From positions 868,001 to 932,000 of the forward strand of contig NZ_JACCAC010000001.1 of assembly GCF_013409425.1 (NCBI RefSeq): DNA of 64,000 bases. Direction: 5' to 3'. Both the position numbers and the translations under genes were made by a program. Shown here one piece after another: positions 1 to 64,000 of this stretch; the first letter of the stretch is position 1; each line of letters opens with the position of its first letter. The stretch comes from Nocardioides perillae (GTDB lineage Bacteria; Actinomycetota; Actinomycetes; Propionibacteriales; Nocardioidaceae). The notes below the pieces were generated by a model, which was not told where the DNA came from, searched no databases, and was given only the letters and a program-made list of their open reading frames with translations.

Positions 1-92
1 AGGCGACCGTCGTGGATCCGTTGTCCACAGCGCGATCCGGGCAGTTCTCGAGGCGCGCGTGACTGTCGGTGGCGAGTGCTTGGGTAGGCGGT

Positions 93-1418
93 ATGGCAGA
101 CCACCGCGACCACCAGCCGCAGCACCCGCTGCTGGTCGCGCTCGCCTGCCTCGACACCGACCTCGACCACGCGTCGGGTACGCCGGCCTGGTCACTCACC
201 GCGCCCGAAGCCGAGGCGGCGCTGGTCGAGCTCGCCAAGTGTCGTGCCCGCCTCGCCGCGCTCGAGCTCACCACCGTTGCTGCTGCTGACCGTGCGGGTG
301 TCGGTGACGCCACGGGTGCGACGTCTACGGGGGCGCACTGGGCCAGGTTGGTCCACCAGACACGCGCGAAGTCGGTCGGCACCGTCCGCCACGCTGCGGC
401 ACTCGAGGCACGCCACGGCACCATGCTCGCGGCGATGAGCGCCGGGGTGGTGCTGCCCGAGCAAGCCGAGGTCATCACCCGCGCGGTCGACGCCCTGCCG
501 GCCGATCGGGTCGGGGCCGCAGTGGTCGACGCCGCCCGCGCCCACCTCCTCGACCTCGCCGCCATGTTCGACGCGGTCGAGCTGAAACGCCTCGGGGACC
601 GCATCCTCGACGTCGTCGCCCCCGACATCGCCGACGACGTCGAACGCGACCGCCTCGAACGCGAAGAAGCAGCAGCAGCCGCGGCAGCCAGCTTCACCAT
701 GACCCGCGACGGCCACGGCAAGGCGCATGGCCGGTTCACGATCCCCGCCGCGGAAGCCGACATGCTCGCCACCGCCCTCGACGCGCTCACTGCACCCCGT
801 CACCACCACGCCACCCACGGCACCGACCCGGTGCCGGTCGATCAGCACGGCGACCGCGTCCCCCGACCGCTGCGACGCGGGCACGCGTTCTGCGAGTACG
901 TCCGCACCCGCCACCGCCCCGCCGCCGACGCCGCTGCCACCACCACCACCGCGACCCAGGCCGGTGGGGTCGACGCCACCGTCACCGTCACCCTCGACCT
1001 GGCGCAGCTCACCGGCACCGGCCCCGGTGCCGACGCACCGGTCACGTTGTCGACCGGCACCCGCATCACCGCCGCGAAAGCCCGCCTGTGGGCGTGCGGC
1101 GCCGGGATCGTGCCCGTCGTGCTCGGCGGAGCCTCGCAGCCCCTCGACGTCGGACGGACCCGGCGGTACTTCACCAAGACCCAACGCCTCGCCCTCGCCC
1201 GGCTCCAGGGCGGCTGCACCGCCGACGGCTGCGACTGGCCACCGGGAATGTGCCACGCCCACCACCGCACCCCCTGGCACACCGGCGGACGCACCGACCT
1301 CGACCAGGGCTACCTGCTCTGCCCCAGACACCACGCCCGAGCACACGACCCCGCCTACGAGACCACCTACCACCGCCACCGGATCACCTTCGCCCGCATC
1401 CGGCCCATGCGGACCTGA
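93..1418 (+). CDS. DUF222 / HNH endonuclease-like protein (13E12 repeat family)
   Basis: The N-terminal two thirds is an alanine-rich helical DUF222-type region. The C-terminus carries a zinc-finger-like HNH motif: Cys-x4-Cys, then CHAHHRTPWHTGGRTDLDQG, then LCPRHHARAH. This architecture is typical of the actinobacterial 13E12/DUF222-HNH family, often present in many copies per genome; biological role is not established. The start is uncertain: ATG 93 gives MADHRDH, while an in-frame GTG lies at 69. I prefer 93 because no good ribosome site precedes either and 93 fits family N-termini. Full length at about 441 aa, with no sign of breakage. Confidence 0.85.
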   Translation: MADHRDHQPQHPLLVALACLDTDLDHASGTPAWSLTAPEAEAALVELAKCRARLAALELTTVAAADRAGVGDATGATSTGAHWARLVHQTRAKSVGTVRHAAALEARHGTMLAAMSAGVVLPEQAEVITRAVDALPADRVGAAVVDAARAHLLDLAAMFDAVELKRLGDRILDVVAPDIADDVERDRLEREEAAAAAAASFTMTRDGHGKAHGRFTIPAAEADMLATALDALTAPRHHHATHGTDPVPVDQHGDRVPRPLRRGHAFCEYVRTRHRPAADAAATTTTATQAGGVDATVTVTLDLAQLTGTGPGADAPVTLSTGTRITAAKARLWACGAGIVPVVLGGASQPLDVGRTRRYFTKTQRLALARLQGGCTADGCDWPPGMCHAHHRTPWHTGGRTDLDQGYLLCPRHHARAHDPAYETTYHRHRITFARIRPMRT

Positions 1419-1656
1419 CACCGCGCGACGCAGCCAGACCCACCCACGCTAGCCCCGGCGGCGTACCTGTGACACCGCGGCCGCCCCTTGCAGCACCCGC
1501 GGCCTCGAGACAAGCCCGACGGCACCTCTCGACTACCGGAGCACTGCCGGCCAGCGAGCGACCCCTCGACCCGTGCCCAGCGCAGCGCGTGACTACTCGG
1601 CGCGTGCCCAGCGCGCGATCCCTCGGCGCGTGACCCACGCCCGAGACCGGCCAGAC
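1419..1656. other. intergenic region between convergent genes
   Basis: About 240 nt between the HNH gene and the tetR stop codon. It holds an imperfect direct repeat: 'gtgcccagcgc' followed by 'ctcggcgcgtg' occurs twice between about 1572 and 1632. I see no gene, RNA or clear terminator. Confidence 0.4.
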
Positions 1657-2199
1657 TCAGACGAGCCCGAGGGCGCGCGCGGCTGTGTCGGCCTGCGCTG
1701 GGCCGGCCGCCAGACGGAGCAGCAGCAGGCCGTCGAGGAGGGCGAGGGCCGCGAGTGCTTCGGAGCGCCGTCGCTCCGGGTCGCCGGCGACGTGCGCCTC
1801 GAGCTGCTCGACCCAGGAGTCGACCACGGCGGGCGCGAGGGCGGTGTAGGGCGCGGTGCCGCCGGCGGCGAGACCCATCGCCTCGACGTACGTCGTGAGC
1901 AGGGCCGCCGACCCCGGCTCGCGCACCACCAGCCAGGCTCGAGCCGCCAACGCGCGGTGGTCGGCAGCGGGCGGACCCTTCAGGACGGGCTCGAGACCGG
2001 CGAGGAGGCGCCGACCGATCTCGCTCACCACGGCCCCGACGAGCGTGTCGCGCGTGGGGAAGTAGTAGACGACCACACGGTCGCTGGTGCCCGCGCGCCT
2101 CGCGACCCGGCCGAAGCTGAGGCGGTGCAGACCCTCGTCGTGCACGACGGCCAGCGCGGCGTCGAGGAGCGACGCCGCCGAGTGCTTGTGGCCCACCAC
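1657..2199 (-). CDS. TetR family transcriptional regulator
   Basis: A 180-aa protein with the TetR N-terminal helix-turn-helix (residues about 8-52: LLDAALAVVHDEGLHRLSFG then VARRAGTSDRVVVYYFPTRD), where the YYFPTR segment is the usual recognition-helix end. The C-terminal ligand-binding part is diverged. It starts with GTG and is divergently arranged with the membrane-protein gene at 2235, with only 35 nt between starts. A perfect inverted repeat at 2231-2246 lies in that gap and is the probable operator. Ligand unknown. Confidence 0.9.
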   Translation of the reverse strand: MVGHKHSAASLLDAALAVVHDEGLHRLSFGRVARRAGTSDRVVVYYFPTRDTLVGAVVSEIGRRLLAGLEPVLKGPPAADHRALAARAWLVVREPGSAALLTTYVEAMGLAAGGTAPYTALAPAVVDSWVEQLEAHVAGDPERRRSEALAALALLDGLLLLRLAAGPAQADTAARALGLV

Positions 2200-2222
2200 T
2201 GGATCGTAGGGCCGGGCGGCAT

Positions 2223-2228
2223 TACCGT
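2223..2228 (+). promoter_or_regulatory. putative -10 box of a leaderless transcript
   Basis: TACCGT ends 6 nt before the GTG at 2235, the spacing expected if transcription starts at the start codon. Inferred from spacing only. Confidence 0.4.
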
Positions 2229-2230
2229 GA

Positions 2231-2246
2231 TGTAGTGACCACTACA
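2231..2246. promoter_or_regulatory. putative TetR operator
   Basis: TGTAGTG-AC-CACTACA is a perfect 7+7 bp inverted repeat. It lies in the tetR/membrane-protein divergent gap and covers the GTG start codon at 2235, so a bound repressor would cover the start point of a leaderless mRNA. Confidence 0.6.
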
Positions 2247-2762
2247 AACCGGGGCCGTCCCGAGGGAGGAGCACCCGTCGCAGCGCCGACCCCTGGGGTG
2301 GGGGTGCCCTCCGTGACGCGCGATCGCGCGCTGGTCGCGCTCGAGTCGGTGCTGGTCCTGGTGGTGGCGTACGCCACCACGATGGTGGTCGCCGGCGACG
2401 TCGTCGACCGTCTCTTCACGGCGCTCGGCTTCGGTGCGGAGGGTGCGGGCGTGCCGCAGGGCGCACCGCTGGACCACGTCCGGTTGGTGCGCGGCGTGCT
2501 GGGGGCCGTGCTCGTGGGGTGGGCCCTGCTGCTGCTCGCCGTCGTGCGGCTGGGTCTGCGCGCAGGTGATCCGCGGTGGTGGTGGGCGGTCACCGCGAGC
2601 GTGGGGGCGTGGGCACTGCTCGACACCGCGGCGTCCCTGGCGCTCGGCAGCTGGCAGCACGCGGCCTTCAACGTGCCCTTCGTCCTCGCCCTGGGCCTCC
2701 CGCTCGCGATCCTGTGGCCCGGTCGGGTCGGCACCGCCACGACGCGGCCGAGCGCGCCCTGA
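2235..2762 (+). CDS. small membrane protein, probable TetR target
   Basis: A 175-aa protein with a disordered N-terminus (1-30) and about four hydrophobic helices: near residues 33-54, 85-107, 117-137 and 142-160. I do not recognise the family. It is divergent from tetR (1657-2199) and its GTG start is embedded in the putative operator, so it is probably controlled by that regulator. It could be an integral membrane component of a stress or efflux function; no specific function is claimed. Confidence 0.7.
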   Translation: MTTTNRGRPEGGAPVAAPTPGVGVPSVTRDRALVALESVLVLVVAYATTMVVAGDVVDRLFTALGFGAEGAGVPQGAPLDHVRLVRGVLGAVLVGWALLLLAVVRLGLRAGDPRWWWAVTASVGAWALLDTAASLALGSWQHAAFNVPFVLALGLPLAILWPGRVGTATTRPSAP

Positions 2763-2798
2763 CGGTGCCGACCCGTGCCCGGTCGCCACACTGGGGGC

Positions 2799-3155
2799 GT
2801 GGACCCCGACGACCTCGCCGACCCGGAGGTGCGCGACGTCGACTGGGCTGCGCTCTTCACCCGCCTGCCGGAGGGGTGGAGCGAGGTCGAGCACGACGGC
2901 GTGCGCTGGGGCGCGTCGCGCACGGTGCAGGTCGGTGGCCGCTCGCAGAAGGTCTGGGCCGAGGAGCTCGGTGGCGGGCGCCACGTCAGTGCCAACCTGT
3001 ACGCCGTCGGGTCCGGCGCCACGGCCCGGGTCGAGGTGCGACCGTGCGAGATGCCGGCGGCCGTGGTGCGCGACTTCCTCGCCGGGCTCGAGGTGGTGCT
3101 GCCCCGGGCGGCGGCTCGAGGGTCTGGTCCAGACCGCCCCCGGCCCCTAGGGTGA
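2799..3155 (+). CDS. hypothetical protein
   Basis: About 118 aa from GTG 2799 (VDPDDLADPEVRDVDW), which follows a purine-rich ctggggg. An in-frame ATG-less upstream start at 2775 is possible. The core motif LPEGWSEVEHDGVRWGASRT and an EVRPCEMPAAVVRDFLAGLE helix suggest a small soluble single-domain protein. Family not recognised. It follows the membrane protein on the same strand after 36 nt. Confidence 0.6.
   Translation: MDPDDLADPEVRDVDWAALFTRLPEGWSEVEHDGVRWGASRTVQVGGRSQKVWAEELGGGRHVSANLYAVGSGATARVEVRPCEMPAAVVRDFLAGLEVVLPRAAARGSGPDRPRPLG
3121..3135. promoter_or_regulatory. short palindrome GGTCTGG-T-CCAGACC
   Basis: A perfect 7-bp inverted repeat with a 1-nt centre at the 3' end of the 2799 gene. 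It lies just upstream of a TAGGGT -10-like box (3148-3153) that could drive the secreted-protein gene. Operator or weak hairpin; undecided. Confidence 0.3.
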
Positions 3156-3220
3156 GCGCGACCCCGGGGAGGGGCACGCAGGTCGCGTGCCAGGGGTCCC
3201 TGGGGAGTGGGGAACCCATC

Positions 3221-3940
3221 GTGCTGAACCGTGCCCGCGCCTGCCTCGGCGCTGCCGCCGCCGTCGTCTTGACCGCCGCCGCGAGCGGCGCCGCCGTCGC
3301 CGACGCGCCGACCGCGACCATCGACGTGCCCGACGACTTCGTCGCGGCCCTGTCCGACACCCGTGCCACCGGCCACTACGAGCTCACCGAGGACGGTGGT
3401 CTCCGGGTGTGGACCGAGGGCACCACCTCCACCGACAAGGTCGCCGAGTACGTCGCGACGCAGACGCCGCTGTCGGCCGCCGGTGAGCCCGCGCTCGACT
3501 ACGCGCCGACGAGCGGCTCGACCCCGCCGGGCTTCCAGCTCGTCGTCGACTTCGACGGCGACGGCTCTCCCGACGGCATCCTCGTCGGCGAGCCGACCTT
3601 CTACGGCTCCGACTGGTGGCTCGGCAACGCGGCGGCCGCATTCGTCAAGTCGGGTGCTCCGGTCACCGGTGGCGGGTCGGGAAGCACGTGGCACGGCACG
3701 CTCGACCAGTGGCGCGCGGCGTTCCCGGACGCCGACGTGCTCGCCTTCGGCTTCTCCCTCGGGTCGGGGGTGAAGGGCGACGGGGTCATCCAGTCGATCA
3801 CCTTCGCGGGCACGACCTACGCCTTCGGGGTCGTCGTCGGCTCGGCAGCGGAGTGCAAGGGCGGGGGCTGGGCGACCAGCACCGCGCCGACCTTCCGCAA
3901 CCAGGGCGACTGCGTGAGCGCCTTCGCCCGCAGCCGCTGA
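3221..3940 (+). CDS. secreted hypothetical protein with DxDxDG loop
   Basis: A 239-aa protein with a clear Sec signal peptide: an Arg-containing start, the hydrophobic stretch AAAAVVLTAAASGAAVA, and predicted cleavage near residue 27. GTG 3221 is chosen because GGGGAA lies 6 nt upstream. Residues 110-118 read DFDGDGSPD, a calcium-binding-like acidic loop as in FG-GAP/dockerin-type sequences. Two Cys near the C-terminus (AAECKGG and NQGDCVS) could form a disulfide. Function unknown; probably extracytoplasmic. Confidence 0.8.
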   Translation: MLNRARACLGAAAAVVLTAAASGAAVADAPTATIDVPDDFVAALSDTRATGHYELTEDGGLRVWTEGTTSTDKVAEYVATQTPLSAAGEPALDYAPTSGSTPPGFQLVVDFDGDGSPDGILVGEPTFYGSDWWLGNAAAAFVKSGAPVTGGGSGSTWHGTLDQWRAAFPDADVLAFGFSLGSGVKGDGVIQSITFAGTTYAFGVVVGSAAECKGGGWATSTAPTFRNQGDCVSAFARSR

Positions 3941-3952
3941 CCACTGCTCCAC

Positions 3953-3989
3953 CGCACGGCCCCCGGCACCCGACGCCGGGGGCCGTGCG
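3953..3989. terminator. bidirectional terminator-like hairpin
   Basis: A 15-bp perfect stem (arms include CACGGCCCCCGGC and its complement) with a 7-nt loop, placed between convergent genes ending at 3940 (+) and 4041 (-). There is no U-tract, as is common in high-GC actinobacteria. Confidence 0.75.
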
Positions 3990-4040
3990 CCTCGCCCGGC
4001 CGCCGCTGGGGTCGTGGGGGTCGTGCCCCGGGCGCCGGCG

Positions 4041-5168
4041 TCACGACTGGCGGTCGAGGTACGCCGTGAGGGGGCCGGACAGCTCGACGGGTCGCTCGCC
4101 CCAGTCGTAGACGACGGTGGTGCCGGCGACGAGGTCGTGCAGCGTGCCGTGCTCGCGGTGGAAGAGCGCGAGCAGGAAGCCCAGGCCGAGGACCGCGCTG
4201 AGCGGGAAGGCGAGCGTGCGCAGGAAGGCGCGGCGCACGCTGATGGTGCGCCCGTCGCGCGTGACGACGCGGTTGCCGACGAGCGCCTTGCCGACGGTGC
4301 GGCCGGCCACGGCGAGCCCGCCGAAGGTGTAGACGAAGGCCCAGGCGACCAGCGCGGCGACGGCCAGCGGCGAGAAGCCCGCGCGGTCGGCCTGCAGCCC
4401 CAGGAAGACCCGCGCGAGGAAGTCGATGCCGGCCACGCCGACGGTGAACGAGCTGACGACGATCGCGGCGTCGGCGGCGATCGAGGCCAGCCTCGTCACC
4501 GGCCCGGCGTAGTGACCCGTCACCGACCGTCGGCGCCCCGGCTGCACGTCGCCCCGCCGCTCTCCGGCCTGCACCAGGCGCGCCGGCCCCGCCGGCTCGG
4601 TCGAGAAGTCGCGTCGCAGCAGCCGGTCGGTGACCTGGTCGATGAGCACGTCGAGCGAGACCAGCTGTCGGCGGGCGAGGTCGAGGGTGCGCAGCCCCAG
4701 TGCGTTGGTGCTCTCGGCGACGATCTCCGGCACCCCCGAGCGGCGCACGAGCGCCTCGAGGTCGACGCCGGCGAGCAGCGCGTCGACGTCGACGCGGGCG
4801 AGCAGCCGGTTGGGGTCGACCCGGTCGAGGAACCGGTCGACGTCCACCCGGTCGAGGAGGCGGTCGGGGTCGACCTGGTCGAGCAGCCGGTCGGCGTCGA
4901 CGTGGTCGAGGAGGCGGTCGACGTCCACCCGGTCGAGGAGCCTGTTGGGGTCGACCCGGTCCAGCAGCCGGTTGGGGTCGATCCGGTCGAGCAGCCGGTC
5001 GGGGTCGATGCGCTCGAGCAGCGCCTCAGGGTCGATCCGCTCCACCAGTGCCTCGACGTCGACCTCGGCGAGCACGACGTCGGGGTCGACCGCGGCGACG
5101 ACGCGACCCGTCACCTCGCCGGTGACGCGCCGGATGATCCCGCGCGCGGAGGGCCGGTCGGTGCTCAC
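4041..5168 (-). CDS. RDD family membrane protein with 13 nonapeptide repeats
   Basis: A 375-aa protein starting at GTG 5168 (VSTDRPSARG). Residues 28-144 are 13 tandem 9-residue units of consensus D-[PV]-[DN]-R-L-L-D-R-V. The C-terminal half (from about residue 213) is an RDD domain with three to four membrane helices, the conserved start 'YAGPVTRLASIAADAAIV' and the typical 'GRTVGKALVGNRVV' segment. RDD proteins are poorly understood membrane proteins, some linked to ion transport. The repeat region is probably cytoplasmic, N-terminal to the membrane part. Divergent from the quinone reductase at 5329. Confidence 0.85.
   Translation of the reverse strand: MSTDRPSARGIIRRVTGEVTGRVVAAVDPDVVLAEVDVEALVERIDPEALLERIDPDRLLDRIDPNRLLDRVDPNRLLDRVDVDRLLDHVDADRLLDQVDPDRLLDRVDVDRFLDRVDPNRLLARVDVDALLAGVDLEALVRRSGVPEIVAESTNALGLRTLDLARRQLVSLDVLIDQVTDRLLRRDFSTEPAGPARLVQAGERRGDVQPGRRRSVTGHYAGPVTRLASIAADAAIVVSSFTVGVAGIDFLARVFLGLQADRAGFSPLAVAALVAWAFVYTFGGLAVAGRTVGKALVGNRVVTRDGRTISVRRAFLRTLAFPLSAVLGLGFLLALFHREHGTLHDLVAGTTVVYDWGERPVELSGPLTAYLDRQS
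4737..5087 (-). repeat. 13 x 27-nt coding tandem repeat (nonapeptide array)
   Basis: On the minus strand, 13 units encode DPDVVLAEV, DVEALVERI, DPEALLERI, DPDRLLDRI, DPNRLLDRV and similar up to DLEALVRRS. The central units are most alike at DNA level (repeated ggtcgaggagccggtcgac-type words), suggesting recent expansion; the edge units are diverged. Confidence 0.9.
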
Positions 5169-5328
5169 GGCGCGACGGTACCGACCCGGTCCGCCCCGCG
5201 CTGCCCGTCCGGGCGGGACGGTGCCCGGGCCCCGAGCCCTCGCAGCCCCCCGGATCGCCCGGTGGGGCCGCGCGGGCGCCACGGCGGGAGGGTGGAGCCG
5301 CCCCGCGAGCGGACGGCAGGATGGGGCC

Positions 5329-6357
5329 ATGCGCGCGATCGTCCACACCAGCACCGGCGGCCCCGACGTCCTCGAGCTCACCGACCGGCCGGAGCCGCAG
5401 CCCGGTGCCGGCGAGGTCGCGGTGCGCGTGCGCGTCGCCGGCGTGAACCCGACCGACTGGAAGACCCGTGCCGGCATCACCCCGCCCCCCAGCGGCGCCG
5501 AGGAGCACGTGCCCGGCCAGGACGGCGCCGGCGACGTGGTCGCCGTCGGCGAGGGCGTCGACCCCGCCCGGGTCGGCGAGCGCGTCTGGCTCTGGCTCAC
5601 CGCCCGCGTCGGCGCGGTCGGCGGCACCGCGCAGGAGGTCGTGGTCGTGCCGGCGGCGCACGCGGTCGCGCTCGCGGAGGGTGCGTCGTACGACGTGGGG
5701 GCGGCGCTGGGCGTGCCGGCCCTGACCGCCCACCGCTGCCTGACCGCCGCCGAGGACGGGCCGAGCCGTCTCGCGCCCGGCGCGCTGGAGGGCCGCACCG
5801 TGCTCGTCGCGGGCGGCGCGGGCGCGGTCGGCCACGCGGCGATCGAGCTCGCCCGCTGGGCCGGCGCGACCGTCGTGACGACGGTGAGCTCGGAGGACAA
5901 GGCCGCGCTGGCGCGGGCGGCCGGCGCCCACCACGTCGTCGACTACACCGCGGGCACGGTCGACGACACGGCGGCCGCGATCCGCGAGGTGGCCCCCGAC
6001 GGCGTGCACGTGGTCGTCGAGGTGTCGCCGGCCGTCAACGCCCCGCTCGACGTCGAGGTGTGCGCCAACGGCGCCACGGTGGCCTACTACGCCACCAACG
6101 GCGGCGAGGACGCCACCATCCCCGTGCGCGGCTCGATGTCCAAGAACATCCGCTGGCAGGGCGTCCTGCTCTACACGATCCCCGACCGGGCGAAGGCCGA
6201 CGCCGTCGCCGCCGTCGGCGCGGCGGTGGCCGACGGCGCCCTCCGCGTCGGCGAGGAGGCGGGACTCCCACTCCACCGCTTCGGGCTCGAGCAGACCGCC
6301 GACGCCCACCGCGCCGTCGAGGACGGCGCCGTCGGCAAGGTCGTCATCGACGTCTGA
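5329..6357 (+). CDS. zinc-free NADPH:quinone reductase / MDR-family oxidoreductase
   Basis: A 342-aa medium-chain dehydrogenase/reductase. The N-terminal catalytic domain opens MRAIVHTSTGGPDVLELTDR and includes the RVAGVNPTDWKTRAG motif. The Rossmann domain has VLVAGGAGAVGHAAIELARW at about residues 160-180. No zinc-ligand cysteines are present, matching the quinone-oxidoreductase (QOR/zeta-crystallin) branch. It probably reduces quinones or enones with NADPH in the cytosol. Start ATG 5329 follows ggcaggatgggg. Confidence 0.9.
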   Translation: MRAIVHTSTGGPDVLELTDRPEPQPGAGEVAVRVRVAGVNPTDWKTRAGITPPPSGAEEHVPGQDGAGDVVAVGEGVDPARVGERVWLWLTARVGAVGGTAQEVVVVPAAHAVALAEGASYDVGAALGVPALTAHRCLTAAEDGPSRLAPGALEGRTVLVAGGAGAVGHAAIELARWAGATVVTTVSSEDKAALARAAGAHHVVDYTAGTVDDTAAAIREVAPDGVHVVVEVSPAVNAPLDVEVCANGATVAYYATNGGEDATIPVRGSMSKNIRWQGVLLYTIPDRAKADAVAAVGAAVADGALRVGEEAGLPLHRFGLEQTADAHRAVEDGAVGKVVIDV

Positions 6358-6546
6358 GGGCGCGCCGCGCTGGCGGCCGGGCGGACGACGGGAGCTGGGC
6401 GGGGTGGGGGTCCGGGGCGGCCGTAGAAGGAGGCGCGGCGCCGCTGACGTGGCCGGGCACGGCAGGGCGCGCCCGGCGACGCGGCGACCCAGGCCGACCC
6501 GGGCGCGCACCCCGACCGGCGACACCCGGGCGGTCAGCCCGAGCCG
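6358..6546. other. intergenic region between convergent genes
   Basis: 189 nt of GC-rich sequence between the stop codons of the quinone reductase and the CitE-like gene. No gene or clean hairpin is seen. Confidence 0.4.
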
Positions 6547-7407
6547 TCAGCCCAGCGCGCGGACCGCCTCGTCGATGGCGAGCGTGCGGCGGGCGGACTC
6601 GACGTGGAGCGCCTCCACCATCTTGCCGTTGTAGGTGGCGACGCCGGAGCCGGCCTCCTCGAAGGCCACGATCAGGCCGCGGGCGTCCTCGACGGCCTGC
6701 TCGCTGGGGGCGAAGGCGGTGTTGGCGCCCTCGACCTGGCCGGGGTGGATCAGCGTCTTGCCGTCGAAGCCCATCTGGCGGCCCTGGGTGCACTCGGCCA
6801 GGAAGCCCTCGGTGTCCTTGACGTCGTTGTAGACGCCGTCGACGATCGCGACGCCGGCGGCGCGGGCGGCGAGCAGTGCGGTGTGGAGGCTCGGCAGGAT
6901 CGGGGCGCGGCCGGGGACGTGCTCGGCGTACAGCTCCTTGACGAGGTCGTTGGTGCCCATGACGAGGCAGGAGAGGCGCTCGGAGGCCCGGGCGATGGCG
7001 AGGGCGTCGAGGATGGCGGTCGGCGTCTCGACCATCGCCCAGAGGGTGGTGCGGTCGGGCGCGCCCGCGGCCTCGAGGGCGGCGACGAGCTGCTGCACCT
7101 CGGCGGCGCTGCCGACCTTCGGGACCACGACGGCGTCGGGGCCGGCCTGCGCTGCGGCGCGCAGGTCGTCGTCGTGCCACTCGGTGCCGGTGCCGTTGAC
7201 GCGGATGGTGACGGTGCGGCGGCCGTAGTCGCCCGAGGCGGCCGCGGCGCAGGCGGCCTCCCGGGCGGCGGGCTTGGCGTCGGGGGCGACGGCGTCCTCG
7301 AGGTCGAGGATGAGCGCGTCGCAGGCGATGGACTTGGCCTTCTCGAGGGCGCGCTCGTTGGAGCTCGGCATGTAGAGGACCGAGCGGAGCGGCGTGTAGT
7401 CGCTCAT
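6547..7407 (-). CDS. HpcH/HpaI aldolase / citrate lyase beta-like protein (CitE family)
   Basis: A 286-aa TIM-barrel CoA-ester lyase family member. It begins [20 protein letters not shown] (the RS-xL-x-P-x-x-x family opening), with the LDLEDAV acidic metal motif near residue 35, PKV near 95 and the MVETPTAI glutamate metal ligand near 127. Candidate activities are (3S)-malyl-CoA or citramalyl-CoA cleavage or hydrolysis. Its start overlaps the end of the larger paralogue by 4 nt (ATGA), so the two are translationally coupled. Pairing of a malyl-CoA lyase with a short paralogue resembles mcl1/mcl2 arrangements; that assignment is inference. Confidence 0.85.
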
Positions 7408-8495
7408 GCCGTCACCTCGCCGTCGGCGCCGACCGCGTCGTACGCCGCCTTGAGCTCGGGGTCGATCTCGGCGAGCTGCTCGGCCAGGCGCACCATCACC
7501 AGGCACTGCTTGAGGGAGGCGTCGTCCTCCATCTTGCCGTCGAGCATGACCGCGCCGGTGCCGTCGCCCATGGCCGCGACGACGCGGCGGGCGTGGGCGA
7601 CGTCCTCGACCGAGGGCGAGAAGACGCGGTTGGCGATCGCGATCTGCTTCGGGTGGAGGCTCCAGGTGCCGACGCAGCCGAGGAGGAAGGCGTTGCGGAA
7701 CTGGTCCTCGCAGGCGACCGTGTCGGCGATGTCGCCGAAGGGGCCGTAGTAGGGGTAGATGCCGTGCATGGCACAGGCGTCGACCATCCGCGCGATCGTG
7801 TAGTGCCAGAGGTCCTGCTGGTAGGTCGTGCGCTGGGCCTCGACGTCGGCGACGCCGAGCTCGTTGCGCGGCGGGTCCTGCCGCACGAGGTAGCCGGGGT
7901 GGCCGCCGCCGACGCGGGTGGTCTTCATGCGGCGGTCGGCCGCAAGGTCGGCCGGGCCCAGCGAGAGGCCCTGCATGCGCGGGGAGGCGCCGCAGATCTC
8001 CTCGATGTTGGCCACGCCGCGGGCGGTCTCGAGGATCGCGTGCACCAGGATCGGGCGCTCCAGGCCGGCCTTGGCCTCCAGCTGGGCGAGCAGCCGGTCG
8101 ACGTAGTGGATGTCCTCGGCGCCCTGCACCTTGGGCACCATGACGACGTCGAGCTTGTCCCCGACCTCGGTGACGAGGGTGGTGAGGTCGTCGAGCACCC
8201 ACGGGCTGTCGAGGGCGTTGATGCGGGTCCAGAGCTGGGTGGGGCCGAAGTCGGTGCTCTTCGCGATGTCCACCAGGCCCTGGCGCGCGGCGAGCTTGTT
8301 GTCGGCCTTGACGGCGTCCTCGAGGTTGCCCAGCAGCACGTCGACGGTGCCGACCATCTGGGGAACCTTCGCGGCCATCTTCGCGTTGCTGGGGTCGAAG
8401 AAGTGGATTGCCCGCGACGGGCGGGCGGGGATGTCGCGGAGGGGCGCGGGGGCGCCCACGGCGAGGGGCGCGAAGAAGTCCTTGGCTGGGCGCAT
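7404..8495 (-). CDS. L-malyl-CoA/beta-methylmalyl-CoA lyase-like CoA-ester lyase
   Basis: A 363-aa HpcH/HpaI aldolase/CitE superfamily protein. It shows [29 protein letters not shown] (metal-binding Asp/Glu and substrate loop), [11 protein letters not shown] and [14 protein letters not shown], with WSLHPKQI near the C-terminus as in malyl-CoA lyases. Cytosolic; the likely reaction is reversible aldol cleavage of malyl- or beta-methylmalyl-CoA to glyoxylate plus acetyl- or propionyl-CoA. First gene of a two-gene operon with 6547-7407. The substrate is not decided by sequence alone. Confidence 0.85.
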
Positions 8496-8564
8496 GCGCC
8501 GGAACCTAGCGCGCGGTCCCTACCGGCGGGTATGACCCACGTCTCGTCGCTTGTCGGGGCCGGC

Positions 8565-9170
8565 TCAGCCGCGCCGGCGCCACCAGCGGCGGGCGCGGCG
8601 CTCGGCCTGCTCGGCCTCGCGCTGCGCGCGGAGGGCCTCGGCCTGGGCCGCGCGGCGCTCGTCGCGGCGGGAGCGCCAGGCCTCGACCTCGGCGTCGACG
8701 TCGCGCAGCGGGGTGATGACCGGGGGGCCGCCCTGCAGCTGCATGCGGGCGTGGCGCACGCGCCGGTTGAAGTCGTCGACCTCGCCGCGCACCTCGCGCT
8801 CGGTCGGGAGGCGGTCGAGGTGGGCCTCGAGGTCGGCGTCGTCCTTGCGCAGCTGGAGTGCCGGCGGGAGCACGGTGAGCTGCTCGCGCTCGACGAGCCG
8901 CTTGAGCCACCAGTCGGGGTCGTGCTCGCGGCCGAGGTCGCGCAGGGGCTTGCCGTAGCCCGGCAGGTCGTCGAAGTCGCCGCGCTCCATCGCGCGCTGC
9001 AGCTGCAGCTCCACCCAGCGGGCCTGGTGCTGCACGCGCAGCGCGGCGGAGGCCTGTCCCGTGCGGGCGTCGCGCTCGCGGCCGCGGTCGGGCGCCTGCG
9101 CTGCGCCGGGATCGTCGTCGGCGTCGTCGGCGTCGGCGTCGGCGTGGTGGTCGTCGCGTGCGGCGGTCAT
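8565..9170 (-). CDS. DUF1992 (DnaJ-homologue subfamily C member 28-like) protein
   Basis: A 201-aa protein. Start ATG 9170 is fixed by an excellent Shine-Dalgarno (AGGAGGTGA, 6 nt upstream). After an acidic disordered N-terminus, the DUF1992 core reads QLQRAMERGDFDDLPGYGKP followed by LRDLGREHDPDWWLKRLVER. The C-terminus is a charged Arg/Glu-rich helix. The family is found with J-domain proteins in eukaryotes but its bacterial role is unknown. Confidence 0.85.
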   Translation of the reverse strand: MTAARDDHHADADADDADDDPGAAQAPDRGRERDARTGQASAALRVQHQARWVELQLQRAMERGDFDDLPGYGKPLRDLGREHDPDWWLKRLVEREQLTVLPPALQLRKDDADLEAHLDRLPTEREVRGEVDDFNRRVRHARMQLQGGPPVITPLRDVDAEVEAWRSRRDERRAAQAEALRAQREAEQAERRARRWWRRRG

Positions 9171-9475
9171 GGGCTCACCTCCTGCGATCCCCAGCCTACG
9201 GACGGGCTGTGCGCTCGCTCCGGCTCGGACGCGGCTGTCCGTCAGGAGGCGAGAGGACGCAGCAGCAGCCAGCCGCACGTCGCCACCGGGAGGACGAGAG
9301 GGGTTCGACGGGTGCGCACCCGTCGAGCCTGGGCGCCGTCGGCCGGGAGCGCATGAGCCCGGGTGCTCAGGTCGGACAGGTGGGGACTTGAGGCCCAAGT
9401 CCTGCACTCGTGGCCCGAGTTCTCGGGGCACAAGTGCAGGAGTCACCGGTCAGCCGGGGACTCCGACAGGGGCGC
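9171..9475. other. 305-nt intergenic region with family-1 palindromic element
   Basis: The space between the nitroreductase stop (9476) and the DUF1992 start (9170). It contains the promoter region of the DUF1992 gene and, at 9385-9469, a copy of the dispersed palindromic element. No protein-coding gene is supported. Confidence 0.6.
9385..9469 (+). repeat. family-1 palindromic element, copy A
   Basis: Hairpin H1 has arms CCTGCACTCGTGGCCCGAG (9401-9419) and CTCGGGGCACAAGTGCAGG (9422-9440) around a TT loop. Hairpin H2 (9439-9464) is a near-perfect 26-nt palindrome starting GGAGTCACCGG. A degenerate half copy of H1 precedes and CGACAG follows. The same layout recurs at 32755, 36026, 47139 and 57443. 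Confidence 0.85.
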
Positions 9476-10105
9476 TCAGCCGCGGAAGCGGGCGCGGTGG
9501 ACGACGTCGTCGAGGGGCGGGCGGCGGTGGGTGGGGGAGGCGGCGGAGCCGGGCGAGCCGGTGTCGCCCGGCTGGCGGTGGCCGAGGGCGAGCGCGCCGA
9601 CGGGCAGCCAGGCGTGGGGCACCCCGAACGCCTGGCGGAAGGCGTCCCACCGCGCTCCGGGCACACCGAAGAAGCAGGCGCCGAGGCCCTCGTCGACCGC
9701 GGTCAGCAGGGCGGCGTGGGCAGCCATGCCGGCGTCGACGTGCCACCACGGCACCGGCCACGCCTCGGTCGGGACGTCGGCGAGGCCCGCCCGCACCTTG
9801 TCCGGCTCGGCGTAGCGCGCGGCGTACGCCGTCGGGTCGGTCAGCACCACCGCGAGCACGGGTGCGGTGCGCATCCCGTCGAGCCAGCGGTTGGACGCGT
9901 CGGGATCGGGAGAGGTCACCTCCCAGAAGCGGTTGACCTCGGCGGGGCTGTCGAGCAGGAGGTACGCCCGCCCCTGGCTGCTGCCGGCCGTCGGCGCGCG
10001 GTGGGCGTGGTCGAGCACGCGCCGCACCACCGCCGGGTCGACCGGCCGGGCGGCGTCGAAGCGGCGCACCATCCGGCGGCGCCGCACCACCTCGGGGAAG
10101 TCCAC
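9476..10105 (-). CDS. nitroreductase family protein
   Basis: A 209-aa FMN-dependent nitroreductase fold protein. It opens VDFPEVVRRRRMVRRF (the FMN-phosphate Arg cluster), followed by APTAGSSQG (Ser-rich FMN loop) and GLGACFFGVP near the C-terminus. Probably reduces quinones or nitro compounds with NAD(P)H; substrate unknown. GTG 10105 is chosen because it yields the canonical N-terminus. Divergent from the M20 hydrolase gene. Confidence 0.85.
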   Translation of the reverse strand: MDFPEVVRRRRMVRRFDAARPVDPAVVRRVLDHAHRAPTAGSSQGRAYLLLDSPAEVNRFWEVTSPDPDASNRWLDGMRTAPVLAVVLTDPTAYAARYAEPDKVRAGLADVPTEAWPVPWWHVDAGMAAHAALLTAVDEGLGACFFGVPGARWDAFRQAFGVPHAWLPVGALALGHRQPGDTGSPGSAASPTHRRPPLDDVVHRARFRG

Positions 10106-10182
10106 GCGCGCAGCCTGCCACGGTGGCGCCGGGCCGGGCCCGGCCCGAGGTCGGGGGAGAGGGCACCGACCTGCCGGGCGCG

Positions 10183-10196
10183 TCTCGGATCCGAGA
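10183..10196. promoter_or_regulatory. 14-bp palindrome upstream of the hut-type operon
   Basis: TCTCGGATCCGAGA is perfectly self-complementary and lies in the 147-nt divergent gap between the nitroreductase and M20 hydrolase genes. Possible operator for the histidine-degradation genes; no regulator gene is adjacent. Confidence 0.35.
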
Positions 10197-10252
10197 TGTC
10201 CTGCCCGCGCGGCGGCGTTGACCCGCCTCGCGCCCGCCGCTGGGATGGGCCG

Positions 10253-11482
10253 GTGGTCTTCGAGCAGATGTGGCGCGACCTCGCCCCGGTGGGGCGCTCG
10301 GCGGCGACCGGCGGTTACCACCGCCAGCCGTGGACCGCGGTCGACGCGGAGCTTAGGGCGTGGTTCCGCGAGGAGGCGGAGCGGCGTGGGCTGGCCGTCG
10401 AGCAGGACCCGCTCGGCAACCTCGTCGCCTGGTGGCGCCCGGCCGGCACGGAGGGTGCGCGCCCGGTGCTCACCGGCAGCCACCTCGACTCCGTCGCCGA
10501 CGGCGGGGCCTACGACGGTCCGCTCGGCGTCGTCTCCGCCCTCGCGGCCGTCGACCTGCTGCGCGAGCGCGGCACCGTCCCGACCCGCCCGGTCGGTGTC
10601 GCGGTCTTCGTCGAGGAGGAGGGCTCGCGCTTCGGGCTGGCCTGCCTGGGCTCCCGGCTCGCCACCGGTCAGGCCACCTGGGCCGACGTGCGCCACCGCC
10701 GCGACGCCGCCGGCACCGCTCTCGAGGACGCGCTGGCGGCCGCCGACCTGGGTGACGACCCCGCCGCCACTGGGCCCGACGGCCTGCGCTGGGGCTGGCT
10801 CGCCGACGTCGAGGCCTTCGTCGAGCTCCACGTCGAGCAGGGCCGCGGGCTGGTCGACCTCGGCGCACCGGTGGGCGTCGCTGCGGGCATCTGGCCGCAC
10901 GGGCGCTGGCGTCTCGACGTCACCGGCCGGGCCGACCATGCCGGCACGACCCGCATGGAGGACCGCGCCGACCCGGTGCTGACCTTCGCGATGACGGCCC
11001 TGGCCGCGAGCAAGCAGGCGCGCCTCGCGGGTCAGCGCGCCACCGTCGGGCGGGTCGAGGTGCACCCCGGCGCCGCCAACGCGGTGCCGTCGCGCGTCAG
11101 CGCCTGGCTCGACGCGCGCGCCGACACCGAGGAGGCGCTGGCCCAGCTCGTCGCCGGCATCGAGCGCCAGGCCCGCGACCGTGCCGCCCGCGACGGCACC
11201 GCGCTCGAGGTGACCGCTGAGTCGGTGAGCCCGCGCATCGCCTTCGACGCCGACCTCGCGCAGCGCCTGGCCGCGGGCCACGAGCGCGGGGGGTGGCCGG
11301 TGCTCTGGACCCAGGCCGGCCACGACGCGGGCGTCCTGGCCGCCGCCGGCGTGCCGAGCGCGATGCTCTTCGTGCGCAACCCGACCGGCGTCTCGCACAG
11401 CCCCGAGGAGCACGCCGAGGTGCCCGACTGCCTCGCCGGGGTCGAGGCGCTCGCCGATGCCCTCGCTCGGCTCGCCGCATGA
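10253..11482 (+). CDS. M20 amidohydrolase (allantoate amidohydrolase / N-carbamoylase family)
   Basis: A 409-aa dinuclear metallohydrolase. Metal-binding motifs are GSHLDSVADGGAYDG (His77, Asp88), VEEEGSRFG (Glu121/122) and HVEQGR; the lid/dimerisation domain has GRADHAGTTRMEDRADP. The start is GTG 10253 or ATG 10268. It is the first gene of an operon with hutF (4-nt overlap) and hutI. Because hutF yields N-formyl-L-glutamate and no hutG is present here, this enzyme is a candidate deformylase, although the family is annotated for allantoate or N-carbamoyl amino acids. That role is inference. Confidence 0.85.
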   Translation: MVFEQMWRDLAPVGRSAATGGYHRQPWTAVDAELRAWFREEAERRGLAVEQDPLGNLVAWWRPAGTEGARPVLTGSHLDSVADGGAYDGPLGVVSALAAVDLLRERGTVPTRPVGVAVFVEEEGSRFGLACLGSRLATGQATWADVRHRRDAAGTALEDALAAADLGDDPAATGPDGLRWGWLADVEAFVELHVEQGRGLVDLGAPVGVAAGIWPHGRWRLDVTGRADHAGTTRMEDRADPVLTFAMTALAASKQARLAGQRATVGRVEVHPGAANAVPSRVSAWLDARADTEEALAQLVAGIERQARDRAARDGTALEVTAESVSPRIAFDADLAQRLAAGHERGGWPVLWTQAGHDAGVLAAAGVPSAMLFVRNPTGVSHSPEEHAEVPDCLAGVEALADALARLAA

Positions 11483-12867
11483 GCGCGCCCCGCGTGCTCG
11501 ACCGCCCCCAGCTGCTGGCTCGCGCCTGGGTCGACGGGGTCGTGCGCGACGACGTGCTGGTCGAGGTCGTCGACGGCCGCTTCGCCCGCGTCGCGCCCGA
11601 CGCCGCCGACGACCCCGGCGCCGTGGGCGCCGAGCGCGTCGGCGGTCTCACGCTCCCCGGTCTCGCCGACGCCCACAGCCACGCCTTCCACCGCGCGCTG
11701 CGCGGGCGGGCGCAGCGCGGGACCGGCTCGTTCTGGACCTGGCGCGAGCAGATGTACGCCCTCGCCGCCCACCTCGACCCCGACCGCCTCCACCGCCTCG
11801 CCCGCGCCGTCTTCGCCGAGGTCGCCGCCGCCGGCTGGACCAGCGTGGGGGAGTTCCACTACCTCCACCACGGCCCCGACGGCACGCCGTACGCCGATCC
11901 CCGCGCGGCCGCCCGCGCCGTCGTCGCCGCGGCACGCGAGGTCGGGCTGCGCATCGCGCTGCTCGACACCTGCTACCTCACCGCGGCGCCGGGTCGCCCG
12001 CTCGAGGGGGTGCAGGTCCGCTTCGGCGACGGCGACGCGCACACCTGGGCTGAGCGTCGCGCGGGCCTGCTCGACCTCGAGGCCGACCCCGGCGTCGTCG
12101 TCGGCGCGGCGGTCCACAGCGTCCGCGCCGTGCCGCCCGAGGCGCTGCCCGTGGTCGCCGCCGCCGCGGCCGGCCGGCCCCTCCACGTCCACCTCTCCGA
12201 GCAGCCGGCCGAGAACGACGCCTGCCGCGCGGCGTACGCCGTCACGCCCGCGCGGCTCCTCGCCGACGGCGGGGTGCTGGGCCCGCTCACGACGGTCGTG
12301 CACGCGACCCACCTCACCGGCGACGACGTCGCGCTGCTGGGCGCCGCGCGGGTGCGCGCCTGCCTGTGCCCGACCACGGAGCGCGACCTCGCCGACGGGG
12401 TCGGGCCGTCGGTCGCCCTGCGCGACGCCGGGGCGGTGCTCACGCTGGGCACCGACAGCCACACGGTCGTCGACCCCTTCGAGGAGATGCGTGCCGTGGA
12501 GCTCGACGAACGGCTGGTGACCGGTCGGCGCGGGTCGTGGAGCGCCGCGCAGCTGCTCGCGGCAGCCGCCGCGGACGGCCAGGCGGGCCTGGGGTTCGCC
12601 GACGCGGGGCGGATCGCGGTGGGGGCACGCGCCGACCTCGTCACCCTCGACACCGCCTCGCCGCGGACCGCCGGCACCGGCGCCGACGAGCACACCGCGG
12701 TGTGGGCGGCGAGCGCCGCCGACGTCGTGCGGGTGGTCGTCGACGGGCGGGTGGTCGCGACGGCGGACGGCCGGGCCGACGTCGGCCGCGCCCTCGACCG
12801 CGAGGTGGCCGCGCTGTGGGCCCAGGTCGAGGCGGGGGCCGGGGCCGCGGTCGAGGGGGTGCGGTGA
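11479..12867 (+). CDS. hutF: formimidoylglutamate deiminase
   Basis: A 462-aa amidohydrolase. Metal motif [15 protein letters not shown] (HxH), then [12 protein letters not shown] and [11 protein letters not shown] (metal His residues), and [16 protein letters not shown] (metal Asp). These match HutF, which converts N-formimino-L-glutamate to N-formyl-L-glutamate plus ammonia in histidine degradation. The start overlaps the upstream stop (ATGA) and its own stop overlaps hutI (GTGA), indicating tight translational coupling. Cytosolic, full length. Confidence 0.93.
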
Positions 12868-14069
12868 CGAGCGTCCTGCTCACCGGCATCGGCGAGCTGT
12901 CGACGAACGACCCCAGGCGCGCGCACGAGGCCGGGGCCGACCCCGCCGACCCCCTGGCCCGCCTGCACGACGCCGCGCTGGTGGTCGAGGACGGTCGCGT
13001 CGCCTGGACCGGACGCGCGGTCGAGGCGCCCGCCGCCGACGTGGCCCACGACCTCGGCGGGCGCGCCGTCCTGCCCGGCTTCGTCGACTCGCACAGCCAC
13101 CTCGTCCACGCCGGCGACCGGGCGGAGGAGTTCGAGGCGCGCATGGCGGGGCGGCCCTACGCCGCGGGCGGCATCCGCACCACCGTCGCGGCCACCCGCG
13201 CCGCCACCGACGAGCAGCTGCTCGCCCGCGCCACCGCGCTCGTGGCCGAGATGCTGCGCCAGGGCACGACGACCGTCGAGGTCAAGAGCGGCTACGGCCT
13301 CACCGTCCGCGACGAGGCGCGCATCCTCGCGGTGGCCCGACAGCTCACCGACGAGACCACCTTCCTCGGCGCCCACGTGGTGCCGACCGGGCCCGACGGC
13401 CGCCCCGGCGACCCGGCGGCGTACGTCGCCCTCGTCACCGGCGCGATGCTCGAGGCCTGCGCGCCCCACGCGCGGTGGGTCGACGCCTTCTGCGAGGAGG
13501 GCGCCTTCGACGCCGACCAGGCGCGCGCCGTGCTGGAGGCCGGTGCCCGCGCGGGTCTGCGGGGGCGGCTGCACGCCAACCAGCTCACCGCGGGCCCGGG
13601 CGTGCGGCTCGCGTGCGAGCTGGGCCTGGTCGCGGTCGATCACTGCACCCACCTCGCCGACGCCGACGTCGACGCGCTGGCCTCGTCGGGCACCGTCGCC
13701 ACCCTGCTGCCGGCCGTGGAGTTCTCGACCCGCCAGCCCTTCCCCGACGCCCGGCGCCTGCTCGACGCAGGTGTCCGGGTCGCGCTCGCCTCCGACTGCA
13801 ACCCGGGCTCGGGCTACTCCTCCTCGTTGCCCTTCTGCGTCGCCCTGGCCGTCCGCGAGACGGGGATGACCGCGGCGGAGGCGGTGCACGCCGCCACGGC
13901 CGGGGGTGCCGCGGCGCTCGACCGCGACGACGTCGGCCGGCTCGCCCCCGGCGCCCGGGCCGACCTGGTCGTGCTCGACGCGCCGTCCGTGGTCCACCTC
14001 GCCTACCGCCCCGGCGTGCCCCTGGTGCACGCCGTGTGGCGCGGCGGCCGGCCCGTCGCCGGCGCCTGA
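12864..14069 (+). CDS. hutI: imidazolonepropionase
   Basis: A 401-aa amidohydrolase. It shows [20 protein letters not shown] (HxH plus substrate residues), the [11 protein letters not shown] stretch, metal His in RLHANQLT and VDHCTHLAD, and [17 protein letters not shown] with the metal Asp. HutI hydrolyses 4-imidazolone-5-propanoate to N-formimino-L-glutamate, the substrate of HutF next door. GTG start overlaps the hutF stop. hutU and hutH are not in this window. Confidence 0.95.
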
Positions 14070-14116
14070 GGTAGCCGGGAACCCGCCCCGCCAGCGACGA
14101 CCCGCCCCGGGCCCTC

Positions 14117-14200
14117 CGCCTCGCAACGCGGTGTCCGCGTCGCTTCCCCAGCGCTCGACCCCTGGGGAAGCGCCCGACCCACCGCGTTGCAAGGCGCGGG
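14117..14200. repeat. family-2 palindromic element, copy 1
   Basis: An imperfect palindrome: outer arms GCAACGCGGTG (14123-14133) and CACCGCGTTGC (14180-14190), inner arms CGCTTCCCCAG and CTGGGGAAGCG around a loop containing GCTCGACC. The same plan recurs at 42739-42801. It lies between hutI and the P450 gene and may also terminate hutI transcription. Confidence 0.75.
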
Positions 14201-14221
14201 AGCGAGGGCTGCGACCGGGTC

Positions 14222-14227
14222 TAGTCT
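14222..14227 (+). promoter_or_regulatory. putative -10 box for the P450 gene
   Basis: TAGTCT ends 9 nt before ATG 14237, suggesting a leaderless or near-leaderless transcript. Confidence 0.45.
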
Positions 14228-14236
14228 GTTGAACCG

Positions 14237-15733
14237 ATGTCCAGTAGCGTGGGCGGTCCGCACCCCACCCGTCCGCTCCCGGGAGGTCCCGTGACCGCGC
14301 TGCAGCACCCCGACACGCCCGACGTGCTCGACGCCGACGCCGAGGTCGACCGGCTCACCGAGCGCCGCTTCGCCGCGACCCGGCCGCGCTCGCTGCACCG
14401 CGGGCGCCCCGACTACGCCGCGCTGCCGCCCGGCCCGCGCTGGCCGTCGCTGCTGCAGACGATCGGGCTGCTGCGCTTCCGCCACCGCTTCGTGCCGGCC
14501 GTGCACCGCCGCTACGGCGAGGTCTTCACCGTGCGGCTGCTGCCCGGCGGCCAGCCGCTGGTGATCTTCACCCGCCCCGAGCACGCCCGCGAGATCTTCG
14601 CCGGCGACCCCGAGGTCTTCCACGCCGGCAAGGGCAACGCGGTGCTCGGCCCGATCATGGGCGAGCACTCGCTGCTGCTGCAGGACTCCGTCGAGCACAA
14701 GCGCGCCCGCAAGCTGCTGATGCCGGCGTTCAACGGCCAGGCGCTCCGGGGGTACGCCGCGCTGGTCCAGGAGGTCGCCGCCGCCGAGGTCGCGACGTGG
14801 CGCGACGGCGAGGAGTTCCGCTCGCTGGACCGGATGAACCGGCTCACCCTCGACGTCATCCTGCGCGTGGTCTTCGGCGTGACCGACGAGGCGCGGCTCG
14901 CGGCGCTGCGCCCGCGGGTCAACCGCACGGTGGAGATCAGCCCGGCCATCCTGCTCGGCTGGTCGATCCCGCGCCTGCAGCGCCTCCCGCCGTGGCGCGG
15001 CACGGTCGACAACCAGCGTGAGCTCGACCGGCTCATCCACGCCGAGATCCGCGAGCGGCGCGCCGCCAGCGACCTCGCCGAGCGCACCGACGTCCTCTCG
15101 CGGCTGCTGCAGGTCGGCACCGACGACACGGACGGCGCCGAGGGTGAGACCCCGCTGAGCGACGAGGAGCTGCGCGACCAGCTCGTGACACTGCTGCTCG
15201 CGGGCCACGAGACGACGGCGACGGCCCTGGCCTGGGCGTTCTTCGAGCTCGGCCGCCACCCCGAGCTGCTGGCCCGTGCCCGCGCGGCGGCCGAGGAGGA
15301 GCCGGGCGGCGAGGGCGACGCCTTCCTCGACGCGGTGCTCAAGGAGTCGATGCGGCTGCACCCGGTGATCCCGATGGTCGTCCGCACGCTGGTGCGGCCC
15401 GCCACCGTCGCCGGTCGCGACTTCCCGGCCGGCACCACCGTCGGGCCGTCGATCCTGCTGGCACACGCGCGCGAGGAGAACCACCCCGACCCCGAGCGCT
15501 TCGACCCCGAGCGGTTCCTCGGCCAGAACCCGCCCGCCAACACCTGGATCCCCTTCGGCGGCGGTGTCCGGCGCTGCATCGGCGCCGGCTTCTCGCTGAT
15601 GGAGGGCGTCGTGGTGCTGCGCGAGGTGCTGCGCACCTACGACGTGGCGGCCCGCGGCGACGACGAGCCCAAGGTCCGCAACATCACCTCGGTGCCCCGC
15701 CGCGGCGCTCGGGTGCGGGTGGTGCGCCGCTGA
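14237..15733 (+). CDS. cytochrome P450
   Basis: A 498-aa P450. The I-helix oxygen motif is LLAGHETTATALAWAF, the K-helix ExxR is KESMRLHP, the PERF-like segment is DPERFLGQ, and the haem loop FGGGVRRCIGAGF has its ligand at Cys447. Length and motifs resemble the CYP102/CYP110-like bacterial clade of eukaryote-like P450s rather than short class-I enzymes. No redox partner gene is adjacent. It needs external ferredoxin/reductase; substrate is unknown. Soluble, with no N-terminal anchor. Confidence 0.95.
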   Translation: MSSSVGGPHPTRPLPGGPVTALQHPDTPDVLDADAEVDRLTERRFAATRPRSLHRGRPDYAALPPGPRWPSLLQTIGLLRFRHRFVPAVHRRYGEVFTVRLLPGGQPLVIFTRPEHAREIFAGDPEVFHAGKGNAVLGPIMGEHSLLLQDSVEHKRARKLLMPAFNGQALRGYAALVQEVAAAEVATWRDGEEFRSLDRMNRLTLDVILRVVFGVTDEARLAALRPRVNRTVEISPAILLGWSIPRLQRLPPWRGTVDNQRELDRLIHAEIRERRAASDLAERTDVLSRLLQVGTDDTDGAEGETPLSDEELRDQLVTLLLAGHETTATALAWAFFELGRHPELLARARAAAEEEPGGEGDAFLDAVLKESMRLHPVIPMVVRTLVRPATVAGRDFPAGTTVGPSILLAHAREENHPDPERFDPERFLGQNPPANTWIPFGGGVRRCIGAGFSLMEGVVVLREVLRTYDVAARGDDEPKVRNITSVPRRGARVRVVRR

Positions 15734-15758
15734 TCTCGTGCCGAGCCCGCGCCGGGTC

Positions 15759-15800
15759 CGCGCCCAGTTCGCGCCCAGTTCGCGCCGAGTTCGCGCCGAG
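15759..15800. repeat. 4 x 11-nt tandem repeat before the MFS gene
   Basis: CGCGCC[C/G]AGTT is repeated almost exactly four times in the leader between the P450 stop and the MFS start. No function is evident. Confidence 0.7.
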
Positions 15801-15839
15801 GGCGCCCGGTCGGGCAGCATGCCGCCTCGTGAGCGAGGC

Positions 15840-17159
15840 ATGAGCTGGCGAGACCGGGTGCGAGCCATCCGGCTCGACACGACCCCGCTGCGCGAGTCGC
15901 GCGACTACCGGCTGCTCCTCGTCGCCGGCAGCGTGTTCTACCTGGGCGCGATGGTGGCCTACGTCGCCGTTCCCTACCAGGTCTACGACCTCACCGGCTC
16001 GAACTTCGCGGTCGGCGCGATCGGCCTCGTCGAGCTGGTGCCGCTCGTCGTCTTCGGCCTCTACGGCGGGGCGCTGGCCGACCACGTCGACCGCCGGCGG
16101 CTCCTGGTCGGCACGGGTCTCGCGCAGGTCGTCCTGGTGGGGGTGCTGGCGGCCAACGCGTTCCGCGACGAGCCCAGCGTGGCGCTGGTCTTCGTGGTCG
16201 CGGCGCTGCTGGTCTCGGCCGGTGCACTGCAGCGGCCCTCGCGCGAGTCGCTCGAGCCGCGCACGGTGCGCCACGAGCAGATCCCGGCGGCGAGCGCGCT
16301 CAGCAGCTTCGGCATGCAGGCCGGGCTGCTCGTGGGCCCCGGCCTCAGCGGCCTCCTCATCGCCACCGTCGGGGTGGGCTGGTGCTTCGTGGTCGACGTG
16401 GTGGCGATCGCGGTCGCCTGCTGCCTCTACGCCGCGATGCGTCCCTACCCCCACACCGCCGAGACGACGCCGCCGAGCCTGGCGGGCATCGGCGAGGGCC
16501 TGCGCTACGCCGTCTCGCGCCGCGACCTGCTCGGCACCTACCTCGTCGACGTGGCCGCGATGCTGCTCGCGATCCCCGTCGTCCTCTTCCCGGCCCTGGC
16601 GCAGGAGGTCTTCGCGCGCCCGGAGCTGCTCGGCCTGCTCTACTCCGCCGAGACCGTCGGCGCCGTGCTCGCGACCCTGACGTCGGGGTGGACGGCCCGG
16701 GTCCACCACCACGGACGGGCGATCGTGCTCGCCGCCGCGACGTACGGCGGGTTCATCGCCCTCGCGGGTCTCGCACCGTCGATCTGGGTGGCGATGGGCT
16801 TCCTGGTGATGTCGGGCGCGGCCGACACCGTGAGCGGCATCTTCCGCGTGACGGTGTGGAACCAGACGATCCCCGAGCACGTGCGCGGGCGGCTCGCCGG
16901 CATCGAGATGCTGTCCTACTCCCTCGGTCCGCTGGGCGGGCAGTCGCGCGCCGGGCTCGTGGCGGACGCCTGGTCGGTGCGCGGCGCCGTCGTGAGCGGC
17001 GGCGTGGCCTGCGTCGCCGGCGTCGCGCTCACGGCCACCGCGCTGCGCGACTTCTGGTCCTACGACTCGCGCACCGACCCGCACGCCGTGGCCGAGCGGG
17101 CCGAGCGGGCGGCGCGCGCCGAGCGGGCGGCTTGGTCGGCGACCACCACTGCCGGATGA
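15840..17159 (+). CDS. MFS transporter (enterobactin exporter EntS-like)
   Basis: A 439-aa protein with about 11-12 membrane helices. It starts MSWRDRVRAIRLDTTPL, then SRDYRLLLVAGSVFYLGAMV. The loop GGALADHVDRRRLLVGTG is the MFS motif A (GxLaDrxGrRkxl) between helices 2 and 3. The family resemblance to EntS-type drug/siderophore exporters comes from the N-terminal layout. The C-terminus is an Ala/Glu/Arg helix. An in-frame ATG at 15819 is an alternative start. Downstream of the P450 and possibly cotranscribed. Confidence 0.85.
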   Translation: MSWRDRVRAIRLDTTPLRESRDYRLLLVAGSVFYLGAMVAYVAVPYQVYDLTGSNFAVGAIGLVELVPLVVFGLYGGALADHVDRRRLLVGTGLAQVVLVGVLAANAFRDEPSVALVFVVAALLVSAGALQRPSRESLEPRTVRHEQIPAASALSSFGMQAGLLVGPGLSGLLIATVGVGWCFVVDVVAIAVACCLYAAMRPYPHTAETTPPSLAGIGEGLRYAVSRRDLLGTYLVDVAAMLLAIPVVLFPALAQEVFARPELLGLLYSAETVGAVLATLTSGWTARVHHHGRAIVLAAATYGGFIALAGLAPSIWVAMGFLVMSGAADTVSGIFRVTVWNQTIPEHVRGRLAGIEMLSYSLGPLGGQSRAGLVADAWSVRGAVVSGGVACVAGVALTATALRDFWSYDSRTDPHAVAERAERAARAERAAWSATTTAG

Positions 17160-17213
17160 TGGGCGCGAAGCCGGGCCGAGGGAGTCGGACCGGGACGCCG
17201 CACGCAGGGAGCC

Positions 17214-17792
17214 GTGACCACCGTGACCGATCGTGACCGTCCTGTCCTGACCGGACTGCTGGCGCTCGTCGCCGTGGCGGTCGTCGTCGGGGTCGTGCTC
17301 GGTGTCGCGACGCTGCTCGGCACCCGCGTGCTCGGGCTCGGCGAGGCGTCGGGGTCGACGGGGCAGGCCACCGATGCCGACACCCTCTTCCTGCCGCCGC
17401 CCTCGCCCACCGATCCCCCCTCGGGCCCGCTGGTCACGCTGGCGCCCGACGGCGGGCCGACGCAGGTCGTCGAGGCGCCCACCGCCGAGCCGTCGCCCAC
17501 CGAGTCGGAGTCGCCCGAGGCGGGCGAGATCTCGCTGTCGGCCGGGCAGACGTCGGTGTCGCCGATGGGCCAGATCGACCTCACCGGCACCTACCCCGGC
17601 GGCGAGGGCGCGATCCTGCAGGTGCAGCGCTTCGAGGGTGGCAGCTGGTCGGACTTCCCGGTCACCGTCTCGGTCTCCGGGTCGACCTTCGCGACCTACG
17701 TGCAGACCGGTCGGGTAGGCGAGGCGCGCTTCCGCGTGGTCGACACCGACTCCGGCGTCGAGTCCAACGAGGTCACCGTCCGGGTCGGCTGA
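17214..17792 (+). CDS. membrane-anchored hypothetical protein
   Basis: A 192-aa protein with a short cytoplasmic N-terminus and one membrane helix (residues about 12-36, LTGLLALVAVAVVVGVVLGV). A Pro/Thr/Ser-rich linker (50-105) follows, then a beta-rich C-terminal domain (ISLSAGQTSVSPMGQIDLTG) resembling a bacterial Ig-like fold. GTG 17214 follows cagggag. Likely exported and anchored; function unknown. It converges on the MFS gene at 17812 with a 19-nt gap. Confidence 0.7.
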   Translation: MTTVTDRDRPVLTGLLALVAVAVVVGVVLGVATLLGTRVLGLGEASGSTGQATDADTLFLPPPSPTDPPSGPLVTLAPDGGPTQVVEAPTAEPSPTESESPEAGEISLSAGQTSVSPMGQIDLTGTYPGGEGAILQVQRFEGGSWSDFPVTVSVSGSTFATYVQTGRVGEARFRVVDTDSGVESNEVTVRVG

Positions 17793-17811
17793 CCGCCCGC
17801 AGGTCGAGCGG

Positions 17812-19026
17812 TCACCCGCCGGCCGCTGCGCCCGCGCGCCGCCGGTCGACGACGCGGGTCTGCCGGCCGACCCACCAGCTGCCGGCGAGGGCCAGCACGC
17901 CCAGCACCACCGAGACCGCCGCGAGCGGCACGAGCGCGGCGAGCCCGCTGACGAGCAGCGGACCGCCGGAGCCGCCGGCCTCCCCGGCGAGCCGCCAGCC
18001 ACCCAGGAACTGCGCTCGACCGACCACCGGAGCGGAGTCGGCACCCAGCGTCATCACGATCCCGGAGCCGAGCCCGTTGCCCGCCCCCAGCAGGACCGCC
18101 ACCGCGGCCACCGACCACGCCGACGCGGTGAAGGGGAGCAGCAGGCCCGCGAGGGCCGTCGTCGCCACGACCGGCACGGCCACGACGGCGCGGCCGCGGG
18201 TGTCGAGGAGCCAGCCACCGGGCCAGGCCAACGCGATGTCGACGGCGGCGGCCACCGCGAAGACCAGCGAGGTGGTGCTGGCCGAGAGGCCCACCTGGTC
18301 GGCCCACAGCGGGAGCAGCGTCGAGCGCACCGAGCGCGAGGCGCCGATGACCACCACCGCGGAGCCGAGGGTGACCAGCACCCGCCGGTGCTCGCGCAGC
18401 ACGTCGCGCACCCGCAGGTGGCCGCTCGCGCGCTGCTCCGCACGCGAGCCGGAGCCCAGGTCGGGGACGGCGAGGGCGACCAGCGCGGCGAGCAGCGACG
18501 CCGCGACCGCGAGCCAGAAGGCCGCCCGGATGCCGCCGACGCCGATGAGCGCCGCGCCGATCAGCGGCCCCACCAGCACGCCGACGCGGTGGCTGGCGCC
18601 CAGCGCGGCGAGCGCACGGGCGCGCGAGCCGTCGGGCACCGCGTCGATGACGAAGCCCTGCCGGGCGATCAGGAAGGCCGACCAGGCGGCGCCGCTGGCC
18701 AGGACGGCCGCGCTGAGCACCACGACGGAGCCGGTGAGCGCCGCCGCCGCCATCGCGGCCGCGTCGACGACGCCGCCCACGACCAGCGTGCGCCGCTCGC
18801 CGATGCGCGCCACCAGCGCGCCGGCGGGCAGCGAGGTCGCGAAGGCGCCGAGGCCGAGCAGCGCGACGACCAGCCCGGCGCCCGCGACGCTCGCGCCGAG
18901 GTCGCGGGCGTGCAGCGCGAGCACCGGCAGCACCGCGCCGTGCCCGACCGAGGCCGCCACGCTCGGTCCGTACGCCGCCAGCGCGACGCTGCGGAGCCGG
19001 AACGGCTCGGGCGGGGCGCTCGTCAC
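17812..19026 (-). CDS. MFS transporter
   Basis: A 404-aa protein with twelve predicted helices. Motif A-like loop [13 protein letters not shown] is present and [15 protein letters not shown] is the equivalent loop in the second half. GTG 19026 starts [20 protein letters not shown]. Substrate unknown; a drug-efflux type is plausible. Independent from the neighbouring aldo/keto reductase, which is 155 nt away on the same strand. Confidence 0.85.
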
Positions 19027-19181
19027 GGGCCCATCCTCGCCGAGCGGCGCCGGCGCCCGTCCTCGGGTGCGGCCCGGGCCTCCGGACGAGGACCCCGGAG
19101 ACACCACGGGCCCGCCCCGCGGTGCGCGGAGCGGGCCCGGTGCGCCGACGGTGCGGCGCGGCGTACGTGCGGGGTGGTGGC

Positions 19182-20027
19182 TCAGCCGGGGACGTAGTCG
19201 AACGTCGCCGGGTGCGGCCCGGTGCGGCCGTCCTCGCCGCGGTCGAGCCCCGAGATGCGGTCCACCTCGTCGGCGGAGAGCTCGAAGTCGAAGATCTCGA
19301 AGTTCTGCCGCATGCGCTCGGGGGTGACCGACTTCGGGAAGACGACGTCGCCGCGCTCGACGTGCCAGCGCAGGGCGACCTGGGCGGCGCTCTTGCCCTT
19401 CTCCTCGGCGATGGAGGTCAGGACCGGGTCGTCGAGCACCGCGCCCTGGGCGATGGGCGACCACGCCTCGGTGACGACGCCGTGGCGGGCGTTCGCCGCA
19501 CGCACGGCCTCGTTGCCGAAGTAGGGGTGCACCTCGACCTGGTTGACCACCGGCACGACCCCGGTCTCCGCGACGATCCGGTCGAGGTGGTCGGGCTCGA
19601 AGTTCGAGACGCCGACGCTGGCCGCGCGGCCGTCCTCGACGAAGGAGGCGAGCGTCTGCCAGGTCGAGACGAAGTCGCCGTCGTAGAGCGTCGGCAGCGG
19701 CCAGTGGATCAGGAACAGGTCGATGCGGTCGAGGCCGAGCGCCTCCAGCGTGCCGTCGAAGGCGCGCCGCGCGTCGTCGGGGCGGTGGAAGCCGTTGTTC
19801 AGCTTGCTCGTGACGTAGAGCTGGTCGCGGGCGATGCCGGAGGCCGCCAGCGCGGCGCCGACGCCGGCCTCGTTCTGGTACATCTGCGCGGTGTCGACGT
19901 GGCGGTAGCCGATCTCGAGGGCCTGCGAGACCACCTGCTCGGTGTCCTCGGGCGGCACCTGGTAGGTGCCGAAGCCCAGCTGCGGGATGGTCGTCCGGTC
20001 GTGGAGGGTGAGGTTCGGGACGGTCAT
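19182..20027 (-). CDS. aldo/keto reductase
   Basis: A 281-aa AKR. It shows [17 protein letters not shown], then [18 protein letters not shown] (catalytic Asp and Tyr), [17 protein letters not shown] (Lys), LIHWPLP (His), [12 protein letters not shown] and [15 protein letters not shown] (NADPH-phosphate Lys/Arg). Resembles 2,5-diketo-D-gluconate reductase-type (AKR5) enzymes. ATG 20027 ([15 protein letters not shown]) is preferred over the upstream start because it matches family N-termini. Cytosolic; substrate unknown. Confidence 0.92.
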
Positions 20028-20156
20028 GCGGGGCGCAACCGCGCCCCGGGTCCTGGTTGTTCCCGGCACCCCCGGGGAGTGTGTCCCAGATCACCCCGTC
20101 GCGGGGGCTCCGGGGGAACAGCAACGCCTGTCACTGCGTTGGGCCGAGTGCGACAA

Positions 20157-20177
20157 CTTGAGCCAGATCGACTCAAT
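20157..20177. promoter_or_regulatory. HAIR-type HspR operator upstream of dnaK
   Basis: CTTGAGC-N7-ACTCAAT closely matches the HspR consensus CTTGAGT-N7-ACTCAAG and lies 115 nt upstream of the dnaK start. hspR is the last gene of this cluster, so feedback repression is expected. Confidence 0.85.
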
Positions 20178-20291
20178 CAACTTGTCCGCAGCCTGTCTGC
20201 GCCGCAGACTGGTCCGCACGCACCACCGGTGCAGCACCCCGCACCACGAAGCCCGGCAGCGACGCTGCCGACGAGATCCGGAGGTATCCAC

Positions 20292-22151
<1,860 letters not shown>

Positions 22152-22187
22152 CCGACCGGCCGTGAGCCGGCCGGCCGACGGCCCGCC

Positions 22188-22227
22188 GGCCCCGGGGCAG
22201 GAGCACAGCGCTCCTGCCCCCGGGGCC
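22188..22227 (+). terminator. hairpin between dnaK and grpE
   Basis: GGCCCCGGGGCAGGAGC (22188-22204), a 5-nt loop, then the complement GCTCCTGCCCCCGGGGCC with one bulged base. It sits just before the grpE ribosome site. It could attenuate transcription so that grpE is made at lower level than dnaK, or protect the dnaK 3' end. Confidence 0.6.
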
Positions 22228-22245
22228 GCTCCCCAGGAGGACCAC

Positions 22246-22893
22246 GTGAGCGACGAGCAGCACGCCCAGGACGAGCAGCACGCCCAGGACGGGCAGGACA
22301 CGACGGCGGCCGCCGGCACCGGTGGCGGCACCGACGCCGAGCAGCAGCACGAGGCCCCGGCCGACGGGCAGGCCGCGAGCGCCACGCCGCTCGACGACGT
22401 GCCGGCCGACGGCGGCGTGGCCGACGCGGCGGAGGCCGACGACCCGCTGGCCGCCACCCAGCGGGCGCTCGAGGAGCGCACCGTCGACCTGCAGCGCCTG
22501 CAGGCGGAGTTCCTCAACTACAAGCGACGCGTCGAGCGCGACCGCGACCTGCTGAAGGAGAACGCCCGCTACGACGTGCTCGCACCGATCACCGAGGTGC
22601 TCGACACCGTCGACCGGGCCCGCGAGTCGGCGGAGAAGTCGGGCACCGAGCTCGACGGGGGTCTGCGCGCCGTCGCCGAGCAGCTGGAGCGCACCGTCGA
22701 GCGGCTCGGGCTGACGAAGTTCGGCGTCTCGGGCGACGCCTTCGACCCTCAGCTGCACGAGGCGCTCTCGCACCTCGGCGAGGACGCCGAGGTGGAGGTG
22801 ACCACGTGCAAGGTGGTCGCCAAGGCCGGCTACCGCATCGGCGACCGCGTCGTGCGCGCGGCGCAGGTGCTCGTCGTCGACCCGCCGGCCTGA
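22246..22893 (+). CDS. grpE: nucleotide exchange factor GrpE
   Basis: A 215-aa protein. GTG 22246 is chosen for its CAGGAGGA ribosome site; an earlier in-frame GTG exists. A long Gln/Asp/Ala-rich N-terminus (to about residue 72) precedes the coiled coil (LEERTVDLQRLQAEFLNYKR) and the C-terminal beta domain (GDAFDPQLHEALSHL, then GYRIGDRVVRAAQVLV). Stimulates ADP release from DnaK. Part of the heat-shock operon. Confidence 0.97.
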   Translation: MSDEQHAQDEQHAQDGQDTTAAAGTGGGTDAEQQHEAPADGQAASATPLDDVPADGGVADAAEADDPLAATQRALEERTVDLQRLQAEFLNYKRRVERDRDLLKENARYDVLAPITEVLDTVDRARESAEKSGTELDGGLRAVAEQLERTVERLGLTKFGVSGDAFDPQLHEALSHLGEDAEVEVTTCKVVAKAGYRIGDRVVRAAQVLVVDPPA

Positions 22894-22951
22894 GCGCCGC
22901 GGGCCGAGCCGCACTGCACGACGTACGACCGCCAGGGGAGGGGAGGAGACC

Positions 22952-24154
22952 GTGACCAACGCCGACTGGGTCCGCAAGGACTTCTACGCCGAGCTCGGCG
23001 TCGCGAAGGACGCGTCGGCCGACGAGGTCAAGAAGGCCTACCGCAAGCTGGCGCGCGCCAACCACCCCGACTCGCACCCCGACGACGAGGCGAAGCACGA
23101 GAAGTTCAAGCGCGTCGCGGAGGCCTACGACGTCGTCGGCGACCCCGAGAAGCGCCAGCAGTACGACCAGGTGCGCGCGGCCGGCGGGGGCTACCCCGGT
23201 GGCTTCCCCGGTGGCTTCGGCGGGGCCGGCGGCGGGGCCGGCGGCTTCCCCGGCGGCTTCGACCTCGACGACCTGCTGCGGCAGCGCACCGGGGGGCCCG
23301 GCGGCGCCGGCGGACCGGGCGGGGCGGGCGGCTTCGGCGACATGTTCGGCGACCTCTTCGGCGGCGGGGCCGCGGGCGGGGGCCGGCGGCGGCGCCCGCA
23401 GAAGGGCACCGACGTCGAGAGCACCGCGACGATCGGCTTCGCCGAGTCGCTCGAGGGTGTGACGATCTCGCTGCGGCTGACCAGCGACGCGGCGTGCGGC
23501 ACCTGCCACGGCTCGGGCGGCAAGCCCGGCACCAAGCCGCGGGTGTGCCCGCAGTGCGACGGCGCCGGCTTCGTCACCGCCTCGGTGGGCGGCGCCTTCT
23601 CGATGAACGAGACGTGCCCCGCCTGCCACGGTCGGCAGCTGCTGCACGACGAGCCGTGCCCCACCTGCCACGGCTCGGGTCGCGGCACGAGCGCGCGCAC
23701 GATCCAGGCGCGCATCCCGGCCGGCGTCAAGGACGGCCAGCGCATCCGGCTCCGGGGCAAGGGCGGTCCCGGCGAGCACGGGGGACCGGCCGGCGACCTC
23801 TTCGTCACCGTCAAGGTGACGCCGCACCGCGTCTTCGGCCGCTCGGGCGACAACCTGACGCTCGACGTGCCGGTGTCCTTCGACGAGGCCGCCCTCGGCG
23901 CCGAGGTGCGGGTGCCGACGCTCGGCGGGGCGCCCGTGACCCTGCGGCTGCCCCCGGGCACGCCCAACGGCCGCACCTTCCGGGTGCGCGGCAAGGGTGT
24001 GGTGCGCGCCGACGGCAGCCGCGGCGACCTGCTCGCCACCGTCGAGGTGCAGGTGCCGGCGGTCCTCGACGACGCGGCGCGTGCGGCGGTCGAGGCCTAT
24101 CGCGAGGCGACGGCCGGGCAGCCCCGGCGGCAGGCCCTCTTCGAGGACGCCTGA
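22952..24154 (+). CDS. dnaJ: chaperone DnaJ
   Basis: A 400-aa type I J-protein. J domain 8-67 with HPD at residues 38-40; Gly/Phe-rich region 68-145; zinc-binding domain with four Cys repeats from residue 182 (CGTCHGSG, CPQCDGAG, CPACHGRQ, CPTCHGSG) to about 243; then the two C-terminal peptide-binding domains. The third repeat ends RQ instead of G-x-G but keeps both cysteines. Start GTG 22952 follows ggggaggag. Its TGA overlaps the hspR ATG by one base. Confidence 0.98.
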   Translation: MTNADWVRKDFYAELGVAKDASADEVKKAYRKLARANHPDSHPDDEAKHEKFKRVAEAYDVVGDPEKRQQYDQVRAAGGGYPGGFPGGFGGAGGGAGGFPGGFDLDDLLRQRTGGPGGAGGPGGAGGFGDMFGDLFGGGAAGGGRRRRPQKGTDVESTATIGFAESLEGVTISLRLTSDAACGTCHGSGGKPGTKPRVCPQCDGAGFVTASVGGAFSMNETCPACHGRQLLHDEPCPTCHGSGRGTSARTIQARIPAGVKDGQRIRLRGKGGPGEHGGPAGDLFVTVKVTPHRVFGRSGDNLTLDVPVSFDEAALGAEVRVPTLGGAPVTLRLPPGTPNGRTFRVRGKGVVRADGSRGDLLATVEVQVPAVLDDAARAAVEAYREATAGQPRRQALFEDA

Positions 24155-24618
24155 TGGCGCGGGCGTCGCGGCCGCGCCGGTCCTCCGGCGCGCACCAGGG
24201 CCCGGCACCCGACGCGGCCGTCTACGTCATCAGCGTGGCGGCCGAGCTCACCGGTCTGCACCCGCAGACGCTCCGCTCCTACGAGCGGCTCGGCCTGGTC
24301 ACGCCCGGCCGCACCGGCGGCGGCGGGCGCCGCTACTCCCCGCGCGACGTCGAGCGGCTGCGCCAGATCGCCGAGCTCACCGCCGCCGGTGTCGGCGTCG
24401 AGGGGGTGCGCCGCATCCTCGAGCTCGAGCACCAGGTCGACGCGCTGCAGCGTCGCAACGCCGAGCTCGCCCGCGAGGCCGAGGCCGCCCGCGAGGGACT
24501 GCGCCAGGCGCTCGCCGCCGCCCGTGCCGCCGCGCAGAGCGCGCCGACCAACAAGCTGCCCGTGCTCCGCAGCCCGCAGCCCGGCCAGTCCCTCGTCGTC
24601 TGGCGCCGCCCTCGCTGA
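24154..24618 (+). CDS. hspR: heat-shock repressor HspR (MerR family)
   Basis: A 154-aa protein with a MerR-type winged HTH (residues about 22-92: VYVISVAAELTGLHPQTLRS, then YERLGLVTPGRTGGGGRRYS). A leucine/alanine-rich coiled coil (about 92-125) and a basic tail follow. HspR represses dnaK operons and clpB in actinobacteria by binding HAIR sequences, with DnaK as co-repressor. Both expected HAIR operators are present in this window (20157 and 52575). Confidence 0.96.
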   Translation: MARASRPRRSSGAHQGPAPDAAVYVISVAAELTGLHPQTLRSYERLGLVTPGRTGGGGRRYSPRDVERLRQIAELTAAGVGVEGVRRILELEHQVDALQRRNAELAREAEAAREGLRQALAAARAAAQSAPTNKLPVLRSPQPGQSLVVWRRPR

Positions 24619-24653
24619 CCGGGCGGCGCAGGTGCGGGCGTGCGTCGGAGGGG

Positions 24654-24715
24654 GGTAGTCCGACACAGGTCCGCCCTCCGGACCACGGGGGAGGGCGCAG
24701 GTGTGCCGGACTACC
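24654..24715. terminator. long imperfect hairpin between hspR and the receiver gene
   Basis: GGTAGTCCG...CGCCCTCC pairs with GGAGGGCGC...CCGGACTACC, giving about 25 bp with few mismatches around a 9-nt loop, between convergent stop codons. Likely a bidirectional terminator. Confidence 0.7.
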
Positions 24716-24737
24716 GAGGGGAGGGAGGTACGGCGGG

Positions 24738-25127
24738 TCAGCCGGCCGTGGGCAGGCGGGCGTCGGCGAGCTCTCGGACGCGGGCGAGGAGCGCCTTGAG
24801 CGAGGTGCCCTTCTCGACGTAGCCGTCGGCACCGCGGTCGACCGCCTGCGTCGCCATGGCGCCGGCGCCGAAGCCGGAGAGCACGACGATCACCGCGTCG
24901 GGCAGCAGGGCGCGCATGCCCGGCAACGCCTCGAGACCGTCCATGACCGGCATCGCGAGGTCGAGCAGCACGACGTCGGGCCGCTCGCGCGCGGCGACCT
25001 CGAGGCCGGCGCGGCCGTCGCCGGCCTCGGCGACCACCTCGAAGCCGTCGGCGCGGCTGAAGGCCATCCGCAGCATGTCGCGCAGGTCGGCGGTGTCGTC
25101 GACCAGCAGCACCCGGCGCGCGGTCAC
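24738..25127 (-). CDS. receiver-only (CheY-like) response regulator
   Basis: A 129-aa single receiver domain: VLLVDDTADL (acid pair Asp10/Asp11), phospho-acceptor LLDLAMP (Asp56), VLSGFG (Ser/Thr switch) and VEKGTS (Lys). There is no DNA-binding domain after residue about 120. The GTG start overlaps the stop of the upstream membrane protein (GTGA), so the two are coupled. It probably transmits a signal by protein contact rather than by binding DNA. Confidence 0.88.
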   Translation of the reverse strand: MTARRVLLVDDTADLRDMLRMAFSRADGFEVVAEAGDGRAGLEVAARERPDVVLLDLAMPVMDGLEALPGMRALLPDAVIVVLSGFGAGAMATQAVDRGADGYVEKGTSLKALLARVRELADARLPTAG

Positions 25128-25834
25128 CGCAGGGTCACCGGCGGGTCGGGCTCGCGCGGCTGCGCGGGCTCCCCCGACGCCCCGGGTCGTCCCACCGCTC
25201 CGGGTCGGTCCGGCATCCCGGGCTGGTCCGGGGTCGAGGTCGCGGCGGGGGCCGGCGTGGTGGTCACCGTCGCCGCGCTGCTGCGCAGCAGGCCGGCGGA
25301 GCCGCCGCGCTGGTGGGCGCCGAGGAGGTCGGTGACCATGCCGCTGGCGGCCGCGATGGCGCCGTCGAGGGCCGACATCGCCCGGTCGCGCTCGCCGAGC
25401 TCGAGGGCCATCCGGGCGACGACCAGGCCCTGCAGCACGCCGTCGTTGATCTCGAGCGCCTGCTGCTCGCGCGCACGGAAGTCCTGGAAGAGCGCGGCGC
25501 CCTCCATGAGGGAGGAGTAGCTGCGCCGCAACGTCCAGTAGTAGGCGCCCGCGGCGGCGCCGACGACGTCCCACAGCGCGAGCTGCCAGCCCCACGCGGC
25601 GCGCATGGCGAGGCCCTGCTCGAGGTCGGCGCCGAACCACGGCATCACCATGTGCACCGCGTGCGCCCCGTGGTGCACCGCGCAGGTGAAGAAGATGGTC
25701 GCGGTCGCCGCGCCCAGGGGGTTGCTGCGCAGCTGCCCGCTGCGCACCAGCGGACGCACGATCGCCAGGGTGATCAAGAGGTAGGCGACCATGATCACGG
25801 AGTTGCAGACGAGGCCGACGAGCCACCAGCTCAT
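25124..25834 (-). CDS. membrane protein with degenerate HisKA_3-like segment
   Basis: A 236-aa protein with three membrane helices (about 5-27, 40-62, 82-101). Next comes a cytoplasmic helix pair, EQQALEINDGVLQGLVVARM. This looks like the dimerisation helix of NarL-type histidine kinases (normally E-x-HDG-x-x-Q), but the phospho-acceptor His is Asn130. No ATP-binding domain follows; the protein ends in a Pro/Gly-rich tail. It sits between another membrane gene (4-nt overlap) and the receiver gene (4-nt overlap), so it probably works with them. Confidence 0.7.
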   Translation of the reverse strand: MSWWLVGLVCNSVIMVAYLLITLAIVRPLVRSGQLRSNPLGAATATIFFTCAVHHGAHAVHMVMPWFGADLEQGLAMRAAWGWQLALWDVVGAAAGAYYWTLRRSYSSLMEGAALFQDFRAREQQALEINDGVLQGLVVARMALELGERDRAMSALDGAIAAASGMVTDLLGAHQRGGSAGLLRSSAATVTTTPAPAATSTPDQPGMPDRPGAVGRPGASGEPAQPREPDPPVTLR

Positions 25835-26535
25835 GCGTGCCCTCCCCAGGTGCCGAGGGTGGTCAGGACGACGGCGCAGCCCGCGAGCCACGCCCAGGCG
25901 GTGCCGCTCCACGGTGCGCGCCGCGCCGCGAGGTCGGTGCCCGCGCCGGGCCGCAGGCACCAGGCGAGAGCGGTCGCCGCCCACGCGGCGGCGACGAGGT
26001 CGAGCGGCCCGACCGGTGAGACGGCGCCGTCGTGCAGGCCGAGCGGGAGGCCGGTGGTGCGGCTCGTGACCCAGGCGGCCAGGCACGCGCCGTGGACGAC
26101 CGCGCCGGCCACGCGCAGCCCGGCGCGGCGGGGCACGGGCACCAGCCCCAGCACCGCGAGCGCCCACCCCAGCTGCGCGAGCGCGGCGAGAGCGAAGAGG
26201 CCGGCCAGCGCCGGGTCGGCGAGGTGCAGCGGCGCCACGGCGAGGTGCACGCCCGCGGCGGCGACGCTGCTCGTCGCGGCCAAGGGGGTCCAGGTGGCCG
26301 CGCGCGCGGCGTACGCCGGGTGGTCGCCCGCCGGCGGCCGCTCCAGGACCGCGAGCGTGCCGGTCGCGGCGCGGTGGCGCAGCTCGGCGACGCGGCGGTC
26401 GTGGCCGCCGGTGGGGGCGCGGAGCAGGCCGAGCGCCTGCGCGGCGCGGGGCGCCTGGAGTGCGACGAGGCCGACGCCGCCGAGACCCAGCACGGCGGCG
26501 TGCAGCAGGTGCCCGAGCGCGGGTGCCGACGACAC
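25831..26535 (-). CDS. polytopic membrane protein of a three-gene signalling operon
   Basis: A 234-aa protein with about six hydrophobic helices. GTG 26535 (VSSAPALGHLLHAAVLGLGG) is chosen because GGGAGG lies 7 nt upstream; longer in-frame starts give an implausible Arg-rich leader. Family not recognised. First gene of an overlapping trio with the degenerate sensor-like protein and the receiver, so it may be the sensing component. Confidence 0.65.
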   Translation of the reverse strand: MSSAPALGHLLHAAVLGLGGVGLVALQAPRAAQALGLLRAPTGGHDRRVAELRHRAATGTLAVLERPPAGDHPAYAARAATWTPLAATSSVAAAGVHLAVAPLHLADPALAGLFALAALAQLGWALAVLGLVPVPRRAGLRVAGAVVHGACLAAWVTSRTTGLPLGLHDGAVSPVGPLDLVAAAWAATALAWCLRPGAGTDLAARRAPWSGTAWAWLAGCAVVLTTLGTWGGHA

Positions 26536-26764
26536 GTGCCACCTCCCGCTGCGCCCCGGTGCCGGCCCGGTCGGCCGACGTGCCCACGCTAGGCAGGCGA
26601 CGGCCGCGACACGCCTCCTTGACGCAGTCTTGAGGATCCGTTGCGCCCGCGCACGTGACGCAGTCGTCCACGCGCGACCCTCCCCCCGCCGACGGGCCAC
26701 GGACTACCCTCCGACGCACGGGCGGTGGCGGGCGCCACCGCGGCGGCGAGAGGCGGTGGGCTGC

Positions 26765-28087
26765 GTGTCGTGGCTGTCGCAGGTCGTCGCGGACTTCTTC
26801 GCCGAGGTCGACTGGTGGTACTTCGCCACCATCCCGCTCTTCACGGGCGTCATCGGCTGGCTCATCAACTGGTCGGGCCTGTGGATGCTCTTCTCTCCCG
26901 TGCAGTTCCGCGGGGTCAGGATCCCGGGGATGCGCGAGCTGGCCGGGGTGCTGCCGCGCAAGGTGCAGGAGGTGCCCGGCATCCTGCAGGGCGGCGTCGG
27001 CTGGCAGGGCATCGTGCCGGCGCGGGCGGCCAAGATGGGCTCGATCGCCGTCGACAAGGCGATCGCCAAGCTGGGCACGCCGGCGGAGTTCTACCAGCAG
27101 CTCGAGCCCGACCGGATCGCCGAGCACATCGTCACCGTCTTCCGCCCCGAGATCCCGCAGCTCGTCGACGAGGTGATGCGCCGCGAGCACCCGCGGCTGT
27201 GGCGCGACCTGCCGCGCCCGGTGCGCGAGGCCGTCGTCGAGCGGGTGCAGCAGCAGCTGCCGGCCGTCGTCGGTCGCGTCACCGACGAGATCGGGGTGCA
27301 CATCGACCAGCTGCTCGACCCCAAGATCATGGTCATCGACCACTTCCGGAAGAACCCCGCGCTCGTGGTGCGGATCTTCCGCGACTTCGGCCAGCGCGAG
27401 CTCGACCTCATGGTCACCTTCGGCTTCGTCTTCGGCTTCCTGCTCGGCATCCCCGTGGCCTTCCTCGACCACGCCATCGGCACCTGGTGGGCGCTGCCCG
27501 TGCTGGGCGTCGTGGTCGGCTGGGTGACCAACGCGCTGGGCATGTGGCTGATCTTCGAGCCGACGGAGCCGCGCCGCATCCTGGGCGTCAAGGCCCACGG
27601 CCTCTTCCTGCGCCGCCAGGAGCAGGCTGCCGAGGTCTACGCCCAGATCATCGCCGAGGACGTCATCACCCTCGAGCGCATCGGCGACTTCCTGCTCGAC
27701 GGCCCCCGCGGCGACCGCACCCGCGCGATGCTCGCCACCGCGCTGCGCCCCGCGATCGACCGCGCCGCCGGGCCCGCCCGCGCCGCGGTGCGCGTCGCGA
27801 TCGGCGCCGACCGCTTCGACACCATCCGCGAGTCGGTCGCGCAGGAGGCCGTCGGGCGCACCCTCACGCCCTTCCGCGACCCGGCCTTCTCCGCCCAGCA
27901 GGCCGACAAGATCCGGGTGCTCATCGCGCGGCGCACCAAGGAGCTCCCGCCCCGCGACTTCGTCGAGATGATGCGCTCGGCGATCAAGGAGGACGAGTGG
28001 ATGCTCTACGCCCACGGCGCGATCATGGGAGCGGGCGGCGGCTTCCTGCACTACGCGCTCTTCGCCGCCCTGGGGAGGGCCCACTGA
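26765..28087 (+). CDS. DUF445-like membrane protein
   Basis: About 440 aa. An N-terminal helix (WYFATIPLFTGVIGWLINWS) carries the family's short hairpin, and a second hydrophobic region (TFGFVFGFLLGIPVAFLDHA, then WWALPVLGVVVGWVTNALGM) follows the central amphipathic helices. Repeated ITFEP/FSPVQFRG-like elements suggest an internal duplication, as in DUF445. The start is GTG 26756 or 26765; I take 26765 for better spacing from GAGAGG. Its stop overlaps the next start (TGATG). Confidence 0.7.
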   Translation: MSWLSQVVADFFAEVDWWYFATIPLFTGVIGWLINWSGLWMLFSPVQFRGVRIPGMRELAGVLPRKVQEVPGILQGGVGWQGIVPARAAKMGSIAVDKAIAKLGTPAEFYQQLEPDRIAEHIVTVFRPEIPQLVDEVMRREHPRLWRDLPRPVREAVVERVQQQLPAVVGRVTDEIGVHIDQLLDPKIMVIDHFRKNPALVVRIFRDFGQRELDLMVTFGFVFGFLLGIPVAFLDHAIGTWWALPVLGVVVGWVTNALGMWLIFEPTEPRRILGVKAHGLFLRRQEQAAEVYAQIIAEDVITLERIGDFLLDGPRGDRTRAMLATALRPAIDRAAGPARAAVRVAIGADRFDTIRESVAQEAVGRTLTPFRDPAFSAQQADKIRVLIARRTKELPPRDFVEMMRSAIKEDEWMLYAHGAIMGAGGGFLHYALFAALGRAH

Positions 28088-29487
28088 TGGCTGCCGCACC
28101 GCGTGACCCCGGCCCGGGGCGTACGCCGGGTCCCCCCGGCCCCTCCGCACCCGCCGGCCCGGCGCCTCGGGCCGCCCGACCGGCGCGCCCGTCCCGCGAG
28201 GCCGAGACCGGTGGGCCCGACGCGCACCGGGGCGCCGACGACTTCCTGGGCGCCGACCCGGCGCACGACCCCTACCTCGACCCCACCGCGCCGCTGGCCC
28301 GCGACCGCGCGCTCGGCCTGGGCGCCGGCACCGCTCCGGGGGGCGCCGCCCGCGACCGCGCGACGTCCGGTGGCCGCGAGGCCGACCTCGCCGCGGCGGT
28401 GGAGGCCCTGCCCGGGCTCGCCCGCATCGCGGCCTCGACCTGGTGGCACACGACGGGCTGGGGCCTGCGCACCTCGGTGAAGGCGACGCGGCGCGTGGCC
28501 CGGGCCGTGACCGACGCCGACGAGGCCGCGGCGCTCGCCCACGACGTCAGCGACACCGCCCACGCGGTGGCCGACCTCGCCAAGGCCGTGTCGGGCGGGG
28601 TGCCGGTGCCCCGCGCCGTCCTCGACCTCGCCGCCGACCTCGCCTCCGACCTGGGGGCCGACCTCGGCACCGCCCTCGACGGCACCCGTGCCGGCCGTCC
28701 CGGCCGCACCACCGGCGCCGGCCGGGGGGGCAGGACCGGCGCGCGGGTCACCCGGGCGCGTGGCGGCTCGGCCGCCGACGCGGTCGTCCCGGGCGACGTG
28801 GTCGGCGGGCCGGAGCAGGGCTCCGGCGCGGGGCTCGTCGGCGGCGTCCGCGGCTCCACCCCGGCCGACGGCCACGGCGCCGCGCACCCGCGCCGGCCCG
28901 GTGGCCGCCCCGCCCTGCCCGCGGACCCGGCCGCCGAGCTGCGCCGGCGCGGCGCCGAGCTGCTCGAGCGCTCGCGCGACGTCTGGGACACCTCGACCGG
29001 GCACCCGGCGCACGGGCGCATCCTCTCCGAGCTCGCGCCCGACGAGGCCCGCATCCTGCTGCTGCTCCTGCGCGAGGGCCCCCAGCCCAGCGTCGACGTG
29101 CGCACCGGCGGGCCGGTCGGGCTGGTCAGCTCGCAGCTGGTCGCCCCCGGCCTGACGATGATCGGCGCGCGCGCCGGCTGCCGGTGGCCCGAGCAGGTGC
29201 CGTCCTACCTCAACAACCTCTTCCGGCTCGGGCTGGTGTGGTTCAGCCGCGAAAGCCTGCAGGACCCGATGGACTACCAGGTGCTCGAGGCGCAGCCCGA
29301 CGTGCTCGACGCGGTGCACTCGGTGCGCTTCGCCAAGGTCGTGCGACGCAGCATCCACCTCACGCCCTTCGGCGAGGACTTCTGCCGGGCAGTCCTGGTC
29401 GACGAGCAGGACGCCGCCGCCGCGCGCTTCCCCGCCCACGCGCTGCCGCCGGAGGGCGACGCGGCCGAGCCGCCCAGCCAGGCCTGA
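28087..29487 (+). CDS. Abi-alpha (DUF4393)-like protein
   Basis: A 466-aa protein. Pro/Ala-rich disordered N-terminus (1-95); a middle helical segment (LARIASTWWHTTGWGLRTS is a similar short hydrophobic patch); a low-complexity linker (about 195-275); and a C-terminal winged-helix-like domain (ILSELAPDEARILLLLLREG, then VPSYLNNLFRLGLVWFS). The C-terminal part resembles Abi-alpha/DUF4393 proteins, named after phage abortive infection, but housekeeping homologues exist in actinobacteria. Translationally coupled to the DUF445-like gene. Assignment is from memory of the family. Confidence 0.55.
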   Translation: MAAAPRDPGPGRTPGPPGPSAPAGPAPRAARPARPSREAETGGPDAHRGADDFLGADPAHDPYLDPTAPLARDRALGLGAGTAPGGAARDRATSGGREADLAAAVEALPGLARIAASTWWHTTGWGLRTSVKATRRVARAVTDADEAAALAHDVSDTAHAVADLAKAVSGGVPVPRAVLDLAADLASDLGADLGTALDGTRAGRPGRTTGAGRGGRTGARVTRARGGSAADAVVPGDVVGGPEQGSGAGLVGGVRGSTPADGHGAAHPRRPGGRPALPADPAAELRRRGAELLERSRDVWDTSTGHPAHGRILSELAPDEARILLLLLREGPQPSVDVRTGGPVGLVSSQLVAPGLTMIGARAGCRWPEQVPSYLNNLFRLGLVWFSRESLQDPMDYQVLEAQPDVLDAVHSVRFAKVVRRSIHLTPFGEDFCRAVLVDEQDAAAARFPAHALPPEGDAAEPPSQA

Positions 29488-29503
29488 CCGGGGCTGCCCC
29501 GCG

Positions 29504-30007
29504 TCAGTGGGCGAGGTGGCAGAGCGTGTCGACGGCGGCGCGCACGTCGGCGTCGCGCTCGGTGGTGACCCAGCGGAAGGGGCGGTCCCCGTCGCGCAGC
29601 GGCACCCCACCGGCGTGCGCCGCGGGGTCGGCCTCGGCGGGCGCCACCTCCTCGGCGGCGAGACCGGCGGAGCCGTCGCGCGAGAGGACCAGCACGTTCC
29701 ACTCGCGCACGAGCTGCTCGTCGGGGTCCAGCTCGTGCAGGTGCAGCCCCGCGACGCAGGTCAGGTCGTCGCGGCCGGTCAGCCCGACGCCGTAGGCGTG
29801 CACGGGCACGCTGCGGCCCGCCAGGCGGCGCCACACCATCTCGGTGAGCGTCGTCAGGTGCTCGACGCGCTGCAGGGTGGTGTGCAGGGTCGCGCCCGGG
29901 GACCCGAGGGCGACGCCCTCGAGGTCGCGGCTGACGCCGACGAGGCTCCGCTTGGGTGCGGTCTGCGGCTCGCCTCGCGGGGCCAGCACCGTCCACGGCG
30001 TGCTCAC
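29504..30007 (-). CDS. DICT-like domain protein (tentative)
   Basis: A 167-aa soluble protein from GTG 30007 (VSTPWTVLAPRGEPQTAPKR). KRSLVGVSRDLE near the N-terminus, REWNVLVLSRDGSAGLAAEE and the ending FRWVTTERDADVRAAVDTL are reminiscent of the DICT sensory domain (LVxLSRxLE ... and F-x-x-V-x-T-xD). Those domains usually accompany diguanylate cyclases or phosphatases, but this one stands alone. Moderate to low certainty on the family; the gene itself is well supported. It converges on the DUF4393-like gene. Confidence 0.6.
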   Translation of the reverse strand: MSTPWTVLAPRGEPQTAPKRSLVGVSRDLEGVALGSPGATLHTTLQRVEHLTTLTEMVWRRLAGRSVPVHAYGVGLTGRDDLTCVAGLHLHELDPDEQLVREWNVLVLSRDGSAGLAAEEVAPAEADPAAHAGGVPLRDGDRPFRWVTTERDADVRAAVDTLCHLAH

Positions 30008-30095
30008 GCGGACCAGCGTAGGTGGCGCACGGGGCTGGTGGGGCGCTTTCGTGGAGCCCCCGCGCGGACTGCACCGCAGGGGTGAGGAGAGTGCG

Positions 30096-30128
30096 GGGCC
30101 CGGCCGTCCCTCCCCGGCGGCCGGGCCC
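30096..30128. terminator. GC hairpin upstream of cobQ-cobK
   Basis: GGGCCCGGCCG and its exact complement form an 11-bp stem with an 11-nt loop in the 225-nt gap between divergent genes at 30007 and 30233. Could be a terminator or leader structure. Confidence 0.45.
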
Positions 30129-30232
30129 GAGACGGATCCTGGCACGGCCCGCGGCCCGCGCGGGGCGTCCTGAGAGGATCTTGCGGATCGCCTGCGCGGA
30201 CCCTGCGCCTGCGCCACCCGGAAGGAGCGTCC

Positions 30233-32776
30233 GTGCCCGTGCCCGAGCCCGTGCCCGAGACCACGTCCGAGCCGCACCGGGCGGCGGCAGGGGCGGCCGG
30301 GTCCTGGCCCGCGGCGCTGCCCCGGCGGCTGCCGGGGCTGCTCGTCGCCGGCACCACCTCCGACGCCGGCAAGACCGTGGTGACGACCGGGCTGTGCCGC
30401 GCGCTGGTGCGCCGCGGGGTGCGAGTTGCGCCCTTCAAGGCGCAGAACATGTCGAACAACTCGATGGTCTGCGCCGACCCCGCGCGCCCCGGCGTCGGGG
30501 CCGAGGTCGGGCGCGCGCAGTGGGTGCAGGCGCGGGCCGCCCGCGTCGAGCCGGAGCCGGCGATGAACCCCGTGCTCCTCAAGCCCGGAGGCGACCGCGC
30601 GAGCCACGTGGTCGTGATGGGCCACCCCGGAGGCACGGTGTCGAGCAGCGACTGGGCGACCGGGCGCCGCCACCTGCGCGACGCCGCCTTCGCCGCGCTC
30701 GAGGACCTCGCCTCGCGCCACGACGTCGTCGTCGCCGAGGGCGCCGGGTCGCCGACCGAGATCAACCTGCGCCGCAGCGACTACGTCAACATGGGCCTGG
30801 CCCGGCACGCCGGGCTCCCGACGGTGGTGGTCGGCGACGTCGACCGCGGCGGCGTCCTCGCGGCCTTCCACGGCACGGTCGCGCTGCTCGAGGCTGCCGA
30901 CCAGGCACTGGTGGCCGGCTTCGTGGTCAACAAGTTCCGCGGCGACGCGTCGCTGCTGGCCCCCGGCACGGCGGAGCTCGCCCGCCTCACCGGCCGCCCG
31001 ACGTACGGCGTGCTGCCCTGGCACCCGGGGCTGTGGCTCGACAGCGAGGACGCGCTCGACCTCGAGGGGCGCCGCTCGCGCGACCCCCACGGCGAGGCGC
31101 TGCGGGTGGCGGTGGTGAGGCTGCCGCGCATCTCGAACTTCACCGACGTCGACGCGCTCGGGCTCGAGCCGGGGGTCGACGTCACCTTCGTCTCCGACCC
31201 CCGCGGGCTGCGCGGCGCCGACCTCGTGGTGCTGCCCGGCACCCGCGCGACCGTCGCCGACCTGGCGTGGCTGCGCGAGCGGGGGCTCGACGAGGCGGTG
31301 CGCGCGCACGCCGCCGCGGGCCGCCCGGTGCTCGGCATCTGCGGCGGCTTCCAGCTGCTGGGCCGGGAGGTGCGCGACCCGGTCGGCGTCGAGGGCGCCC
31401 CCGGCACGGTCGTCCCCGGGCTCGGGCTGCTCGACGTGGTCACCGACTTCGCAGCCGACAAGGTGCTGCGGCTCCCGCGGGGATCGGCGCTGGGGCAGCA
31501 GGTGACGGGTTACGAGATCCACCACGGCCGCGTCACCCGCGGCGAGGGTGCCGAGGAGTTCCTCGGCGGGGCGCGCGCGGGCTCGGTCTGCGGCACGCTG
31601 TGGCACGGGTCGTTGGAGTCCGACGGGTTCCGCGAGGCGTTCCTGGCCTGGGCCGCTGCCGCCGCCGGCGCGGCGTACGTCCCGGGTGGGGTGCGCTTCG
31701 AGGCGGCCCGCGAGGCCCGGCTCGACCTGCTCGGCGACCTGGTCGAGGAGCACCTCGACGTCGACGCGCTGCTCGACCTCGCGCTGTCCGGTGCGCCGGC
31801 GGGATTGCCGCTGCTCGAGCCGGGGGCCTCGCGCGGGTCGGCTCGCGGTGGTGCGTCATGCGATCCGTGCGCAGTGGCGTCGGGACCGCATGACGCAACG
31901 GGAGGCGCGGGTGGCGGCTCCGGTGGTGTGTCATGCGATCCGCGCGCAGTGGCGTCGGGACCGCATGACGCAACGGGAGGCGCGGGCGGCGGGCGAGCAC
32001 GGCAGGGCCGGGCGCCGCGGGTGCTCGTGCTGGGCGGGACGGGCGAGGCGCGCGAGCTCGCCCGGCAGCTGGTGGACGACGGCGTCGACGTGGTCTCCTC
32101 CCTCGCCGGGCGGGTGGCTCGCCCGCGGTTGCCGGTCGGCGACGTGCGGCTGGGTGGGTTCGGGGGCGTCGAGGGGCTGCGCGCGCACCTGCGGGAGGAG
32201 GCGTACGCCGGCGTCGTCGACGCCACCCACCCCTTCGCCGCGGGCATCACCGAGCACGCGGCCCGCGCCTGCGCCGAGGAGGGCGTGGCGCTGCTGCGGC
32301 TCGCGCGGCCGGGGTGGCGGGAGGAGCCGGGCGCCGCGCGCTGGCACTGGGTCGACGACCACGACGAGGCCGCCGCGGCGGCCGCCCGGCTCGGGCGACG
32401 GCCGCTGCTGACCATCGGTCGCCAGTCGCTCGCCCGCTTCGTCGAGCCGCTGCGCGACCACGACGTGCTCGCCCGGGTCGTCGACCCGCCCGAGGGCGAG
32501 CTGCCCCGCGGGTGGCGGCTGCTGCTGGACCGGGGCCCCTACACCCGCGACGGCGAGCGCGGGCTGCTGCTCGGCCACGGTGCCGACGTGCTGGTCACCA
32601 AGGACTCCGGCGGCGACCACACCCGCGCCAAGCTCGACGCGGCCGACGAGCTGGGGATCGGGGTGGTCGTGGTCCGCCGTCCCACCGACCCGACCGGTGT
32701 GCGCTGCGTCCCTGACGTCGCCGCCGCGCGGGAGTGGGTGCTGACGGTGCTGCAGGAGTCACCGGTCGACCGGTGA
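30233..32776 (+). CDS. cobQ-cobK: fused cobyric acid synthase (CobQ) - precorrin-6A reductase (CobK)
   Basis: An 847-aa fusion. Residues about 30-530 are CobQ: P-loop-like [28 protein letters not shown], and a type-1 glutamine amidotransferase with nucleophile Cys370 in [11 protein letters not shown] and a His in [12 protein letters not shown]. It amidates adenosylcobyrinate a,c-diamide to cobyric acid. Residues about 594-847 are CobK ([49 protein letters not shown]), which reduces precorrin-6A. The linker (540-590) is two copies of a 25-residue unit built on a palindrome. The last residues, ESPVDR-stop, come from a family-1 palindromic element. Start GTG 30233 follows GAAGGAG. Confidence 0.95.
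31852..31897 (+). repeat. family-3 palindromic element, copy 1 (coding, cobQ-cobK linker)
   Basis: TGCGTCATGCG...CGCATGACGCA, 46 nt, read in frame as [15 protein letters not shown]. Same peptide family as in the chlI-chlD gene on the opposite strand. Confidence 0.9.
31927..31972 (+). repeat. family-3 palindromic element, copy 2 (tandem duplicate)
   Basis: Lies 75 nt after copy 1, read as [15 protein letters not shown]. The surrounding 75-nt unit (25 codons, including the ATGGAGGG tail) is duplicated. Confidence 0.9.
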
Positions 32777-32842
32777 CTCCTGCACCTGTGCCCCGAGTCC
32801 TCGGCCCCCCAGTGCCGGAGTCACCGGCTGACCGGTGACTCC
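32755..32842. repeat. family-1 palindromic element, copy B (H2-H1-H2)
   Basis: A perfect 26-nt H2 palindrome at 32755-32780, a degenerate H1 (32779-32818) and a second H2 at 32817-32842. The element spans the convergent ends of cobQ-cobK and cobD. The first H2 supplies the TGA of cobK and the second, read on the minus strand, supplies the TGA of cobD. Also a plausible bidirectional terminator. Confidence 0.9.
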
Positions 32843-33789
32843 GACGACCGGCCTCGGCGCGCAGCCAGCGCGGCGCAGGCCAGCCCCGCGGCGACCTGGA
32901 CGCGCGTGGAGAGCGCGACCGCGCGGCGTACGTCATGGGCGCCCGGCGCCGGGCCGGCGCCGAGCAGCGGGCGGTGCTGGGTGCCGTAGGGGTAGGGCGT
33001 CTCGCCGCCGAGCGCGACCCCGAGCGCCCCGGCGAAGGCCGCCTCGACCACGCCGGCGTTGGGGCTGGGGTGCGCGGCCGCGTCGCGGCGCCAGGCAGCG
33101 AGCGCTGCCCGAGGGCGGCCGCCGACGGTGGGCGCGAGGCCGGCGGCGAGCGCCCCGGTCAGGCGCGAGGCCGGCAGGTTCAGCAGGTCGTCGAGGCGGG
33201 CCGAGGCACGCCCGAAGCGGTCGTGGCGCGGCGAGCGGTGGCCGACCATGGCGTCGAGGGTGTTGGCGGCGCGGTAGCCGAGCAGGCCGGGCACGCCCGC
33301 GACCGCCCCCCACAGCAGCGGCGCGACGGCCGCGTCGGCGGTGTTCTCCGCGGCGGACTCCACCGCGGCCCGGGCGACGCCCGCCTCGTCGAGCGCCGTG
33401 GTCGACCGGCCCACGATCCGTCCGACCTGGGCGCGCGCGGCCGGGAGGTCGCCCACCTCGAGGAAGCCCTCCACCGCGGCCGCCTCGCGGCCCAGGGTCG
33501 TGCCGCCGAGCACCACCCAGGTCGCGACCGCCGTGGCGGCCGCGTGGGTCACCGGGTGGCGTGCGGTGGCGCGCTCGACCGCGACCCCGGCCAGCGCGGT
33601 GCCCCCCGTGAGCACGAGCGCGTGGCCGAGGCCGCGGAGCACCGAGTCGGCCCACCAGCGGCGCTCGAGCGCCGCCGCGAGCCGGCCGAAGGCGGCCACC
33701 GGGTGGCCGCGCTCGGGGTCGCCGAGCCACCGGTCGGCGGCGAGGCCGAGCAGCAGTCCGGCCGCACGCGACCGGTCCGGGCTCAGCAG
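32821..33789 (-). CDS. cobD: adenosylcobinamide-phosphate synthase CobD/CbiB
   Basis: About 322 aa. Motifs: GLLLGLAADRWLGDPERGHP at the N-terminus, VGRDTS-like VGRSTTALDEAGVARAAVES plus AENTADAAVAPLLWGAVAG, YRAANTLDAMVGHRS, and HPSPNAGVVEAAFAGALGV. Membrane protein joining (R)-1-aminopropan-2-ol phosphate to cobyric acid. No ATG/GTG/TTG start exists in frame between the cbtA overlap and the conserved N-terminus; CTG at 33789 or 33786 are the only nearby choices, so the start is unresolved. It follows cbtA by a few bases. The C-terminus SSESPVSR-stop derives from palindromic element B. Confidence 0.9.
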   Translation of the reverse strand: MLSPDRSRAAGLLLGLAADRWLGDPERGHPVAAFGRLAAALERRWWADSVLRGLGHALVLTGGTALAGVAVERATARHPVTHAAATAVATWVVLGGTTLGREAAAVEGFLEVGDLPAARAQVGRIVGRSTTALDEAGVARAAVESAAENTADAAVAPLLWGAVAGVPGLLGYRAANTLDAMVGHRSPRHDRFGRASARLDDLLNLPASRLTGALAAGLAPTVGGRPRAALAAWRRDAAAHPSPNAGVVEAAFAGALGVALGGETPYPYGTQHRPLLGAGPAPGAHDVRRAVALSTRVQVAAGLACAALAARRGRSSESPVSR

Positions 33790-33793
33790 GCCC

Positions 33794-34519
33794 TCACAGC
33801 GACGCCGCGAGCGCGCGTCGCTCCGCCGCGGCGACCTCGCCCGCCCACGACCGCCCGACCAGCCCCGACAGCGCCGCCGCGAGCGCGACCCACAGCGTCG
33901 CCAGCGTGGCCAGCGAGCCGACCCGGAAGTCCCACAGCAGGTCGGCCGGGAAGCCGCCCACGCCGGCCGCGTCGGGCAGCAGCTGGGCGACGACGGCGAC
34001 CACCACGACGTACGCCGTGGCAGGCGCGACCACCGCCGCCCACGCGCCGCTCCGCTCGAGGAGGCGACGGCCGAGCCACAGCGCGAGGCCGGCCGCGACC
34101 ACGGAGGCGAGCACGAGGGCGAAGTAGCCGGCGGTGCGACCGCCGATGGTCGCGCCGTCACCGACGGCCGGCGGCGTGGCGGGGTACTTCAGGAACGGCA
34201 CGAGCGAGACGGCCACGCCCCCCACCGCGGTCACCAGGGCGGTGGAGGCGGCGGGGGAGAGCCGGCCGAGCCGACCCACGGCGGCGGCCGAGGCGAGCGC
34301 CGCCAGGCCGCCGAGCGCCAGCCCGATCGCGAGGGTGCCGACGAGCAGGCCGACGGTGCGCTGCACGGTGCGCGGCACCGGGCCGTCGCCAGCCGGGCCC
34401 TCGAGGGCGATGGCTGCGTCCACGGACGGCTCGCCCACGGCGTACGCGACGCCGCAGGCGAGCAGGCCGGCCATAAGGCCGGCGAGGAGTCCGTGGACCA
34501 GGAAGGTCCGCGGGGTCAC
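33794..34519 (-). CDS. cbtA: cobalt transporter subunit CbtA
   Basis: A 241-aa integral membrane protein with about six helices; GTG 34519 starts VTPRTFLVHGLLAGLMAGLL. The motifs FLKYPATPPAVGD and LLWDFRVGSLATLATLW are typical of CbtA, the probable cobalt-uptake permease found with CbtB under cobalamin riboswitches. One nucleotide separates it from cbtB. Role in cobalt uptake is from family knowledge. Confidence 0.9.
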   Translation of the reverse strand: MTPRTFLVHGLLAGLMAGLLACGVAYAVGEPSVDAAIALEGPAGDGPVPRTVQRTVGLLVGTLAIGLALGGLAALASAAAVGRLGRLSPAASTALVTAVGGVAVSLVPFLKYPATPPAVGDGATIGGRTAGYFALVLASVVAAGLALWLGRRLLERSGAWAAVVAPATAYVVVVAVVAQLLPDAAGVGGFPADLLWDFRVGSLATLATLWVALAAALSGLVGRSWAGEVAAAERRALAASL

Positions 34520-34520
34520 C

Positions 34521-34742
34521 TCAGTGGCAGGGGTAGCCGAGGAGGTGGCGCCCGTCGTGCACCAGCTCGTGGAGCACGGTGCCGCCGGGGAAGGCGACCG
34601 CACCCTGCGCGGTGGAGACGAAGAAGACCACGAGCTGGGCCAGCAGCCCGGCGAAGAGGAGCCAGGGCCCCAGCTGCGCGAACGAGATCGTGGGGACGGC
34701 CGGCAGTGCCGGGGCCGAGAGGGCAGGGGTCGCCTGCGACAT
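34521..34742 (-). CDS. cbtB: cobalt transporter subunit CbtB
   Basis: A 73-aa protein with one membrane helix (LGPWLLFAGLLAQLVVFFVS) and a C-terminal His-rich metal site, HELVHDGRHLLGYPCH, typical of CbtB. ATG 34742 has the ribosome site AAGGAGG 5 nt upstream. First gene after a cobalamin riboswitch; operon cbtB-cbtA-cobD. Confidence 0.93.
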   Translation of the reverse strand: MSQATPALSAPALPAVPTISFAQLGPWLLFAGLLAQLVVFFVSTAQGAVAFPGGTVLHELVHDGRHLLGYPCH

Positions 34743-34794
34743 GGTGCCTCCTTCAGGGATGACTGCGTCCCTGGTCGATGGGTGGAGTTCGCGG

Positions 34795-34893
34795 GCGCTC
34801 GGGTCTGACTCCACCGCTCGCGGCCGGGGCCGGAGGCGGTGTCACAGTAGCGCGACTGTGCCGGATTCCCACCGGCTTCCTCGTGCTCGCAGG
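34795..34893 (-). promoter_or_regulatory. cobalamin riboswitch upstream of cbtB
   Basis: On the minus strand: GAAGCCGGTGGGAATCCGGC (core), then ACAGTCGCGCTACTGTGACA and, near the 3' end, GGAGTCAGACCC. It has the shape of the short actinobacterial AdoCbl riboswitch. Expected to shut off cobalt uptake and cobD when cobalamin is plentiful. Confidence 0.88.
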
Positions 34894-34896
34894 AGC

Positions 34897-34902
34897 ACCC
34901 TA
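34897..34902 (-). promoter_or_regulatory. -10 box (TAGGGT) of the cbtB riboswitch transcript
   Basis: TAGGGT on the minus strand just upstream of the riboswitch. Its first three bases are the TAG stop codon of the cbiA-cobC gene (34900-34902). Confidence 0.55.
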
Positions 34903-37581
34903 GGGCACGGGGCCGCCGGGTGGGGTGAGCCGTCCCACGAGCGGCGCCAGGGCGGCCGCCAGGGCGTCGCTGACGGCCGGCTCGCGCGCGGCCACCCGCA
35001 CCCACGCGCCGTCCAGGCCCGGGAAGGTGTCCGCCCGCCGACAGGCGAAGCCGGCCTCGCGCAGCGCGGCGTGGACGCCGTGGCCGACCCGGGCGAGGAC
35101 GTACGGCGCGGCGCCCGGCACGACGTCCGCGCCGGCCCGCTGCAGGGCGAGGGCGAGGTGGTCGCGGTGCTGCTGTGCCAGCGCGGCGCGGCGGTCGCGC
35201 TCGGCCCTGGCCTGCGGCGTGCTGCAGGCGATCGCCGCGGCTGCGGCGAGGCTGGAGACCGACCACGGGGCCTGCGCGCGGGCCAGTGCCGCGACCAGGT
35301 CGGGCGGGCCGAGCAGGTGGCCCACCCGCACGCCGGGGAGCGCCCACAGCTTCGTCAGGCTGCGGACGACGACGACGCCGGGGAGCCGCGCGGCGGCCAG
35401 CGACTCCGGCTCGCCGGGCACGTGGTCGGCGAAGGCCTCGTCGACGACCAGCAGCCGGCCCGGGCGCACGAGGGCGCGGAGGGTGGCCGCGGGGTGGAGC
35501 ACGCCGGTGGGGTTGGTGGGGTTGCCGACGACCACGAGGTCGGCGTCCTCCGGGACCCGTCGGTGGTCGAGGGTGAACCCGTCTCCCGCGCGCAGGACGG
35601 CGTGCTCGGCGACCAGGCCCGCCTCGGCCAGCGCCACGTCGGGCTCGGTGAACTGCGGGTGCACCACCACCGGCCGCCGCCAGGGCCTGCCGCCGGGGCG
35701 ATGGCGGGCGAGCAGGCCGAAGGCCTCGGCCGCACCGGCGGTCACCAGAACCTCCTCGGGGTCGCGGCCGTGGTGGGCCGCGAGCGCTGCCCGGGCCGTC
35801 GTCGGGTCGGGGTAGGCCGTCGCCGCCTCCAGCCCCGTGAGCAGCGCCTCGCGCAGCCACGGCGGCCACGGCTCCCGGCTGACGTTGACCGCCAGGTCGA
35901 CCAGCCCGGGTGCGGTCTCCGCGTCGCCGTGGTGGCGCAGCGGGTCGGAGTGCGGGTCGGCCGGCGCGGTGCCGGGGCTGCCGGTTTCCCCGGCTGGCGC
36001 GCTGTCGGAGTCCCCTGTCGGCGCGCTGTCGGAGTCACCGGTCGACCGGGGACTCCTGCACTTGTGGCCCGAGAACTCGGCCGACAAGTGCGGGACTTGG
36101 GCCACAAGTGGGGCTGGTGGGACTGCGGTGACCAACCGCCCGGCCCCCGGAGCAGCGGCGCGCGCGTGCACCGCGTCGGCGAAGCGCTGCGCGAGCTGCG
36201 GGTGGCCGGCCCAGTGGACGTGGGGGTAGGCCGCGTGCAGCGTCGGCCCCGCCCAGCCCACCGGGCGCGGGCCGTCGGGACCGGGAGCGAGCCACGCGGG
36301 CCCGAGCGCGGAGCCGGCCGCCGGCGCCTCGGGCGTGCACGCGGTGCGGTGGAACTCGTGGGCCGTGACGACCTCGCCGGCCCGGGTGAGCAGGGAGTCG
36401 CCCGCGGCCTCGAGGGCGTCGTACGCTAGCGTCAGGCGCGAGCCCATGGCCGCGCGGGCCGGCACGGCGCCCGCCATGGGGCGCTCGTCGAGGGTCTCGG
36501 CGAGGTAGAGCAGTCCCGCGCACTCCGCGACCGTCGGCACGCCGGCCGCGACCGCGTCGGCGATGGCGGCGCGCAGGGTCGCGTTGTCGGTGAGCGCGTC
36601 GGCGTGCACCTCGGGGAAGCCGCCGCCCAGGTAGAGCCCGGCCGTCCCGGCCGGCAAGGCCGTGTCGCTCGCGGGGTCGAAGGCCACCGGCTCGCACCCC
36701 GCCGCCCGCAGCAGCTCCTCGGTCTCGGCGTAGCGGAAGGTGAAGGCCCGCCCACCCGCCACGGCGACGACCGGCGCCGACCCGCGCCGTACGCCGTGCT
36801 CCGGCGCCCGCACCTCGGCCGCGGCCGCCCACGGCGCGGCGTCGAGGTCGGGTGCCGTGCGGGCCAGGTCGAGGACGGTGTCGAGGTCGACGTGCGCGGC
36901 GACGAGGTCGGCCAGCGCCTCGAGCGCCGCCGCCGACTCGGCCCGCTCGGCCACCGGCACGAGGCCCAGGTGCCGGCTCGGGGCGCTCACCCGCTCGTCG
37001 CGGGGCAGCACCCCCACGACGGGCACGCCGCGGCCGGAGGGTCCGCCGGTGCGCACGGCCTCGGCGATCTCCCGGGTGTTGCGGTCCGACCCGGCGCCGT
37101 TGAGCACCACGCCGGCGACGGTGACCGCCGGGTCCCAGGTGGCCAGGCCGTGCACGAGGGCCGCGACCGTGCGCGAGGAGCGGCCGACGTCGACCACCAG
37201 CAGCACCGGCGAGCGCGTCACCGCCGCGACGTGGGCGGTGGAGGCGAGGCCGCCGGTGCCGAGCCGGCCGTCGAAGAGGCCCATCACGCCCTCGACGACC
37301 GCGACGTCGGCGGCGGGGCGCGCCGGGTGCGCGAGCGGGCCGGCGCCGTGCAGCAGCAGGGGGACCAGCCGCTCCTCGCCCACCAGGTGCGGGTCGAGGT
37401 TGCGTCCGGGACGGCCGGTGGCCAGCGCGTGGTAGCCCGGGTCGATGTAGTCCGGCCCGACCTTGTGCCCGCTCACCTCGAGCCCGCGCCGGCGCAGCGC
37501 CGCCATCAGGCCGGTCGCGACGGTGGTCTTGCCCGAGCCGGTCGAGGGGGCGGCGACCACGACGCGGGGCAGCGCTACCAC
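34900..37581 (-). CDS. cobB-cobC: fused cobyrinate a,c-diamide synthase (CobB/CbiA) - CobC aminotransferase-like protein
   Basis: An 893-aa fusion. Residues 1-465 are CobB/CbiA: P-loop VAAPSTGSGKTTVATGL, GHKVGPDYIDPGYH, VEGVMGLFDG, and a glutaminase with nucleophile Cys354 in AECAGLLYLAETL and HEFHRT near the end. It amidates the a and c side chains of hydrogenobyrinate. Residues about 540-893 are a class-I/II PLP fold like CobC/HisC (NVSREPWPP, NPTNPTGVLHP, VVDEAFADHVPG, RSLTKLWALPGVRVG with the PLP Lys), in the aminopropanol arm. The linker (about 491-519) is translated palindromic element C (HKCRSPRSTGDSDSAPTGDS). GTG 37581 overlaps the cobO stop. Confidence 0.93.
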   Translation of the reverse strand: MVALPRVVVAAPSTGSGKTTVATGLMAALRRRGLEVSGHKVGPDYIDPGYHALATGRPGRNLDPHLVGEERLVPLLLHGAGPLAHPARPAADVAVVEGVMGLFDGRLGTGGLASTAHVAAVTRSPVLLVVDVGRSSRTVAALVHGLATWDPAVTVAGVVLNGAGSDRNTREIAEAVRTGGPSGRGVPVVGVLPRDERVSAPSRHLGLVPVAERAESAAALEALADLVAAHVDLDTVLDLARTAPDLDAAPWAAAAEVRAPEHGVRRGSAPVVAVAGGRAFTFRYAETEELLRAAGCEPVAFDPASDTALPAGTAGLYLGGGFPEVHADALTDNATLRAAIADAVAAGVPTVAECAGLLYLAETLDERPMAGAVPARAAMGSRLTLAYDALEAAGDSLLTRAGEVVTAHEFHRTACTPEAPAAGSALGPAWLAPGPDGPRPVGWAGPTLHAAYPHVHWAGHPQLAQRFADAVHARAAAPGAGRLVTAVPPAPLVAQVPHLSAEFSGHKCRSPRSTGDSDSAPTGDSDSAPAGETGSPGTAPADPHSDPLRHHGDAETAPGLVDLAVNVSREPWPPWLREALLTGLEAATAYPDPTTARAALAAHHGRDPEEVLVTAGAAEAFGLLARHRPGGRPWRRPVVVHPQFTEPDVALAEAGLVAEHAVLRAGDGFTLDHRRVPEDADLVVVGNPTNPTGVLHPAATLRALVRPGRLLVVDEAFADHVPGEPESLAAARLPGVVVVRSLTKLWALPGVRVGHLLGPPDLVAALARAQAPWSVSSLAAAAAIACSTPQARAERDRRAALAQQHRDHLALALQRAGADVVPGAAPYVLARVGHGVHAALREAGFACRRADTFPGLDGAWVRVAAREPAVSDALAAALAPLVGRLTPPGGPVP
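36026..36112 (-). repeat. family-1 palindromic element, copy C (coding, in frame)
   Basis: Reverse orientation. H2 at 36031-36056 and H1 at 36055-36094 (AA loop), followed by the half-H1 copy. An additional 24-nt partial duplication (GCGCGCTGTCGGAGTC) occurs at 35998-36021. It lies exactly between the CbiA and CobC domains and stays open in the gene's frame. Confidence 0.9.
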
Positions 37582-38189
37582 TCGATGCCCCGCTGGCCCT
37601 TCTGGCCGCGGTCCATCTGGTGCTTCACCTTGGTCATGTCGGTGACCAGGTCGGCCGCGTCGACCAGCGCGGGGTGGGCGCGGCGCCCGGTCACCACGAC
37701 GTACTGCCGCCCGGGGCGCTCGCGCAGCGTGGCCACGACGTCGTCGACGTCGACCCAGCCCCACGCCATCGGGTAGGTGAACTCGTCGAGCACGTAGAGG
37801 TCGTGGCGCTCCTCGGCGAGGCGCCGCTTGACCTCGGCCCACCCCTCGGCGGCGTCGCGCGCGTGGTCGGCCTCGGAGCCCTCCTTGCGCGACCACGACC
37901 AGCCGGCGCCCATCTTGTGCCACTCGACCGGCCCGCCCTCGCCGGTCTCGCGGTGCAGCTCGCCGAGCCGCTCGAGCACGGTCTGCTCGCCGATGCGCCA
38001 CTTGGCGGACTTCACGAACTGGAAGACCCCGACGTCCCACCCCTGGTTCCACGCCCGGATCGCCAGGCCGAAGGCGGCGGTCGACTTCCCCTTGCCGTCG
38101 CCGGTGTGCACCATCAGCAGCGGCTGCTCGCGGCGCTGCCGGGTGGTGAGCCCGTCGTCGGGCACGCTCAGCGGCTGTCCCTGCGGCAT
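37575..38189 (-). CDS. cobO: cob(I)yrinic acid a,c-diamide adenosyltransferase
   Basis: A 204-aa CobO/BtuR: P-loop VHTGDGKGKSTAAFGLAIRA, FQFVKSAKW, VLDEFTYPMAWGWVD and VVTGRRAHPALVDAADLVTD. Transfers the 5'-deoxyadenosyl group from ATP to Co(I). ATG 38189 overlaps the chlI-chlD stop (TGATG), and its own stop overlaps the next start. Second gene in the riboswitch operon headed by chlI-chlD. Confidence 0.96.
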   Translation of the reverse strand: MPQGQPLSVPDDGLTTRQRREQPLLMVHTGDGKGKSTAAFGLAIRAWNQGWDVGVFQFVKSAKWRIGEQTVLERLGELHRETGEGGPVEWHKMGAGWSWSRKEGSEADHARDAAEGWAEVKRRLAEERHDLYVLDEFTYPMAWGWVDVDDVVATLRERPGRQYVVVTGRRAHPALVDAADLVTDMTKVKHQMDRGQKGQRGIEW

Positions 38190-40381
38190 CAGGCTGCTCC
38201 GTCGCGTCGGGTGGTGCGGTGGTCGGTGGCGGCGTGAGCACGCCGTGGCGCGGCGCCGCGCACCACGCCCGTGAGCGCGTCGGCGCTGACCTCCGCCACC
38301 GGCACGTGCTCGGCGCCGAGGTGGGCGGCGAGCCGGGCCGCGAGGCCCATCCGCAGCGGCCCGGCCTCGCAGTCGACGACGACCGAGGCGACCCGCTGCG
38401 CCGCCAGGTGGTCGGCGGCGGCACGGCTGCGGGCGACGGCGTCGGCGCCCTGGGTGGCGCGACCGTCGGTCACGACGACGAGGAGCGGGCGGCGGCGGGG
38501 GTCGCGCAGCCGCTCGAGCGCGAGCACGCGGTCGGCCTCGAGCAGCCCCTCGGCCAGCGGCGTCCGGCCCCCGGCCGGCAGCTCGGCGAGCCGCCGGGCC
38601 GCCACGTCGACCGAGCGCGTCGGCGGCAGGGCGGTCTCGGCACCGTCGGCGCGGAAGGTCACCAGCCCGACCCGGTCGCGTCGCTGGTAGGCGTCGAGCA
38701 GCAGCGACAGGATCGCGGTCTTGACCTGTTCCATCCGCCTGCGCGCCGCCATCGAGCCAGACGCGTCGACGCAGAAGAGCACGAGGTTGGACTCGCGGCC
38801 CTCCCGCTCGCTGACCCGCAGGTCGGCGGGCGCCAGGCGCAGCCGGCCCACCCCGGGCACCCGCCCGCGGGCACCCTGGTGCGGCGCCGCCGCGAGCACC
38901 GTGCCGACCAGGTGCAGGTCGGTGGCGCCTGCGCGCCCGCCCGGGTCGCGCTCGCCCGCCGGCCGCGACCCGGTGCGCCGCCCGCTCGCGGTCACCGCGC
39001 GGCTGCGCCGACCCGCCTCGCCCGCACCGGTCCCCGCCACGCGGAGCAACCGCGGACGGTACGGCGTGCCCGCGGCCGCGCTGCGCGGCGTACTGCCGGT
39101 GCCGGTGCCGGTGCCGGTGCCGGTGCCCGCGTCATGCGGACCGCTCGCGACTGCGTCGGAACCGCATGACGCTCCGCGACCGTCACCGCCCTCGTCGCCG
39201 GAGCCACCCGCGTCATGCGGAGCGCTCGCGACTGCGTCGGACCCGGATGACGCCTCGCCGGTGCCGTCACCACCGCCACCCGGAGCCGGATCGGGCGTCG
39301 GGTCGGGCGTCGGGTCGGGCGTCGGGTCGGGCGTCGGGTCGGGCTCGAGCTCCGCGTCACCGAGGACGGCGTCGAGGAGCTCCTCGTCGAGGCCGGGGGC
39401 GTCGAAGGGGGTGCGGCGGCGCCGGTGCGGCAGGGCGAGCAGGGCCGCGACGCGGACGTCCGCGCGGGTGACCGAGTCGCGTCCCTGCCAGGCGGCGTGG
39501 GCGACGGCGGCACGGGCGGTGACCAGGTCGGCGCGCAGGCCGTCGACGTCGAAGGCGGCGCACACCTCGGCCACCTTGCGCAGCGCGGCGTCGGACAGCT
39601 CGACCCGCGCGACCCGCTCGCGCGCCGCCGCGATGCGGGCGGTGAGGGCGGCCTCGGCCTCGGCCCACGAGGCGAGGAAGCTCTCGGGGTCGGCGTCGAA
39701 GGCCATCCGGCGGCGCACGACCTCGACCCGCAGCGCCGGGTCGCGGGGGGCTGCGACCTCGACCGTGAGCCCGAAGCGGTCGAGCAGCTGCGGGCGGAGC
39801 TCGCCCTCCTCGGGGTTCATCGTGCCGACGAGCACGAAGCGCGCGTCGTGCTCGACCGAGACGCCGTCGCGCTCCACGGTGGCGCGACCGGTGGCCGCGG
39901 CGTCGAGCAGCAGGTCGACGAGGTGGTCGTGGAGCAGGTTGACCTCGTCGACGTAGAGGACGCCGCGGTGCGCGCGGGCCAGCAACCCGGGCTCGTACTC
40001 GGCGCGGCCCTCGCTCAGCGCCTTCTCCAGGTGCAGCGAGCCCAGCAGCCGGTCCTCGGTGGCCCCGACGGGCAGCTCGACGAGGCGCACCGGTCGGGTC
40101 TCGACCGCGGGGGCCGGTCCGAAGGGGCCGTCGGGCGAGGTGGCCCGCGGGTCGTGCGGGTCGGAGGAGAAGCGGTCGCCCGCCACGACCTCGATCGGCG
40201 GCAGCACCGCGGCGAGGGCGCGGACGACGGTGGACTTCGCCGTGCCCTTCTCGCCGCGCACCAGCACGCCGCCGACGGCGGGCGAGACGGTGGTGAGGAC
40301 CAGGGCGAGCGCCATCCGGTCCGTGGGGTCGTCGTCGTGCCCGGAGGTCACGACGGCGCTGAAGGGGTAGTGCGCTGGCAC
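38189..40381 (-). CDS. ChlI-ChlD-like ATPase/VWA subunit of cobaltochelatase
   Basis: A 730-aa fusion of an AAA+ ATPase (residues 1-340) and a von Willebrand A domain (about 530-715). The ATPase shows VRGEKGTAKSTVVRALA, GVLYVDEVNLLHDH and LVGTMNPEEGELRPQLLDRF; the VWA has MIDAS DASGSMA and VTDGRATQG. The linker contains DPTP repeats, two family-3 palindromes (377-391 and 404-418) and a Gly-Thr run. It is the magnesium-chelatase-type partner for CobN where CobS/CobT are absent; that function is inferred from the cluster. GTG 40381 lies below a cobalamin riboswitch. Confidence 0.9.
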   Translation of the reverse strand: MPAHYPFSAVVTSGHDDDPTDRMALALVLTTVSPAVGGVLVRGEKGTAKSTVVRALAAVLPPIEVVAGDRFSSDPHDPRATSPDGPFGPAPAVETRPVRLVELPVGATEDRLLGSLHLEKALSEGRAEYEPGLLARAHRGVLYVDEVNLLHDHLVDLLLDAAATGRATVERDGVSVEHDARFVLVGTMNPEEGELRPQLLDRFGLTVEVAAPRDPALRVEVVRRRMAFDADPESFLASWAEAEAALTARIAAARERVARVELSDAALRKVAEVCAAFDVDGLRADLVTARAAVAHAAWQGRDSVTRADVRVAALLALPHRRRRTPFDAPGLDEELLDAVLGDAELEPDPTPDPTPDPTPDPTPDPAPGGGGDGTGEASSGSDAVASAPHDAGGSGDEGGDGRGASCGSDAVASGPHDAGTGTGTGTGTGSTPRSAAAGTPYRPRLLRVAGTGAGEAGRRSRAVTASGRRTGSRPAGERDPGGRAGATDLHLVGTVLAAAPHQGARGRVPGVGRLRLAPADLRVSEREGRESNLVLFCVDASGSMAARRRMEQVKTAILSLLLDAYQRRDRVGLVTFRADGAETALPPTRSVDVAARRLAELPAGGRTPLAEGLLEADRVLALERLRDPRRRPLLVVVTDGRATQGADAVARSRAAADHLAAQRVASVVVDCEAGPLRMGLAARLAAHLGAEHVPVAEVSADALTGVVRGAAPRRAHAATDHRTTRRDGAA
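39129..39172 (-). repeat. family-3 palindromic element, copy 3 (coding, chlI-chlD linker)
   Basis: GCGTCATGCGG...CCGCATGACGC, 44 nt, translated on the minus strand as [15 protein letters not shown], nearly the peptide encoded by copies 1 and 2. Confidence 0.9.
39210..39253 (-). repeat. family-3 palindromic element, copy 4 (coding, chlI-chlD linker)
   Basis: Lies 81 nt from copy 3 and reads ASSGSDAVASAPHDA. The right arm has one change (CCGGATGACGC), so this copy is slightly decayed. Confidence 0.85.
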
Positions 40382-40414
40382 AGAGGCTCCCGCTCGTCTG
40401 CCGGTCAGGTGGAC

Positions 40415-40545
40415 GCCGCGAGGCCGGTCTTCGGACTCCCGCGGTCACGCCACCCGACCGCTGCGGGCAGCGGGGGGCACGTGCCGCGGTCACCGCAGCG
40501 GGCCTGTGCCGGACTCTCACCGGCTTCCCAGATTCTCCCGTCGGC
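40415..40545 (-). promoter_or_regulatory. cobalamin riboswitch upstream of chlI-chlD
   Basis: On the minus strand: GGGAAGCCGGTGAGAGTCCG, then CCCGCTGCGGTGACCGCGG and GGAGTCCGAAGACCGGCC, the classical AdoCbl riboswitch blocks in order. A TAGGTT -10 box lies at 40605-40610 (-). Controls chlI-chlD, cobO and cobB-cobC. Confidence 0.95.
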
Positions 40546-40642
40546 CGCGTCGCTCGCGGGGCGGGCGGCGCGTGCCTCGGGGCACCTCGTGGCTTGCGCC
40601 GCTCAACCTACGGCACCGCAGGGTCGTGGGCGCGCGGTGGCC

Positions 40643-40648
40643 TAGGGT
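40643..40648 (+). promoter_or_regulatory. -10 box for leaderless cobL
   Basis: TAGGGT ends 8 nt before GTG 40657. No riboswitch is present on this strand. Confidence 0.5.
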
Positions 40649-40656
40649 CGCCTCCC

Positions 40657-41922
40657 GTGACCGAGCCCGCGCAGCCCGCCGACCACCGCCTGGTCGTCAT
40701 CGGGGTCGGCGCGGACGGCTGGGCGGGCCTCTCCGCGCCGGTGCGTGCCCGGGTGGCAGCGGCGGACGTCGTGCTCGGCGGCGAGCGGCACCTCGCCGCG
40801 GTGCCGTCCCGGGAGGGCCAGCTGCGCGAGCCGTGGCCCCGGCCGCTGCGCGACGGCCTGCCGGCGCTGCTCGAGCGCCACGCCGACCGGTCGGTCGTCG
40901 CGCTGGCCTCCGGCGACCCGCTGGTGTCGGGCATCGGCTCGACGCTGCTGCGCCTGCTCGGGCCGGCCGCGGTCGAGGTGGTGCCCGCGGTCTCCTCGAT
41001 CGCGCTCGCCCGCGCGCGGATGGGCTGGCCCGCGGAGTCGTGCGCCGTCGTCTCGCTGGTCGGGCGTGATGCCCACGCCCTCCTGCGCGAGGCGGTGCCG
41101 GGCCGGCGGGTGCTCGTGCTCTCCGCCGACGAGCGCACCCCCGGCGAGGTCGCCGCACTGCTCGACTCGGTCGGGCTCGGCGACGCGCGGCTGCACGTGC
41201 TCGGCGACCTCGGCGGCGCGGCCGAGTCCCGCGTCGACGGGGTGGCGTCGTCGTGGGCCGTCGACCCCGCCGACCTGCCCCGCCTGCACGTGCTCGCGCT
41301 CGAGGTCGCGGGTGGGCCCCCCGTGCCGCTCGGCTGGACCGCGGGGCTGCCCGACGAGGCCTACGAGCACGACGGCCAGCTGACCAAGCGCGACCTGCGC
41401 GCCAGCGCGCTCGCCCGGCTCGCCCCGCGTCCGGGCGAGGTCCTGTGGGACGTCGGCGCCGGCGCGGGGTCCGTGGGGATCGAGTGGATGCGGGCCCACC
41501 CCGCCTGCCGCACCGTCGCGGTCGAGCAGCACCCCGAGCGGGCGGCGCGGGTGGCGCGCAACGCCGCGCGCCTCGGCGTACCCGCCCTCGAGGTCGTCAC
41601 CGGCCGGGCGCCGGAGTCGCTCGCCGGGCTGCCTGCGCCCGACGCGGTCTTCGTCGGCGGCGGCGCCACCGCGCCTGGCGTGCTCGAGGCGTGCCGGGCC
41701 GCGCTGCGCCCCGGCGGCCGGCTGGTCGTGCACGGCGTGACGCTGGAGACGGAGTCGCTGCTGGCCGCGCAGCGTGCCGCACATGGCGGGGAGCTCACGC
41801 GCGTCGCGGTCGAGACCGCATCGGCGATCGGCGGCTTCACCGGCTGGACGCCGGCGCGCGCGGTCGTGCAGTGGGCGTGGACCGCGCCACCGAGCGTCTC
41901 GCAGGGCGGGGCGGACCGGTGA
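40657..41922 (+). CDS. cobL: precorrin-6B C5,15-methyltransferase (decarboxylating) CobL (CbiE-CbiT)
   Basis: A 421-aa bifunctional enzyme. The N-terminal CbiE domain (about 12-205: VVIGVGADGWAGLS, ALASGDPLVSGIGSTLLRL) methylates C5. The C-terminal CbiT domain (about 230-415: LTKRDLRASALARLAPRPGE, DVGAGAGSVGIEWMR, VFVGGG) decarboxylates and methylates C15, giving precorrin-8. GTG 40657 is apparently leaderless. Overlaps cobM by 4 nt (GTGA). Confidence 0.96.
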   Translation: MTEPAQPADHRLVVIGVGADGWAGLSAPVRARVAAADVVLGGERHLAAVPSREGQLREPWPRPLRDGLPALLERHADRSVVALASGDPLVSGIGSTLLRLLGPAAVEVVPAVSSIALARARMGWPAESCAVVSLVGRDAHALLREAVPGRRVLVLSADERTPGEVAALLDSVGLGDARLHVLGDLGGAAESRVDGVASSWAVDPADLPRLHVLALEVAGGPPVPLGWTAGLPDEAYEHDGQLTKRDLRASALARLAPRPGEVLWDVGAGAGSVGIEWMRAHPACRTVAVEQHPERAARVARNAARLGVPALEVVTGRAPESLAGLPAPDAVFVGGGATAPGVLEACRAALRPGGRLVVHGVTLETESLLAAQRAAHGGELTRVAVETASAIGGFTGWTPARAVVQWAWTAPPSVSQGGADR

Positions 41923-42740
41923 CCGTCCGCTTCGTGGGCGCCGGCCCGGGCGCCGCCGACCTGTTGACGCTGCGCGCCGTGGCGCTGCTCGAGGCGGCCG
42001 ACGTCGTGCTCTACCCCGGCACCTACCTCGACGCGGAGGTGCTCGGGCACTGCCGCGACGGCGCCCGGCTCGTCGACACCCAGGACCTCGACCTCGACCA
42101 GATCACGGCCGTCCTCGTCGCGGCCCACACCGACGACCTCGAGGTCGTGCGGCTGACCTCCGGCGACCCGTCGCTCTACTCCGCCGTGCACGAGCAGGGC
42201 TCGCGGCTCGACGCCGCCGGGGTGCCGTGGGAGGTCGTGCCGGGCGTCCCGTCGTACGCCGCCGCGGCCGCTCGCCTCGGACGCGAGCTGACGGTGCCGC
42301 TGCTGGCCCAGTCGGTGGTGCTGACCCGGGCGCAGGCCCGGTCGACGGCGATGCCGGCGGGCGAGGAGCTCGAGGCGTTCGCGCGCACCGGCGCGACGCT
42401 GGCGATCCACCTCGCGGTGACCCGGGTGCGCGAGCTCGCCGCCCGGCTCGTGCCGCACTACGGCGCGGCCTGCCCGGTCGCGGTGGTCTTCCGGGTCTCC
42501 CAGCCCGGCGAGCTCGTGCTGCGCGGCACCCTCGCCGACGTCGCCGACGCGGTCGAGGAGGCGGGCCTGCGCCAGGCCGCCGTGGTGCTCGTCGGGCCGG
42601 CGCTGGACCCCGCCGCCGCCGGCCGCGACGCGGGGGAGTCCTACCTCTACGCCCCCTCCCGCGACCGCGCGGCCAAGCACGCACCGGGTCCCGGCGCACC
42701 GTCAGGCGCCCCGCCCGGCTCTCGTCCCCCCGGGATGTGA
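41919..42740 (+). CDS. cobM: precorrin-4 C11-methyltransferase
   Basis: A 273-aa tetrapyrrole methylase: VRFVGAGPGAADLLTLRA at the N-terminus, [35 protein letters not shown] and MPAGEELEAFARTGATLAIH, all characteristic of CobM/CbiF. Converts precorrin-4 to precorrin-5 using SAM. Second gene after cobL. The C-terminal 25 residues are a Pro/Gly-rich extension, and the stop codon touches the family-2 palindrome. Confidence 0.95.
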   Translation: MTVRFVGAGPGAADLLTLRAVALLEAADVVLYPGTYLDAEVLGHCRDGARLVDTQDLDLDQITAVLVAAHTDDLEVVRLTSGDPSLYSAVHEQGSRLDAAGVPWEVVPGVPSYAAAAARLGRELTVPLLAQSVVLTRAQARSTAMPAGEELEAFARTGATLAIHLAVTRVRELAARLVPHYGAACPVAVVFRVSQPGELVLRGTLADVADAVEEAGLRQAAVVLVGPALDPAAAGRDAGESYLYAPSRDRAAKHAPGPGAPSGAPPGSRPPGM

Positions 42741-42801
42741 CGCGGTGCCCCGGTCGCCCCCCAGGGCTCGACACCTGGGGAGGCGACAGGGACACCGCGT
42801 C
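42739..42801. repeat. family-2 palindromic element, copy 2
   Basis: Outer arms GACGCGGTG and CACCGCGTC, inner CCCCAGG and CCTGGGG around GCTCGACA, matching the copy at 14117-14200. Lies between the convergent cobM and cobI-cobJ genes, a terminator-like position. Confidence 0.8.
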
Positions 42802-42845
42802 GCGGGGCGCTCGGGAGTGCCGGCCCGTCGTCGACGCAGCCTCGC

Positions 42846-44471
42846 TCAGCCCTCGACGTAGCGCGGCGTCCAGACCCGCCCGCCCTCGGTGACCCGGGTG
42901 CTCGACGCCCCGACGAGCAGCAGGCACTTCATGTCGACGGTGGTCGGGTCGAGGCCGCCGAGCGTCGTCACGTCGAGCGACTCCTCGGCCCGGCCGACGT
43001 CGCGGCCGACCACGACCACCGTGGCCGGGTCGCGGTGCTCGAGCAGCACCTTCTGCAGGTGGCCGACCTGGTCGGGTCGGGCGCGGGAGCGCGGGTTGTA
43101 GACCGCGAGCACGAGGTCGGCCTCGGCCACCGCGCGCAGGCGCTGCTCGACCACTGCCCACGGCTTGAGCCGGTCGCTGAGGCTCACCACGGCGAAGTCG
43201 GCGCCGATCGGCGCGCCCGCCCGCGCGGCCACGGCCTGCACCGCGCTCACGCCGGGCAGCACGCGCACCTCGACCCCCGCGTACGCCGGGTCGTCGGCCG
43301 CCTCGAAGACCGCCGAGGCCATCCCGAAGACCCCGGCGTCGCCGCCGGACACCACGGCGACCCGCTCGCCGTCGCGGGCCAGGTCGAGCGCGAGCCGGGC
43401 ACGGTCGAGCTCGACGGTGTTGCCGGAGGCGTGCCGCTGCAGGCCCGCGCGGCGCGGCACCCGGTCGACGTACGGCGCGTAGCCCACCACGTGGTCGACC
43501 CCCGCCAGCGCCTGCTCGGCCTCCGCGGTCAGCCAGTTCGCCGGCCCCGGGCCGAGGCCGACCACCAGGAGCTCGGCGGGGGCGGGCGTGCCGGGTGGGC
43601 GCAATTGTGCGGTAGTCGGCTGTGCAACCGCCGGGTAACCGTCGTCTGGCGCACAATTGTTCCCAGCCCGACCCCCGCGAGCCCCACCCGCAGCCTGCTC
43701 CGCGACGCGGCGGCCCGGGCCGTGGCGGGAGTCGCCGGTGACGACGACCAGCGAGAAGTAGGGCACGGTGTCGGGGTCGACGTCGGCCACCGGCAGCACC
43801 CGCTCGGTCGCCATCGACGCCCGCTCGACGTACGTCGCGTGGTCCAGGCGGCCCGCCAGCGCGAGCGCCTCGCGCACCTTGCGGAAGGTGCGGCCGAGCT
43901 TCATCACCACCGCGCCGTCGGCGTCGGCCAGGCGCCGCGCGAGCTCGCCTTGCGGCAGCGTCCCGGGCAGCACGGTGAGCACGTCGGTCTGGCGCACGAG
44001 CGGCAGCGCCGCGGTGGCCGTGGCGGCCGCGAAGGCCGGCACGCCGGGGACGACCTCGCAGGTGAAGCGGTCGGCCAGGCCGTCGTGGAGGTACATGAAC
44101 GAGCCGTAGAACAGCGGGTCGCCCTCGGCCAGCACGACCACGTCGCGACCGGCCTCGAGGTGGGCGGCGAGGCGGGCGACCGCGTCGGTGTAGAAGTCGG
44201 CCATCGCGCCCGCGTAGCCACCGGGGTGGTCGGTGAGACCGGTGGTGACGGGGTAGCGCAGGACCTCCTCGACGGCAGTGGGCGGGATCAGGCCCGCGGC
44301 GGTGCGCCGCGCGTTGGAGGCCTTGCCGACCCCCGCGTGGTAGGCCACGACGTCGGCCGCACCGATCAGCCGCGCCGCCTTCAGCGTCACCAGCTCGGGG
44401 TCCCCGGGGCCGAGGCCGACGCCCCAGAGCCGCCCGGGAGTCAGCTCGGCACCGGAGGTCGACGCGCTCAC
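42846..44471 (-). CDS. cobI-cobJ: fused precorrin-2 C20-methyltransferase (CobI) - precorrin-3B C17-methyltransferase (CobJ)
   Basis: A 541-aa fusion of two tetrapyrrole methylases. Residues about 12-245 are CobI: LWGVGLGPGDPELVTLKAAR, LAEGDPLFYGSFMYLHD, VVPGVPAFAAATA. Residues about 296-541 are CobJ: LLVVGLGPGPANWLTAEAEQ, VVSGGDAGVFGMASAV, VLPGVSAVQAVAARAGAPIG, AVVSLSDRLKPW, VYNPRSRARPDQ. The linker (269-291) is encoded by an inverted repeat (43597-43664). CobI-CobJ fusions are common in actinobacteria. GTG 44471 overlaps the cobG-cobH stop. Confidence 0.95.
   Translation of the reverse strand: MSASTSGAELTPGRLWGVGLGPGDPELVTLKAARLIGAADVVAYHAGVGKASNARRTAAGLIPPTAVEEVLRYPVTTGLTDHPGGYAGAMADFYTDAVARLAAHLEAGRDVVVLAEGDPLFYGSFMYLHDGLADRFTCEVVPGVPAFAAATATAALPLVRQTDVLTVLPGTLPQGELARRLADADGAVVMKLGRTFRKVREALALAGRLDHATYVERASMATERVLPVADVDPDTVPYFSLVVVTGDSRHGPGRRVAEQAAGGARGGRAGNNCAPDDGYPAVAQPTTAQLRPPGTPAPAELLVVGLGPGPANWLTAEAEQALAGVDHVVGYAPYVDRVPRRAGLQRHASGNTVELDRARLALDLARDGERVAVVSGGDAGVFGMASAVFEAADDPAYAGVEVRVLPGVSAVQAVAARAGAPIGADFAVVSLSDRLKPWAVVEQRLRAVAEADLVLAVYNPRSRARPDQVGHLQKVLLEHRDPATVVVVGRDVGRAEESLDVTTLGGLDPTTVDMKCLLLVGASSTRVTEGGRVWTPRYVEG
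43597..43664 (-). repeat. family-4 inverted repeat in the CobI-CobJ linker
   Basis: Arms GGGCGCAATTGTGCG and CGCACAATTGTTCCC are 68 nt apart end to end (10-bp perfect core CAATTGTGCG plus GGG/CCC ends). It is relatively AT-rich against its surroundings and is translated as the linker NNCAPDDGYPAVAQPTTAQL. Confidence 0.7.
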
Positions 44472-46063
44472 TCCGCCTCCTGGGCGAGCGCGTTGAGTGC
44501 CGACGCCGTCATCGCCGACCCGCCGCGCCGACCGCGGACGGTCAGGAACGGCACGTCGATCCCGTGGTCGGCGGCGAACCCGGCGAGCGCCTCCTTCGAC
44601 TCGGCGGCGCCGATGAACCCCACCGGGCAGCCGACGACCGCCGCAGGTCGGGGGGCGCCGTCCAGCAGCATCTCGAGCAGGTGGAAGAGCGCGGTGGGTG
44701 CGTTGCCGATCGCGACGACGGCGCCGTCGAGCCGCTCGCCCCACAGGCCGAGCGCGGCGGCCGAGCGGGTCGTGCCCCACTGCGCGGCCAGGGCGGGCAC
44801 CCGGGGGTCGCGCAGCGTGCACACCACCTCGTTGTCGCGGGGCAGCCGCGCGCGGGTCACCCCGGAGGCGACCATGTGGGCGTCGGTGAGGACCGGGGCG
44901 CCGGCCCGGAGCGCGGCGCGGGCCGCCGACACCAGCCGTGGGTGCACCACGAGGTCGTCGACGAGGTCGGTCTGCCCGGTGCCGTGGACCATCCGGACGG
45001 CGACCTTCTCGGCGTCGGCCGGCAGGTGCGCGAGCCGGGTCTCGCGGCGGATCGTGGCGAAGCTGTCGTCGTAGATCGCCCGCCCCGACCGCACGTAGTC
45101 GTAGCGCGCCTGCGGCGCCCGCAGCGCGCGCGGCCCCGCGTCGCGGGCCGGTGCGGGCGCCACCACCCCGCGCCAGGGAGTGACGACGAGGTCGGCGTCG
45201 TCCGCGAGCCCCCACCCGTCGACGTACGCCGTGTCGAGGCGGCCGTCGGGCACCACCAGGTGGCGCAGGCCGGGTGCCCCCGCGACGGGGCCGGGTGGCA
45301 GCGGTCCGCTGGGCGTCGGGAGGTCGGGGTGCGGGGCGGCGGCGACGTCGCTCGGCAGCGGGGCCTCGAGCTCCTCGACGTGCCAGGGGGCGTCGGGGCC
45401 CTGACCCCGCGCGGCGACCAGCTCGCGGGCGAGGTCGAGCAGGGCGGCTGCCGCGCCCCGGGGGCCGGTGAGCGGGACGACCCGGCCCCAGCCGGACCCG
45501 ACCCGCAGCTGCCCGTGGGTGGCCGAGAGGGCGACGACGCCGAGGTCGCACGCACGGTCGACCACGTCGCCGCGACCGTCGTCGAGCACGACGAGGGTGC
45601 GGGCCGACAGCCCGGCGAGCACGGGGTCCGACCGCAAGCCCTCGTCGAGGGCCGCCGCGACCGGGCGCAGGTCGGCGCGACCACCGACCAGGCCGGTCAG
45701 CGGCGAGACCACGACGTTGCGCACCAGCTCGGCGGTGCGCGAGGGCAGCAGGCCGGTGGCCTCGAGCGCGGCGACGACCTCGGGGGGCAGCCGTCCGTCG
45801 GAGTGCGGCAGCGCGCGGACCTGCAGGTTGGCGCGGGTGGTCAGGTGCACCGCGCCGTCGCCCCACCGCTCGGCGACCGCGAGGAGGGCACGCAGGCGGG
45901 CAGCGGGCAGCGCGCCGCCGACGAGCCGGAGGCGCACGAGCGCGCCGTCCTCGGCGATCCACGGCCGGGCGACGCCGGGGCACAGGTCGGGGCGGGTGCG
46001 GGTGGCGGGTCCGGGGCGGTCGGCTCCCGGGCGGGCGGGTCCGGACTGGCTGGTGAGGAGCAC
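44468..46063 (-). CDS. cobG-cobH: fused truncated precorrin-3B synthase (CobG) - precorrin-8X methylmutase (CobH)
   Basis: A 531-aa fusion. Residues about 25-305 resemble CobG: DLCPGVARPWIAEDGALVRL, VHLTTRANLQVRALP, and TPWRGVVAPAPA at the end of the second half. The C-terminal CobG segment with the Fe-S/sirohaem cysteines (usually CTGRPGCAKALADVRADA-like) is absent. Residues 316-531 are a complete CobH: YDYVRSGRAIYDDSFATIRR, active-site His360 in RMVHGTGQTD, TDAHMVASGVTRARLP, GCPVGFIGAAESKEAL. CobH shifts the C11 methyl to C12. GTG 46063 follows AGGGAGAG below a riboswitch. Confidence 0.88.
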   Translation of the reverse strand: MLLTSQSGPARPGADRPGPATRTRPDLCPGVARPWIAEDGALVRLRLVGGALPAARLRALLAVAERWGDGAVHLTTRANLQVRALPHSDGRLPPEVVAALEATGLLPSRTAELVRNVVVSPLTGLVGGRADLRPVAAALDEGLRSDPVLAGLSARTLVVLDDGRGDVVDRACDLGVVALSATHGQLRVGSGWGRVVPLTGPRGAAAALLDLARELVAARGQGPDAPWHVEELEAPLPSDVAAAPHPDLPTPSGPLPPGPVAGAPGLRHLVVPDGRLDTAYVDGWGLADDADLVVTPWRGVVAPAPARDAGPRALRAPQARYDYVRSGRAIYDDSFATIRRETRLAHLPADAEKVAVRMVHGTGQTDLVDDLVVHPRLVSAARAALRAGAPVLTDAHMVASGVTRARLPRDNEVVCTLRDPRVPALAAQWGTTRSAAALGLWGERLDGAVVAIGNAPTALFHLLEMLLDGAPRPAAVVGCPVGFIGAAESKEALAGFAADHGIDVPFLTVRGRRGGSAMTASALNALAQEAE

Positions 46064-46119
46064 GGTCTCTCCCTGGTCGGGGCCCTGTGCGCGGAGCCCG
46101 TGGTGACCGCACGGCGGTC

Positions 46120-46270
46120 GCCGCGGGGCCAGCAGGTCTTCGGACTCGGGGTCATCCGGCACGGGGCGCCTTCCCAGGACGTCCTCTCGTCGGTCCCAGT
46201 GGCTCAGTGCCCCGCCCGTCGCCCACACCGCTGCGCGTCAGTCCCGGAGTCGCACCGGGTTCCCTGCCCC
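46120..46270 (-). promoter_or_regulatory. cobalamin riboswitch upstream of cobG-cobH
   Basis: On the minus strand: GGGAACCCGGTGCGACTCCG, then GACGCGCAGCGGTG and GAGTCCGAAGACCTGCTGGC. A TAGCCT -10 box lies at 46307-46312 (-). Controls cobG-cobH and cobI-cobJ. Confidence 0.95.
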
Positions 46271-46334
46271 ACCCGGTGGCCCGGGCGGGGGTGACTGGCG
46301 TCGGCAGGCTACCAACGCCTCGGCGGGGTGGCGG

Positions 46335-46340
46335 TAGCGT
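46335..46340 (+). promoter_or_regulatory. -10 box for the CbiX-like gene
   Basis: TAGCGT ends 8 nt before GTG 46349, so the transcript is probably leaderless and divergent from the cobG riboswitch promoter. Confidence 0.45.
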
Positions 46341-46348
46341 CCGCCGGC

Positions 46349-47050
46349 GTGACGTCGGTCCCGCTCCTCCTCGTCGGCGCCTCGGCGCGCGAGGTCGCGG
46401 CCCGGGCGGACCTCGCCGGGCTGGCCGCGACCGTGCCCGGGGCCGAGGTCGCCTTCCTGCAGCTGGGCGACCCGTCGCTCTCCGGGGCGCTGACGCGGCT
46501 CGCCGACACGGGTGCCGCACGGGTCGACGTCGTCGGGGTCTCCCTCGGGCCGCTCGCCCCCGGCGCCACCTGGGTGCGTCGCGTCGCCGGCCACTGGTGG
46601 CGCGAGCGGACCGGCGACCGGCCCGTGGTGGCGGTGGCCCCGCGGCTGCTGGGCGAGCTCGACGCGGCCGCGCTGCACGACGTACGCCGTGACGCGCGGC
46701 CGCTGACCGGCGCCGAGCCGGGGCTCACGTCGGCCGCGTGGGAGGGGGTGACCCACCACCGCCGCCAGTTGCTGGTGTGCCGGGGTCCGCGCTGCACCGC
46801 CCGCGGGTCGGACGCGACCGCGGAGGCGGTGGTGCTCGCGCTGGTCGAGGCCGGGTGCACCGACGACGACGTGCTCGTCACCCACACCGGCTGCCTGCTG
46901 CCCTGCAACCACGCGCCGGTCGTCGTGGTGCACCCCGACGACGCGTGGTGCGGTGGCGTGACGCCGGAGGTCGGTCGCCGCCTCGTCGCGGCCGTGCTGG
47001 ACGAGGGCGGCGACCTCGCCGCGGCGGGCCTGCCGCTGCTGCCGCGCTGA
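46349..47050 (+). CDS. degenerate CbiX-like protein with C-terminal 2Fe-2S ferredoxin-like domain
   Basis: A 233-aa protein. Residues 1-130 look like one CbiX/sirohydrochlorin chelatase lobe (LLLVGASAREVAARADLAGL, VAFLQLGDPSLSGALTRLA), but the usual HGSRD metal His is Ala (VGASARE) and the second-site His is also missing. Residues about 140-225 are a thioredoxin-like 2Fe-2S domain: LLVCRGPRCTARGSD and THTGCLLPCNHAPVVVVHPD, four cysteines. Chelatase activity is doubtful; a redox or metal-related accessory role is possible. Lies between riboswitch-controlled operons. Confidence 0.75.
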   Translation: MTSVPLLLVGASAREVAARADLAGLAATVPGAEVAFLQLGDPSLSGALTRLADTGAARVDVVGVSLGPLAPGATWVRRVAGHWWRERTGDRPVVAVAPRLLGELDAAALHDVRRDARPLTGAEPGLTSAAWEGVTHHRRQLLVCRGPRCTARGSDATAEAVVLALVEAGCTDDDVLVTHTGCLLPCNHAPVVVVHPDDAWCGGVTPEVGRRLVAAVLDEGGDLAAAGLPLLPR

Positions 47051-47060
47051 GCCGGAGCGG

Positions 47061-47078
47061 TGCTCGAACGTTCGAGCA
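47061..47078. repeat. 18-bp perfect palindrome
   Basis: TGCTCGAACGTTCGAGCA, followed 12 nt later by a half copy (ACGTTCGAGCA). It lies just after the CbiX-like gene; terminator, operator or remnant of another palindromic element. Confidence 0.6.
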
Positions 47079-47138
47079 GCGGCTGTCCGCACGTTCGAGC
47101 AACCGAGCGCCGAACGCCCGTACGGGGACGCGGCCGCC

Positions 47139-47224
47139 GCACTTGTGGGCCGAGTCCTGCACTTGTGCCCCGAGTTCTCGGGCCACAAGTGCAGGAGTCC
47201 CCGGCTGACCGGTGACTCCGACAG
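47139..47224 (+). repeat. family-1 palindromic element, copy D
   Basis: H1 arms CCTGCACTTGTGCCCCGAG (47156-47174) and CTCGGGCCACAAGTGCAGG (47177-47195) with a TT loop (one mismatch), H2 at 47194-47219 (starting GGAGTCCCCGG), half-H1 before and CGACAG after. The most complete copy, together with E. Confidence 0.9.
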
Positions 47225-47304
47225 CCCGGCGGCGCCGACAACCCCGGGACGCGGACAGCCCCGGCACCCAGCCCGCCGGCGTGGCCTAGGGTGAGCGCAC
47301 CGAC

Positions 47305-47432
47305 GTCTCGTGGGACCCAGGAACCCGGTGCCGGCCGCGCAGCCAGCGGCCCAGTCCGGGGCGGTTCCGCCACTGTGACCTCGCACCACCGCTCCGCGCG
47401 GGGGTGCGACCAGCCAGACACTGGCCACGGGA
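47305..47432 (+). promoter_or_regulatory. cobalamin riboswitch upstream of cobN
   Basis: GGAACCCGGTGCCGGCCGCG, then CAGTCCGGGGCGGTTCCGCC followed by ACTGTGACC, then GACCAGCCAGACACTGGCC. It matches the CobN-type actinobacterial AdoCbl riboswitch. The TAGGGT -10 box is 13 nt upstream. Confidence 0.9.
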
Positions 47433-47477
47433 CCTGACCTACCACTGGGGCGAGAACCCCGAGGAGGCGTCCCGGGG

Positions 47478-50400
47478 ATGACCCGCATCGCGCTGCTGTC
47501 CACCTCCGACACCGACCTGCTGTCGGCCCGCGCGAGCGGGGCCGACTGGGTGCTGGCCAACCCCGGCCGCCCCGGCCACCAGTCGATGGCCGAGGTGATC
47601 GAGGGCTGCGACCTCGTCGTCGGCCGGATCCTGGGCTCGCCGGCCGACCTGTGCTCCGGCTTCGCCCGCGTCCGCGCCACCGGCGTGCCGGTCGTGGTGC
47701 TCGGCGGCGAGCAGGTGCCGAGCGCGGAGCTGATGGAGCTCTCGACGGTCCCCGCCGGGGTCGCGGCCGAGGCGCACCGCTACCTCGCCGAGGGCGGCCC
47801 CGCCAACCTCGCCCAGCTGCACGCCTTCCTCTCCGACACCGTCCTGCTGACCGGCGAGGGTTTCGAGCCCCCGGCGGTGCTGCCGGAGTGGGGCTGCGCC
47901 GAGCGGCCCGCCCCGACCGCGGAGCAGGCCGCCCTCCCGCGCATCGGCGTGCTCTACTACCGCGCCCACGAGGCCAGCGGCAACACCGCCTTCGCGCACG
48001 CGCTGGCCGACGCGGTCGACGCGACGGGCGAGGCCGTCGGGGTGCCGATCTTCGCCGGGTCGCTGCGCAGCGCGCCCGACGCGCTCTACGACGCCTTCCG
48101 CACCCTCGACGCCCTCGTCGTGACCGTGCTCGCCGCGGGCGGAACCACCCCCGCCGGGGCGAGCGCGGGCGGCGACGACGAGGCCTGGGACGTCGAGCGC
48201 ATGGCGGCCCTCGACATCCCCGTGCTGCAGGGCCTGTGCCTGACCAGCAGCCGCGCCGAGTGGGAAGCCTCCGACGATGGCGTGACCCCGCTCGACTCGG
48301 CCAGCCAGGTGGCGATCCCGGAGTTCGACGGCCGCATCATCACCGCGCCGTTCTCCTTCAAGGAGGTCGACGAGGACGGCCTCCCGCACTACGTCGCCGA
48401 CCCCGAGCGCTGTGCCCGGGTGGCCGGCATCGCCGTGGGCCACGCCCGGCTGCGCCGCACGCCGGCCGCCGAGCGCAAGGTCGCGCTCGTGCTGTCCGCC
48501 TACCCCACCAAGCACTCCCGCGTCGGCAACGCGGTCGGGCTCGACACCCCCGCCTCGGCCGTGCGGCTGCTGCGCCGCATGGCGGAGGCCGGCTACGACC
48601 TCGGGGAGGGCGGGCCGGTGCACGAGGCACTCGCCCACGACGACCTCACCGAGGCCGGCGACGCGCTGATCCACGCCCTCATCGCCGCCGGCGGCCAGGA
48701 CGAGGAGTGGCTCACCACCGCCCAGCTCACCGAGAGCCACGTGCGGATCGCGGCCGACGACTACCGGCGGTGGCTCGCCGACCTGCCCGCGGCGCTGGTG
48801 GACGACGTGGTCGAGACGTGGGGCGAGGCACCGGGCAGCCTCTTCGTGAACGACGAGCAGGAGATCGTGCTGGCCACGCTGCGCTCCGGCAACGTCGTGC
48901 TGCTGATCCAGCCGCCGCGCGGTTTCGGGGAGAACCCGGTCGCGATCTACCACGATCCCGACATGGCCCCCAGCCACCACTACCTCGCGGCCTACCGCTG
49001 GCTCGAGCGCTCGTTCGGCGCCCACGCCGTGGTCCACCTCGGCAAGCACGGGTCCCTGGAGTGGCTGCCGGGCAAGAACGCCGCGCTGTCGGCCGCCTGC
49101 GCCACCGACGCCGCGATCGGCAGCATGCCCCTGGTCTACCCCTTCCTCGTCAACGACCCCGGCGAGGGCGCCCAGGCCAAGCGCCGCGCCCACGCCACGA
49201 TCGTCGACCACCTCGTGCCGCCGATGGCGCGCGCGGAGGCCTACGGCGACATGGCGCGCCTCGAGCAGCTGCTCGACGAGCACGCCAACATCGCTGCCAT
49301 GGACCCGGCGAAGCTGCCGGCGGTCCGCGCGGAGATCTGGACGCTCATGCACGCCGCGGAGATGCACCGCGACCTCGGCCTCGACGAGCGGCCCGACGAC
49401 GAGGAGTTCGACGACTTCCTGCTGCACGTCGACGGCTGGCTGTGCGAGGTCAAGGACGCCCAGATCCGCGACGGCCTGCACGTGCTCGGGGCCCCGCCCG
49501 AGGGTGAGGCGCGGGTCAACCTCGTGCTGGCGATCCTGCGGGCGAGCCAGGTCTGGGCCGGCGACGTGGGCGCGGTCCCCGGCCTGCGCACCGCGCTCGG
49601 CCTCAAGGAGGGCGCCGAGCGCGTCGGTGCCGTCGACGAGGTCGAGGAGCGGGCCCGGGCGCTGGTCGTCGCGATGGAGGCTGCCGGGTGGGACCCGCAG
49701 GCGGCCGAGGAGCTGCACGACGACGAGGAGGTACGCCGCGTCCTGCGGTTCGCCGCCACCCAGGTCGTGCCGCGCCTCGCCCGCACCACCGACGAGCTCG
49801 ACCACGTGCTCCACGCGCTCGACGGCGGCTTCGTCCCGGCAGGACCCTCAGGGTCGCCGCTGCGCGGGCTCGTCAACGTGCTGCCGACCGGGCGCAACTT
49901 CTACACCGTCGACCCCCGCGCGGTGCCGTCCCGCCTGGCCTGGGACACCGGGGTGGCGATGGCCGACTCGCTGCTCCAGCGCTACCTCGAGGAGACCGGC
50001 GCCTACCCCGCCTCGGTGGGCCTCAGCGTGTGGGGCACCTCCGCGATGCGCACCTCGGGCGACGACGTGGCCGAGGTGCTCGCGCTGCTCGGTGTGCGAC
50101 CGGTGTGGGACGAGGCCTCGCGCCGGGTCCACGACCTCGAGGTGGTCCCGCTCGAGGAGCTCGGCCGCCCGCGCGTCGACGTGACGGTGCGCATCTCCGG
50201 CTTCTTCCGCGACGCCTTCCCCCACGTGCTGGCGATGCTCGACGACGCGGTGCGGCTGGTCGCCGGGCTCGACGAGCCCGACGAGCAGAACTTCGTCGCC
50301 GCCCACGCCCGCGCCGACCTCGCCGCCCACGGCGACGAGCGCCGGGCCACGACGCGCATCTTCGGCTCGAAGCCCGGGTCCTACGGTGCGGGCATCCTGC

Positions 50401-51074
50401 AGGTGGTCGAGTCGGGCACCTGGCGCGACGACGCCGACCTGGCCGAGGTCTACACCGCGTGGGGCGGCTTCGCCTACGGCCGCGACCTCGACGGAGCGCC
50501 GGCCGCCGACGACATGCGCACCAACTACCGCCGCATCACGGTGGCGGCCAAGAACGTCGACACCCGCGAGCACGACATCGCCGACTCCGACGACTACTTC
50601 CAGTACCACGGCGGCATGGTCGCCACGGTCCGCGCGCTCACCGGCAGCGACCCGCGCGCCTACGTCGGCGACTCGACCACCCCCGACTCCGTGCGCACCC
50701 GCACGCTGCAGGAGGAGACCAACCGGGTCTTCCGCGCCCGGGTGGTCAACCCGCGCTGGATCGCCGCGATGCAGCGCCACGGCTACAAGGGCGCCTTCGA
50801 GCTGGCCGCGACCGTCGACTACCTCTTCGGCTTCGACGCCACGACGGGCGTCGTCCACGACTGGATGTACGAGGCCCTCGCGCAGGAGTACGTGCTCGAC
50901 GAGGCCAACCAGGCCTTCATGCGCACCTCCAACCCGTGGGCGCTGCGCGGCATCGTCGAGCGGCTGCACGAGGCCGCCGACCGCGGGCTGTGGGCCGAGC
51001 CCGACCCGGCGACGGTCGCGGCGATGCAGCAGGTCTACCTCGAGCTCGAGGGCGACCTCGAGGACCGTGGCTGA
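47478..51074 (+). CDS. cobN: cobaltochelatase large subunit CobN
   Basis: A 1198-aa CobN/BchH family protein. Motifs: VLYYRAHEASGNTAFAHALA, then VVHLGKHGSLEWLPGKNAAL (around residue 520), RISGFFRDAFPHVLAMLDDA and the C-terminal NPRWIAAMQRHGYKGAFELA. Inserts cobalt into hydrogenobyrinate a,c-diamide, powered by the ChlI-ChlD-type ATPase at 38189. ATG 47478 follows cgaggag at optimal distance. It defines the pathway as late cobalt insertion (aerobic). cobF starts 8 nt before its stop codon. Confidence 0.97.
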   Translation: MTRIALLSTSDTDLLSARASGADWVLANPGRPGHQSMAEVIEGCDLVVGRILGSPADLCSGFARVRATGVPVVVLGGEQVPSAELMELSTVPAGVAAEAHRYLAEGGPANLAQLHAFLSDTVLLTGEGFEPPAVLPEWGCAERPAPTAEQAALPRIGVLYYRAHEASGNTAFAHALADAVDATGEAVGVPIFAGSLRSAPDALYDAFRTLDALVVTVLAAGGTTPAGASAGGDDEAWDVERMAALDIPVLQGLCLTSSRAEWEASDDGVTPLDSASQVAIPEFDGRIITAPFSFKEVDEDGLPHYVADPERCARVAGIAVGHARLRRTPAAERKVALVLSAYPTKHSRVGNAVGLDTPASAVRLLRRMAEAGYDLGEGGPVHEALAHDDLTEAGDALIHALIAAGGQDEEWLTTAQLTESHVRIAADDYRRWLADLPAALVDDVVETWGEAPGSLFVNDEQEIVLATLRSGNVVLLIQPPRGFGENPVAIYHDPDMAPSHHYLAAYRWLERSFGAHAVVHLGKHGSLEWLPGKNAALSAACATDAAIGSMPLVYPFLVNDPGEGAQAKRRAHATIVDHLVPPMARAEAYGDMARLEQLLDEHANIAAMDPAKLPAVRAEIWTLMHAAEMHRDLGLDERPDDEEFDDFLLHVDGWLCEVKDAQIRDGLHVLGAPPEGEARVNLVLAILRASQVWAGDVGAVPGLRTALGLKEGAERVGAVDEVEERARALVVAMEAAGWDPQAAEELHDDEEVRRVLRFAATQVVPRLARTTDELDHVLHALDGGFVPAGPSGSPLRGLVNVLPTGRNFYTVDPRAVPSRLAWDTGVAMADSLLQRYLEETGAYPASVGLSVWGTSAMRTSGDDVAEVLALLGVRPVWDEASRRVHDLEVVPLEELGRPRVDVTVRISGFFRDAFPHVLAMLDDAVRLVAGLDEPDEQNFVAAHARADLAAHGDERRATTRIFGSKPGSYGAGILQVVESGTWRDDADLAEVYTAWGGFAYGRDLDGAPAADDMRTNYRRITVAAKNVDTREHDIADSDDYFQYHGGMVATVRALTGSDPRAYVGDSTTPDSVRTRTLQEETNRVFRARVVNPRWIAAMQRHGYKGAFELAATVDYLFGFDATTGVVHDWMYEALAQEYVLDEANQAFMRTSNPWALRGIVERLHEAADRGLWAEPDPATVAAMQQVYLELEGDLEDRG

Positions 51075-51858
51075 GCGCCACGTCCGGGTCGTCGGCGTGG
51101 GTCCGGGCGGCGCCGACCAGGTGACGCTCGAGGCGCTGGCCGCGCTGCGCGCCTGCGACTACCTCGTGGTGGCCGACAAGCCCCAGCGGGGCGGTGCGCC
51201 CGACCCGCTGGTCGAGGCGCGCGAGCGGCTGCTCGACCGGCACCTCGGTGACGCCCGGCCGCCGCTCGTGCGGGTGGTGGACCCGCCGCGCGACCGGACG
51301 GCGCGCGGCACCGCCACGCCCGCCGACTACGAGCGGGCCGTCGAGGCATGGCACGACGCCCGCGCCGCGGCGTACGCCGAGGCGATCGCCGCGCACGCCG
51401 GTGACCCGGGCTTCCTGGTCTGGGGCGACCCCGCGTTCTACGACTCGACGATCCGGGTCCTCGAGCGGGTCGCGGCGCAGCTGCCGCTGCGGGTCACGGT
51501 GGTGCCGGGGGTCTCGAGCGTGCAGCTGCTCGCCGCACGCCACGGCCTCGTGCTGCACGACGTCGGCCGGCCGGTGCACGTGACGACCGGGCGGGCCGTG
51601 CTCGCCGCGGTCGACGCCGGGCAGACCAACCTCGTCGTGATGCTCAACCGCGACCTGGCGCCGCTCGCCGACCTGCGGGTCGCCGACTGGCAGGTGTGGT
51701 GGGGCGGCAACCTCGGCACCGCGTCCGAGCGGCTGGTCGCCGGCCGGGTCGGCGACGTGCTCGACGCGCTCGACCGCGCGCGGGTCGCCTGCCGCGAGGA
51801 GACCGGGTGGGTGATGGACGCCTTCGTGCTCCGTGCGCCGGTGCCCGCGCTCAGCTGA
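51067..51858 (+). CDS. cobF: precorrin-6A synthase (deacetylating) CobF
   Basis: A 263-aa tetrapyrrole methylase: VRVVGVGPGGADQVTLEALA, VVADKPQRGG, FLVWGDPAFYDSTIRVLER, VVPGVSSVQLLAARHG and VVMLNRDLAPLADL. Methylates C1 with loss of acetate from precorrin-5, an oxygen-dependent-pathway step. GTG 51067 overlaps the cobN end, consistent with coupling. Its 3' end overlaps a small minus-strand gene by 8 nt. Confidence 0.95.
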   Translation: MAERHVRVVGVGPGGADQVTLEALAALRACDYLVVADKPQRGGAPDPLVEARERLLDRHLGDARPPLVRVVDPPRDRTARGTATPADYERAVEAWHDARAAAYAEAIAAHAGDPGFLVWGDPAFYDSTIRVLERVAAQLPLRVTVVPGVSSVQLLAARHGLVLHDVGRPVHVTTGRAVLAAVDAGQTNLVVMLNRDLAPLADLRVADWQVWWGGNLGTASERLVAGRVGDVLDALDRARVACREETGWVMDAFVLRAPVPALS

Positions 51859-52003
51859 GCCGCGGCGCCAGCACCATCAGCGGCAGCGCCGCCAGGGCGA
51901 GCACGAAGCACAGCCCGCCCAGCACCTTCTTGTCCGAGCGCAGCAGCACGACGCCTGCTGCCAACGCCACGAGGCCGATCAGCCCCCAGTACCTCGGGTC
52001 CAC
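51851..52003 (-). CDS. 50-aa membrane protein
   Basis: GTG 52003 gives VDPRYWGLIGLVALAAGVVL, two hydrophobic helices separated by the charged LRSDKK loop, and ends APRLS. Family not recognised. It converges on cobF with an 8-nt overlap. Small actinobacterial membrane proteins of this form are common; expression is inferred. Confidence 0.6.
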   Translation of the reverse strand: MDPRYWGLIGLVALAAGVVLLRSDKKVLGGLCFVLALAALPLMVLAPRLS

Positions 52004-52042
52004 GCGGCCATTCCTACCAGGCCGCGGCCGAGGGGCGCGGCG

Positions 52043-52192
52043 TCAGACCCCGGCGGGCGACGGCTCGACGTCGGGGGTGGTGCCCGGGTCCTCGCCGGGC
52101 CCGGGAGGTGCGGGCGGCGTGGGCACGCCGGCGGGGTCGCCGCTCGGGACGACCTCGGGGTCGGGCGTGGGCTCGAGGGGTGTGGTGGTCAT
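52043..52192 (-). CDS. small Pro-rich hypothetical protein
   Basis: 49 aa from ATG 52192 (MTTTPLEPTPDPEVVPSGDP), rich in Pro, Asp and Gly and probably disordered. No family recognised. Supported by an open frame with a plausible start and position in a run of small minus-strand genes; could be spurious. Confidence 0.4.
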   Translation of the reverse strand: MTTTPLEPTPDPEVVPSGDPAGVPTPPAPPGPGEDPGTTPDVEPSPAGV

Positions 52193-52252
52193 GGGAGCAG
52201 CGGTACCCGGCGGGGCGCGGTCGCACACGCCGCGCCCCACCGGGGTCGGGGC

Positions 52253-52456
52253 TCAGACCTCCCGGCGGGTCTCCACGACGTCGGTGCGTCGGCGGTTGTT
52301 GTTCATCGTGATCGCGGCCAGCACGAGGGCGACGATGCCGACGCCGGTGCAGATCCAGCCGACCATGGTGAGGTCGACGCCGGGCACGGCGTCCTGGACG
52401 GCGAGCGCGAGGATGAGGCCGATCGCGACGAGGGCGATGCCGATTCCGTATCCCAC
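52253..52456 (-). CDS. DUF6458-like small membrane protein
   Basis: 67 aa from GTG 52456 with the ribosome site AAGGAG. Two helices (GIALVAIGLILALAVQDA, then TMVGWICTGVGIVALVLAAI) end in a charged tail (MNNNRRRTDVVETRREV). Matches the short actinobacterial DUF6458 pattern. Function unknown. Confidence 0.75.
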   Translation of the reverse strand: MGYGIGIALVAIGLILALAVQDAVPGVDLTMVGWICTGVGIVALVLAAITMNNNRRRTDVVETRREV

Positions 52457-52570
52457 GGCGGAGCTCCTTCTTGTTGGGGGGTCCCGAGAGGGGATCCCGG
52501 TCCTGATACCCACTTCCGCCGCGTCTGAGTCCTCGCGTGACCAGCGCCGCACGCCGCCGCGGCACTGAGG

Positions 52571-52599
52571 CAGAGTTGAGCGGAACAGACTCAACTCTG
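52571..52599. promoter_or_regulatory. HAIR-type HspR operator upstream of clpB
   Basis: Perfect inverted repeat CAGAGTTGAG-N9-CTCAACTCTG; the core GTTGAGC-N7-ACTCAAC fits the HAIR consensus. It lies 67 nt before the clpB ATG, making clpB a member of the HspR regulon with dnaK. Confidence 0.88.
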
Positions 52600-52665
52600 C
52601 GCGCGTTGTGCCCGGTGCGCGGCAGACTGGGCCGCGCCCGGCACGACACAGGGGAGACGCACGAC

Positions 52666-55272
<2,607 letters not shown>

Positions 55273-55290
55273 CGGACACGGCCCGCGGGA

Positions 55291-55333
55291 GCCGCCGACC
55301 GGCGCCGGGTCGCCCCCGGCGCCGGTTGGCGGC
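55291..55333 (+). terminator. strong hairpin terminator after clpB
   Basis: A 19-bp stem (GCCGCCGACCGGCGCCGGG with its complement, one G-T pair) and a 5-nt loop, 19 nt after the clpB stop. No U-tract. Confidence 0.8.
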
Positions 55334-55351
55334 GCGTGGTGCAATGAGCCG

Positions 55352-56575
55352 GTGAGCAGCAAGGACGCGCCCGCCCGCCCGCCCCAGGCCTCGGCAGCGG
55401 GGTGGGCGCTGGTCGTGGGCGGCGCCTTCGTCGTGCTCAGCGCCTTCGAGTCGGTCTCCTCGCTGCGCTCGCTCGAGAGCCGCGAGCAGGTCGAGGAGAT
55501 GCTGGCGGAGCCGCCGGCCTCCGGGCTCGGGCTCGGCGTGGAGGGCGTGCTCGACCTCATGCACGCGCTGACCCTCGTGACGGGCGCCTGCGCCGCGGCC
55601 ATCGCCGTGCTGGGCTGGCAGGTGCTGCAGCGCAACCGCCAGGCGCGGGTCGCGGTCTCCGCGCTCGCGGTGCCGCTGCTCATTGCCGGCACCGTCGTCG
55701 GCGGCCTGGTCGCCGTCGTCGTCGCGACGGCCGCTGCCCTGCTGTGGGTGCAGCCGACGCGCGCGTGGTTCGACGGGGTCGAGGCGCCGCCGCGCCGCGG
55801 CCTCGAGCCGCCGCGACGCCGGCCGCCGCACCCGCTGCCGCGGCAGGAGGCACGACCTGGCGCCACCACCGACGGCCCGGCAGACCGGGGCACCCCGGCC
55901 GACCCCGGCGCCCCGGCCGCGGAGCAGCGCCCGCTCGCCCCCGTGGGTGCCCCGGGGCCCGGGGAGTCGGCTGCCGGCGGGCCGCGTGCCTACGACGGCT
56001 TCGGCTCCGTCCGCGCGAGTGCACCCGTCGACCACGGTGCCGCCCACCCCGGCCCACACCCCGGCCCCGCGGGGCCGAGCGGCCAGCAGCAGCCGTGGGG
56101 CGCGCCGTACGCCCCCTGGCCCGGTCGCGACGAGCCGCGCCGTCCCGCCGCGGTCACGGTCGCGTGCGTGCTGACCTGGGTGACGACGGCGGTGGTCGGG
56201 CTGCTGACCGGCATCAGCCTGGTCGCCCTCGCGCTCGCGCCCGACCTGCTGGTGGAGTCGGCGCTGGAGCAGCAGCCCGGCTTGCTCGACGGCGGCGTGT
56301 CCCGCGAGCAGCTGCTGAGCGGCCTGTGGGTGCTCGGCGGGCTCACGGTGGCCTGGTGCGTGGCGGCCGCCGTGGTCGCCGGCTTCGCCTTCCGCGGCGA
56401 CCGGTGGGCACGCGGTGCCCTGCTGGCCAGCGCCGTGCTGGCGACCGTCCTCAGCCTGCTGTCGAGCCCGGGCGCCCCGGCCATGGTGGTCCCGATGCTC
56501 GCCGGGTCGGTCGTCGTGGCCTGCCTGCTGCGCTCGGAGTCGCGCGCGTTCTTCCGCCGCGACGTGGTTCGATGA
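55352..56575 (+). CDS. membrane protein with Pro/Gly-rich central linker
   Basis: A 407-aa protein from GTG 55352. The N-terminal half has three helices (AGWALVVGGAFVVLSAF, MHALTLVTGACAAAIAVLGW, SALAVPLLIAGTVVGGLVAV). A long disordered Pro/Arg-rich linker (about 145-260) and a second set of three to four helices (AAVTVACVLTWVTTAVVGLL onward) follow. Similar architecture to the next gene. Family not recognised; likely a structural or envelope-associated membrane protein. Confidence 0.75.
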   Translation: MSSKDAPARPPQASAAGWALVVGGAFVVLSAFESVSSLRSLESREQVEEMLAEPPASGLGLGVEGVLDLMHALTLVTGACAAAIAVLGWQVLQRNRQARVAVSALAVPLLIAGTVVGGLVAVVVATAAALLWVQPTRAWFDGVEAPPRRGLEPPRRRPPHPLPRQEARPGATTDGPADRGTPADPGAPAAEQRPLAPVGAPGPGESAAGGPRAYDGFGSVRASAPVDHGAAHPGPHPGPAGPSGQQQPWGAPYAPWPGRDEPRRPAAVTVACVLTWVTTAVVGLLTGISLVALALAPDLLVESALEQQPGLLDGGVSREQLLSGLWVLGGLTVAWCVAAAVVAGFAFRGDRWARGALLASAVLATVLSLLSSPGAPAMVVPMLAGSVVVACLLRSESRAFFRRDVVR

Positions 56576-56579
56576 CCCC

Positions 56580-57434
56580 ATGAGCGAGCAGCACCCGCCC
56601 CACCAGCCCGGTCCGCCGCAGGGCCCCTCGCGGGGTGGGCCGGAGGGCCCGCAGCAGGGCCCGCAGCAGGGCCCGCAGCAGGGGCAGGCCCCGGGCTACG
56701 CGGCGGGTGGGTTCGGCGCCCAGCCCTACCCCTCGGCGTACGCCGCGCCGCGCGACCCCGACCAGCGGCCCGCGACCGTGGTGGCCGCCGCGGTGACGAC
56801 CTTCGTCTTCGCCGGGCTCGCGCTGCTGCTCTTCGGCCTCGGCCTCGTCGGGATGCTCGCGGCGCGCGGCCAGGTGCTCGACGCGATCGTGGAGGAGCCG
56901 GGCTTCGCCGGCACCGGCATCGACGTCGAGGACGCCTACGGCCTGGTCGTCGCGGTGCTGGGCGTCTTCGCGCTGTGGTGCGTCGTCGCGATCGTGCTCG
57001 CCGCGCTCGCCCTGCGCCGCTCGCAGGCCGGCCGCATCGGTCTGGTGGTCTCGGCGTCGCTGAGCGCGCTGGTGTGCCTGGTCGGCATCACCTCGGTCGT
57101 CACGGTGCTGCCGCTGGCGGCCTCGATCGCCACCATCGTGTGCCTCTTCGCCGGCGGCGCCGGCGACTGGTACGCCCGCCGCTCCGCCCCCCACGGCGGC
57201 TACGGCGCGCCCGGCGGGCAGGGGGGCTGGCAGCAGCAGCCGCACGACCCGCAGCAGTGGTCGCAGCAGTACGGCGGCGCGCCGCAGGGCTACGGCTACC
57301 CCGGCTACCCGTCGTACCCGGCCCAGGCCCCGCAGCAGCAGTCGTCGCAGCAGCCGCAGCAGCAGCAGCAGGGCCAGGCCGGGGGTGCGTCCGGGCCCGA
57401 CGACGACCGGCCCGTGCAGCGTCCCTGGGGCTGA
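56580..57434 (+). CDS. membrane protein with Pro/Gln-rich termini
   Basis: 284 aa from ATG 56580 (MSEQHPPHQPGPPQGPS), four nucleotides after the preceding stop. The Gln/Pro/Gly-rich head contains a GPQQ repeat; four helices lie at about 62-205; the Gln/Gly/Tyr-rich tail ends QQQSSQQPQQQQQG. Glutamine and glycine runs suggest disorder. Operon partner of the 55352 gene. Function unknown. Confidence 0.75.
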   Translation: MSEQHPPHQPGPPQGPSRGGPEGPQQGPQQGPQQGQAPGYAAGGFGAQPYPSAYAAPRDPDQRPATVVAAAVTTFVFAGLALLLFGLGLVGMLAARGQVLDAIVEEPGFAGTGIDVEDAYGLVVAVLGVFALWCVVAIVLAALALRRSQAGRIGLVVSASLSALVCLVGITSVVTVLPLAASIATIVCLFAGGAGDWYARRSAPHGGYGAPGGQGGWQQQPHDPQQWSQQYGGAPQGYGYPGYPSYPAQAPQQQSSQQPQQQQQGQAGGASGPDDDRPVQRPWG

Positions 57435-57442
57435 CCGGCTCC

Positions 57443-57528
57443 GCACTTGTGGGCCAAGTCCTGCACTTGTGCCCCGAGTTCTCGGGCCACCAGTGCAGGA
57501 GTCACCGGTCGACCGGTGACTCCGACAG
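57443..57528 (+). repeat. family-1 palindromic element, copy E
   Basis: H1 at 57460-57499 (TT loop) and a perfect H2 palindrome at 57498-57523 (halves GGAGTCACCGGTC and GACCGGTGACTCC). Located between the convergent stop codons at 57434 (+) and 57539 (-), a natural bidirectional-terminator position. Confidence 0.92.
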
Positions 57529-57538
57529 GGCCCCGGGC

Positions 57539-58705
57539 CTACGCCCGCAGCTCGGCCGCCGCGAGCCGCCGCACGCCCTCGGTGACGACGGCGTCGGTCT
57601 TGCAGAAGGCCCAGCGGACGAGGTGGTCGCCCGCGGGGGAGTCGTGGAAGCCCTGGGTCGGGATCGCGACCACGCCGGCGCGCTCGGGCAGGGCGAGGCA
57701 GAAGGCGAGCCCGTCGTCCCAGCCGAGGTGGGAGACGTCGGTGGTGGCGAAGTAGGTGCCCTCGGGCACCCGCGGCTCGAGGCCGGCGGCCGCCAACCCC
57801 TCGCACAGCAGGTCGCGGCGTCGCTGGAGGTCGACCGCGAGGCGCCGCGGCCACTCCCACTCGGCGTCGAGGGCGTGCGCGACCGCCGGCTGCAGGGGAG
57901 CGCCGGAGGTGAAGGTCAGCCACTGCTTCGCCGCGAGCAGCGCGGAGACGAGGTGGGCGGGGCCGGTCGCCCAGCCGACCTTCCACCCCGTGAGCGACCA
58001 CGACTTGCCGACGCTGGAGAGGGTGAGCACCCGCTCGCGCATCCCCGGCAGTGTCGCGAGCGGCACGTGCCGGTGGCCGTCGAAGACCAGGTGCTCGTAG
58101 ACCTCGTCGGTGACGACGAGCAGGGCGTGGCGCCGCACGACCTCGGCGACCGCCTCCAGCTCCGCCCGCGTCAGCACCGTGCCGGTGGGGTTGTGCGGGG
58201 TGTTGAGCAGCAGCAGCCGGGTGCGGGGGGTGACGGCAGCCTCGAGCGCGGCGGCGTCGAGCCGGAAGTCGGGCGCCCGCAGCGTCACGCCGCGCCGCAC
58301 GCCGCCCGCGACCTGCACCATGGCGGCGTAGGAGTCGTACCACGGCTCGAGCAGCAGCACCTCGTCACCCGGGTCGACCAGCGCGAGCAGCGCCGCGGCG
58401 ACGCCCTCGGTCGCCCCGGTGGTCACGCAGACCTCCGTCGCGGGGTCGAGGTCGATCCCGTGGTGACGCTGCTGGTGGCGCGCGACGGCCTCCCGCAGCT
58501 CGGGCACGCCGGTGCCGGGGGCGTACTGGTTGCGCCCCTCGCGCAGTGCCGCGGCCGCCCGCTCGAGCACGGAGGCCGGGCCGTCCTCGTCGGGGAAGCC
58601 CTGTCCGAGGTTGACCGCGCCGGTGCGCTGGGCCAGCGCCGACATCTGCGTGAAGACCGTCGGGGGGATGCCCTGGAGCCGCTGGGCGAGCACGTCCGCT
58701 GCCAT
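57539..58705 (-). CDS. class I pyridoxal-phosphate aminotransferase (DapC/KAT III-like)
   Basis: A 388-aa fold-type I aminotransferase. VNLGQGFPDEDGP near residue 32, YAPGTGVPELREAV, NTPHNPTGTVLT, VTDEVYEHLVFDG and the PLP Schiff-base Lys234 in LSSVGKSWSLTGWKVGW. Closest families are N-succinyldiaminopimelate aminotransferase (DapC) and kynurenine-oxoglutarate/methionine-type transaminases; the sequence does not separate them. ATG 58705. Divergent from pyrE. Confidence 0.93.
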   Translation of the reverse strand: MAADVLAQRLQGIPPTVFTQMSALAQRTGAVNLGQGFPDEDGPASVLERAAAALREGRNQYAPGTGVPELREAVARHQQRHHGIDLDPATEVCVTTGATEGVAAALLALVDPGDEVLLLEPWYDSYAAMVQVAGGVRRGVTLRAPDFRLDAAALEAAVTPRTRLLLLNTPHNPTGTVLTRAELEAVAEVVRRHALLVVTDEVYEHLVFDGHRHVPLATLPGMRERVLTLSSVGKSWSLTGWKVGWATGPAHLVSALLAAKQWLTFTSGAPLQPAVAHALDAEWEWPRRLAVDLQRRRDLLCEGLAAAGLEPRVPEGTYFATTDVSHLGWDDGLAFCLALPERAGVVAIPTQGFHDSPAGDHLVRWAFCKTDAVVTEGVRRLAAAELRA

Positions 58706-58715
58706 GGGGCCACCG

Positions 58716-58721
58716 TAGGCT
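58716..58721 (+). promoter_or_regulatory. -10 box for leaderless pyrE
   Basis: TAGGCT ends 7 nt before GTG 58729. Confidence 0.55.
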
Positions 58722-58728
58722 GTCGGCC

Positions 58729-59268
58729 GTGACTGCGACCGACCCCGACCTCGCCCGCGACATCGACGCCACGTGCCGGCTGACCGGCGAGTTCACGCTC
58801 CGCTCGGGCCAGGTCGCGACCGAGTACTTCGACAAGTACCTCTTCGAGGCCGACCCGCTGCTGCTGGCGCGGGTGGCGCGGGAGGTGGTCAACCTGCTGC
58901 CGCACGACACCGAGCTGCTCGGTGGTCTCGAGCTCGGCGGCGTCCCGATCGCCACCTCGGTCAGCGGCATCACCGGCACGCCCGCGCTCTTCGTGCGCAA
59001 GCAGGCGAAGGAGTACGGCACCTGCAAGCTCGCCGAGGGCCCGCCCGTCGAGGGCCGCCGCGTCACGCTCATCGAGGACGTCGTCACCACCGGCGGCGCG
59101 GTGCGCGACGCGACGCGCGCCCTGCGCGAGGCGGGCGCGGTGGTCGAGGTCGTCGTCTGCGCCATCGACCGCAGCCCGGGCGAGGAGAACCCCCTCGCCG
59201 ACGTCGGTCTCGAGCTCCGCTCGGTGCTCACCAAGGCCGACCTCGACGCCGCGCGCGCCGCCCTCTGA
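58729..59268 (+). CDS. pyrE: orotate phosphoribosyltransferase
   Basis: A 179-aa PRTase. FTLRSGQVATEYFDKY (substrate hood), LGGLELGGVPIATSVSG, FVRKQAKEYGT and the PRPP motif TLIEDVVTTGGAVRDA at residues 113-128. Converts orotate and PRPP to OMP in pyrimidine synthesis. GTG 58729 appears leaderless. The stop overlaps the next start (TGATG). Confidence 0.97.
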   Translation: MTATDPDLARDIDATCRLTGEFTLRSGQVATEYFDKYLFEADPLLLARVAREVVNLLPHDTELLGGLELGGVPIATSVSGITGTPALFVRKQAKEYGTCKLAEGPPVEGRRVTLIEDVVTTGGAVRDATRALREAGAVVEVVVCAIDRSPGEENPLADVGLELRSVLTKADLDAARAAL

Positions 59269-59951
59269 TGCGCCTCGCCCTCACGTCGTACGCCGCGTCC
59301 GGCGGGTCGGGCGAGGAGCTCACCGGCGTCGCGGGCTGGGCGGCCGACGTGATGGAGGCGCTCGGCCCGGTGGGCGCCGGCGTCCTGATCTTCCTCGAGA
59401 ACCTCTTCCCGCCGCTGCCCAGCGAGCTGATCCTGCCGCTGGCCGGCTTCACCGCGGGCCAGGGCCGCTTCGGCCTGGCGCCGGTGCTGGTGTGGACGAC
59501 GGCCGGGTCCGTGCTGGGCGCGCTGCTGCTCTACGGCATCGGCGCCGCCCTCGGGCGCGACCGCGTCCACGCGCTGTGGGACCGGCTGCCCCTGGTGGAC
59601 GAGCGCGACCTCGAGCGCACCGAGGCGTGGTTCGAGCGCCACGGCCGCAAGGCGGTCTTCCTCGGCCGCATGCTGCCGATCTTCCGCAGCCTGATCTCGG
59701 TGCCGGCGGGCGTCGAGCGGATGCCGCTGCTGGTCTTCCTGGTGCTCACGACCGCGGGCAGCGCGATCTGGAACACCGTCTTCGTGCTCGCGGGCTATTG
59801 GCTCGGAGACCGCTACACCCAGGCGGAGTCCGTGGCCGGCTACGTCCAGTACGCCGTGGTCGCCGCCGTCGCGCTCGGCGTCGCGTGGTTCGCCGTCCGG
59901 CGCATCCGCTCCATCCGCGCCGCCCGCCACACCGGGCCCACGGAGCGGTGA
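59268..59951 (+). CDS. DedA family membrane protein
   Basis: 227 aa, about five helices. DedA signatures: FLENLFPPLPSELILPLAGF, then ERHGRKAVFLGRMLPIFRSL and ISVPAGVERMPLLVFL. The family contains undecaprenyl- or phospholipid flippases needed for envelope recycling; the exact substrate is not known here. Coupled to pyrE by TGATG overlap. Confidence 0.92.
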   Translation: MRLALTSYAASGGSGEELTGVAGWAADVMEALGPVGAGVLIFLENLFPPLPSELILPLAGFTAGQGRFGLAPVLVWTTAGSVLGALLLYGIGAALGRDRVHALWDRLPLVDERDLERTEAWFERHGRKAVFLGRMLPIFRSLISVPAGVERMPLLVFLVLTTAGSAIWNTVFVLAGYWLGDRYTQAESVAGYVQYAVVAAVALGVAWFAVRRIRSIRAARHTGPTER

Positions 59952-59976
59952 GTGCCCCGCGCTCGGCCCGCGACCC

Positions 59977-60246
59977 TCAGGAGTTCGTGATCGTGGTGTC
60001 GGCGCGCCCCGAGCCGGGCTCGTCGTCGCCCGGCGTCTGGTGGTACGTCTCGCGCGTGCCCGACGGGTCGTCGGTGCGCTCGTCGGACTCCTCGAGGATC
60101 GCCTCGGCCTGCGCCTCCGGGTCGGCCGCGCCGACCCGCGCCTCCTCGGCGACCGACCCCGCCCGCTCGTGGGCGCGCTCCTCGTCGCGGTGCTCGTCGT
60201 GCTCGTCGCGCTCGGTGCGGCCGGCCGCGTCCTGCTGCTCGCTCAT
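59977..60246 (-). CDS. small acidic hypothetical protein
   Basis: 89 aa from ATG 60246: MSEQQDAAGRTERDEHDEHR, then AEAILEESDERTDDPSG and ending in the TITNS tail. Highly charged and probably disordered. A motif of the form AILEESDERT recurs in actinobacterial small proteins as far as I recall. Function unknown; short overlap region with the ADH promoter (minus strand). Confidence 0.65.
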   Translation of the reverse strand: MSEQQDAAGRTERDEHDEHRDEERAHERAGSVAEEARVGAADPEAQAEAILEESDERTDDPSGTRETYHQTPGDDEPGSGRADTTITNS

Positions 60247-60285
60247 GCCGGGGGCGGTACCCACCCCGAGCCGCCGGAGGCGCCC

Positions 60286-61320
60286 GTGCGCGCGGTGACC
60301 TACGACGCCTACGCCGCGGTGCCGGTCGTGGCAGACCTGCCCGACCCCGTCTGCCCGGCCGACGGGGTCGTCGTGCGCGTCGGCGCGACCGGCGTCTGCC
60401 GCTCCGACTGGCACGCCTGGCAGGGCCACGACCCGGTGCCGCTGCCGATGGTGCCCGGCCACGAGCTCGCCGGCACGGTCGTCGAGGTGGGTGCCGACGT
60501 GACCCGCTGGCGCGGCGGGGAGCGGGTCACCGCGCCCTTCGTCTGCGGCTGCGGGCGCTGCGAGCACTGCCGCGCCGGCGAGGCACAGGTGTGCCCCGAC
60601 CAGCAGCAGCCCGGCTTCACCTACCCCGGCTCCTTCGCCGAGCTCGTCGTCGTGCCGGCCGCCGACCTCAACCTCGTGGCGCTGCCCGACGAGGTCGACC
60701 TGGTGGCCGCGGCGACGCTCGGCTGCCGCTACGCCACGGCGTACCGCGCCCTGACCGCCCACGGCCAGGTCGCCGCCGGGCAGTGGGTCGCGGTGCACGG
60801 GTGCGGCGGGGTCGGGCTCTCGGCCCTGCAGCTGGCGCGTGCCCTCGGCGCCCGCGTCGTGGCGCTCGACCCGAGCCCCGACGCCCTCGAGCTGGCCGGC
60901 GCGCTGGGCGCCGAGGTGCTGCTCGACCCGAGCGTGGTCGACGCGGCCGCGGCGGTGCGCGAGGCGACCTCCGGCGGCGCCCACGTGTCGCTCGACGCGG
61001 TGGGCCACAGCGCGACCGCGGTCGCGTCGGTCACCTGCCTGCGGCGCCGGGGGCGCCACGTGCAGGTCGGGCTGCTCCTCGGCGCACACGCGACGCCCCC
61101 GCTGCCGATGGGCCCGGTCGTCGCGCACGAGCTGTCGGTGCACGGCTCGCACGGCATGGCCGCGGCCGACTACCCGGGGCTGCTGGCCCTGGTCGCTCAG
61201 GGGGCGGTCGACCCCGGCGCGCTCGTCGGGAGGGTGGTTGGGCTGGACGAGGCGCCCGCGGCGCTGGTCGCGATGGGCGACCCGGCGCGCGGGGCCGGGA
61301 TCACCGTCGTCGTGCCCTGA
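60286..61320 (+). CDS. zinc-dependent alcohol dehydrogenase
   Basis: A 344-aa MDR enzyme. Catalytic zinc ligands Cys38 (GVCRSDWHAW), His59-Glu60 (VPGHELAG); structural zinc Cys89, Cys92, Cys95, Cys103 (VCGCGRCEHCRAGEAQVCPD). Nucleotide-binding VHGCGGVGLSALQLARALGA. Probably oxidises an alcohol with NAD(P). GTG 60286 has GGAGG 5 nt upstream. Its 3' end overlaps the convergent DedA gene by 124 nt. Confidence 0.93.
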   Translation: MRAVTYDAYAAVPVVADLPDPVCPADGVVVRVGATGVCRSDWHAWQGHDPVPLPMVPGHELAGTVVEVGADVTRWRGGERVTAPFVCGCGRCEHCRAGEAQVCPDQQQPGFTYPGSFAELVVVPAADLNLVALPDEVDLVAAATLGCRYATAYRALTAHGQVAAGQWVAVHGCGGVGLSALQLARALGARVVALDPSPDALELAGALGAEVLLDPSVVDAAAAVREATSGGAHVSLDAVGHSATAVASVTCLRRRGRHVQVGLLLGAHATPPLPMGPVVAHELSVHGSHGMAAADYPGLLALVAQGAVDPGALVGRVVGLDEAPAALVAMGDPARGAGITVVVP

Positions 61321-61988
61321 CCCGCGACGGCCACCGCCGCCCGACGACCGCGCCACCACTCCCACACCAGCGGGAGCGCGAAGAAGGCCATGACGACCAG
61401 CAGCGCCAGCTCGAGGTTGTCGCCGAGCCCTGGCACCGAGGCGCCGAGGAAGAAGCCCAGCGCGGTGATCGAGACGACCCACAGCACCGCGCCGACGAAG
61501 CTCCACAGCAGGTAACGCGCCCGGTCCATCCGGGTCGCGCCGGCCACGACGGTGACGAAGGTGCGCACGAAGGCGACGAAGCGGCCGCCGACCAGCGCCG
61601 CCGAGCCGTGCCGGTCGAAGAACTCCTCGGTGCGCTCGAGGTGGCGGCGCTTGAGCAGGCGTCGGTCGCGCTCGTAGAGCCGTGGGCCGACGGCGCGGCC
61701 GATCTCGTAGCCGACGACGTTGCCGCCGAAGGCCGCGGCGACCATGAGCAGCAGTGCCACGGCGAGCTCGCCGCCCGGCCCGAAGGGCGTGACGTCGACG
61801 TCGCCGGTCGCGATGAACAGGCCGATGCCGAAGAGCAGGGTGTCGCCGGGCAGGAACGGGAAGAGCAGGCCGCACTCCACGAAGATCACCGCGAGCCCCA
61901 CCCAGAAGAGCGCCGCGCCGAAGACGTCGAGCCAGTAGCCCAGCTCCATCCACTCGAGCCCGAGCAGCAAGGGGTCGAGGAGCGCCAC
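61197..61988 (-). CDS. DedA family membrane protein
   Basis: 263 aa, longer than the other DedA here because of a C-terminal Pro/Ala/Thr tail that is antisense to the ADH gene. Signatures: FVECGLLFPFLPGDTLLFGI, YEIGRAVGPRLYERD, RHGSAALVGGRFVAFVRTFV and AGATRMDRARYLLWSFVG. GTG 61988 has a TACGCT -10 box 7 nt upstream, so it is probably leaderless. Confidence 0.92.
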   Translation of the reverse strand: MALLDPLLLGLEWMELGYWLDVFGAALFWVGLAVIFVECGLLFPFLPGDTLLFGIGLFIATGDVDVTPFGPGGELAVALLLMVAAAFGGNVVGYEIGRAVGPRLYERDRRLLKRRHLERTEEFFDRHGSAALVGGRFVAFVRTFVTVVAGATRMDRARYLLWSFVGAVLWVVSITALGFFLGASVPGLGDNLELALLVVMAFFALPLVWEWWRGRRAAVAVAGQGTTTVIPAPRAGSPIATSAAGASSSPTTLPTSAPGSTAP

Positions 61989-62042
61989 GTCCGCCAGCGT
62001 ACGCGCCGCGGCGCAGCCGGTCCGGACCATTTCTGTGGCGAC

Positions 62043-62048
62043 TAGGTT
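62043..62048 (+). promoter_or_regulatory. -10 box for leaderless methyltransferase gene
   Basis: TAGGTT ends 8 nt before GTG 62057. Confidence 0.5.
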
Positions 62049-62056
62049 GCCGTTCC

Positions 62057-62743
62057 GTGGACGACGAGCGAGCGCCGTACGACCCGATGCCGCACGGGGT
62101 GCCCGAGGTGGGGGTCGGGCCGTGGCCGGGCGGGCCCGCGGCCTGGCCCGACGACCCCCGCTACGACCCGGTGCTGCTGGCCGAGGGCGACCGCCGCAAC
62201 GTCGTCGACCGCTACCGCTACTGGCGCCTGGAGGCGATCGTCGCCGACCTCGACACCCGCCGGCACGGCTTCCACGTCGCGATCGAGAACTGGCAGCACG
62301 ACTTCAACATCGGCACGGTGGTGCGCACCGCCAACGCCTTCCTCGCCGCCGAGGTGCACATCGTGGGCAACCGGCGGTGGAACCGGCGCGGGGCGATGGT
62401 CACCGACCGCTACCAGCACGTCCGGCACCACGCCGACGTGCCGGCGCTCGCGGCCTACCTCCGCGGCCTGCCCGGCGGGCCCGTGCCGCTGCTCGGGATC
62501 GACAACCTGCCCGGGTCGCTGCCGCTCGAGACCGCCACCGTCCCCGCCCGGGTGTGCTTCCTCTTCGGCCAGGAGGGGCCCGGCCTGTCGGGGCGGGCGC
62601 GGGAGGTCTGCGACGGCACCTTCTCGATCGCGCAGTTCGGCTCGACCCGCTCCATCAACGCCTCGGCGGCCGCGGCGATCGCGATGCACGCGTGGGTGCG
62701 TGCGCACGCCGACCTCGGCGGCGACGCGGCCTGGCGCGGCTGA
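62057..62743 (+). CDS. SpoU/TrmH-family RNA methyltransferase
   Basis: A 228-aa SPOUT protein. VAIENWQHDFNIGTVVRTAN (motif 1), FLFGQEGPGLSGRAREVCDG (motif 2) and FSIAQFGSTRSINASAAAAI (motif 3) form the knotted SAM site. Likely a 2'-O-ribose tRNA or rRNA methyltransferase; the target is unknown. Confidence 0.93.
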   Translation: MDDERAPYDPMPHGVPEVGVGPWPGGPAAWPDDPRYDPVLLAEGDRRNVVDRYRYWRLEAIVADLDTRRHGFHVAIENWQHDFNIGTVVRTANAFLAAEVHIVGNRRWNRRGAMVTDRYQHVRHHADVPALAAYLRGLPGGPVPLLGIDNLPGSLPLETATVPARVCFLFGQEGPGLSGRAREVCDGTFSIAQFGSTRSINASAAAAIAMHAWVRAHADLGGDAAWRG

Positions 62744-62744
62744 C

Positions 62745-62750
62745 TACGGT
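62745..62750 (+). promoter_or_regulatory. -10 box for leaderless SRPBCC gene
   Basis: TACGGT ends 6 nt before GTG 62757. Confidence 0.45.
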
Positions 62751-62756
62751 GTGGCT

Positions 62757-63260
62757 GTGAGCCAGACCGCACCCGAGCCGATGACCCTGTCCGAGTCCGT
62801 GCACGTCGCCGCGCCGCCGGAGGCCGTCTGGGCCCTGGTGACCGACGTCGGCCGCACCGGCGAGTGGAGCTCGGTGTGCACCGCCTGCGAGTGGGACGAC
62901 CCTGCCGTCGTGGCCGACGGGCCGGTGGTCGGCGCGACGTTCACCGGGCACAACACCTCGGGCGAGCGCTCGTGGGACACGACCTGCACGGTGACCGCCG
63001 CCGACGCGCCGCGCGAGTTCCGCTGGGAGGTCAACGGCGGCCTGGTGCGCTGGGGCTACGTGCTCACCCCCGAGGGCGACGGCACCACGCTGCGCGAGGA
63101 CTGGGAGTTCACGACCGCGGGCCAGGAGTTCTTCCACGACAAGTACGCCGAGCACGCCCCGCGGGTCATCGCGCAGCGGGCGGAGGAGGCCCGCACCGGC
63201 GTGCCGGAGACCCTCGCGACCCTGAAGCGCCTGGCCGAGGCGTCGGTCGCCGCGCCGTAG
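62757..63260 (+). CDS. SRPBCC (polyketide cyclase/START-like) family protein
   Basis: 167 aa from GTG 62757. SESVHVAAPPEAVWALVTDV and GRTGEWSS are the typical N-terminal strand/helix of the Bet v 1-like fold; LTPEGDGTTLREDWEF and the final long helix complete it. Ligand unknown. Confidence 0.88.
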   Translation: MSQTAPEPMTLSESVHVAAPPEAVWALVTDVGRTGEWSSVCTACEWDDPAVVADGPVVGATFTGHNTSGERSWDTTCTVTAADAPREFRWEVNGGLVRWGYVLTPEGDGTTLREDWEFTTAGQEFFHDKYAEHAPRVIAQRAEEARTGVPETLATLKRLAEASVAAP

Positions 63261-63269
63261 GTCGGAGGG

Positions 63270-63770
63270 CTAGGCGCGTGCGGCGCGCACGTCGCGCAGC
63301 AGCCGGCGGTGCACCAGGGCCGTGAGCGTCTCGCGCGCCGGCAGGTCGACGAGCAGGTACGCCGCGCCGACGAGGCCGCGGGGCGCGAGGTGCACGGTGG
63401 TGGTCACCGTGCTCGTGCCCGGCCGCGGCCCGGCGGTGACCTCGACGGTGAGGGTGACGCGGCCGGGTGCGCGCACGCGGGCGACCAGCTCGAGACGTCC
63501 GGGGGCGGTGCCGCCGGTCGTGGTGCTCGGGGCGTCGGCCGCCGTGACGGTCCAGAAGCCGGCGTCGTCGCCGGCGGCGAGCAGGGGGCGCCCCGGCGGC
63601 GGCGCGTCGGCCCCGGTGCCGCCCACGAGCCGGTCGACCCCGGCGCGGAAGACGAACGGTGCGGCGTCGACGTACCACTGGTCGCGGTCCTCGCCGCTGG
63701 CCACGACGCGCCAGGCGGCCGCCGGCTCGACGGGGGCGGTGCTGCTGCGGCGGCTGGAGGTCGACGACAC
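63270..63770 (-). CDS. DUF2867-like / SRPBCC-like protein
   Basis: 166 aa from GTG 63770. RDQWYVDAAPFVFRAGVDRL, then FWTVTAADAP, a beta-rich middle and HLAPRGLVGAAYLLVDLPAR resemble DUF2867, a START-superfamily-like domain often fused to NAD-binding proteins. Converges with the SRPBCC gene by a 9-nt gap. Confidence 0.65.
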   Translation of the reverse strand: MSSTSSRRSSTAPVEPAAAWRVVASGEDRDQWYVDAAPFVFRAGVDRLVGGTGADAPPPGRPLLAAGDDAGFWTVTAADAPSTTTGGTAPGRLELVARVRAPGRVTLTVEVTAGPRPGTSTVTTTVHLAPRGLVGAAYLLVDLPARETLTALVHRRLLRDVRAARA

Positions 63771-63782
63771 GAGACGACGCTA

Positions 63783-63815
63783 GCCCGGGCGGGTCGCGGG
63801 GCGACCCACCCGGGC
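63783..63815 (-). terminator. hairpin terminator of the gene at the right edge
   Basis: GCCCGGGCGGGTCGC and its near-complement (one mismatch), 3-nt loop, between the stop at 63879 and the start at 63770, both on the minus strand. Confidence 0.65.
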
Positions 63816-63819
63816 CAGC

Positions 63820-63878
63820 GGGGGTGAAGCGGGTGGTGCGGGGCGCTGCGGGGGTGGTGCGGGGTGCTGCGGGGTGGG
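63820..63878. repeat. short tandem G/T-rich repeat
   Basis: GGTGGTGCGGGGCGCTGCGG is followed by GGTGGTGCGGGGTGCTGCGG, a near-perfect direct duplication in the intergenic space. Confidence 0.6.
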
Positions 63879-64000
63879 TCAGCGGCGGCAGGTCGCCAGG
63901 TTCAGCGCCTTGGTCTGTCCACGGTCGATCAGCACCGAGGTGCGGCCGAGGACCTTGCCGCCGCGCGAGCAGGTGAGCGTGTAGCGCTCGACCTTGCCCT
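63879..64000 (-). CDS. partial CDS, C-terminal end only
   Basis: The last 39 codons before a TGA at 63879-63881 read ...VERYTLTCSRGGKVLGRTSV and end NLATCRR. Two cysteines and a beta-strand pattern suggest a secreted domain. The upstream part lies outside the window. Confidence 0.6.
   Translation of the reverse strand, partial: GKVERYTLTCSRGGKVLGRTSVLIDRGQTKALNLATCRR

Follow-up and report, generated by a model that had tools for sequence, protein, structure and literature searches.

The fused cobQ-cobK and chlI-chlD genes of Nocardioides perillae lie on opposite strands and each carry a tandem pair of palindromes that is translated as part of the host protein, which raises the question of what kind of element these palindromes are and how they came to reside in the two genes. 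The window analysed, 64,000 nucleotides in length, corresponds to positions 868,001–932,000 of one 3.61-Mb contig. Both pairs, which a sequence-only reading of this DNA had reported as in-frame insertions, are indeed present and in frame. The cobQ-cobK ORF (30233..32776, + strand; 847 codons and stop) contains its pair at the junction of the two parts, with copy 1 at 31852..31897 and copy 2, 75 bp from it, at 31927..31972. The fused chelatase ORF chlI-chlD (38189..40381, − strand; 730 codons and stop) contains its pair in the interdomain linker, with copy 3 at 39128..39173 and copy 4, 81 bp from it, at 39209..39254. None of the four sites has a strand of its own and each is 46 bp long; copies 1 to 3 each supply a 16-residue peptide to their gene, and copy 4 reads EASSGSDAVASAPHDA. 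The pattern TCATGCG-N15..40-CGCATGA has three matches in the window against 0.01 expected, the fourth copy differing by one mismatch. With small variation, the four copies follow the plan TGCGTCATGCG - N24 - CGCATGACGCA, the length of the core between the 11-bp arms being nearly constant in the palindromes. They had been described as near-identical palindromes, but the consistent inverted repeat is limited to the outer 11 bp (TGCGTCATGCG / CGCATGACGCA), the 6-nt inner arms being mostly unpaired. Likewise, the peptide said to be common to both proteins fits three of the four copies, while the fourth reads ASSGSDAVASAPHDA. All four are translated in the frame GCG TCA TGC, by which the TGA inside CGCATGA is avoided.

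A search of the whole N. perillae genome located many further copies. The strict gapped pattern occurs at 31 places, against 1 for a reversed control, and a fixed-length pattern allowing up to one mismatch gave 43 matches against 0 in the control. All but one of these (42/43) were accepted, the match at 1,824,236 being dropped as its inner sequence is unlike that of the family. A weight matrix run over the window and 17 further stretches added one degenerate copy, giving 43 copies in 21 clusters, four of which contain a single copy; the proposal of a dispersed actinobacterial palindrome family is thus borne out, and the lack of further genomic copies that was to count against the sequence-only reading is not observed. 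According to a simple codon-usage gene call, 16 of the 21 clusters are intergenic (7 convergent, 9 tandem and 0 divergent) and five lie within ORFs. Two sets of relatives, which overlap by at least two loci, display a similar distribution: 57 copies comprise 23 convergent, 26 tandem, 3 divergent and 3 edge locations and 2 in genes, and 47 places comprise 24 convergent, 16 tandem, 2 divergent and 4 edge locations and 1 in a gene. The family is therefore not chiefly a protein-inserting one, as had been supposed. Across the genus, the strict motif is present in 9 of 215 genomes. Among the named carriers of the palindromes are Nocardioides sp. Root682, Root190 and Root240, N. zeae and Marmoricola sp. 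URHB0036. A model of the N. perillae copies has matches in 86 of the 215 genomes and a model of the other sequence type in 159 (E up to 0.01, with scoring of at most 25–27 candidates per genome), although the weak matches may be other hairpins. Gapped-pattern matches in 18 of 39 relatives were left uncounted, true relatives being mixed with chance occurrences.

The five clusters within genes are those of cobQ-cobK and chlI-chlD, one in an ORF at 625,857, one in a protein at 1,036,626 that contains a long KAAAD repeat, and one in a protein at 3,567,726 whose C-terminus we take to be FliK-like. All five are open and located in low-complexity linkers or tails, as judged by eye, in agreement with the linker preference proposed for in-gene copies. 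Four of them are read in the frame ASC..PHDA and the ORF at 625,857 in the frame RHA..RMT. In the former frame the fifth base of TCATGCG falls in a cysteine codon. Of 8 coding 5′ arms, 4 have this base altered, compared with 2 of 74 other arms (Fisher P 0.0006); the comparison excludes the pair of copies at 626,000, which use the other reading frame. This more frequent loss of the cysteine codon in coding copies suggests that the linker peptide is made and is under selection, with cysteine disfavoured in it. Rickettsia palindromic elements, invoked earlier as a precedent, have a length of about 150 bp, stay open in ORFs, into which they insert unusually often, and are also found in spacers (PMC10969869, PMC1950309). 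The precedent holds in so far as the Nocardioides palindromes are also open inside ORFs, where they add an in-frame peptide, and also occur in spacers. It fails in that they measure 46 bp rather than about 150 and bracket a partner gene, described below. Their share within ORFs is 5 of 21 clusters in N. perillae, against 2 of 57 copies and 1 of 47 places in relatives.

Six of the 21 N. perillae places are also occupied in another species, there by copies with a different inner sequence type, and this number is a lower bound because a small part of most relatives' genomes was read. Two of the shared places, both seen in G226 and G045, are located behind an ABC ATPase gene and beyond the gene next to it; the others lie beside a TetR-type gene (G045), behind a helicase gene (G224), behind a fatty-acid desaturase gene (G069) and in the chlI-chlD linker (G079). 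The pair behind the ABC ATPase gene is spaced at 63 bp in G226 and G045 and at 74 bp in N. perillae, about one helical turn more. Two candidate shared places (L026/L166 and L040/L120) were rejected on inspection, and three more (L028, L033 and L037) because the copy lay beside a different gene or on a different side. In G079, whose chlI-chlD orthologue is 69% identical at the protein level, a pair is present in the equivalent linker and is all that was found of the family within the 434 kb read around that gene. The comparison of genes with and without the insert, advocated in the sequence-only reading, is provided by the same species. In G079 the cobQ-cobK junction contains no palindrome; cobQ ends with a TGA, cobK begins at an overlapping ATG (ATGA), and the two genes are separate. 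In N. perillae the two form one ORF, with about 61 residues at the junction that are encoded in part by the palindrome pair. From this comparison with one other species, we infer that the pair was gained here and not lost elsewhere.

The spacing of tandem copies is helically phased. Neighbouring centre-to-centre spacings in N. perillae (18 values) give a resultant of 0.83 with a period near 11 bp, those in relatives (34 values) a resultant of 0.86 at 10.75 bp, and neither resultant was equalled in 20,000 randomised sets, uniform or jittered. Spacings of 103 and 121 bp, which separate pairs inside N. perillae four-copy clusters, and of 164 bp (L275) were not part of this test, equal repeats within L032, L036, L259, L285 and L286 were entered once, and L080 and L283, as well as L081 and L275, were treated as one locus each in the resulting count of 52 pairs. 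Of these pairs, 49 fall into groups separated by about one helical turn, at 50–52 bp (7), 62–65 bp (14), 72–76 bp (21), 85–86 bp (5) and 96–97 bp (2); two pair spacings in G049 are 73 and 74 bp. The three remaining spacings are 70, 81 and 93 bp, 81 bp being that of the chlI-chlD pair in the window. As many of the pairs consist of a tandemly duplicated unit of 63–97 bp, it is the duplication lengths that are quantised, a property that could be explained by selection or by the copying mechanism. The phasing could also stem in part from inherited duplication lengths, and lengths derived from a shared ancestor are not fully independent of one another.

The location and folding of the copies are compatible with a role as bidirectional transcription terminators, or as 3′-end RNA hairpins with a conserved sequence. 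Copies in relatives are mostly close to gene 3′ ends, with both stop codons at most 20 nt away at 12 of the 23 convergent places of the 57-copy set, and single strands fold well in ten of ten sequences (z −2.6 to −9.4). A hairpin is therefore possible, yet selection for pairing was not seen. Although 55 copies from other species display strong arm covariation (0/500 shuffles), this set mixes species and was partly found with a structured model, and the hairpin reading that it had first favoured was dropped when a test within species gave no such signal. Whole-structure pairing in N. perillae is 76.2% against a shuffle mean of 80.2%, below all 500 shuffles. Inner pairing is 0.49 against 0.57 shuffled in N. 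perillae (0/2,000 shuffles as low), 0.67 against 0.67 in G049, 0.58 against 0.61 in the zeae group, 0.67 against 0.75 in G141/G143, 0.48 against 0.52 in G069 and 0.50 against 0.50 in G224, the last uninformative with n=4; it thus does not exceed the shuffled value in any of the six groups, and arm covariation within species was not detected. It follows that symmetric arm changes distinguish one species from another and involve the copies within a species jointly, as would be expected for sites following one protein. Column statistics in N. perillae revealed conserved outer blocks, W-GCGTCATGCG-g-W, then four near-neutral bases and a conserved centre, RCGCRR|YYGCGY. A or T predominates at positions 8 and −4 of both arms, where the bases are unpaired, a preference that fits protein contact. 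A terminator is improbable: in addition to the missing covariation within species, loop and unpaired positions are conserved, tandem arrays are phased, some copies lie within ORFs, and no T-run is visible by eye directly behind any of the 21 clusters. The only Rfam matches above gathering thresholds, across seven sources, were to a tRNA and to cobalamin riboswitches (three), and no family was matched at the palindromes. The lack of arm covariation within the species groups, the near-fixed core, the helical spacing and the shared places with changed inner sequence together point to double-stranded protein-binding sites rather than hairpins.

A candidate for the protein that would bind these sites is encoded at 1,056,754–1,057,623 of the N. 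perillae genome, in a gene that has palindrome copies on both sides, one upstream and one behind the stop codon. Palindromes likewise flank, on either side, the homologues of this partner gene in G226, G045, G100, G161, G143, G141 and Marmoricola, making 8 of 8 genomes in which the gene was seen, with N. perillae included, although these loci were mostly found through palindrome matches, so that the association between gene and palindrome is a selected one. The bracketed genes occupy three different contexts. In N. perillae, G226 and G045 the neighbouring genes encode an ABC ATPase and a PHO4 transporter, and in N. perillae no AbiEii nucleotidyltransferase toxin gene lies beside the partner gene. 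In G100 and Marmoricola it adjoins what is presumably a fumarase-like gene, and in G141, G161 and G143 it lies between genes that we take to be YihY-like and tyrosine-phosphatase-like. Two of the eight genes appear damaged, that of G141 lacking the N-terminal part and that of Marmoricola being split over two frames. Evenly spaced stretches from three genomes, 1.2 Mb in total, contained no close homologue without bracketing palindromes. In G079, which carries copies, no close partner gene was seen in the 434 kb covered out of 3.99 Mb, and one distant DUF559 gene located there (L219) shows no palindromes. A single bracketed case is free of palindrome-based selection, that of MT837139.1. This unverified metagenome scaffold is the sole record in a phage collection that matches the partner protein, and its homologue (42% identity) was found by protein search alone. 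The homologue is flanked by two copies of a different palindrome of the same design, (T)CGGTGATGCA - N24 - TGCATCACCG(A), with arms of 11 bp in one and 10 bp in the other and again an unpaired 4-nt step. Matches in a DNA search with this locus covered at most 7% of it, and no relative of the DUF559 protein was found in plasmids and viral contigs.

The partner protein combines an AbiEi-like region with a DUF559 domain. PADLOC AbiEi models match residues 53–232 of 362 in one homologue (E 1.1e-8), 24–205 of 327 in the G161 homologue (E 2.4e-12) and 13–122 of 306 in the MT837139 homologue (E 7.3e-9), while the Pfam AbiEi_4 match (0.0019) is below the cut-off. The DUF559 match (PF04480; 3.4e-5) is above the cut-off in N. 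perillae, G100 and G161 and below it in G226 and MT837139, with a weak score (0.14) for the latter. Residues D210 and E221-x-D223 are invariant in an alignment of seven sequences, a pattern that we take to be that of a PD-(D/E)XK site. The protein diverges fast, N. perillae and G226 being 57% identical compared with 86% and 78% for its two neighbours. A structure prediction for a partial homologue (241 aa, 3 sequences) was set aside, its mean pLDDT being 45. A DUF559-containing protein of Caulobacter has been described as Vsr-like (PMC12907096). The titles and abstract openings of 14 papers that mention DUF559 contain no report on an AbiEi-DUF559 protein, and in the accessible literature outside most subscription journals neither the palindrome family (motif GACGTCATACG) nor the link between gene and sites was found described.

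Comparison with AbiEi operators lends weight to a protein-binding role. In Streptococcus agalactiae, the promoter sequence to which AbiEi binds is a perfect 11-bp repeat, TGTTGCTTTTA-N27-TAAAAGCAACA (PMC3985639); the operator has been presented as a pair of 23-bp inverted repeats separated by 3 bp, and Rv2827c binds two such inverted-repeat pairs in tandem (PMC7319586). The Nocardioides palindromes share the 11-bp inverted arms and 23-bp half-sites, the occurrence singly or as two tandem pairs, the site upstream of the gene and the AbiEi-like protein, their N24 spacer being 3 bp shorter than N27. They differ in the tens of copies genome-wide, in the DUF559 domain of the protein and in the absence of an adjacent toxin gene in N. 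perillae. In other respects the system resembles REPs and REPtrons, in which a RAYT tyrosine transposase gene is flanked by REPs, with REPs accumulating near the rayt gene in four species (PMC2817692). In both systems dispersed palindromes also bracket a gene, changes in the gene and in the palindrome sequence go together, and copies accumulate near the gene, in N. perillae and, for REPs, in a few species. In contrast, the Nocardioides enzyme is AbiEi-like plus DUF559 and not Y1/HUH, the bracketed gene is not a RAYT, and the 46-bp dyad has neither a GTAG head nor a hairpin covarying within species and forms helically phased arrays. CGTC-tagged REPs, for which the available text of PMC3733652 reports no dedicated transposase and names neither Nocardioides nor Actinobacteria, likewise have a CGTC near the palindrome end and lie mostly behind genes, but there the CGTC is an unpaired tag at one end, whereas in Nocardioides it is paired at both ends. 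Selfish hairpins of the REP or RPE type, mobilised in single-stranded form by a tyrosine (Y1/HUH) transposase and with no double-stranded binding role, would account for dispersed palindromic copies close to gene 3′ ends, for a bracketed gene as in REPtrons and for the presence/absence difference at cobQ-cobK. Such hairpins are nevertheless unlikely. They give no reason for the near-fixed N24 or for helical phasing, and the arms lack within-species covariation, with pairing below shuffles in N. perillae. Moreover, a Y1 transposase (PF01797) is absent from the one genome examined, that of N. perillae, and the places common to several species argue against recent movement of those copies.

The chromosomal distribution bears on whether the partner gene is the owner of the sites or a mere neighbour. 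None of the 21 N. perillae clusters is more than 826 kb away from dnaA, located at 505 kb (binomial 7e-8). This, together with the phasing, fixed length and shared places, could indicate the sites of another, unlinked DNA-binding protein, such as a chromosome-organising factor. However, the clusters centre better on the DUF559 gene, at a mean distance of 294 kb (903 expected), than on dnaA (441 kb), the best possible centre being 905 kb with a mean distance of 285 kb. The 19 clusters that do not bracket the partner gene lie on average 325 kb from it (0/200,000 random sets). Copies in G045 centre weakly on the partner gene (P 0.07, 6 listed places), those in G100 are not centred on it (P 0.83, 5 listed places), and the seven places seen in G069 are spread up to 1.96 of 2.10 Mb from dnaA at the contig start. 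As the partner gene is the better centre and the G069 places are not limited to the surroundings of dnaA, an origin-domain site was rejected. An unlinked protein would also have to be reconciled with the bracketing of one gene in three contexts and of a distant homologue by a different palindrome, and we accord it a low probability.

The explanation that we consider probable is that the 46-bp palindromes are dispersed sites of the AbiEi-DUF559 protein, spread in a REPtron-like manner, with one pair fusing cobQ to cobK. The protein, with its AbiEi-like region and a putative Vsr-like, PD-(D/E)XK-type nuclease domain, would bind the sites as two 23-bp half-sites; the site upstream of its gene would serve as in AbiEi autoregulation, and tandem copies on one helix face would allow contacts between protein molecules. 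Over time copies would spread to new places, in N. perillae preferentially near the partner gene, in an arrangement like that of REPtrons served by a different enzyme; at a guess, the sites may be nicked and then copied by repair synthesis. Once placed, copies would be inherited, and drift in the specificity of the protein would shift the sites of that species jointly. Those landing in or between genes without a stop would yield linker peptides, and one pair would have fused cobQ to cobK. In their working the palindromes would be part AbiEi operator and part REPtron, and a member of neither as defined. The stronger proposition of a self-spreading system, in which an AbiEi-type protein fused to a Vsr-like endonuclease copies its own operator, in phase and mostly near its gene, while the sites co-evolve with it, is put forward tentatively, as a possibility that falls somewhat short of even.

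If the preferred explanation is true, a dispersed palindrome family gains a cognate protein other than a tyrosine transposase, and the AbiEi-DUF559 protein gains a concrete, testable role. The jointly changing, helically phased sites would constitute a readable record of protein-DNA co-evolution. Should the self-spreading proposition also be true, orphan palindrome families with no known transposase, such as the CGTC REPs, could have similar owners. The cobQ-cobK case suggests, in addition, a way in which a fused protein can arise from two overlapping genes through a short DNA site.

A cobalamin riboswitch (RF00174) was identified by Rfam at window positions 40425-40530 (-), immediately upstream of chlI-chlD, the fused chelatase ORF, and another at 46134-46265 (-). 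The chlI-chlD gene of the relative G079 is likewise associated with an Rfam-identified cobalamin riboswitch (L109:2637-2782). Simple repeats adjoin the palindromes in chlI-chlD and also in an ORF that we read as FliK-like from its C-terminus. Similarly, in an ORF at genome positions 1036626-1038422 (-; L033), the pentapeptide KAAAD is repeated ~40 times in tandem near an in-gene palindrome pair.

Two other species, G141 (L045/L063) and G143 (L231), share a biotin-carboxylase-like gene with a palindrome copy ~325 nt from its 3' end, whereas the cluster of this genome is located ~2.3 kb downstream, inside a different gene. tRNA genes, one identified by Rfam and the other read from the sequence, directly adjoin copies at L105:1501-1634 (G191) and L267:3441-3512, possibly reflecting a target preference.

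Palindromes of two subtypes occur side by side in G100: the GGTCGC type and another that resembles TCATGCGGACGG...CCGTCCGCATGA (L098:102-169), with similar matches in G006, G019 and G021; the latter subtype perhaps belongs to a different owner protein. A similar GCGTACGCC..GGTCGCCGTCGG stretch precedes several copies (flanks of L027, L029, L034 and L039) and may belong to a longer unit.
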